In this document: positions 1-35,514 of the stretch, piece by piece
How positions within the stretch are numbered: the first letter of the stretch is position 1
How the letters are laid out: each line of letters opens with the position of its first letter
NCBI GenBank assembly: GCA_001781445.1
Contig: MFLB01000021.1
Location: 1-35,514, forward strand
Source: Candidatus Kaiserbacteria bacterium RIFCSPHIGHO2_01_FULL_58_22
GTDB lineage: Bacteria; Patescibacteriota; Minisyncoccia; Phycocordibacterales; UBA2100
Reading direction: 5' to 3'
Length of the DNA stretch: 35,514 nucleotides
The notes under the pieces: generated by a model
The model's input: only the letters and a program-made list of their open reading frames with translations
The model's database searches: none
Told to the model about the DNA's origin: nothing
Translations under genes and position numbers: made by a program

Positions 1-2
1 AA

Positions 3-218
3 GCCGTAAAAAATAAACCCCATTATTCCAAATACAAAGATTTAATGCCGGACTTTGTAAATATATCCTGTGAGGTTGTAGGTTGGTGTCGCTACTCTGA
101 ATTAAGAGAAACAAAACAAATACCCGGACAAGAATTTGATGGTATGAGATTCGTTAAAGAATCTGGGCTTTTAAAGAAAACAAAGAAGGACTGGCAAGAG
201 TTTATAAAGCAATTGTAG
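3..218 (+). CDS. C-terminal part of an unknown protein (5' end outside window); possible restriction endonuclease partner of the adjacent methyltransferase
   Basis: Open frame from nt 3 (AVKNKPHYSKYKDLMPDFVNISCEVVGWCRYSELRETKQIPGQEFDGMRFVKESGLLKKTKKDWQEFIKQL*), stop TAG 216-218, convergent and overlapping the MTase 3' end by 17 nt. REase role is context-based inference only. Confidence 0.55.
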   Translation, partial: AVKNKPHYSKYKDLMPDFVNISCEVVGWCRYSELRETKQIPGQEFDGMRFVKESGLLKKTKKDWQEFIKQL

Positions 219-1347
219 CGCCAACTTCTACTTCATCAAATAAACTTGCTATCTCTCGTGCGTTAGCTTCTCCGTTGGTAAGTTTCGACTCCACGGACTC
301 GTAGGGAATCCCTGCGAAAGTTTTTAGCACGGCAGAAATAACGGCTTGCGCGCCGACTGGAGGCACTGCCATACCGATTTGTTTTCTCGCGCTTTCTTTG
401 GAGCCTTCGAATACGAAGCTATCGGGGAAAGATTGCAATCGTGCTCGTTCCCGGTTTGTAAGAGCGCGATGTTCTGACCAGTGATAAACATGTGTTCCAC
501 CACCTCCGCTTCCGGTGATGGTGTAGGCGGGTTTTTGGGGGTCTAACCTTTTATAAATCTGGCTCATGCGAGCACCTTTTACATTTAGTCTCAAATGTTG
601 AGGTATACCCTCATACCACGCATTTTCTCCGGCTGGGATATGCTTTAGCCGTTCAACAACACCTGCGGATTGCTTGGTAAGTTCGTGATTTTGCGCATCA
701 TCTGGTATGCGTGGGTTTTCTATTGCAGAGCGCGCGCTCACATAATTGTATTTTGTAGTTGGAGCGGGAACTTTGAATTGTAGTCCTAAATCTTTTCTTA
801 TACCGATAATAACAATTCGGTGTCTTTGTTGTGGCACACCGTATTCTTCAAATTTGTATAGGTGCGGAGTGAGTACATAACCTTTCCGGGCCGATTCGAG
901 ATCTTTTAGAATTTGCTTAAAAGCATTACCTCCATTTGCGCTCTGTAAGCCACTAACATTTTCCGCAATAAACCATTTTGGATTGTGGGTGTTTATTGCC
1001 CTTACTCCATGAGAGTAGAGGGGTCCAAACTTCCCATCAAAACCTTTTTGTTCACCCACAACACTAAAATCGTTACAAGGAAATCCAAAAGCAAGCACAT
1101 CAAATTCTGGTACTTTTTTAAAATCTATTTCTTGAACAGGAGCGCAGACGACACTTTCTTCATTTCCGTTGTGAATATTACGAGCGTATGTTTTACAAGT
1201 ATCAGCGTCGTAATCGTTTGCCCAAACAGGCTCGATACTATAGATGGTATTTTCGTTTTCAGCAAAAGACCGGATTGCGCCAAGAGCAAGCCCGCCGGGG
1301 CCGGAAAATAATTCTGCTAATTTAAATTTAATCTCCTTTTTTTTCAT
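202..1347 (-). CDS. DNA (cytosine-5-)-methyltransferase
   Basis: C5-MTase motifs: I (AELFSGPGGLALG), IV (FGFPCNDFS), VI (AENVSGL), VIII (QQRHRIVIIGIR), IX/X (LTNRERARLQSFPDSF...IGMAVPP). Confidence 0.95.
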   Translation of the reverse strand: MKKKEIKFKLAELFSGPGGLALGAIRSFAENENTIYSIEPVWANDYDADTCKTYARNIHNGNEESVVCAPVQEIDFKKVPEFDVLAFGFPCNDFSVVGEQKGFDGKFGPLYSHGVRAINTHNPKWFIAENVSGLQSANGGNAFKQILKDLESARKGYVLTPHLYKFEEYGVPQQRHRIVIIGIRKDLGLQFKVPAPTTKYNYVSARSAIENPRIPDDAQNHELTKQSAGVVERLKHIPAGENAWYEGIPQHLRLNVKGARMSQIYKRLDPQKPAYTITGSGGGGTHVYHWSEHRALTNRERARLQSFPDSFVFEGSKESARKQIGMAVPPVGAQAVISAVLKTFAGIPYESVESKLTNGEANAREIASLFDEVEVGATIAL

Positions 1348-1374
1348 AAATTCTCAATTTATTTTACCATTTTT

Positions 1375-2001
1375 TTAAATTTCCTTCCTAAGCACTCCTA
1401 CGACTCTTCCTTGTATTTCCACATTTGTCTCATAAAATGGCTTCATTTTCTTATTTGCTGGAACTAATTTAATTCGATTTTTTTCCTTGTAAATCCTTTT
1501 AAGTGTAACGGCATCTTTGTTCGGAAGATAAGCAACTGCTTTGTCTCCATCGTCAACGGATGATTGTTCCCGTACCACAATAATATCTCCGTCAAAAATT
1601 CCATCTTCAATCATACTTGTACCGGCAATTTTCAAGGCATAGAAATTTGCTCCTGTTGAAAGCATATTTCTAGGAACTTCGATTGGTCTGGGATCCCTAA
1701 TTGCCTCAATAGGTCCACCGGCGGCAATAAGTCCCATAAGTGGAATTTCTACCGCTCCATTCTTTTGGTGATTGAATGCTTGAATTGAACGGCGCTTGCC
1801 CTTTTCAGTTGTAAGCAGGTTCTTTTGGCGTAGATACGAAATATGTTGGTGGATGGTGGGGACGGAAACATCAAAATGAACTGCGATTTCTGAAAGAGAT
1901 GGCGCAAAGCCATTCTTCTTGCGAAAATTACCGATGAATTCAAGTATCTCCGACTGTCTTTTTGAAGCTTTTCCTATTCCCACGCTTGACTTATTTTGCA
2001 T
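1375..2001 (-). CDS. lexA: LexA-like repressor (winged HTH + S24 peptidase domain)
   Basis: N-term RQSEILEFIGNFRKKNGFAPSLSEIAVHFDVSVPTIHQHISYL; C-term S24 features IAGTSMIEDGIFDGDIIVVRE and DGDKAVAYL..AVTLKRIYKE. Confidence 0.88.
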   Translation of the reverse strand: MQNKSSVGIGKASKRQSEILEFIGNFRKKNGFAPSLSEIAVHFDVSVPTIHQHISYLRQKNLLTTEKGKRRSIQAFNHQKNGAVEIPLMGLIAAGGPIEAIRDPRPIEVPRNMLSTGANFYALKIAGTSMIEDGIFDGDIIVVREQSSVDDGDKAVAYLPNKDAVTLKRIYKEKNRIKLVPANKKMKPFYETNVEIQGRVVGVLRKEI

Positions 2002-2036
2002 ACCTAAAGTATAATACCTAATATAAACCTAATCAA
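2002..2036 (-). promoter_or_regulatory. Putative lexA promoter with three TTAGGT repeats
   Basis: On minus strand TTGATT (2036-2031) N17 TATACT (2013-2008), then 6 nt to ATG 2001. TTAGGT (acctaa on +) at 2002-2007, 2016-2021 and 2027-2032. Confidence 0.55.
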
Positions 2037-2043
2037 GCCTAAG

Positions 2044-2215
2044 TTATCCCCATGTTGGTGTCTCAAACCATTCAGGATGAACTTTGTAGATAGCCCTTAA
2101 TTCTCGTATACTTTTATCAATATCCTTGAATCTAAGCCACGTTTTCGGTTCAAAGTTGCGGACATCGCCACCGCAAATAGAAACTTCGCGCTCTGAAATG
2201 CCGGAGATGCGTCCC
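2044..2215 (-). pseudogene. Orphan C-terminal coding fragment (no recognisable start)
   Basis: Minus-strand frame ...GRISGISEREVSICGGDVRNFEPKTWLRFKDIDKSIRELRAIYKVHPEWFETPTWG*, stop at 2044-2046; no matching 5' part in window. Confidence 0.4.
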
Positions 2216-2223
2216 GCCGGAAG

Positions 2224-2252
2224 TTGCTGACTTCACGGTAGAGGTCTATACT
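2224..2252 (+). promoter_or_regulatory. Putative sigma70-type promoter of the DUF5652-like gene
   Basis: TTGCTG (2224-2229) N17 TATACT (2247-2252), 6 nt before ATG 2259. Confidence 0.55.
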
Positions 2253-2258
2253 TTTCCC

Positions 2259-2504
2259 ATGGACTTCACGCAATACATGGGCATCGGGGGCATGGGAGCG
2301 CTCGGTTCCTTCTCTCTCTTGCTCGTCCTCCTCATCGCGTGGAGCCTTTTCTGGAAGGGCTTCGCGCTCTGGCACTCCGCGAAGCGCGGCGAGCAGTGGT
2401 GGTTCATCGCTTTCCTCATTCTCAACACCGCCGGCATCCTAGAGATCGTCTACCTCTTCTTCATCGCGAAAGTTCCCGAATTCCGCAAGAAGCTGGGACT
2501 CTGA
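2259..2504 (+). CDS. Small two-TM membrane protein, DUF5652-like
   Basis: MDFTQYMGIGGMGALGSFSLLLVLLIAWSLFWKGFALWHSAKRGEQWWFIAFLILNTAGILEIVYLFFIAKVP; hydrophobic pattern and motif typical of CPR DUF5652. Confidence 0.75.
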   Translation: MDFTQYMGIGGMGALGSFSLLLVLLIAWSLFWKGFALWHSAKRGEQWWFIAFLILNTAGILEIVYLFFIAKVPEFRKKLGL

Positions 2505-3142
2505 TCTCCAAGGCGGTGGACTACGAGGAGACTCCCGTTTCTGACACTGATGTCCGCCGTTTTCCCCGTCATCTTGTTGCGTATGCCGCGAGCGCTCCCC
2601 GAGCGCAGAACCTCGTTCTTGAGCGGATAGAAAAGTCCTTTCGCGCTCACCCCTGCCGCATCGCGCCCGACGGGAATAAGCGAGACATCATCCCCTTTCT
2701 TTCCCCTGATACGGAGTCGTGCGCGGACAAGCTCTATCTCCTCCCTGCCTTCTATGATGCGCAATCGAACCGATGCGAATCGCTTTTTTGCGAGCATGAA
2801 GATGTTGCCGACGAGGTGATCGGTCGAGGTGCCGCGCACGCCGGCGAGAATGACGTCGCGGCATCCCCGCGCAACCGCAAGCGCCACTCCGAGCTCGGAA
2901 TCCGTGTAGAGCTTGTCGCGCGGATATCGGATGAGCTCGACCTTCTTTTTCTGCAGAGCACGAAGTATGCGCCGAGAGAGCGAATCCATGTCGCCGATGA
3001 CGACGTGCGGCGTGAGGCGAAGCGCGAGTATATGTGAGGCGCCGCCGTCGCAACCGATGAGAAGCGTGTCTTTCTTGATATGCCGCTTTACGCGCGAGAG
3101 ATCGGCGAGATCGCCATTGCAAAAGACGATGGCTTTTTTCAC
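2450..3142 (-). CDS. Thiamine pyrophosphokinase-like protein
   Basis: CDGGASHILALRLTPHVVIGDMDSLS, YPRDKLYTDSELGVALA, GVRGTSTDHLVGN typical of ThiN/TPK. ORF track start is ATG 3208; the conserved region begins near GTG 3142 (GVKKAIVFCNGD). 3' end overlaps the convergent DUF5652 gene. Confidence 0.85.
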   Translation of the reverse strand: MKKAIVFCNGDLADLSRVKRHIKKDTLLIGCDGGASHILALRLTPHVVIGDMDSLSRRILRALQKKKVELIRYPRDKLYTDSELGVALAVARGCRDVILAGVRGTSTDHLVGNIFMLAKKRFASVRLRIIEGREEIELVRARLRIRGKKGDDVSLIPVGRDAAGVSAKGLFYPLKNEVLRSGSARGIRNKMTGKTADISVRNGSLLVVHRLGDQSPSFLRNSGTFAMKKR

Positions 3143-3260
3143 CCCGTTAGAAGTAGGAGGCTTGCGCTTCCGATTCGTCTCCGACGGCAGTGAGATGTTC
3201 TTGTTCATAGCTTGCAGGACGATCTATCTATGTCCTGAACTTCCGCAACTTCTAACGGGG
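3142..3260. repeat. Palindromic element E1: 13-nt perfect inverted ends CCCCGTTAGAAGT...ACTTCTAACGGGG
   Basis: ccccgttagaagt 3142-3154 and acttctaacgggg 3248-3260; arm core shared with element E2 at 12599-12666. Confidence 0.75.
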
Positions 3261-3261
3261 C

Positions 3262-4011
3262 TCATATTTTTTTCCACGGAACGAATACGCGCTCCGCGAG
3301 CGATACGAGCGCAAGGAGCGCAACCGTGAGGAGCATCGTCACGACGAGCGCGGCAAAGACGAGGACGATGGCGCGACTATTGGCCGAGGTAAGCATGAAA
3401 ACGCCGAGGCCGCGGTAGGCGCCGACGAACTCGCCGACGATGGCGGCAGTGATTGCGTATGTTACAGCTATGCGAAGCCCCGAAAAGAACGAGGGCAGAG
3501 CCGCCGGCAAGCGAACATACGAAAGTATCTGCCATGAAGAAGCGCCCATAGCCTTAAGGAGGTCGACCATGTTCTCATCTGCCGCGCGAAGCGCGTCGAA
3601 GGTCGCGATGGTGACGGGGAAAAAGCAATAGAGGATGACGATGAGCGCCTTCGGAAAGAGATCGAAGCCGAACCACATGAGAAGGAGCGGCGCGAGCGCG
3701 ATCAAGGGTATCGTCTGCGAGAGGACGAGAAGCGGGTAGACGCCGGCGCGGACGCGCGGCATGAGGAAAAGCGCCGCCGCGAAGCCGACGCCTAGCAGTA
3801 CCGCGAAGAAAAGCCCGATGAGCGCCTCTTTGAGCGTCTGCGCCGCGTGGACGAAGAGTATCTCGCGGTACGAAAGAACGGCGAGCGCGATATCCGAAGG
3901 GGGCGGCAAGACGGTTTTCGATATGTTCGCGAGACGGACGTAGAGCTCCCACGCGCCGATGAACGACGTGAGGATAAGAAGCGGCGGGAAGAGTTTTTCG
4001 AGCATCGTCAT
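3262..4011 (-). CDS. ABC transporter permease (thiamine/precursor uptake, ThiX-like)
   Basis: BPD-type permease: multiple TM segments and EAA-like loop (DALRAADENMVDLLKAMGASSWQILSYVRLPAALPSFFSGLRIAVTYA). Confidence 0.9.
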   Translation of the reverse strand: MTMLEKLFPPLLILTSFIGAWELYVRLANISKTVLPPPSDIALAVLSYREILFVHAAQTLKEALIGLFFAVLLGVGFAAALFLMPRVRAGVYPLLVLSQTIPLIALAPLLLMWFGFDLFPKALIVILYCFFPVTIATFDALRAADENMVDLLKAMGASSWQILSYVRLPAALPSFFSGLRIAVTYAITAAIVGEFVGAYRGLGVFMLTSANSRAIVLVFAALVVTMLLTVALLALVSLAERVFVPWKKI

Positions 4012-4751
4012 ACGGGCGCGAGGAGTGAGAACAGGCGTTTTTCAAGTTCGAGCGCCTCCGGCGCGCGCAACTGCTCATGACGGCGCGGCCGCGGGATCGG
4101 CACGTCGAATTTTTCCTTGATGCGCCCGGAACCGAGCACATAGATAGTGTCGGAGAGGAATATCGCCTCGCGGATGTCATGGGTGACGAGAAGCACGCTC
4201 GCCTCGGTCTTCTCGAGGAGCGCGAGAAGCCATGTTTGCGCTTCTATGCGCGTCAGCGCGTCGAGGGGCGCGAACGGCTCATCGAGGAGCAGTAACGAGT
4301 GATCGTGGAGCACCGTTCGCAGAAGCGCCGCTTTCTGCTTCGTTCCTCCCGAAAGCGCCGCCGGATAGAGCCGAGCATATTGTTCCAAACCGAATGCCGA
4401 AAGAAGCGCTCTCGCTTTTTCCTGCGCTCTCCCTCGCGACGCGCCCGCGATATCCGCGGGCAACAAAAGATTTCCCTCGACCGTCCTCCAGGGCAAAAGC
4501 GCGTGGTCTTGCGGCATATACGATGCGTCGCCACGGAGCTCGAAGACGCCGGATGTCGGCATCCCGACGCCGGCGAGTATTTTAAGGAGCGTGCTCTTGC
4601 CGGAGGCGTTCTGCCCGATGATGCTGACAAACTCGCCCTCTTTGGCCTCGAGGCTGACATTCGAGAGCGCCCGGATCTCCTTTTTCCCCGTCTCGTAAGT
4701 CTTCCCGACGCCGCGGACGGCGAGCAGAGCCGCGCTATTCGAAAAGTTCAT
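4008..4751 (-). CDS. ABC transporter ATP-binding protein (ThiZ/TauB-like)
   Basis: Walker A GQNASGKSTL, signature LSGGTKQKAAL, Walker B LLLLDEPFAPLD, H-loop LLVTHDIREAI. ORF track start 4766; start MNFSNS preferred. Confidence 0.93.
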   Translation of the reverse strand: MNFSNSAALLAVRGVGKTYETGKKEIRALSNVSLEAKEGEFVSIIGQNASGKSTLLKILAGVGMPTSGVFELRGDASYMPQDHALLPWRTVEGNLLLPADIAGASRGRAQEKARALLSAFGLEQYARLYPAALSGGTKQKAALLRTVLHDHSLLLLDEPFAPLDALTRIEAQTWLLALLEKTEASVLLVTHDIREAIFLSDTIYVLGSGRIKEKFDVPIPRPRRHEQLRAPEALELEKRLFSLLAPV

Positions 4752-5748
4752 TCGTGTAGAGCGCATCGAGGTCGAGCTCGCTTACCGGGTCGCCCGAGGC
4801 GTCGAAGACAGCTTCGTTATCGAGCATGAACGCGGGGTACCAGCGCCACGAGCTTTCGCTCTGGACTCCCCACGGCACTCCCTCGTCGGCGTAGCGCGGC
4901 GAGAGATACGCTTGGCTCGCGAATACAAGGCCTTCGTCGGGGAAAGTGCCGCGCGGGGTGGCCGCGATGAGCATGCGCGCCGCCTTCTCCGGGTTCTCGC
5001 GCGCGAATTCGTAGCCGCGCGCCGTCGCGCGCATGAATTTTTTCAGCAACTCTTTCTTCGTCGCAAGCGTTTGTGGCGAGGTGATGATGTTCGGCGTCGA
5101 GTAATCGGGAATGCCGTATTCGGCGATGGGAAATGTGATGAGCTCGAACCCTTCGCGCTTCGCCGCGACACCCTGCCAGCCGTCGAATATCCACGTGAAA
5201 TCGACGCGCCCCGCGCGGAGCGCCTCGAAGGCGTCGGTATCGAGCGTCACGTTCTGAAATGCACCGCTCCCGCCGTCGCTTTGAATGATAGTACCGATGA
5301 CGGGCTCTTCGTATGGCGCGCCATAGCCGCCGTAAATTTTTCCCTCAAGTTGCGAAGGGCGCGTGATGCCAGAATCTTTTCGCACGGCGAGGGAGGAGGT
5401 GTTGCGCGCGATGATAGCGGCGATGGAAACGACTGGCGCGCCTGCCGCGTGCGCGGCGACGATTGCTTCAGTGGAGCTGATGCCGAGATCTGCTGCGCCG
5501 GAGTGCACTAAGACGTCGGGCGATACGGAGCCGTAGGGCAGGATGATGAGTTCTATCCCCTCTTCTTCGTACCACTTCTCATGGAGCGCGACGTAGAGCC
5601 CCGTGTGATTGGTGTTCGGCGTCCAGTCGAACGCGAGCGTGAGAGGCGCGAGGTCATCGCGCGTCGAACCCGTGTTGCTTTGAAATATCCAAAATGCGCT
5701 TCCAACGATTACGACGACTAGAACGACTATAACGTATCTGGTATTCAT
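4735..5748 (-). CDS. ABC transporter substrate-binding protein, NMT1/THI5-like (ThiY-like)
   Basis: N-terminal TM anchor then LTLAFDWTPNTNHTGLYVALHEKWYEEEGIELIILPYGSVSPDVLVHSGAADLGIS; lies directly downstream of a TPP riboswitch. Confidence 0.9.
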   Translation of the reverse strand: MNTRYVIVVLVVVIVGSAFWIFQSNTGSTRDDLAPLTLAFDWTPNTNHTGLYVALHEKWYEEEGIELIILPYGSVSPDVLVHSGAADLGISSTEAIVAAHAAGAPVVSIAAIIARNTSSLAVRKDSGITRPSQLEGKIYGGYGAPYEEPVIGTIIQSDGGSGAFQNVTLDTDAFEALRAGRVDFTWIFDGWQGVAAKREGFELITFPIAEYGIPDYSTPNIITSPQTLATKKELLKKFMRATARGYEFARENPEKAARMLIAATPRGTFPDEGLVFASQAYLSPRYADEGVPWGVQSESSWRWYPAFMLDNEAVFDASGDPVSELDLDALYTNELFE

Positions 5749-5875
5749 ATTCCCTCCGCAGGCATTACCCTACAGGTTCGATGGGTCGTCCCTGCGGTGA
5801 GTTTATCGAATCCGCGACTTGGGACCTCTCAGCCGAGCCTTGTCTCGCCGAAGCCCCGTTTGACGTGGCGTAGGC
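5749..5875 (-). ncRNA. TPP (THI-box) riboswitch
   Basis: Minus strand CGGCTGAGAGGTCCC...GACCCATCGAACCTGTAGGGTAATGCCTGCGGAGGGAATATG; CTGAGA (5832-5827), GAACCTG (5779-5773), GGTAATGCC (5769-5761) and AGGGAA (5755-5750) match the TPP aptamer consensus. 5' limit approximate. Confidence 0.9.
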
Positions 5876-5900
5876 GGACTTCCCCAGCTCCCCCACAACT

Positions 5901-5928
5901 ACTGTATCAGAGGAAGGAAAAGAGACAA
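5901..5928 (-). promoter_or_regulatory. Putative promoter for the TPP-riboswitch operon
   Basis: Minus strand TTGTCT (5928-5923) N16 TACAGT (5906-5901). Confidence 0.45.
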
Positions 5929-5933
5929 CTCGT

Positions 5934-6386
5934 CTATGTCAAAACCTTCGTCATTTGGACGCGTTCCACGTCACTGCGACCCGGTTCAGGCTCAACCCAA
6001 GCCTCCTTATGGAAACCGAGACGTTCGTAAAATCCAACTGCTGTGGGATGTGCATTGAGAACGAGCGTGGATATCCCTTGTCTTTTGGCAAGACTCTCAA
6101 GATTTTTCATGAGCAACCGCCCAAAACCCCTGCCTTGCTCTTTTTTAGTGATCGCCACAAGCCGAACTGCGGCTATATCCGGGGAGAGAATGTCGAACCG
6201 CGCTGTTCCGATCGCTCTTCCATTAGTCTTCAGGAGTAATGCGGTTTTGTTCGGATCCCGTTCGCCTCGATAGTTCGGATCGTAGTCGGACCTGCCGCGC
6301 GCTTCGAAGAGTTCTGTGCGACGGATGTCGTGATAGCTCGCCCAATCCTCGGCCGTCGTTACCCGAGCAAGCTCGACCCTTACCAT
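5934..6386 (-). CDS. GNAT family N-acetyltransferase
   Basis: VRLVAITKKEQGRGFGRLLMKNLESLAKRQGISTLVLNAHPTAVGFYERLGF. Confidence 0.9.
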   Translation of the reverse strand: MVRVELARVTTAEDWASYHDIRRTELFEARGRSDYDPNYRGERDPNKTALLLKTNGRAIGTARFDILSPDIAAVRLVAITKKEQGRGFGRLLMKNLESLAKRQGISTLVLNAHPTAVGFYERLGFHKEAWVEPEPGRSDVERVQMTKVLT

Positions 6387-6389
6387 AGA

Positions 6390-6596
6390 TCACAGATCAT
6401 CGGCGGTGAGGCCCGCGATCTTGAGAATGCGATGTAGCGTGCCCTTTGAAATGTCTCGCGCGTGCATCGGGACCACGACGGTTGCCTTGTCCGAAGCGCG
6501 TACGTATACCGCATGACTGCCGCGTTGCCGGGTAAAGACGAAACCTCGTTTGGCGATCAGCGCGATGATCCTTCTCGGCGTCGCCGACTTGGCCAT
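6390..6596 (-). CDS. hicA: HicA-type mRNA interferase toxin
   Basis: RRIIALIAKRGFVFTRQRGSHAVYVRASDKATVVVPMHARDISKGTLHRILKIAGLT, including the GSH motif. Confidence 0.9.
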   Translation of the reverse strand: MAKSATPRRIIALIAKRGFVFTRQRGSHAVYVRASDKATVVVPMHARDISKGTLHRILKIAGLTADDL

Positions 6597-6604
6597 AGCG
6601 CTTA

Positions 6605-6859
6605 CTACCTTCGAACCTCCGCAAGATCAACGGCGACCGAACTCACGATCGGGCGCTCATCAATAGCCGGTACCGGTTCTCGACGCGCGGCGAGCTCCTC
6701 GAGATATACGAGAATCGCCTCTTTCGCCATTTTCTGGGCATGCTCGAAGTTTTTGCCTTGCGTCACACAACCGGGCAAAGTCGGCACATACACCGAATAT
6801 CCCCTTCTTTTCTCGGGTTCGAATACGACGCTAAAGTCCAGAATTTTCTTCTTTTTCAT
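6605..6859 (-). CDS. hicB: HicB-type antitoxin
   Basis: FSVVFEPEKRRGYSVYVPTLPGCVTQGKNFEHAQKMAKEAILVYLEEL; adjacent to hicA. Confidence 0.88.
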   Translation of the reverse strand: MKKKKILDFSVVFEPEKRRGYSVYVPTLPGCVTQGKNFEHAQKMAKEAILVYLEELAARREPVPAIDERPIVSSVAVDLAEVRR

Positions 6860-6905
6860 ACTTCAATGAGGACAGCATACCATATTCAATGTATACTCGA
6901 AATTC

Positions 6906-8597
6906 ATGGCTAAAAATAGTTCTCTCAAACCTCGCAGTACCGTGATGACCGAGGGCGATGCGCGCGCGCCGAATAGGGCGATGCTTCGCGCCACGGGAAT
7001 GAAGGACAAAGATTTCGAAAAGCCCATAGTCGGCATCGCGAGCACGTGGAGCGAGGTGACGCCCTGCAACATGCACATCGACAAGCTCGCGCTCGCGGTA
7101 CATGCCGGAGTAGAAAAGGCTGGAGGCGTAGCGCAAACATTTGGCACCATCACCGTTTCGGACGGTATCGCTATGGGTCACGAGGGCATGAAATACTCGC
7201 TCGTTTCCCGCGAAGTCATCGCAGACTCAATAGAAGTGGTCGCCGGAGCAGAGCGATTCGACGGCATCGTCGCGATAGGCGGTTGCGACAAAAATATGCC
7301 GGGATGCATGATCGCCCTCGCGCGCGTGAACACGCCGGGCATTTTCATCTACGGCGGCACTATCATGCCGGGCAAGCTTCACGGCAAAGACATCGACATC
7401 GTGAGCATTTTCGAAGCGGTCGGCCGGTATCAGGCGAAAAAGATAGACGCGAAAGAGCTTCACGCGATCGAGTGCAAGGCGTGCCCGGGCCCTGGCTCCT
7501 GCGGCGGTATGTACACCGCCAACACGATGTCTTCCGCGATCGAAGCGATGGGCATGAGCCTCCCCTACGGCTCGACGACCCCCGCCGTCTCGAAGCAGAA
7601 GCGCGAGGAGTGCGCGACCGCGGGGCGTCAGGCGCGCGAACTCGTGAAGCGCGGCTTGAAGCCCCGCGACATCATGACGAAAAAAGCGTTCGAGAACGCG
7701 ATTACCGTCGTGATGGCCATCGGCGGCTCGACGAACGCCGTTCTGCACCTCCTTGCGATGGCGCGCGCGGCGGAAGTGGAACTCTCGATGGAAGATTTCA
7801 ACCGCATTTCCGACAAGACTCCCCTCCTGTGCGACATGAAACCGGGCGGGAAATACCTGACGGTGAACTTGCATGAGGCGGGCGGCGTGCCTGCGGTGAT
7901 GAAAGAGCTTCTCGATGCCGGACTTTTGCATGGCGATTGCATGACGGTAACGGGAAAAACCGTCGCGGAGAATCTCAAGAACGTCAAAAAGGCGAAAAGT
8001 ATCACGCCAGTCATCCACGATTTCGATAACCCCGTGATGACGCGCGGGCCTATCGTCGTCATGCACGGCAATCTCGCGCCAGGAGGCGGCGTCGCGAAAA
8101 TAAAAGGCATCAAGAAGCTCCAGCACCGCGGCCCGGCGAAGGTATACGAGTGCGAGGAGGACGCGTTCGCGGCGCTTCAGCGGGGCGAGGTCGTCCGCGG
8201 CGACACCATCGTCATCCGGAACGAGGGCCCTAAAGGCGGCCCCGGCATGCGCGAGATGCTCGCCGTCACCTCGGCCATCATCGGCCAGGGGTTCGGAGAT
8301 TCCGTAGCACTCATCACCGACGGCCGTTTCTCCGGCGGCTCGTACGGCATGGTCATCGGGCACGTCGCCCCGGAGGCCTATGTGGGCGGCACGATCGGAC
8401 TTCTGCGCAATGGCGACATCATTGCGATCGACGCTGAAAAGAAAACAATTGAAGTGGAGCTTTCCGACGAGGAGCTCGCGCGCCGGAAAAAGGAGTGGAA
8501 GCAGCCGGCTCCCAAGTACAAGCGCGGGGTCTTGCGCAAATATATCGAACTGGTATCTTCGGCAAGCGAAGGCGCGGTGACGGATGCCCTCGATTAA
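6906..8597 (+). CDS. ilvD: Dihydroxy-acid dehydratase
   Basis: [91 protein letters not shown]. Confidence 0.98.
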
Positions 8598-8614
8598 CTA
8601 TTCAACGAAGAACA

Positions 8615-9670
8615 ATGGCAAAGATAGATTTTGGCGGGACGGTTGAAGACGTTGTGACGCGCGACGAGTTTTCGCTTGAGAAAGCGCGCGAGATCTTGAA
8701 AGACGAGACTGTTGCAGTACTTGGCTACGGCGTACAGGGCCCAGCGCAAGCATTGAACATGCGAGACAACGGCATCAATGTCATCGTTGGCCAGCGCTCG
8801 GGAACTCCTTCGTACGAGAAGGCGGTGCAGGACGGGTGGGTGCCGGGAAAGACGCTCTTTTCTCCCGAAGAGGCCGCCGAGAAAGGTACCGTCATTCAAT
8901 TCCTCATATCCGATGCCGGGCAAATGAAGACGTGGCCGGACATCAAAAAGCACCTCACGAAAGGCAAAGCGCTCTATTTCTCACACGGATTCGGGCTCGT
9001 ATTCAACGATCAGACGGGCATCGTCCCGCCGAAAGATGTGGACGTCATCCTCGTCGCGCCCAAAGGCTCCGGCCGGAGCGTGCGCATCAACTTTCTGAAC
9101 GGGAGCGGCATCAATGCGAGCTACGCGGTAGACCAGGATGCGACCGGCCGCGCAAAAGAGCGTACGATTGCGCTTGGGATCGCGCTCGGCGCCGGCTACC
9201 TCTTCCCCACGACATTCAAGAACGAGGTCTACAGCGACCTTACGGGCGAGCGCGGAATTTTGATGGGCGCGCTCGCAGGCGTGATGGAAGCGCAGTACAA
9301 CGAGCTTCGCAAGCACGGCCACTCTCCGAGTGAAGCATTCAATGAGACCGTCGAGGAGCTGACGCAAAGCCTCATCCGCCTCGTCGGAGAGAATGGCATG
9401 GACTGGATGTACGCGAATTGCTCGACGACCGCCCAGCGCGGCGCGCTCGATTGGCGGCCAAAGTTCCGCAAAGCGGTGGAGCCGGTGTTCGAGGAACTCT
9501 ACAAGAGCGTCGCCTCGGGAAAAGAAACCGCCATAACCCTTAAAGCAAACAGCCAGCCGGATTACCGAGTGAAGCTTGAGGAAGAACTCAAAGAGATTCG
9601 AGAATCGGAAATGTGGAAAGCCGGCGCCGCCGTCCGCTCACTGCGCCCCGAGAATTGGAAGAAACAATAA
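8615..9670 (+). CDS. ilvC: Ketol-acid reductoisomerase
   Basis: From MAKIDFGGTVEDVV: AVLGYGVQGPAQALNMRDNG, LVAPKGSGRSVR, NEVYSDLTGERGILMGALAGVMEAQYNELRKHGHSPSEAFNETVEELTQSL. Confidence 0.96.
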   Translation: MAKIDFGGTVEDVVTRDEFSLEKAREILKDETVAVLGYGVQGPAQALNMRDNGINVIVGQRSGTPSYEKAVQDGWVPGKTLFSPEEAAEKGTVIQFLISDAGQMKTWPDIKKHLTKGKALYFSHGFGLVFNDQTGIVPPKDVDVILVAPKGSGRSVRINFLNGSGINASYAVDQDATGRAKERTIALGIALGAGYLFPTTFKNEVYSDLTGERGILMGALAGVMEAQYNELRKHGHSPSEAFNETVEELTQSLIRLVGENGMDWMYANCSTTAQRGALDWRPKFRKAVEPVFEELYKSVASGKETAITLKANSQPDYRVKLEEELKEIRESEMWKAGAAVRSLRPENWKKQ

Positions 9671-9688
9671 TGTTATTATGGTGCATCT

Positions 9689-10039
9689 ATGGCGATACGC
9701 ATCATAAAAGATCGCATTTCAAGAAAAGAACTTCGGGAAATTGCAGATGAGCGGTTCGGCGATCTCGTCAAGGCCGCAATCGACATTCGACAGGAAATTA
9801 TCGCGCTCGGAGCCGAACTTCATGCTGATGCGCAAGTCGAACTTATCGAGAAGGAAGAATCAAGTACAGAAGACATTTGGGGAATTAACCTATATCCTGC
9901 AGAGAAAGACGATGCACTTGTGGAGTTCGATTCGATGATCAATCTCAAGCCTGCATTCGGCAACCGCACACGAGGAGTTGATGATGAGTCTACGAGGGGA
10001 AAAATCAGGGAGATTGTTAATCGAATCGTAACTGATTGA
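9689..10039 (+). CDS. DUF5674-like protein
   Basis: MAIRIIKDRISRKELREIADERFGDLVKAAIDIRQEIIALGAELHADAQVELIEKEESSTEDIWGINLYP. Confidence 0.7.
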   Translation: MAIRIIKDRISRKELREIADERFGDLVKAAIDIRQEIIALGAELHADAQVELIEKEESSTEDIWGINLYPAEKDDALVEFDSMINLKPAFGNRTRGVDDESTRGKIREIVNRIVTD

Positions 10040-10040
10040 T

Positions 10041-10355
10041 ATGGCTTTCCAACACGATCCGGCACGATGGCACACACTCTCGCTTGCCGAACAGTTGGGC
10101 AACATCGGAAGCGAGGTGCATCGCGCGCGGATGGCAGAACATGCAAATGAGAGCCGATTTATTGCCGCGCGCGATCGATCCCTCGAGCTTTTTGATCTCA
10201 CGCTCGCCGATCCGCGCTGGAAGGGCCGTTTGCGGGAAATCGCCCGCGCGCGAGAAGTCTTCTGCGACGCCGCCGAGGGCGGAAAACAATATCAAACGAC
10301 CATCGCAGAACTCGAACCGTACTTCGACCGATTCGCCATGGCTGTACGAAAATAG
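10041..10355 (+). CDS. Conserved hypothetical protein
   Basis: MAFQHDPARWHTLSLAEQLGNIGSEVHRARMAEHANE...FDLTLADPRWKGRLREIARAREVFCD; starts 1 nt after the DUF5674 stop. Confidence 0.7.
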   Translation: MAFQHDPARWHTLSLAEQLGNIGSEVHRARMAEHANESRFIAARDRSLELFDLTLADPRWKGRLREIARAREVFCDAAEGGKQYQTTIAELEPYFDRFAMAVRK

Positions 10356-10405
10356 CCGGCGCCGCAGTGCGCTCCATGCGCCCCGAGAACTGGAAGAAAT
10401 CCTAG
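10355..10405 (+). pseudogene. Duplicated 3' end of ilvC
   Basis: Encodes AGAAVRSMRPENWKKS* versus AGAAVRSLRPENWKKQ* at ilvC 9620-9670; about 42/51 nt identical by eye, frame and stop preserved. Confidence 0.85.
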
Positions 10406-10442
10406 AACAGCCTGAGTGTCCCGCCAGTGGTAAAGTTCACCC

Positions 10443-11885
10443 GTGGCACAAAAGACGGAACCTTTCATATCGCTCAAGAAAGTCTCGATACGGGCGCATG
10501 GGCGCGTCCTTTTCGAGAACCTGCATTGGGAGATAAAGAACAACGAGCAATGGGCAGTAATAGGGTCTAATGGCTCGGGACGCTCCTCGCTCATGCGGGC
10601 GATTGCCGGTTCTCTTCCGCCTACCAAAGGAACAATTACACGTGTTTCGGACAATATAGAATACGTCTCTTTCGAGACACAAAAGAAACATTTGCCTTTC
10701 GAGACGTTCATCCAAGACCGCTGGAACGTCGGCCTTCGCGAGAACGGACTTACGGTCGCAGGCCTACTTCCCAAAGCGCCGCGCAAGCTCATCGCAGATT
10801 TCGGACTGAAAACGCTACTCGGTAGAAGCATTATTGAACTTTCGAATGGAGAGCGCCGCAAAGTGGAGATAGCGCGCGCGCTTCTGAAGGATCCTTCCCT
10901 TCTCATCTTGGACAATCCATACGAGGGGTTGGACGAGCAGTTCCGAAAGAAATTGACAAAAATATTGAACTCTCTCATGCGCTCGAAGATGCGCCTTATC
11001 ATCGTCGGGACGAGTAGAGATGAGATACCAACGGGTATCACGCATGTTTTCCTGATTGAAGAGGGTGGAAGAGTCACGCAATTCCCTAAAAAAAGTGTAC
11101 CAAGGTTAAACCTTGCCATTGATTCTCGAGGTGAAACATTGCCGAAAATCTCCAAGGGGAAAGGGGGTGTTGAAAAAAGAGCGTATAACGCTAGCTTACG
11201 CGGCCGCGTGAGCAAGAGTTATATGCCGATTGTGCAGATGAAAAAGGTGAACGTCTTATACGACGGACGAAAGATTCTTCGTAATGTCAATTGGACGGTA
11301 CGTGAATACGAACGCTGGGCGCTCTTTGGTCCTAATGGTGCGGGAAAGACGACGCTCCTCTCCCTTATCCTTGCGGACAATCCGCAGGCGTATGCCAACG
11401 ACATCACGCTCTTTGGCAAGAAAAGAGGCTCCGGCGAAAGTATTTGGGAAATCAAGCGTCAGATCGGATCTGTCTCGCCGGAGCTTCAGCTCTACTTCCC
11501 AACCTCTATGACCTGCCTTGATGTTGTGTGTTCGGGATGGTTCGACACCATTGGACTGTACCGAGAATGTACGGAGGATCAGCGCGAGATCGCACTCGCA
11601 TGGCTCCAACGCTTCGGAGTCGCTGAACACGCGGGAGAACCATTTGAAAATGTTTCAGAGGGTGAGCAGCGCCTTACGCTCCTTGCTCGCGCAATGGTGA
11701 AAAATCCTCGACTCCTCGTCTTGGATGAGCCGTGCCAGGGACTCGACCCCGAGCATCGCGATCGAGTCCTTGAGGCCGTTGATTCGATCGAGAAGGACTC
11801 CACGACTATTATTTATGTCACCCACCGCGCCGACGAGCTTCCGAAAAGTACTACCCACGTATTCAGATTAGAGAAAAAATCCTAA
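10443..11885 (+). CDS. Twin-ATPase ABC protein, ModF/PhrA-like
   Basis: Two NBDs; second has GPNGAGKTTLLSL, NDITLFGKKRGSGESIWEIKRQIG, NVSEGEQRLTLLARAMVKNPRLLVLDEPCQGLD as in ModF. GTG start. Confidence 0.9.
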   Translation: MAQKTEPFISLKKVSIRAHGRVLFENLHWEIKNNEQWAVIGSNGSGRSSLMRAIAGSLPPTKGTITRVSDNIEYVSFETQKKHLPFETFIQDRWNVGLRENGLTVAGLLPKAPRKLIADFGLKTLLGRSIIELSNGERRKVEIARALLKDPSLLILDNPYEGLDEQFRKKLTKILNSLMRSKMRLIIVGTSRDEIPTGITHVFLIEEGGRVTQFPKKSVPRLNLAIDSRGETLPKISKGKGGVEKRAYNASLRGRVSKSYMPIVQMKKVNVLYDGRKILRNVNWTVREYERWALFGPNGAGKTTLLSLILADNPQAYANDITLFGKKRGSGESIWEIKRQIGSVSPELQLYFPTSMTCLDVVCSGWFDTIGLYRECTEDQREIALAWLQRFGVAEHAGEPFENVSEGEQRLTLLARAMVKNPRLLVLDEPCQGLDPEHRDRVLEAVDSIEKDSTTIIYVTHRADELPKSTTHVFRLEKKS

Positions 11886-11917
11886 ACAAGACGAGCTAAG
11901 ACTGATACTATCCCATT

Positions 11918-12283
11918 ATGAAAATCAAAGGCTTTGATGATACGATTGCTTGGTACGACAACGACGCCGAGCAATATGCGGCAGCGCTACAAGAAGCAGT
12001 TCCAGTTGCGGCAATAGAAAAGTTCCTCGAAGCGCTGCCTCTGAATCCCTCCATACTAGAAGCCGGCTGCGGGCCCGGCAGGGAATCCACCGTCTTTCAC
12101 CAGAAAGGCGCGAGAGTCGTGGGTGTTGATCTTTCAGAAGGATTGCTCGACATCGCGAGAAAAAATAATCCTGATGTTGAATACATCAAAGCAGACTTTC
12201 TTGAACTCCCGTTTCCCGGGAGCAAGTTTATTGGTGTGTGGGCTCACGCCTCGCTCGTTCACCTAGAGGGGAAATGGGGATAA
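11918..12283 (+). pseudogene. Truncated class I SAM-dependent methyltransferase
   Basis: Motif I ILEAGCGPGRESTVFHQKGARVVGVDLSEGLLDIARKN; frame breaks off after GVWAHASLVHLE where the RAYT-type element begins. Confidence 0.75.
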
Positions 12284-12490
12284 GTCCGATATTTCCTCGC
12301 ATTCTGTGGCCTAGTATTCTCATGCCACGCCTTCCGCGTGTCGCTGTCGGCGGCGTCCCATACTACGTCATCAACCGTGCGAACGGACGCGCGAGGATAT
12401 TTCACGATGAAAAAGAGTACCGGCATTTCGGGCCGAAGGGCTCATGATATTACACAATGCAAATGCCCAAAATAACGGACGTATCCCCAT
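12274..12490. mobile_element. Decayed RAYT (TnpA_REP-like) element or MITE, about 217 bp
   Basis: Inverted ends ATGGGGATAAGTCCGATATT (12274-12293) and AATAACGGACGTATCCCCAT (12471-12490), 18/20 complementary, flanking a RAYT N-terminal fragment. Confidence 0.65.
12322..12447 (+). pseudogene. N-terminal fragment of REP-associated tyrosine transposase
   Basis: MPRLPRVAVGGVPYYVINRANGRARIFHDEKEYRHF fits the conserved RAYT/Y1 N-terminus; about 41 aa only, HUH and catalytic Tyr regions absent. Confidence 0.7.
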
Positions 12491-12504
12491 TATCCCCATC
12501 GATC

Positions 12505-12590
12505 CCGAGACAACCACGATGATCTACGTCACCCACCGCGCCGACGAGCTTCCGAAAAGTATCACGAACGCACTCACGCTGAAAAAATAA
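12505..12590 (+). pseudogene. Duplicated 3' end of the ModF-like gene
   Basis: 34-nt exact repeat gtcacccaccgcgccgacgagcttccgaaaagta at 11817-11850 and 12528-12561; frame IYVTHRADELPKS continues to a stop (TLKK*). Confidence 0.9.
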
Positions 12591-12598
12591 GCTATTGA

Positions 12599-12666
12599 CC
12601 CCGTTAGAAATAGCCCGCCCCATGGGCCCTTCGGGCGCGCAAGCGCGGACGCGATTTCTAACGGGG
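12599..12666. repeat. Palindromic element E2: CCCCGTTAGAAAT...ATTTCTAACGGGG
   Basis: 13-nt perfect inverted ends 12599-12611 and 12654-12666; arms match E1 at 3142-3260 except the innermost bases. Confidence 0.75.
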
Positions 12667-12694
12667 TTGACAAGAATCGGAGTGGAGGTACTAT
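12667..12694 (+). promoter_or_regulatory. ilvB leader promoter
   Basis: TTGACA (12667-12672) N16 TACTAT (12689-12694), 6 nt before leader-peptide ATG 12701. Confidence 0.7.
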
Positions 12695-12700
12695 TAAAAC

Positions 12701-12760
12701 ATGAGCCAGAAAGGAGTCGTCGTAGTCGTCGTCAATCCCGCTCGGGCGCGGCTCTCATAA
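12701..12760 (+). CDS. ilv leader peptide MSQKGVVVVVVNPARARLS
   Basis: 60-nt ORF with six consecutive Val codons (12716-12733), followed by competing stem-loops and then ilvB. Confidence 0.82.
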   Translation: MSQKGVVVVVVNPARARLS

Positions 12761-12782
12761 CATACACACATACGAAACCGAG

Positions 12783-12806
12783 AGCCCGCCCAAAAGCGGG
12801 CTTTGT
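12783..12806 (+). terminator. Attenuator terminator hairpin upstream of ilvB
   Basis: AGCCCGC (12783-12789) ccaaaa GCGGGCT (12796-12802) then tttg; alternative pairing 12744-12756 with 12780-12791 overlaps its 5' arm. Confidence 0.75.
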
Positions 12807-12825
12807 GCTTAAATACAAGGAAACT

Positions 12826-14511
12826 ATGGAAAAAATCAGCGGAGGCCATGCACTCATGAGATCCCTCATTCGAGAGGGGGTGGATACCATTTTCGGTTAT
12901 CCCGGCGGCGCCATCATGCCCGTGTACGACGCGCTCTATGATTACAAAGACAAAATCCGCCACATTTTGGTGCGGCACGAGCAGGGCGCCGCGCATGCCG
13001 CGGAAGGATATTCGCGAACGCGCGGCAAACCAGGCGTGGCGATGGCCACATCCGGCCCAGGCGCGACGAACCTCGTCACAGGAATCGCCGACGCGATGTG
13101 CGACTCGATCCCCATCGTATGCATCACCGGGCAGGTGCCGAAGGCGATCTTGGGCACCGATGCATTCCAGGAGGCTCCCGTCATCGGCATCGTAACGCCC
13201 ATCACGAAATGGTGCTTTCAGGTCACGAGGGCGGAGGAGATTCCGGAGGCTGTCGCGAAGGCATTCCACATCGCTTCGACAGGAAGGCCCGGGCCCGTGC
13301 TGATAGACATAACCAAAAACGCCCAGATCGAGCTCTTCGACTACGATCCGCAGGCGAAGTATTCGTTCTCCTCGCGGCTCGCGCCGAAAGATTTCAAAAA
13401 AGACCTGCCGCGCGCGGCGGAGCTTTTGAACAAGGCGGAGCGCCCCTACATGCTCATCGGCCACGGTATCGCGATCTCGAAGGCGGAGGGAGAACTCAAA
13501 AAATTCATGGAGAAGAGCGGCGTTCCCGTAGCCTCGACCATCCTCGGGCTCTCATGCATTTCTACCGATCACCCTCTCTACATGGGGATGCTCGGCATGC
13601 ACGGCAACTACAGCACCAACAAGCTGACCAACAGGGCTGATGTGATCCTCGCCGTCGGCATGCGCTTCGACGATCGCGTGACGGGAAAGATCTCGGAATA
13701 CGCGAAGAACGCCAAAATCATTCACGTGGACATCGACCATGCGGAATTAGACAAGGTGATAAAGGCAGAGATCCCCATCCATGCCGACGCGAAGGAATTT
13801 CTCACGGGTATCTTATCGCTCATCAAAAAGCGCGACCACGGCACATGGATCAAGGAATTCAAGAAGCTCGATGAGGAAGAAAAGAAAGTCGTGAATGACG
13901 CCGAGCTCTATCCCAAAGAAGGCGAGATCACGATGGCCGAGACGATCCGCGTCCTTTCGGAAAAGACGAAAGGAAAGGCGGTCATCGTCGCCGACGTAGG
14001 ACAGCACCAGATGATCGCGGCCCGCTACTACCAATTCCGCGCTCCCGACAGCTACATCACCTCGGGCGGTCTTGGCACGATGGGCTTCGCGCTCCCCGCG
14101 GCCCTCGGCGCGAAAGTCGGCGACCCAAAGCGTGAAGTAATCGCCATCATCGGCGACGGCTCCTTCCAGATGACCCTGCAGGAGCTTGGCACGATCAGGC
14201 AGGAAAAACTCGCCGTAAAAATAATCATCCTCAACAACCGATTCCTCGGCATGGTCAGGCAGTGGCAGGAGCTCTTCTTCGAGAATCGCTACTCATTCGT
14301 GCATATGGACAATCCTGATTTCAACAAGATCACCGACGGCTATCACATTCCGAATGAGCTGGTGGAAAAGCGCGAAGAGCTTAGCGCAGCGCTCAATCGC
14401 CTCTTGAAGGCAAAGGGAAGCTACCTCCTCGACGTGCGCGTGAAGAAGGAGGAGAATGTGTTCCCCATGGTTCCAAGCGGAGCTTCCGTTGACGAGGTAC
14501 GGATCAAATAA
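12826..14511 (+). CDS. ilvB: Acetolactate synthase catalytic subunit (TPP-dependent)
   Basis: MEKISGGHALMRSLIREGVDTIFGYPGGAIMPVYDAL, RHEQGAAHAAEGYSR, GDGSFQMTLQELGTIRQEKLAVKIIILNN. ORF-track start 12595 runs through the leader and is rejected; AAGG precedes ATG 12826. Confidence 0.97.
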   Translation: MEKISGGHALMRSLIREGVDTIFGYPGGAIMPVYDALYDYKDKIRHILVRHEQGAAHAAEGYSRTRGKPGVAMATSGPGATNLVTGIADAMCDSIPIVCITGQVPKAILGTDAFQEAPVIGIVTPITKWCFQVTRAEEIPEAVAKAFHIASTGRPGPVLIDITKNAQIELFDYDPQAKYSFSSRLAPKDFKKDLPRAAELLNKAERPYMLIGHGIAISKAEGELKKFMEKSGVPVASTILGLSCISTDHPLYMGMLGMHGNYSTNKLTNRADVILAVGMRFDDRVTGKISEYAKNAKIIHVDIDHAELDKVIKAEIPIHADAKEFLTGILSLIKKRDHGTWIKEFKKLDEEEKKVVNDAELYPKEGEITMAETIRVLSEKTKGKAVIVADVGQHQMIAARYYQFRAPDSYITSGGLGTMGFALPAALGAKVGDPKREVIAIIGDGSFQMTLQELGTIRQEKLAVKIIILNNRFLGMVRQWQELFFENRYSFVHMDNPDFNKITDGYHIPNELVEKREELSAALNRLLKAKGSYLLDVRVKKEENVFPMVPSGASVDEVRIK

Positions 14512-14774
14512 TGCGTATGCGCTACGAGATAAGGATCACATCCGAAAACGCGCCCGGCACGCTCTACCGCATCGCCGGCACGATGCTCCGGAAGAAGATA
14601 AACATCGAGTCCCTGCACGTGCAGGAGATCGACCCGGTGCGCCACCTGTCGCAGTTCACCATCGAGATATTCCTCGAACCCGATCTGATGGAGAAACTCA
14701 TCAAGCAGATACAGCGCATCGTCGAGGTCACGGAGGCGAAATATCTCGCGATCGGCGAAAACGGGAAGGCGTGA
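14511..14774 (+). CDS. ilvN: Acetolactate synthase regulatory subunit, short ACT-domain form
   Basis: MRMRYEIRITSENAPGTLYRIAGTMLRKKINIESLHVQEIDPVRHLSQFTIEI; overlaps the ilvB stop. Confidence 0.9.
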   Translation: MRMRYEIRITSENAPGTLYRIAGTMLRKKINIESLHVQEIDPVRHLSQFTIEIFLEPDLMEKLIKQIQRIVEVTEAKYLAIGENGKA

Positions 14775-14823
14775 GGTCAGACCGTGGATCTTCGCCAATG
14801 TCGGACCTTGCTATACTGCGAAC

Positions 14824-15969
14824 ATGCTTGCGTTGGCGCGAACTCTCTGGAGAAAGTTGCGCAAAATGCGCTTTTCCTACGAGCCGCTCATCGAGGTCCG
14901 CATTTCCCGCGAGGCGATCCTGCACAATCTGGCGGCGTTCCAAAACTTCAAGATGGACATGGCGGTCGCGCCGGTCCTCAAAGCAAACGCTTACGGGCAC
15001 GGGCTCGTCGAGGTGGCGAAGGTCGTGGACCGGGAGGACGTGCCCTTCGCCTGCGTGGATTCGTACTTCGAGGCGCTGATCCTCCGCAACGAGGGCTTCC
15101 GCGCTCCCATTCTCGTCGTCGGCTATACGCCGCTCGAGAACATACTGGGGAGCCGGCTCGAGCGCGTCGCGTTCGGCATCTTGAGCGCGGACGAGCTCTA
15201 CCGGCTCGCGAAGAACGCGCGTGAGCGCGTGGCCATCCACCTCAAGATAGACACCGGCATGCGCCGCCACGGCGTAACGCAAGGCGGCATCGAGGAGGCT
15301 ATCGCGCTCCTGAAGGCGAATCCGCGGCTCGCGCTCCAGGGCCTCTACACGCACCTCGCCGACGCGGACACTCCCGGCTCTGCGCACGCGGCGCGGCAGA
15401 TCGAAGAGTGGAACGCGGCGGTCGAGCGTTTCCGCGCGGCGATCCCGGGCATCGCCTATTTCCACTGCGCGGCCACGAGCGGCGCCGCGCTCGCGAAAAC
15501 GATCGACGCGAACGTGATGCGCCTCGGCATCGGCCTCTACGGCTTCGGCACGGGCGAGGAGCCTCTCCCGCTCCGCCCCGCGCTCGAGATGGTAACGCGG
15601 ATCACGTCCGTGCGGCCGCTCAAAAAAGGCGAATCGGTCGGCTACAACGCCGCGTTTACCGCTCCCCGCGACATGCAGATAGCGACTATCCCCGCCGGAT
15701 ACTACGAGGGCGTGGACAGGCGGCTTTCCAACCATGGCGCCGTGCTGACGCGGGACACGCCGTGCCCCATCGTGGGGCGGGTGAGCATGAACATCACCTC
15801 GTTCGATATTTCGCACCTTCCCGGCGTCGGCATCGGCGAGGAGGCGGTCGTCATCAGCGTGGACGAATCGGCGCCGAACTGCGTCAAGGCAATCGCGAAA
15901 ACTTGCGAGACCATCCCCTACGAGATACTCGTGCGCATCCCCGCGCACCTGCGGAGAGTCGTCGTATAG
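14824..15969 (+). CDS. alr: Alanine racemase
   Basis: PVLKANAYGHGLVEVAKVV (PLP Lys), HLKIDTGMRRHGV, VGRVSMNITSFDIS. Confidence 0.96.
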   Translation: MLALARTLWRKLRKMRFSYEPLIEVRISREAILHNLAAFQNFKMDMAVAPVLKANAYGHGLVEVAKVVDREDVPFACVDSYFEALILRNEGFRAPILVVGYTPLENILGSRLERVAFGILSADELYRLAKNARERVAIHLKIDTGMRRHGVTQGGIEEAIALLKANPRLALQGLYTHLADADTPGSAHAARQIEEWNAAVERFRAAIPGIAYFHCAATSGAALAKTIDANVMRLGIGLYGFGTGEEPLPLRPALEMVTRITSVRPLKKGESVGYNAAFTAPRDMQIATIPAGYYEGVDRRLSNHGAVLTRDTPCPIVGRVSMNITSFDISHLPGVGIGEEAVVISVDESAPNCVKAIAKTCETIPYEILVRIPAHLRRVVV

Positions 15970-16025
15970 CGCGTGCCCGAAGATACTCGCTCCGGGCGAG
16001 AGGTTTCCGAGGCCTCGGCGAAAAA

Positions 16026-18215
16026 TCACTCTTCGTGGAGCTCGCTTCCGATGCGTGCGGCTCTCCGCGCGAGCGCGGGATGGCGCGAGAGCGAGGGATC
16101 TTCTTTGACCAGCCGCTTTGCCTCGAGGCGCGCGGCGCGGATGAGCTTAGTGTTTTTCAGCGCCTCCATGCCGAGGTCAGACATGCCCCACTGCCTGCGG
16201 CCGTAGAGATCTCCCGCGCCGCGCGCCTCGAGATCGACTTCGGCGAGCTTGAAACCGTCGTTCGATTTCTCAAGGGCGCGCAAGCGCTGCATTGCGGCTT
16301 TTCCCGCCGTTTCTGGAAGCAAAAAACAGCGCGGAGGATGCGAGGAGCGTTGAACGCGGCCACGCAGTTGATGCAATTGCGCGAGCCCGAAGCGTTCCGC
16401 CCCTTCGATGAGGATCACCGTTGCGTTGGGAACGTTGATCCCCACCTCGACGACCGACGTCGCGACGAGGATGTGAATGCCGCCGGCGGCGAAGCGGCTC
16501 ATCACCGCGTCCTTTTCTTTCGGCTTCATGGCGCCGTGCAGAAGGCCGATATCGAACTCCGGGAAAACGTCCTTTGCGAGACGCTTCGCCTCCGCCTTCG
16601 CCGACTTCGCCTGAAGCGCGTTCAGTTTTGAAGGATCGGGCTCTTCGATGCGCGGGCAGATGACGTACGCCTGGCGGCCCTTTTGCACCTCCTCGCGCAC
16701 CGCCTCGTATGCCTCTTCTCTCTCGCCGGGCTTTACGAGCGTTGTCGTGATGCGCGCCCGCCCGGGCGGCAGTTCGTCGAGGATAGAAAGATCGAGGTCG
16801 CCGTAGACGGTGAGCGCGAGCGTCCGTGGTATCGGCGTTGCCGTCATGCTCAAAAAGTGCGGCGTTGCTTCTCCCTTTTGCGAAAGCGCGCAGCGCTGTC
16901 GCGTGCCAAACCTGTGCTGTTCGTCCACGATGGCATAGGCGAGGTGCCGGAACTTCACGGACTTCTGAATGAGCGCGTGCGTCCCGACGAGCATCGCGAT
17001 TTCGCCGTTCTCGACCCACTTCAAAAGCTGGGAGCGGGAGATGCTCGTTACCTGTTCAGCGTACTTCCGCGTCCGTTCCGCGTAATTCCGCGTTTTGGAG
17101 GGAAATTTTTTGCAACCGCTTCCCGTGATGAGCGCAATGCGTATGGGAAGGTGCGAGAAGTATTCGATGAACGACTGGAAATGCTGTCCGGCGAGTATTT
17201 CCGTCGGCGCCATGTACGCCGCCTGCAGTGTCCCGCTCTCGCCTCCGGGCGGCCTGGAGTTCACGACAGCGTAGGCGGTCGCCGCCGCAACGAGCGTTTT
17301 TCCGCTCCCGACGTCGCCTTCGAGAAGCCGCGCCATCGGATGCGGCTTTTTGAAATCGCCGAGAATATCGGCTATGGCGCGCTCCTGCGCCCCCGTCGGC
17401 CGAAGCGCGACGGAGTCGAGAAAGCGGCGCGCAAGCTCATCGCCGTTTTTTACGGGAAAAGATTTCTGTACGTCGTTTTCCGCCCGTTCGCGGGCCCGCG
17501 CGACCTGTATCGAGAAGATCTCCTCGAACGCGAAGCGCTTGCGCGCCGCTTCCGCCTCCCGCTCGGTCTTCGGCCGGTGCGCCGCGAGGAGCGCGCGAGA
17601 GAGATCCGGAAGGTTGTAGCGCGCCCGCACGTCCGCCGGCACCGGGTCTTCGAGCCTGCCGTGCGCGCCGCTCTCGAAGACGCGTCCGAGCGCGTGGAAA
17701 AACCACCGCGACGTGATGCCGCGGCTCTCCGGGTAGACGGGAAACACGGAGCTTCGAGCTTCGGGCTTCGAGCTTTGGGGTTCAAAAAGGCCTTCCGCGA
17801 CAGAGCCGGGCGGAAGATGCTCCACTTCCGGGTTCGCGATGTACGGGCGTTCCGCGTTGCCGCCCACCGTTCCCGTCATTTTCACAGCGCTCCCGTCGGC
17901 GATGTAGGAGGCGATGTACGGCTGGTTGAACCACATGACCTTCACCTTCCCGCTCGCATCCTCGAACCAGCCCTCGGTAACATTGCGGCGGCTTTTCCAG
18001 AGCTTTTTCGCCTTGAGATCGCGAAGCGTGCCGAAGAGCGTCACGTTTGCGCCGGGCGCGAGCGCCGAAACGCGGACGGGCGCGCCTGCCGTCTCGTACC
18101 GGGCCGGAACATGCCGCAGGAGGCCGGCGATCGTCGAAACGCCGAGCCGCAAAAGGGCTCGTTGCTGGATCGGCGTCAGCCGGAAATGCCGCGCAACGGG
18201 GTCTTCGGGACGCAT
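16026..18215 (-). CDS. recG: ATP-dependent DNA helicase RecG
   Basis: LLEGDVGSGKTLVAAATAYA, AIVDEQHRFGTRQR, MTATPIPRTLALTVYGDLDLSILDELPPGR, RFGLAQLHQLRGRVQRS. Confidence 0.97.
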   Translation of the reverse strand: MRPEDPVARHFRLTPIQQRALLRLGVSTIAGLLRHVPARYETAGAPVRVSALAPGANVTLFGTLRDLKAKKLWKSRRNVTEGWFEDASGKVKVMWFNQPYIASYIADGSAVKMTGTVGGNAERPYIANPEVEHLPPGSVAEGLFEPQSSKPEARSSVFPVYPESRGITSRWFFHALGRVFESGAHGRLEDPVPADVRARYNLPDLSRALLAAHRPKTEREAEAARKRFAFEEIFSIQVARARERAENDVQKSFPVKNGDELARRFLDSVALRPTGAQERAIADILGDFKKPHPMARLLEGDVGSGKTLVAAATAYAVVNSRPPGGESGTLQAAYMAPTEILAGQHFQSFIEYFSHLPIRIALITGSGCKKFPSKTRNYAERTRKYAEQVTSISRSQLLKWVENGEIAMLVGTHALIQKSVKFRHLAYAIVDEQHRFGTRQRCALSQKGEATPHFLSMTATPIPRTLALTVYGDLDLSILDELPPGRARITTTLVKPGEREEAYEAVREEVQKGRQAYVICPRIEEPDPSKLNALQAKSAKAEAKRLAKDVFPEFDIGLLHGAMKPKEKDAVMSRFAAGGIHILVATSVVEVGINVPNATVILIEGAERFGLAQLHQLRGRVQRSSHPPRCFLLPETAGKAAMQRLRALEKSNDGFKLAEVDLEARGAGDLYGRRQWGMSDLGMEALKNTKLIRAARLEAKRLVKEDPSLSRHPALARRAARIGSELHEE

Positions 18216-18476
18216 GTGAGTAATTATAAGTCCCGGCGCCCGTGCCGCAGAGTCTGGACCCCGGTAGCGTCCGGGAGTTATACACAGTTTTCCGTCTCAC
18301 GCCTTGCAGGAGCGTTTGGCATGGATACTATGGGCGTGTTCGGGAATCAGGGGCGTAAACCGGCTCATTCCACCGCAGGGTGTTTGCCGCCGATTTCTGG
18401 CTCCTCGGCTCGGAAATACAAAAGCATACTTTTGCATTTCACTCGCTCTACGTCGCCAGTAAGATTTTCTAACACT

Positions 18477-18626
18477 ATGGCATACAAAGACGATTACGTT
18501 CGCAGGCCGGAGGACGAGGAGGAAGGCGTGCTTGGATCCGCATCCGAAGACGCGCTCGACGAATCCGAGGACGAGGAGGCGGCTTTCGGCGGCGGAATGG
18601 AGGAAGAGGAGGAGAAGTGGGAGTAG
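18477..18626 (+). CDS. Small highly acidic protein
   Basis: MAYKDDYVRRPEDEEEGVLGSASEDALDESEDEEAAFGGGMEEEEEKWE*, overlapping the next gene start. Confidence 0.6.
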   Translation: MAYKDDYVRRPEDEEEGVLGSASEDALDESEDEEAAFGGGMEEEEEKWE

Positions 18627-18994
18627 CCGTAGACGATCAAAACCTGAAAATTATCTACATGCACACGGCGCTGAAGTATCTCGGGACGGTCGCGGCGGTG
18701 GTGCTGACGGTCAATATCGTGCCGGGCATTACGGTCTCCGGGGGATGGACGACCGTCCTTCTCGCCGCGCTCGTGTGGTCTGTCATCGTGATGGTCATCA
18801 AGCCAGTGCTTTCTCTTCTTACCCTGCCCATAACTATTCTCACGCTCGGGCTGTTCTCATTCGTCCTGAACGCGCTCCTCTTCTGGGCGATGACGCTCGT
18901 CGTTCCTGGATTCGCCGTCGCCGGGTTCTTCCCGGCGCTTCTCGGCGCGCTTGTGCTCTCCGTTCTCACGTGGCTCATTCAGCAGGTCCTCTAG
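18617..18994 (+). CDS. YvlD / phage-holin-IV-like membrane protein
   Basis: ALKYLGTVAAVVLTVNIVPGITVSGGWTTVLLAALVWSVIVMVIKPVLSLLTLPITILTLGLFSFVLNALLFW. Confidence 0.85.
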   Translation: MGVAVDDQNLKIIYMHTALKYLGTVAAVVLTVNIVPGITVSGGWTTVLLAALVWSVIVMVIKPVLSLLTLPITILTLGLFSFVLNALLFWAMTLVVPGFAVAGFFPALLGALVLSVLTWLIQQVL

Positions 18995-20757
18995 AACGCG
19001 CACCCTATCTCGCGCAAATACGCGAGGGTGTTCTGTTTGTGTTCCGCCGAGAGGGCATCCAGGCTCCCGTCGGACGCCTGCTCACAAACGCCCTTCCCCG
19101 TTGAGGCGAATATCCACGAGCCCGCGCGGCACTGGAGCAGGGGCCCTGCGGCGGCTCCGCACGCCCCGTTGACGGCGGGACACGGATTTCCGTAGATCGT
19201 CTCGCCTTCGCCGTACGAGCGGCTGTAGTACACGCACGAGCCGCCGATGCTGATCGTCTGCGACGAGTCGTACGTCCACGTCCCCCTGCGGCAGATGTGA
19301 AATCCGCTCTTACAGCTTCCCATGGGGCACGAAAGGTACGCGCGCGAGCCTTCCGAACCGCAGTTGATGCCGTAGCCGCTCCCGATCGGCGCGGCACCGC
19401 CGCCTTCGTATGCGCCAACGTCGATCCGCGTAATGGAGGACGAGCAGTACGAGGTGAAGGGAATGCACCATTGGCCTCCCGCGCCGCACGCGCCGGTGAT
19501 GTAGCCCGTGCCCGAAGAAGGGCAGTTGCCGGCCTCGCAGGGAACCGAGAGGGTCGCCCCCTGCGGGTATGAGGCTCCTTCGTGCATGCACGCGCCCGCT
19601 TGGGCTTGCAGGGGCGTGCCGGTCGCCGAAGTTTCCGTCGCGGGCGGCGGCACGACCGGCGCTCCCACGAGCGCCTGCAAGAGGCTCCCTATCGCAGTGC
19701 CGGCTATCTGGAACGGAGGACTCGTCGTGCTGGCAATATTCGACAGCATCGCGAGAACCGCATACGTCCCGGGCGGGATCGAGCAGAGGCTCGCGCTCCC
19801 CTCGCAACGCGCGAACTTCGCGATGCAATCAAACGCGCTCTCGCCGATCGAGCAACCGCTGTCCTCGTACGGCACGCGCCACAGGTACGTGCCGGAAGCG
19901 GAGAGATTGTCCGCGATCGTCCCGAGCGTCTTGCCATCCGCATCGAGGAGCGAGAGCGCGACGCTACCGCGCGGCGCGTTCGTGCTGTGCCACGATATGC
20001 TCAATGCGTTCCCTCCCGTAACGATGCCGCCCGCGGCGGGCGCTGTCAGCTCAATGCTCGGCGCGGGCGCGGGCGCGGGAGCCGACGTGGTCGCCGCCTC
20101 CGGGGAGAAGGGCGTGGCGCACTGGTATCCCGTAAGACAGCCGTTCGCGTCGTAGCCTTTCTCCCACGAGCCGGCGCACGCGCCGGGAAGCGGCGGCGCG
20201 GGCGCGTCCGGGCACGCCGACCCGCCCTGCTCTTCCCGCCGCGCTTGCTCTGCCTGCCCGCCCTCCGATCGGGCGCTTTGGGACCGGGCGTTTTGGGAGC
20301 AGGCCGCGAGTATTGCCGCGCGGGTCTTCGGGCCGACGAGGCCGAAACCGGTCGAGGCGGCGTCTCCCGAGCCGACGATCCCGTGCGCGCTCTGCCACTC
20401 CATCACGCCCTCCTCCGTCAGCGGCCCGAAGTAGCCAGTCGCGAGGTCGGAGAGCAGGTAGCCGTCGTTGATGAGAAAACGCTGGAGCAGGCGCACGTCG
20501 TCGCCCCGGGAGCCGACGGAAAGCGTCCGCGCGATCGAGGGGCACGCGGGCTCTGCCGGCAGATTCAAGCCGGAACCCGCCGCATTCGTCTCCCCGCCCT
20601 GCACCTGCGCCTTCAAGACTTCGATACGCGCGAGGATGCTCTGTATCTGCGCTTTGATATCGTCAATCGTTAGCGCTGATGAGGTTGCAGGCACGATGAG
20701 CGCTATTGCGAGCGCGACTCTCGATAATCCCGCGACCCAACCCTTGGTCATTTTCAT
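18991..20757 (-). CDS. Secreted peptidoglycan-binding-domain protein with Cys-rich module
   Basis: Signal peptide; PGBD region LSVGSRGDDVRLLQRFLINDGYLLSDLATGYFGPLTEEGVMEWQSAHGI; Cys motif CPDAPAPPLPGACAGSWEKGYDANGCLTGYQC. Start MKMTKGW preferred over 20847. Confidence 0.85.
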   Translation of the reverse strand: MKMTKGWVAGLSRVALAIALIVPATSSALTIDDIKAQIQSILARIEVLKAQVQGGETNAAGSGLNLPAEPACPSIARTLSVGSRGDDVRLLQRFLINDGYLLSDLATGYFGPLTEEGVMEWQSAHGIVGSGDAASTGFGLVGPKTRAAILAACSQNARSQSARSEGGQAEQARREEQGGSACPDAPAPPLPGACAGSWEKGYDANGCLTGYQCATPFSPEAATTSAPAPAPAPSIELTAPAAGGIVTGGNALSISWHSTNAPRGSVALSLLDADGKTLGTIADNLSASGTYLWRVPYEDSGCSIGESAFDCIAKFARCEGSASLCSIPPGTYAVLAMLSNIASTTSPPFQIAGTAIGSLLQALVGAPVVPPPATETSATGTPLQAQAGACMHEGASYPQGATLSVPCEAGNCPSSGTGYITGACGAGGQWCIPFTSYCSSSITRIDVGAYEGGGAAPIGSGYGINCGSEGSRAYLSCPMGSCKSGFHICRRGTWTYDSSQTISIGGSCVYYSRSYGEGETIYGNPCPAVNGACGAAAGPLLQCRAGSWIFASTGKGVCEQASDGSLDALSAEHKQNTLAYLREIGCAF

Positions 20758-21722
20758 TGAACGGTGCCACTCGTTGAGCCGCCGACGGTGATCGTTACCT
20801 GGCCGAGCTCCTGCCACACAGCCGGGCAGGCGAGGCCGGCGGGACACTTAGGAGCGTATAGAAGCCGAGCCGTGTATGTGCCGGGGGAGGCATAGGTATG
20901 TGTTGCGCCCGGCTTACATTCAATGCCTGCCGAGGTGCATGATGGAATAAGTACGGGACTTTCGGCTCCATCTCCGAACTGAATTGAGTATTCGATGCCA
21001 GAAACAAGAGTTGTGAATCGAACCGAAAGCGGCGCGGGTCCGGAGAGCGGGCTCGCCGAGAATGCTCCCGTGCTCGGCATCGGCACGGGCGTCGGCTGGG
21101 AGAGCGGAATTGAGCACTTGTACGAGGTGGTACAGCCATAGCCGTCGGTAATCGCCTGCCATCCCGCGCTACAGGCCGTGGTCGGCGGCGGCGCGAGGGG
21201 GCACGAAGTCGGCGTCGTCGAGACGGGAACCGGCGCGGGCTGGTTCGCCGAGACGACGCAACGGTTCAATATCGCGGCGCGCGTGCGGGGCCCTGCGACG
21301 CCCCAGCCGGTCGTCGCGGGCGCGCCCGAGCGCACGACGCCCTGCGCCGATTGCCACGCCTGCACGGAAGCCTCGGTGATGGGGCCGAAGAATCCTGTCG
21401 CATTCGCGTGGAAGAATCCCTCATCGGCGAGGAACGATTGCAGGGCTACGATATCCGCGCCGGAAGCACCGAGCGAAAGGTCGCGGTAGAGCGAGGGACA
21501 GCGCACGCGCGGCGCGGCAGGAGCAGGGCTCGGAACGGGGGTGGGAGCCGGAGCCGGTGTAATGGAAAGGGTCGCGAGCTGTTGCTGGAGCGCCGCTATT
21601 TCTGCAAGCAGGGCGTTGATCTCCTGTTGTATAGGATCGGAAACCTGCGCGCCGGCCGCAAGCGGGAGAAAGAGCGCGAGGAGAGCGCCGAGAACAAGGC
21701 GGGTACGAATCGTGGTGAGCAT
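20754..21722 (-). CDS. Secreted PGBD protein with Cys module and PKD-like domain
   Basis: PGBD LSLGASGADIVALQSFLADEGFFHANATGFFGPITEASVQAWQSAQGVV; Cys motif; PKD-like ASPLSGPAPLSVRFTT..YSIQFGDG. Confidence 0.85.
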   Translation of the reverse strand: MLTTIRTRLVLGALLALFLPLAAGAQVSDPIQQEINALLAEIAALQQQLATLSITPAPAPTPVPSPAPAAPRVRCPSLYRDLSLGASGADIVALQSFLADEGFFHANATGFFGPITEASVQAWQSAQGVVRSGAPATTGWGVAGPRTRAAILNRCVVSANQPAPVPVSTTPTSCPLAPPPTTACSAGWQAITDGYGCTTSYKCSIPLSQPTPVPMPSTGAFSASPLSGPAPLSVRFTTLVSGIEYSIQFGDGAESPVLIPSCTSAGIECKPGATHTYASPGTYTARLLYAPKCPAGLACPAVWQELGQVTITVGGSTSGTVQ

Positions 21723-21747
21723 GGCGTGCAATGCGTTTGCTAACTGA

Positions 21748-23433
21748 CTAATTGATCGTGGCTCCGGATGTCGCCTTGACTTTCCCGTTGCCGTCGCGCA
21801 ACGAGATGGTGTACGCCCCGTTGCCCGCGTATGTGTGGCTTAACGTCGCGTTCGCGGAGCCTCCCGCGCATCCGCTTTGCGAGGCCGCCGCCGAGGGAAC
21901 GGCGCCGTCTCCCCAATCGATCGAATACGCCGCGCACGCCGGATATTCTATCTGGACGGAAACCGCGGCGAGGTCGCCGCCGACGCCTGGCGTTACCGAG
22001 ACGATGCCCCACGACGTGGAAATGGCGGGGCCGGCGACGCTGACGCTCGTCTGGGCGGCCTGCGAGCCCGCCGCATTGCTTCCGCGGTAGAGCCGCGCGA
22101 TGAAGTTCCCGCCGGATTGGTATGCATGGACGGCCTCGAAGGTGAACGCCCGGCACGCGTCGGCCGGGTACGCGATCGTCGTATTGCTGTTGTCGCCGAA
22201 GTCGAGAAAGTAGGAGCCGCCGTTGCAGTCAGCCGAGCCGTTGATGACGCCGGTGAACGTAACCGAGAGCGGCGCGTCGCCGGAGGTCTGAGACGCCGAT
22301 ACGGAGTCCGATGTCGGCGCGGGCGCGGGCGTCGGCGCCGGAGCGGGAGAAGGAAGCGGGGGCCCCGCGCCGTAGACCTGCACCGTCGCGGAGGTGCGGT
22401 GCCCGCCGGCGGAGAGCGTAACGAGGTACGTGCCGCCGTAGCGATATTGGTGCGCGAGGGTTTGCACCATTTGCTGGCAGTTGCCCGCCGGCACCGCTAT
22501 CTGTGAGGCCGGCGTGCCGTCGCCGTAGTCGAGCGTGTAGGTCGCGCCGGCGCACGCGTTGACGGTGTTGACCGTCGCCTGGATCGCGATATTCAGGGGC
22601 GCGTTCCCCGTTATCGGCGTTACCTGGATGAACCCGCCCACCGCCGGCGCCGTTCCCCCTCCACCGCCCCCTCCGTACGTCGAACATTGAAGAGACATCG
22701 CGGCCGCCGTGCGCGGACCCACCTGCCCGTAGCCGGTAGTCGCGGCCGTGCCGGACGAGACGATGCTGAACTTCTCCTGCCATCGTTTTACCGCCGCCTC
22801 CGTGAGCGCGCCGTAGTAGCCCGTCACGCGCCCCTCGGGGTAGACGGAAGGATTGCGCGCGAGGAATTTCTGGAGCCGCGTTACGTCGTCGCCCGAATCG
22901 CCGATGTGGAGAATGCGCCCTATCAAGGGGCACGAGCCCGCATCGTACGCGCCGCTCCCGCTTGTTCCCTGCGCCGAGAGGCCGAGTTGCGCCTGCAGTT
23001 GCTGAACGCGCGCGAGGAGCGCCTGCGCCTGCGCGCGCAACTGGTCGGCGGTCGTCGGCGGAGGCGTTCCCGGCGTCGTATACGTCGTTTGTTGGGCCGT
23101 CGGCGAGACGGTAATGGTGCCGACCATGCCGGGATGGAAGAGACAGCGGTATGAATAGGTGCCGGGCTCCGTAAAGGTCCGGGAGAAAACCGCTCCAGGC
23201 TGAATCGTGCCGCTGTCGAACGAACCGTTGTACGCGGTAACGGTATGCGCCATGCTGTCGGTGTTGGTCCAGATGACCGTGTCGCCCGCGGTCACGGTGA
23301 TCTGCGCGGGCGTGAAGTAGTTCGAGCCCATCGAGACGTTCGCCTGCGCCGCTTCGCCGGCGCGGGGAATGAACACGAGCGAGAGCGCGACGAGCGCGCA
23401 CGCGCCGATGAAGAAACGACTGGCAAGCGCCAT
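21748..23433 (-). CDS. Secreted cupredoxin + PGBD + PKD-repeat protein
   Basis: Cupredoxin ANVSMGSNYFTPAQITVTAGDTVIWTNTDSMAHTVTA...GTYSYRCLFHPGMVGTITV (Cu-ligand pattern H..C-x4-H-x4-M); PGBD; PKD-like VTPITGNAPLNIAIQA, ASQTSGDAPLSVTFTG. Start MALASRFF at 23433. Confidence 0.88.
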   Translation of the reverse strand: MALASRFFIGACALVALSLVFIPRAGEAAQANVSMGSNYFTPAQITVTAGDTVIWTNTDSMAHTVTAYNGSFDSGTIQPGAVFSRTFTEPGTYSYRCLFHPGMVGTITVSPTAQQTTYTTPGTPPPTTADQLRAQAQALLARVQQLQAQLGLSAQGTSGSGAYDAGSCPLIGRILHIGDSGDDVTRLQKFLARNPSVYPEGRVTGYYGALTEAAVKRWQEKFSIVSSGTAATTGYGQVGPRTAAAMSLQCSTYGGGGGGGTAPAVGGFIQVTPITGNAPLNIAIQATVNTVNACAGATYTLDYGDGTPASQIAVPAGNCQQMVQTLAHQYRYGGTYLVTLSAGGHRTSATVQVYGAGPPLPSPAPAPTPAPAPTSDSVSASQTSGDAPLSVTFTGVINGSADCNGGSYFLDFGDNSNTTIAYPADACRAFTFEAVHAYQSGGNFIARLYRGSNAAGSQAAQTSVSVAGPAISTSWGIVSVTPGVGGDLAAVSVQIEYPACAAYSIDWGDGAVPSAAASQSGCAGGSANATLSHTYAGNGAYTISLRDGNGKVKATSGATIN

Positions 23434-23605
23434 GCGTCTATTGTGGCATGTCCTCGCGATGCCGCAATCGCGAATCCACACTCCATGAAGCTGGTCAGCG
23501 CGCGTCATATTGTCACATTGTTCCACAGGCTCCCCGGCGGTTTTTCCAAGTTGCAGTTCTTGTACATATGTACAAGAACTGTATTGAACAGATTTGCGCT
23601 TTCCC

Positions 23606-23681
23606 TGGTCCGCCCGTCTGGACTCGAACCAGAAACCCCGAAGATATAAGCTTCGTGCTCTAACCATTGAGCTACGGGCGG
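23606..23681 (-). tRNA. tRNA-Ile (anticodon UAU), CCA encoded
   Basis: CCGCCCG TA GCTC AATGGTTA GAGC A CGAAG CTTATAT CTTCG GGGTT TCTGG TTCGAGT CCAGA CGGGCGG A CCA; all stems pair, anticodon TAT. Confidence 0.93.
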
Positions 23682-23698
23682 TCAGGCCGATTATAGAA

Positions 23699-24841
23699 CT
23701 AACGGATGACTTTTGCGACCGCTTTTGCGACGCGCTTGTCGAACATGTCGGGGACGATTCTGGTGGCGGTCGGCTTCGGGACCAAGGCGGCGATCGCGTG
23801 CGCGGCTTTCAGCTTCATGGCCTCGGTGATCTTCGTTACTTTGTGATCGAGCGCGCCGCGGAATATCCCTGGGAATGCCAGAGAATTGTTTATTTGGTTC
23901 GGAAAATCCGAGCGCCCTGTGCCGACGACCGAGGCGCCCCCGCGCTTCGCCTCGTCTGGCATGATCTCCGGTATCGGATTCGCCATCGCGAGCACGATGG
24001 CTCCCTTTGCCATTCGCCTGATGTCTTCTGCTGTCGCAAGCCCCGGACCGGAGACGCCGATGAGGACGTCGGAACCATTGAGCGCCTCCCGAAGGCCGCC
24101 TTGCACGCCATCCGGGTTCGTGAATTTCGCGAGTTCTTTCTTATGCGGCGTAAGGTCATCCCGAACCGATGAAATGACACCTTTGCTATCGAGCATCACG
24201 ATATTGAGTGCGCCCGCCGCGTGAAGGAGGTGCGCCGTCGCCGTGCCCGCCGCGCCGGCTCCCGAGATGACGATGCGCGCGGTCCCGATCTTCTTACCGA
24301 CGACTTTCAGCGCGTTCAAAAGGCCCGCGAGAACGACGATGGCCGTGCCGTGCTGGTCGTCGTGCATCACGGGAATGTCGAGGGCGTCTATCACGCGCCG
24401 CTCTATCTCGAAGCACTTCGGCGCGGCGATGTCCTCCAGATTGATGCCGCCGAACGCGGGCGCGATGCGCAGAACCGTCTCGACGATTTCGTCCGCATCT
24501 TGGGTATCCAAGACGATGGGCACCGTATCAATGTCGGCGAATGTTTTGAAAATGGCGGCCTTCCCTTCCATGACGGGGAGCGCGCCCAAAGCGCCGATGT
24601 TGCCGAGGCCGAGCACGGCCGAGCCGTCGGAAATAACGGCGACCGAGCGGCCTTTCATCGTATACCGCCGCGCCTCTTTCGGATTCTTCGCCACGTACGA
24701 GGAAACGGCGGCGACGCCGGGCGTGTAGACAAGCGAGAGCTCCGCGCGGTTGCGTATCGGCGCGGCAGGCACGATGCGAATCTTTCCCCCGAGCTTTTTG
24801 TGCAACGCAAGCGCCTTTTTTGCGATGTCCGTTTTCGCCAT
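23699..24841 (-). CDS. NAD(P)-dependent malic enzyme
   Basis: VYTPGVAAVSSYVAKNP, VISDGSAVLGLGNIGALGALPVMEGKAAIFKTFADID, VMHDDQHGTAIVVLAGLLNAL. Confidence 0.95.
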   Translation of the reverse strand: MAKTDIAKKALALHKKLGGKIRIVPAAPIRNRAELSLVYTPGVAAVSSYVAKNPKEARRYTMKGRSVAVISDGSAVLGLGNIGALGALPVMEGKAAIFKTFADIDTVPIVLDTQDADEIVETVLRIAPAFGGINLEDIAAPKCFEIERRVIDALDIPVMHDDQHGTAIVVLAGLLNALKVVGKKIGTARIVISGAGAAGTATAHLLHAAGALNIVMLDSKGVISSVRDDLTPHKKELAKFTNPDGVQGGLREALNGSDVLIGVSGPGLATAEDIRRMAKGAIVLAMANPIPEIMPDEAKRGGASVVGTGRSDFPNQINNSLAFPGIFRGALDHKVTKITEAMKLKAAHAIAALVPKPTATRIVPDMFDKRVAKAVAKVIR

Positions 24842-24864
24842 TCCCGCAAGTGTATACTAAAGCC

Positions 24865-25950
24865 GTGGCTGAAACCATAACCATCAAAAAACCCTTCGAT
24901 GCGCATGTACACCTTCGGCAAGGCGCCATGTTGCGCGCCGTTGCTCCCATCACAGCAGCGCATTGGAGCCGCGCTATCGCGATGCCGAACACCGAGCCGC
25001 CGATAGAAACTATCGCGCAGGCGGTCGGATACAAAAAAGAGATCATCGCCGCATGTCAAGGCGACGCCTTGACATCAGGGTTCGAGCCGTTGATGACCTT
25101 CTATCTGACGAAGAATCTCAAGCCATCGGAGATCGAGCGAGGGGCATCCGACGCAGGCGGGACGAACATATACGGCGTCAAATACTACCCCTACGGCGCA
25201 ACGACGAATTCCCAGTGGGGGTATAGGAACGTTCTCGAAGCGAAAGACGTCTTGGCGACAATGGAAAAAGTCGGAATGCCACTCCTCCTCCATGGTGAAG
25301 TACATGTCGACGAACGCGGCGAAGAGGTGGATCCGTACATTGGAGAACAGGCGTTCGTCAAGGAGATACTGCCGCAACTTTTAGAAACGTATCCGAAGTT
25401 GAAAATCTCACTTGAACATCTCAGTTCGGCGGAAGCGGCAGATTTTATTGAGAAGCACGGAAAGGAACAGCGATTGGCGGCGACGATACCGGCCCATCAC
25501 TTGCTATATGGCCGTACAGACATAGAGAAACGCCCTGCTCTCCGCAGTAAACCGCTCGTAAAAGATAACTCTGATAAAGAGCGGATACGCACGCTCGTCA
25601 CGAAAGGATTACCGTTCGTTTTCGCCGGCACCGATTCCGCACCGCATCCCGAATCGAAAAAACTCTCACCTCCAATCGCGTATGGAGTTTTCAGCGCTCC
25701 TGTTGCGCTCGAGCTCTATACGCAGGTCTTCGATGAACTTGGTGCACTCGACACATTGGAAAACTTTCTCTCCGTGAGCGGTCCTCGTTTTTACGGATTA
25801 GAGCCAAGCGCGGAAACGATCACACTCATCAAAAAAGACTGGCAAACCACCGAGCCCGTCGTTACCGACGAGGGTGTGAAAGTATGGCCCATCTGTGACG
25901 CCAAGCACGGCCTCGGCAACGAGACGATCCATTGGCAGCTAACGCGATAG
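24865..25950 (+). CDS. pyrC: Dihydroorotase, PyrC type
   Basis: ITIKKPFDAHVHLRQGAMLRAVAPITAAHWSRAIAMPNTEPPI, LLLHGEVH, LEHLSSAEAADFI, FAGTDSAPHPESKK. GTG start 24865. Confidence 0.94.
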   Translation: MAETITIKKPFDAHVHLRQGAMLRAVAPITAAHWSRAIAMPNTEPPIETIAQAVGYKKEIIAACQGDALTSGFEPLMTFYLTKNLKPSEIERGASDAGGTNIYGVKYYPYGATTNSQWGYRNVLEAKDVLATMEKVGMPLLLHGEVHVDERGEEVDPYIGEQAFVKEILPQLLETYPKLKISLEHLSSAEAADFIEKHGKEQRLAATIPAHHLLYGRTDIEKRPALRSKPLVKDNSDKERIRTLVTKGLPFVFAGTDSAPHPESKKLSPPIAYGVFSAPVALELYTQVFDELGALDTLENFLSVSGPRFYGLEPSAETITLIKKDWQTTEPVVTDEGVKVWPICDAKHGLGNETIHWQLTR

Positions 25951-26019
25951 CGGAAAAAGGGAAATCCCGACCGAGGACCTTGTGCGAAAGTCCCGCAGGG
26001 CGGGGTTTTCCTTTTTCCG
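25951..26019. terminator. Bidirectional terminator between convergent pyrC and ftsH
   Basis: CGGAAAAAGG (25951-25960) / CCTTTTTCCG (26010-26019), with nested GGAC...GTCC hairpin. Confidence 0.7.
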
Positions 26020-26027
26020 CCTCACTG

Positions 26028-27968
26028 CTATGCGAGCGGCTGGTGTTCTATATCTTCCTTCTTTTTGGGCGTGATGCCGTGCGCAATGAGTATCTTCTCG
26101 AAATCGTCGCGCTCGATGGTCTCGACTTCGACGAGTTGACCCGCGATCGCGTCGAGCGCCTTGCGGTGCTTCTTCAAGACCCCTTCCGCTTTTTTGTGCG
26201 CTCCCTCGATGATGCGCTTCACCTCGGCGTCTATCTGCGAGGCGACCTCCTCCGACTGCTCCCCGCCCTCGACGCCCTCGCCGAAGATCGCCCGCTGGGC
26301 CGAGGCCGCAAACGCGATGGGGCCCATCTTTTCCGACATGCCGTAGCGCGCGACCATGTTGCGCGCGAGCGCGGAGAGCACCTGCAGGTCGTTGGCGGCG
26401 CCGGTCGTGATGTCGCCGAATATCATCCGCTCCGCGACGTAGCCGCCGAGCGAAACAGCGATGTCGTCGAGAAATTCCTTGCGCGACTGCATCTTCCGGT
26501 CCTCGAAGGGGAGCTTCAGCGTATAGCCCGCGGCGCGGCCGCGGCTGATGATCGATATCTTGTGCACCGGATCGGCGTACGGGAGCACGCTCGCGACCAA
26601 GGCGTGCCCCGCCTCGTGGTAGGCGGTTATCTCCTTCTCCTTTTTGTTGAGCACGTGCGATCTTCGTTCCGGCCCGAGCATCACCTTCTCTATCGAGCGG
26701 ATGAGATCGTATTGCGTGATCTCCTTCCGGTTCTCCCGCGCGGCGAGGATGGCACCCTCGTTCATGAGGTTGGCGAGATCGGCTCCCGAAAATCCGGGTG
26801 TTCGCTCCGCGATGACGGTGAGCCGCACGTCGGGCCCCAAGGGCTTCTGGCGCGCGTGCACTTTCAAGATGTCCTCTCGATCCTTCCGGTCGGGGAGATC
26901 GATGACGACGCGGCGGTCGAAGCGGCCTGGCCGGACGAGCGCGGGATCGAGGACGTCGGGACGGTTCGTCGCCGCCATCACGATGACCTTTTCGTTGGGC
27001 TCGAAGCCGTCAAGCTCGACGAGTATCTGGTTCAGCGTCTGCTCGCGCTCGTCGTTGCCCCCGCCGACGCCGGTGCCGCGCACGCGCCCGATAGCATCTA
27101 TCTCATCGATGAAAAGTATCGAGGGCGACGCTTTCTTCGCCACCTGAAAGGTGTCGCGCACGCGACTCGCGCCGACACCGACGAACATTTCCACAAATTC
27201 TGATCCCGATATGGAAAAGAACGGGACATTGCTCTCGCCGGCCACCGCGCGGGCAAGAAGCGTTTTACCCGTTCCCGCCGCGCCCATCAGGAGCACGCCC
27301 TTGGGGATGCGCGCGCCGATCTGGATGAACTTCTTCGGGTTCTTCAAAAAATCCACTATCTCGGTGAGCTCCTCTTTCGCCTCCTTCGCGCCCGCGACGT
27401 CGGCGAAGGTGACCCGCTGTACCTGGTCTTCCGGAGAGGTAAGCCGCGCCATCGAGCGGCCGAAGGTGAAGGCCTGCATGCCCGCGCCGCGCATCTGCCG
27501 CGAGAGATACCAGATGATGCCGAAAAGGAGGAGCACCGGCACCATGAGCGGGGCGAGCGTGAGGAACCAGAAGCGCGCGCCGCCTTCGTCCTTTATTTCT
27601 ATCTTCACCGCGCCGATCTGCTCCTGGGATACCTGGTAGTTCGCGAGCGTTTCGGTGAGCGAGGCCTCCGTCTCCTTGCGCGACTTCTTTTTCGTCTCGT
27701 CGGCATACGTCGCCGTGATGGCATCGCCTTCCACGAGGAGGGATTCTATCTTCCCCGCGGCGACGTCGGAAGCGATCTGCGAGAGCGGAACGGTTTCTGC
27801 CTCCGAAACGACGTACTGCCGCACGAGCGAGTAGCCCGCGGAAAGCACGAGAAAGACGGCGAACGCCATCGCGAGCTGCATCCAGATCGAGGGGCCGCCG
27901 CTCTGGGGCGGCCGCGCGGGCCCGCGAGCGCGCCGCGGTTTCTGGCTTTCTTGGTTCAGATCCGCCAT
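26028..27968 (-). CDS. ftsH: ATP-dependent zinc metalloprotease FtsH
   Basis: Walker [21 protein letters not shown] region [20 protein letters not shown], zinc motif HEAGHALVA. Confidence 0.98.
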
Positions 27969-28061
27969 GACTTGCGAGTTATACCACAGCTCGCCGGAGA
28001 GCGGTACACCCCAACGAGATGGAGCTCGCCTGCTCGCTATCTCACGGGGTATAGTGTCCGA

Positions 28062-28508
28062 ATGGCGCTCATAGAGAACAAACGTGCACGGTTCGACTAC
28101 TCCATCCTCGAAGAAGTGGAGGCGGGTCTGGAGCTATTCGGCTTCGAGGTGAAGTCGCTCCGCGCGGGCCGAGGTTCGCTCAAGGGCGCGCGCGTCGTCG
28201 CGCGGGGAGGCGAGGCCTACCTCGTGGGCGCCTCCATCCCCGCCTGGCAGATCGCGAACGCGCCGAAAAGCTACGACCCGGAACGCCCGCGGCGGCTCCT
28301 GCTTTCACGCAAAGAAATCGCGCGCATCGCCTCGGCGGAGGGCGAGAAGGGATTGACAATCGTGCCGATTTGTGTATATAATAAAGGGAGACGCTTGAAG
28401 CTTTCCATCGCGATCGCGCGCGGTAAGAAAAAAGAGGATAAGCGTCATACCATACGGGCGCGCGAGGAGAAACGCCGGATAGAACGCACGTTGAAAAAAG
28501 AATATTGA
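28062..28508 (+). CDS. smpB: SsrA-binding protein SmpB
   Basis: NKRARFDYSILEEVEAGLELFGFEVKSLRAGRGSLKGARVVARGGEAYLVGASIPAWQ; KKEDKRHTIRAREEKRRIERTLK. Confidence 0.97.
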   Translation: MALIENKRARFDYSILEEVEAGLELFGFEVKSLRAGRGSLKGARVVARGGEAYLVGASIPAWQIANAPKSYDPERPRRLLLSRKEIARIASAEGEKGLTIVPICVYNKGRRLKLSIAIARGKKKEDKRHTIRAREEKRRIERTLKKEY

Positions 28509-28549
28509 GAGGTCGGCCGTTCGCGAAGAGAGAACGAAGTGCTTTCTTC

Positions 28550-28937
28550 GGGGGTGACTGGCTTCGACAAAGAAATCGGTGTGTGTTTGCGCGTTGCGAG
28601 AGTGAACGACTCTCTCAAACCGTTCAAACACTTCAAGTGCGAACAAAGTAGCACGTGCAGTACTCTCGCCTATTCAAATGGCAGACCTGCAGCCCGCTTA
28701 CGCATACGTTGCCTAAGCGCCGTCCATCGAGCCGATGCTTGATCAAGCTCGACCGGGCGTAACACATTCAAGCACTGATGAACGGCGTCCACTGTTCATC
28801 TAAGACTTCGGAATCGGGGCATTGCGTTTCTGTTCATCTCATATGCAACGCTCTTAAACAAAATCAGATGTCCTACGCAATGTAGACACACTCACACACT
28901 TTTCCTTGGACTCGGGATCATTCCCCGACACCTCCAC
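28550..28937 (+). ncRNA. ssrA: tmRNA (one-piece)
   Basis: 5' GGGGGTGACTGGCTTCGAC and 3' CACCTCCA form the acceptor stem; tag ORF 28639-28716 ANKVARAVLSPIQMADLQPAYAYVA*; directly after smpB. CCA not encoded. Confidence 0.93.
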
Positions 28938-28944
28938 TGCTTCG

Positions 28945-28978
28945 CGAAAAGCCCGCACAAATGTGCGGGCTTTTCGCT
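28945..28978. terminator. Bidirectional intrinsic terminator after ssrA
   Basis: GCGAAAAGCCCGCACA aa TGTGCGGGCTTTTCGC. Confidence 0.85.
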
Positions 28979-29167
28979 TCGCAGTGCAGGCACGCTTCGC
29001 CAGAAGCAGTGCTCGCACTGCGAAACTCCGAGCAGTGCGAGGGGTGAAGCAGTGTCCTGCGTAGCTTTATGCGAAGCAGGACTAAGCTGTCTTTAATCTT
29101 ATTAGCTACGAGCTACGCAGTGCAAGCACTTGTGCTTCATAGCTTCAGCGACGAAGTACTGCACTGC
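28977..29167. repeat. Palindrome-rich block with GCAGTGC/GCACTGC repeats
   Basis: GCAGTGC at 28981, 29006, 29032, 29117; GCACTGC at 29015, 29161; imperfect palindrome gtcctgcgtagctttatgcgaagcaggac near 29054-29082. Confidence 0.65.
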
Positions 29168-29199
29168 AACAAACGACCGCCTTTCGGCGGTCGTTTGTT
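29168..29199. terminator. Strong bidirectional hairpin terminator
   Basis: AACAAACGACCGCC tttc GGCGGTCGTTTGTT, 14-bp perfect stem. Confidence 0.85.
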
Positions 29200-29226
29200 T
29201 TATAGAGCAGGGCTATAATTTCACTT

Positions 29227-29466
29227 ATGTACTTCGTCTACATTTTGCGAAGCCAGAAGGATAAGAGCCTCTATGTGGGTTCAACCGAGAACATCAAGCT
29301 ACGGCTTGCTGAACACAATAATGGCAAAGCAAAATATTCCAGTTCAAAACGTCCGTATGTATTGAAATGGTTCTGTGCGTTTCCGAACAAAACAATGGCT
29401 TTGAAATTCGAAAAATATCTGAAGCAGGGTTCTGGTTTCGCGTTCGCACGAAAACATCTCCTCTAA
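29227..29466 (+). CDS. GIY-YIG nuclease family protein
   Basis: MYFVYILRSQKDKSLYVGSTENIKLRLAEHNNGKAKYSSSKRPYVLKWFCAF. Confidence 0.92.
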   Translation: MYFVYILRSQKDKSLYVGSTENIKLRLAEHNNGKAKYSSSKRPYVLKWFCAFPNKTMALKFEKYLKQGSGFAFARKHLL

Positions 29467-29553
29467 CTCATGAGCAAACAGCCCCGTGAAAGTGGGCCTT
29501 TTTGTATAATCAGCTACCAACGAAATCTTGGAATCTGCCACCTTGCGCGTTCC

Positions 29554-29602
29554 CCCGTACGGGAGTCTTTTGCTTCGCCGTGAGAAGCTCTTACTGCGCC
29601 GG
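29554..29602 (-). repeat. Duplicated 3' end of the small Cys-rich gene at 30910-31056
   Basis: 49-nt exact repeat cccgtacgggagtcttttgcttcgccgtgagaagctcttactgcgccgg, identical to 30873-30921. Confidence 0.9.
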
Positions 29603-29616
29603 AGCGTCCTTATTTA

Positions 29617-29671
29617 TTCTACTTCGCCGAATACCCCGTAGCTTGCTGCGGGGATGAAGGCGTGAGTAGAA
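29617..29671. repeat. REP-like nested hairpin
   Basis: TTCTACT/AGTAGAA, CGCC/GGCG and CCCCGTAGC tt GCTGCGGGG nested arms; related hairpin cctcgcagcttgctgcgagg near 29731-29750. Confidence 0.7.
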
Positions 29672-29892
29672 CCCTTCGTAGCTTTAGCGAAGTAGGGTTG
29701 GCGGCTACGAAGAATTCCGCAGATACCTCGCAGCTTGCTGCGAGGAGCTTCATTTTCTTTTTTTGGAAGGTTTCGCCCTTTTATTGAAAGCGAGGGCCAG
29801 TTTAATCCAAAAGCCTAAATCGGCCTTGCCGCCAGTTCCTTCAGGGCTAACGAAGACGCATCTGCACGTTGCTCGCTGTAGGCGATAGCGTT

Positions 29893-30294
29893 TCAAGAAA
29901 AGACGTAAGCGACAATGATACCTGCGATACTGAAGTGAAGTACGCCGTAGGCAAGCTCTAAGACAGCATATTGCCACACCGGCTCGATATTGAATTTCGC
30001 CGGCACGACGAACGCGCCATAGACAATGCTGTACGAACCCAAAAGAAGACCGAAGAAAAGGCCCCCCGTGATTGGATTCGTACCCGAATAGAAGAGCGCG
30101 AAGAGCGTCGAGAGCGCAAGTGCCTGAATGACAATTGCGAGGAACCCGAGCGGGATAATTGGTTTTTCCCGCGCTGTTTCTCCAGTGAGCGTCTCGTATT
30201 GCTTCTTAAAGATGCCGAGATTCCACACAAAAGCGAAGGCAAAATTGAAGACGATGTACGCGACTGTAGCGATAATGAATGTTGTGGTAATCAT
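29893..30294 (-). CDS. Four-TM membrane protein, possibly DUF1761-like
   Basis: MITTTFIIATVAYIVFNFAFAFVWNLGIFKKQYETLTG...PIIPLGFLAIVIQALALSTLFALFY. Confidence 0.65.
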   Translation of the reverse strand: MITTTFIIATVAYIVFNFAFAFVWNLGIFKKQYETLTGETAREKPIIPLGFLAIVIQALALSTLFALFYSGTNPITGGLFFGLLLGSYSIVYGAFVVPAKFNIEPVWQYAVLELAYGVLHFSIAGIIVAYVFS

Positions 30295-30315
30295 ATTTGT
30301 TCTTAGTCGATTTAG

Positions 30316-30501
30316 TTAGGCCGCATCAAACCTTGCCTTGTTGTCGACCACCCACTTCTGTTGGTCTTCCTTGGTTTTGCTTGGGTCATTCATCACATCA
30401 GCGTGAGCTTTCATATAGTGAGGCATGAGAGCCTTCATCCACGCTTCAAACGTTTCGCCTTTTGCTGTTACTTCGCACACATCACATTTTAGAGTTTTCA
30501 T
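30316..30501 (-). CDS. Small DUF1059-like protein
   Basis: MKTLKCDVCEVTAKGETFEAWMKALMPHYMKAHADVMNDPSKTKEDQQKWVVDNKARFDAA. Confidence 0.55.
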   Translation of the reverse strand: MKTLKCDVCEVTAKGETFEAWMKALMPHYMKAHADVMNDPSKTKEDQQKWVVDNKARFDAA

Positions 30502-30534
30502 AGTTCTTAATAATTCTTCGTTAATCTAGAACCA

Positions 30535-30810
30535 TTACATCGTCGCCGCTTCGTAGACCCGCATGCTCGTGATCATGGGACAATCCTGCGCGATTTTAAG
30601 CGCCTCGTCCATACTTTCAGCTTTTATAATCGAGTAGCCTGTAATTGCGTTTTTATCGTGCGGCAAATCTTTTACTTCTGCTGATGTCACTTCTTTTCCA
30701 GGCATAAAGGGATTGCCACTGTCGGTAAATTTATCCCCGTACTTGGTAAACCAACCCATCCATGCCCTTTTTATCTCTTCTGTCGTCAACCTTTTTGCAA
30801 GTGCATGCAT
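30535..30810 (-). CDS. YciI-like protein
   Basis: WMGWFTKYGDKFTDSGNPFMPGKEVTS...NAITGYSIIKAESMDEALKIAQDCPMI. Confidence 0.65.
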   Translation of the reverse strand: MHALAKRLTTEEIKRAWMGWFTKYGDKFTDSGNPFMPGKEVTSAEVKDLPHDKNAITGYSIIKAESMDEALKIAQDCPMITSMRVYEAATM

Positions 30811-30862
30811 CTTTGCAGGTTCTGACTTCTTGCATATATCTTATCTGGACAGCAACAACTTC

Positions 30863-30892
30863 GCAAAAGACTCCCGTACGGGAGTCTTTTGC
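30863..30892. terminator. 30-nt perfect palindrome, bidirectional terminator
   Basis: GCAAAAGACTCCCGTACGGGAGTCTTTTGC. Confidence 0.75.
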
Positions 30893-30909
30893 TTCGCCGT
30901 GAGAAGCTC

Positions 30910-31056
30910 TTACTGCGCCGGGGCGGCGGGAGCTTCGGGAGCCGGTCCCGCCGGGGCGGAAGAAGCGGGGGGACATTTTTTGCCGCACGCGGTACACAGC
31001 GCGTCGCCCGGTTGGCACGAGCTCCCCGCGCCACAGCCACATTCGTCTTCATTCAT
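30910..31056 (-). CDS. Small Cys-rich protein (48 aa)
   Basis: MNEDECGCGAGSSCQPGDALCTACGKKCPPASSAPAGPAPEAPAAPAQ*, six Cys clustered (CxC, CxxC), Ala/Pro tail. Confidence 0.6.
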   Translation of the reverse strand: MNEDECGCGAGSSCQPGDALCTACGKKCPPASSAPAGPAPEAPAAPAQ

Positions 31057-31139
31057 AGGGAGTGGGGTTAGACTGATAATGGGCTGATAATACTTCCATA
31101 CTACACGGCATCCGCGCATCGCAAAGCGCGGCTGGGGGA

Positions 31140-31823
31140 CTACTGTACGCGCGGGAACGAGATTTTCTGCGGCCCCGCCGCATAGGGGCCGACCTGGTAG
31201 ACCTGGAAGACGAACGTAACGTTGTCGGCGCCGACGAGGAAGGTGCCGTAGTTCTCGATCGTCGGGTCCGCGCCTTCGGGCGCGATGACGTCGCTCCCGA
31301 GCTTCTGCCCGAGCTCCGCTTTCGCTTTCGCCGCGGTCTCTTGTAGCGTAAGGCCCGTGAGCGCGAGCGCGTCGTCGAGCGTCAGTTTCCTGCCAGAGCT
31401 TTTCTCGAAATTCAGGCCGGTCACGAACGAGATGCCGTGCGCGCCGCCCAGATAGGTCGAGACGACGAGTTCGACGCTCACGATGTCCGCGCCGACATAT
31501 GCGAAATCGAACGCGCTCGCGAACTCATAGCGCGGAACGGCAGAGCCGGGAGGCGGACCCTCGGCGGCGTCCTTCTTGAACTGCGCGATAGCCTCCTCGA
31601 CGACCGCCTTGATCTCTGCGTCGATGGCGGGAATCCCGAACTGCGGATATCTCGCCTCGATCGCGTACATTTCCGCTATCTCGCGCTCCGTCGCGGTCGT
31701 TATCTCGGCTGTCTGGGGCGCCGCTTCGATCTTCGCATCGCCCATCCGCCCCGCACTCCTGAAAAGAAAATATCCTGCTCCAAGCGCCAAGAGAATTGCC
31801 GCGAACGCAAGAGCGCGGTTCAT
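31140..31823 (-). CDS. Membrane-anchored DUF3298-like protein (RsiV-type C-terminal domain)
   Basis: N-terminal TM, ARYPQFGIPAIDAEIKAVVEEAIAQFKKD, STYLGGAHGISFVTGLNFEKSSGRKLTLDD, VGPYAAGPQKISFP. Confidence 0.82.
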   Translation of the reverse strand: MNRALAFAAILLALGAGYFLFRSAGRMGDAKIEAAPQTAEITTATEREIAEMYAIEARYPQFGIPAIDAEIKAVVEEAIAQFKKDAAEGPPPGSAVPRYEFASAFDFAYVGADIVSVELVVSTYLGGAHGISFVTGLNFEKSSGRKLTLDDALALTGLTLQETAAKAKAELGQKLGSDVIAPEGADPTIENYGTFLVGADNVTFVFQVYQVGPYAAGPQKISFPRVQ

Positions 31824-32113
31824 CCTGTTGTGAAGTTTCGGTTTGTTAAATCTTTCGACCTCTGGTGCAGGTACTCACGGATCCGCGCTTTCAGCATTCT
31901 AGAACCGTGGGTACTCTTGAGCCACTTCTCGCGTCTCGTTGCGTCTTTTTCGTTCAGACAAGCCTCGTAGTAGATAAGTTTCCATGGCCTGTATCTTTTC
32001 GTCGAAAGATTTAACCCTTGGTTATGTTCAAGAAGACGCCCCTTTAGGTCAGTTGTCCGTCCCACGTATAAGGAACCGTTGTTCATACTTTCAAGCAGAT
32101 ACACGTAGAACAT
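31820..32113 (-). CDS. GIY-YIG nuclease family protein
   Basis: MFYVYLLESMNNGSLYVGRTTDLKGRLLEHNQGLNLSTKRYRPWKLIYYEA. Confidence 0.93.
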   Translation of the reverse strand: MFYVYLLESMNNGSLYVGRTTDLKGRLLEHNQGLNLSTKRYRPWKLIYYEACLNEKDATRREKWLKSTHGSRMLKARIREYLHQRSKDLTNRNFTTG

Positions 32114-32162
32114 AACCGAACCGAAACTCTACAACGGGATTCATTGCTCCTTGAGTATATCG

Positions 32163-33569
32163 TCAGGCGATCCTTCGCGCTATGTACGCCCCGACCGCTT
32201 CGTTATCCGGCGGAAGAACCTCGAAATGTTCAGGCATATTGGCGAGTTTTCGGAAGCTCTCCGGCATCGGCGGCTCTTGTCCGACGGCCTCGCGTATCGT
32301 CGCGGCGAATTTCGCGGGCCGGGCCGTTTCTAGGCAGACGAGAGGTACCCCCTTTTCGCGATGCTCGAGCCCGACCTTGACGCCGTCGGCGGTGTGCGGA
32401 TCGATCAGGACGCCGTACTTCTCATGGAAGGCACGGATTGTCGCGAGCCTGTCCGCGTGCGTCGAGGAGCCGGCGACGAAGCCGTCTTCGGCAAGGCGCG
32501 CGAACTCGCCCGCCTTCGACACGTCGAAGTATCCGTTTTCCTTGAGGTCGCTCCAGAGCTTCGCCATCCGCCCGACATCGCGCCCGACGAGGTCGAACAC
32601 GTAGCGCTCGAAATTCGACGCCTTCGAGATGTCCATGGAGGGGGAAGAGGTCGCGGCGACTTCCGAGCCCTTGCGGGGGCGATAGACGCCCGTCTTGAAG
32701 AATTCTTCGAGCGCGTTGTTCTCGTTGGTCGCGAGGATCAGGCGCCGGATCGGAAGGCCCATTCTCTTTGCGATGTATCCCGCGAGGATGTTGCCGAAGT
32801 TGCCCGTCGGCACGGCGAAATCTGGCTCGCCGTTTTCGCGAGCGACGCGGACGCAGGCCCAGAAATAGTAGACGATCTGCGCCGCGATGCGCGCCCAGTT
32901 GATGGAATTCACCGCACCGAGCTTGTAGCGCTTCTTGAATGCCGCATCTTCGTTGAGCGCCTTCACGATGTCCTGGCAATCGTCGAACGTGCCGCGGATC
33001 GCGATGTTAAAAATGTTGGGATCGGAGAGAGTGTACATCTGCCTGCGCTGGAATTCGCTCATCCTGCCGATCGGCGAGAGCATGAACACCCTGATGCCTT
33101 TGCGGCCGCGCAGGGCGTACTCGGCCGCTGAGCCAGTGTCTCCCGAGGTTGCGCCCAAAATGTTGAGAGGCTCGTTCCGCTGTGCCAGCGTGTGCTCGAA
33201 GAGGCGGCCCAGAAGCTGTAGCGCGATGTCTTTAAAGGCGAGCGTCGGCCCCTCTGAGAGCCCGAGAAGGTAGAGGCCTTGTTCGAGTTTTTTGACGGGC
33301 ACGATCTCGTCCGTGCCGAAGACCTCTTTCGTGTACGTCCCGTTCACCATTCTTCGCAGGTCGCCGGCGGGAATATCGTCCATGAATTTCGAGAGGAGGG
33401 CGAACGTGAGTTCGGGGTACGCCATCGAACGCATCGCTGAGAGCTCGCCGGAAGAAACCTGCGGATATTCCTCCGGCACGTAGAGTCCGCCGTCGAGCGC
33501 AAGCCCTTCAAGGAGAATATCGCTGAACCGTTGCGGCTCACCCCCGCCGCGCGTCGAGACGTAGCGCAT
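32163..33569 (-). CDS. thrC: Threonine synthase
   Basis: GPTLAFKDIALQLLGRLFEH (PLP Lys), LGATSGDTGSAAEYALRGRKGIRVFMLSP, FAVPTGNFGNILAGYIAKRMGLPI. Confidence 0.96.
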   Translation of the reverse strand: MRYVSTRGGGEPQRFSDILLEGLALDGGLYVPEEYPQVSSGELSAMRSMAYPELTFALLSKFMDDIPAGDLRRMVNGTYTKEVFGTDEIVPVKKLEQGLYLLGLSEGPTLAFKDIALQLLGRLFEHTLAQRNEPLNILGATSGDTGSAAEYALRGRKGIRVFMLSPIGRMSEFQRRQMYTLSDPNIFNIAIRGTFDDCQDIVKALNEDAAFKKRYKLGAVNSINWARIAAQIVYYFWACVRVARENGEPDFAVPTGNFGNILAGYIAKRMGLPIRRLILATNENNALEEFFKTGVYRPRKGSEVAATSSPSMDISKASNFERYVFDLVGRDVGRMAKLWSDLKENGYFDVSKAGEFARLAEDGFVAGSSTHADRLATIRAFHEKYGVLIDPHTADGVKVGLEHREKGVPLVCLETARPAKFAATIREAVGQEPPMPESFRKLANMPEHFEVLPPDNEAVGAYIARRIA

Positions 33570-33570
33570 G

Positions 33571-33999
33571 TTAGAGCTTCAGTTCGTAGACATTCGTATC
33601 ATGCAAGATAAATCCGAGTTTCTGGTACAGCTTGTTCGCCGCCACGCGGTCGGAGCGGCTGCTTAGATTTATCCACGCCGCGCCGCGCGCTTTCGCGCGC
33701 TCGATCAATTTTTCCGAAATTGCCTCTCCCAACCCCTGCCTTTGATATCGCGGGTCAACTACGACATCCTCGATCCTCGCGGCTATTCCCTCGGGCCGCA
33801 AAACGAGCGCGAGCGTCCCCATAGCGGCGATGGTCTTACCTTCCTTCCCTACCCATAGTTCTGTTTCCGGACTCGCGAGTATTTTCCGCAGAAGCGCGGG
33901 CGAGCATCCTTTGAGGCGCGAAGAGAGCAGCCGCACAAGAGCGCCGATCTGGCCGCATGTGGCCCGATCCGCCGTCCGCAAACGCGTAATGACCGCCAT
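33571..33999 (-). CDS. GNAT family N-acetyltransferase
   Basis: ARIEDVVVDPRYQRQGLGEAISEKLIERAKARGAAWINLSSRSDRVAANKLYQKLGF. Confidence 0.92.
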   Translation of the reverse strand: MAVITRLRTADRATCGQIGALVRLLSSRLKGCSPALLRKILASPETELWVGKEGKTIAAMGTLALVLRPEGIAARIEDVVVDPRYQRQGLGEAISEKLIERAKARGAAWINLSSRSDRVAANKLYQKLGFILHDTNVYELKL

Positions 34000-34043
34000 A
34001 TCGTCCTATCCTACTTCGAGACAGCGTCAGCTACAATAGAGAG

Positions 34044-34631
34044 GTGAAACGCACCGGAGCAGTTGCTATTTTTCTGCTTTGCATCGGAGCCGCGTTCGTA
34101 GCAGGACTTTGCTCCGGAAAAAAGTCCGATGTGCCGACTGCTCCGATGCCGCAAGTTGCCGCCGCCCTGCCCACTGTTGCTTCGAACCCAGCGACAACAC
34201 AAGAAAAGGCGGCTCTGTACCCGGTCGTGAAGGTCGTGGATGGCGATACGATCGACGTCTCGGTGAACGGGGAGAAAATCCGCGTTCGGCTCATCGGATT
34301 AGACACGCCGGAGATCGTTGATCCGCGAAAGCCGGTGCAGTGTTTCGGGCGCGAGGCGAGCGAAAAAGCGCATGAGATACTAGACGGAACATCGGTTCGC
34401 CTTGAGATGGACCCGTCGCAGGGCGATCTGGATAAATATGGCCGCACGCTCGCATACGTCTTTCTAAAGGACTGGACGAACTTCGCTGAACTCATGATCA
34501 CCGAGGGCTACGGCCACGAATACACGTACAACCTCCCGTACAGATACCAAGCCGAGTTCAAAGCCGCCGAAGCGGAGGCGCGGGAGGAGAAAAAAGGCCT
34601 GTGGGCGGGAGCGTGCGGGAGCCCGCCCTAA
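34044..34631 (+). CDS. Secreted thermonuclease (SNase-like) family protein
   Basis: Signal-like N-terminus; VVKVVDGDTIDVSVNGEKIRVRLIGLDTPEIVDP, DKYGRTLAYVFL. Confidence 0.92.
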   Translation: MKRTGAVAIFLLCIGAAFVAGLCSGKKSDVPTAPMPQVAAALPTVASNPATTQEKAALYPVVKVVDGDTIDVSVNGEKIRVRLIGLDTPEIVDPRKPVQCFGREASEKAHEILDGTSVRLEMDPSQGDLDKYGRTLAYVFLKDWTNFAELMITEGYGHEYTYNLPYRYQAEFKAAEAEAREEKKGLWAGACGSPP

Positions 34632-34693
34632 TGATGAAGACTGCATCCACAGTTGACCAATAGAGCCAAACTAAGTCGAGGTATAATTTTCAG

Positions 34694-35514
34694 GTGTACT
34701 GTCTCGCACGAAGAATTTTTTTACCGAGTGTTTTCTTGCTCCTTGCACTTTCTGCCATGGCGACATTCGCGGCTCCTTCGCATGCAGAGATCGTGAATTG
34801 TGGCGAGACGCCAGAAAACCTTTTGTGCAAGGCGCTCGACGAAGCTTCCGAACGATACGGCGGCTGTGATGAGAATCCCTTTCTCTATCTCGAACAGCGT
34901 CATTCTGGCAATCGATCCAATAGTTTTGTAACCCCTACTGCCGATGGAACGAGGGGACTCGATACCGCTCTCGCCTGTCGATTGAAAAAGCTACTCGAGT
35001 TTGCAGAATCAAAAGGATGCCGCCTTACCATCAACAGTGCAATGCGACCGGAGCAAAGATGCAATCCAAATGGAGGCGCGTGTGCCCGGCAAGGCAATTC
35101 ATGTCACCAGTATGGGCGTGCCGTCGATCTTGGAGGCGCTCCCCAATGCCTTGCCTGGCTTACGTCCGTAATCGGAAGACAGAACAGCAACTCTCCTTTT
35201 AAACTACAAGTCGCTTATGTAGAGAACGGCAACTATAGGCATGTGCAATGTAGTGAACATCCAGTAGCTAATGCCAGCTCCGCTGGAGGTTGCAGGAGTG
35301 CCTGCATAGGTGGAATAAGCATTAACCCAGAGCATCTATCGAACATACCCGGCCCCGGGTCTCTTTCACCTTCGTCGAGGATCTCAAACGCCGCGCGGGA
35401 CATATTGAGTCCGGCACAGCAGATGTGCGCGCTTCCCGACGGTACCGTGGTTCCGTGTTCGGCGATCGCGAATCGCAATGCTCCTCCGCCGGGAGCCGCT
35501 TCGGGAGGAACGGC
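34694..35514 (+). CDS. Secreted M15/VanY-like Zn peptidase (3' truncated by window; absent from ORF track)
   Basis: GTG start, MYCLARRIFLPSVFLLLALSAMATFAAPSHA signal peptide; INSAMRPEQRC...SCHQYGRAVDLGG...YRHVQC; open to window end. Confidence 0.8.
   Translation, partial: MYCLARRIFLPSVFLLLALSAMATFAAPSHAEIVNCGETPENLLCKALDEASERYGGCDENPFLYLEQRHSGNRSNSFVTPTADGTRGLDTALACRLKKLLEFAESKGCRLTINSAMRPEQRCNPNGGACARQGNSCHQYGRAVDLGGAPQCLAWLTSVIGRQNSNSPFKLQVAYVENGNYRHVQCSEHPVANASSAGGCRSACIGGISINPEHLSNIPGPGSLSPSSRISNAARDILSPAQQMCALPDGTVVPCSAIANRNAPPPGAASGGT

Follow-up and report, generated by a model that had tools for sequence, protein, structure and literature searches.

The window, the whole stretch of 35,514 nt analysed here, carries on its minus strand a small, intact Cys-rich gene (30910..31056, 48 aa) whose C-terminus (...PAPEAPAAPAQ*) and stop codon lie inside one copy of a direct repeat. 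Self-comparison of the window recovered this repeat much as the earlier note had described it, as an exact match of 49 nt that includes the last codons PAQ* of the gene (29554-29602 and 30873-30921; about 2e-21 such matches expected by chance in 35.5 kb), and extended it to 53 nt with one mismatch (98%; 29554-29606 and 30873-30925). The proximal copy (30873..30925, minus strand) comprises the final codons, the stop, the 3' flank and most of a terminator palindrome, of which the distal copy (29554..29606, minus strand) retains a part. The complete element, a perfect 30-nt palindrome resembling a terminator hairpin and taken from the list of inverted repeats (30863..30892), is present at the host-gene copy only, and identity between the two copies ends 5 nt beyond its centre in the direction of the gene (immediately after GCAAAAGACTCCCGTACGGG), so that the junction indeed falls at or near the palindrome centre, as had been proposed. 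The 49-mer occurs twice in the whole 808 kb genome (48 contigs) and nowhere else at up to 3 mismatches, which rules out its being a dispersed multicopy repeat. Short palindromic repeats of the CTTCGTAGCTTTAGCGAAGTAGGG type, related to one another, flank the distal copy (29060-29180 and 29630-29730), and a perfect 28-nt palindrome (CAGTTCTTGTACATATGTACAAGAACTG) lies near tRNA-Ile at 23554-23581; contigs C39, C46, C48, C23 and C27 also carry long palindromes like the latter where genes end.

Between the two tail copies lies an insert of 1266 nt (29607..30872), with a GC content of 0.47 against 0.69 in the host gene, which holds three ORFs of 91, 61 and 133 aa, all on the minus strand. The three small same-strand genes of the earlier note therefore stand, whereas their names fared unevenly. 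The 91-aa product (30535..30810) is YciI-like by a sub-threshold match to PF03795 (E 1.1e-4, 23.1 bits for a 24-bit cut-off), and the labels DUF1059-like for the 61-aa gene (30316..30501) and DUF1761-like for the 133-aa gene (29893..30294), which encodes a membrane-like protein, were unconfirmed, as neither protein had a match in the Pfam scan. The 61-aa protein has 28 relatives, mostly in Patescibacteria MAGs, and the 133-aa gene is rare in the order (3 of 297 genomes, counting this one). Pfam recognised neither a toxin-antitoxin pair nor restriction-modification genes in this insert, and no recombinase gene was found among its listed and scanned ORFs.

On either side, the locus is framed by genes that serve as syntenic anchors, a single-domain GIY-YIG gene (29227..29466, plus strand; PF01541) and a DUF3298/PdaC-domain gene (31140..31823, minus strand; identified by Pfam and by its relatives). 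A tmRNA is encoded at 28550-28937, between SmpB and the GIY-YIG gene. In the genome G051 (L093), the order SmpB, GIY-YIG, Cys-rich gene and DUF3298 is that of the window, in the same orientation and with the GIY-YIG gene in the same position, and both the insert and the repeat are missing. A Patescibacteria MAG contig (L253) that has no Cys-rich gene carries the three cargo genes in the same order as well. Together with this empty site, the cargo order found elsewhere and the scarcity of the 133-aa gene indicate that the insert was acquired, in agreement with the original proposal of a cassette placed between a gene and its duplicated tail. The contig L253 itself was rejected as the donor, since it lacks the Cys-rich gene and matches in coding sequence only. 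The note had read the exact identity as a sign of a recent event or of ongoing gene conversion; the second of these was not borne out, as we found nothing that speaks for gene conversion or continuing excision. Homologues of the Cys-rich gene itself (E<=1.5e-7) are present in G021, G015, G051, G030, G029 and G026.

The earlier note had called this the third cassette of its kind, and the tails of ilvC and of an ABC-ATPase gene are likewise duplicated in the window. The tail of ilvC (KARI by Pfam; 8615..9670, plus strand; tail 9619-9664) recurs at 10354..10399 on the same strand with 89% identity, beyond a DUF5674 gene (9689-10039) and a gene of 104 aa (10041-10355). That of the ABC-ATPase (Pfam ABC_tran; 10443..11885, plus strand; tail 11787-11880) recurs at 12498..12588, also on the plus strand, with 74% identity, beyond a short methyltransferase ORF (11918-12283) and a possible transposase fragment (12322-12447); judged by eye only, the latter ORF (MPRLPRVAVGGVPYYVINRANGRARIF...) is like the start of a REP-associated (Y1) transposase. 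In G052 and G053, ilvC adjoins the ABC gene and the site is empty. In G017, the order is ilvC-x1-x2-ABC with no tail fragment, an arrangement like that expected of a donor, which could also be a tail-duplicated form that has lost its fragment. The end of x2 in G017 reads AAAATAGCCG and the ilvC junction of the present genome AAAATAGCCGGCG; the five bases AGCCG are common to both, a possible microhomology at the illegitimate junction in this single case.

We then compared gene ends across 774 kb of the genome of about 0.8 Mb, fetched as stretches, in which a simple codon model called 748 genes. A 160-nt window at the 3' end of each gene was matched against the 4 kb downstream, a score of at least 35 being counted as strong, with gene starts, gene middles and the upstream side as controls. 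Strong downstream tail copies were found for 14 genes, about 11 of them genuine tails on inspection, the rest being copies of a TatD start, a pilin-region repeat and AAA-ATPase paralogues, none of which are tail cassettes. The controls gave 3 strong matches for middles downstream, 2 for middles upstream, 1 for starts downstream and 4 for starts upstream, an excess of downstream tails over the start and middle controls with a Fisher p of 3e-5; the 3 strong matches of tails upstream are in part mirror images of the same events. Two cassettes lie beyond the 14 strong matches, one on C33 (score 28) and that of the Cys-rich gene, which is too short for the test. The locus is thus one of a series of a dozen or more tail cassettes in a 0.8 Mb genome. 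Repeats measure 46-188 nt at the sister sites and 53 nt at the Cys-rich locus, and the hosts are mostly housekeeping genes (fusA, prfB, argS, purF, purT, ilvC, rnc; KARI and ABC_tran were identified by Pfam, the other names come from sequence and gene order). Empty sites are seen again for prfB, which is spaced about 100 nt from ftsE in G036, and for rnc, about 350 nt from smc in G030, and at ilvC, prfB and rnc the resident neighbour follows the distal tail copy. Two other kinds of repeat were encountered in the scan: two upstream copies of the start of a TatD-like gene, with small inserts, which mirror the tail duplications at the 5' side (L053 15894-17056; G000 C22), and intergenic direct repeats of the CTACTAACTACTTTCTACTAACTACT type (L036 2821-5071, L053 288-655, L079).

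The cargo of the series consists mostly of toxin-antitoxin genes. Pfam recognised a toxin of the PIN, HicA, ParE, PemK/MazF, HigB or AbiEii type in 10 of 14 inserts, a proportion within the inserts and not relative to the toxin-antitoxin share of the genome. These are PIN_3 on C1 and C33, a Phd-like gene with PIN on C19, HicB/HicA on C13, Phd and ParE followed by PemK on C8, AbiEii on C34, HigB with an HTH gene on C22, ParE on C12 and PemK on C3; toxin and antitoxin genes are adjacent in sister cassettes such as HicB/HicA, Phd/ParE and HigB with its HTH gene. The four inserts with no toxin are those of ilvC (DUF5674), rnc (PaaX_M), the ABC-ATPase (methyltransferase) and the Cys-rich locus. Tail cassettes hold 4 of the 9 PemK and ParE matches of this genome. 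Behind fusA they form an array (L039 8782-11363; G000 C8) of Phd/ParE, a tail copy, RHH/PemK and a second tail copy, continuing into a third PemK locus that reaches the contig end; the two EF-G tail copies are 97% alike. Among the inserts of the series, whose ORFs were listed and scanned with Pfam, we recognised no recombinase and saw no shared end sequence.

Tail copies are also present in other genomes. Flanking direct repeats were found at 8 of 52 PemK/ParE loci of the genus, this genome excluded, and at none of 51 control loci (Fisher p 0.003), and clear gene tails account for five of the eight (L187, L193, L208, L179, L168; p 0.03). Six genomes (G000, G034, G012, G051, G017, G028) carry a further EF-G tail downstream of fusA or close to it, next to a ParE match in G051 and G017, and in G034 a gene that is Fic-like by eye lies between fusA and the tail. 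Across the order, 6 of 25 PemK loci were flanked by repeats, most of which resemble terminator, promoter or other intergenic repeats, and these were left out of the tail count. Partial scans of G036 and G030 (400 and 395 kb) recovered no gene-tail copies other than paralogues and internal repeats, so that the rate of tail copying depends on the lineage.

The way in which the copies differ bears on their origin. Over 16 tail pairs, 35, 31 and 118 differences fall at the first, second and third codon positions, with about 349 sites each, and the changed codons comprise 85 synonymous and 60 non-synonymous cases. The excess at third positions is significant against an even spread (p 1e-17) and against one copy decaying freely (p 8e-5), and hence the tails look like orthologues from two genomes. 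The codon test is uninformative at the Cys-rich locus, where a single base distinguishes the copies and most of the repeat is noncoding. We also considered EF-G relatedness as a test of polarity, and identities of body and tail proved weakly correlated in most genomes and decide nothing.

We consider the most probable explanation, at roughly 60%, to be that a horizontally acquired cassette was inserted at the host gene's 3' end by one-sided homologous recombination. The incoming foreign DNA would bear its own version of that gene's tail, with new genes behind it, and would pair with the resident gene; a crossover would give the host gene the incoming tail and leave it intact. Illegitimate joining would then fix the non-homologous end within or next to the resident tail, and this tail would survive as a remnant distal to the insert, continuous with its former downstream neighbour. 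Such insertions would be tolerated because the host gene retains a complete 3' end. DNA uptake would be the probable route; the genome has comEC, and comEC-dependent natural transformation has been shown in a Saccharibacterium (PMC10633639). The predominance of toxin-antitoxin cargo may reflect the harm that loss of a cassette by recombination between its repeats would do to the cell. By its architecture, the cassette of the Cys-rich locus is provisionally placed with these insertions. Its anchor in the host gene tail is seen at one end and its donor molecule was not found, and the full terminator on the proximal copy counts against one-sided insertion, in that a displaced resident tail might keep its own.

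A long target duplication, in which the cassette enters through widely staggered breaks that copy the resident tail on both sides and divergence is later decay, is in our judgement unlikely, if far from negligible. It would account for direct repeats of variable length (46-188 nt; 53 nt) with uninterrupted relatives (G051; G052/G053; G036; G030), near-identical pairs do exist (98% at the Cys-rich locus, 99% on C1, 95% on C3, and the two EF-G fragments of this genome at 97%), and restriction-modification systems insert with variable duplications on the order of 100 bp (PMC3874152; PMC3031569). It explains the near-identical pairs equally as well as one-sided import, and the Cys-rich locus alone cannot separate the two; the pairs there and on C1 and C3 are too alike to be informative on whether both copies stem from one resident sequence. 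However, 118 of the 184 differences fall at third codon positions, above the free decay of a single copy (p 8e-5), and the cargo is, by Pfam, mostly toxin-antitoxin rather than restriction-modification.

The remaining explanations have less in their favour. Elements that integrate into gene 3' ends leave the host gene intact and direct repeats on both sides, which is the arrangement seen here, and a circular element with a short attachment site in a gene tail could have entered by a recombinase or by RecA (site-specific or Campbell integration). We regard this as improbable, as no recombinase and no common end sequence were recognised in the inserts, and every site has a different repeat, at a different distance from the stop codon, so that the repeat is not a fixed attachment site. 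The genome derives from a metagenome, it is in 48 contigs and 49 nt is short relative to reads, but an artefact of assembly or strain mixing is very hard to reconcile with copies that differ by 10-25% in most pairs, with cargo genes that occupy the corresponding site of another species (G017) and with tail copies in independently assembled genomes. Two tails would also result if a tail and the genes behind it had been duplicated in tandem and one set then lost; this is just as implausible, given low-GC foreign cargo missing from the empty sites of relatives, and distal copies followed by the resident neighbour rather than by a second copy of the insert.

The proposed one-sided insertion has partial counterparts among known systems. 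The long target duplications made by inserting restriction-modification systems (Nobusato 2000; Furuta 2010, cited in PMC3874152 and PMC3031569) likewise concern addictive units that show no mobile element and are flanked by target direct repeats of about 100 bp. The present series differs in that most of its cargo is toxin-antitoxin, insertion is at gene 3' ends and the copies have usually diverged as orthologous coding sequence. In homology-facilitated illegitimate recombination during natural transformation (de Vries and Wackernagel 2002; Prudhomme 2002; Meier and Wackernagel 2003, cited in PMC3784515), homology also anchors one end and the other is joined illegitimately; in contrast, the second end here would lie in or beside the resident tail and produce a duplication, and the process is known from its sequence outcome alone. 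Our literature search returned no paper joining toxin-antitoxin systems with homology-facilitated illegitimate recombination, and few on toxin-antitoxin systems with long target duplication, of which those examined concern or cite restriction-modification.

Displaced tails have been attributed to homology-facilitated illegitimate recombination in a proposal for the T6SS effector-immunity arrays of Vibrio cholerae, where a module anchored in a shared upstream region similarly pushes the old 3' part downstream and leaves orphan remnants (PMC5361080). Unlike in those clusters, the hosts here are many unrelated housekeeping genes and the cargo is toxin-antitoxin. In fungal mitochondrial mobile ORFs such as that of Allomyces atp6, the insert encodes a homing endonuclease and brings a substitute C-terminus that displaces the resident one. 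The supply of a new tail and the displacement of the old one are common to both, whereas no endonuclease was recognised here within the inserts; GIY-YIG genes lie outside the repeats, the single-domain gene just outside that of the Cys-rich locus, and homing-endonuclease insertion was rejected.

These results bear on the open question of how small toxin-antitoxin pairs in chromosomes spread when no mobile element is visible, and they suggest that addictive genes settle behind essential ones by carrying a replacement gene end. We put forward, tentatively and at somewhat less than even odds, that toxin-antitoxin modules in these bacteria spread with neither transposase nor integrase by riding the 3' ends of essential genes, with incoming DNA replacing the tail, leaving the old one behind and stacking behind the same gene (e.g. 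fusA) in separate lineages, and that bacteria with small genomes may generally gain addictive genes by this route, with no transposon involved. The duplicated gene tail would then be a recognisable scar from which the number, age and polarity of such insertions could be read in any genome, and it would connect addiction modules with natural transformation in bacteria with reduced genomes.
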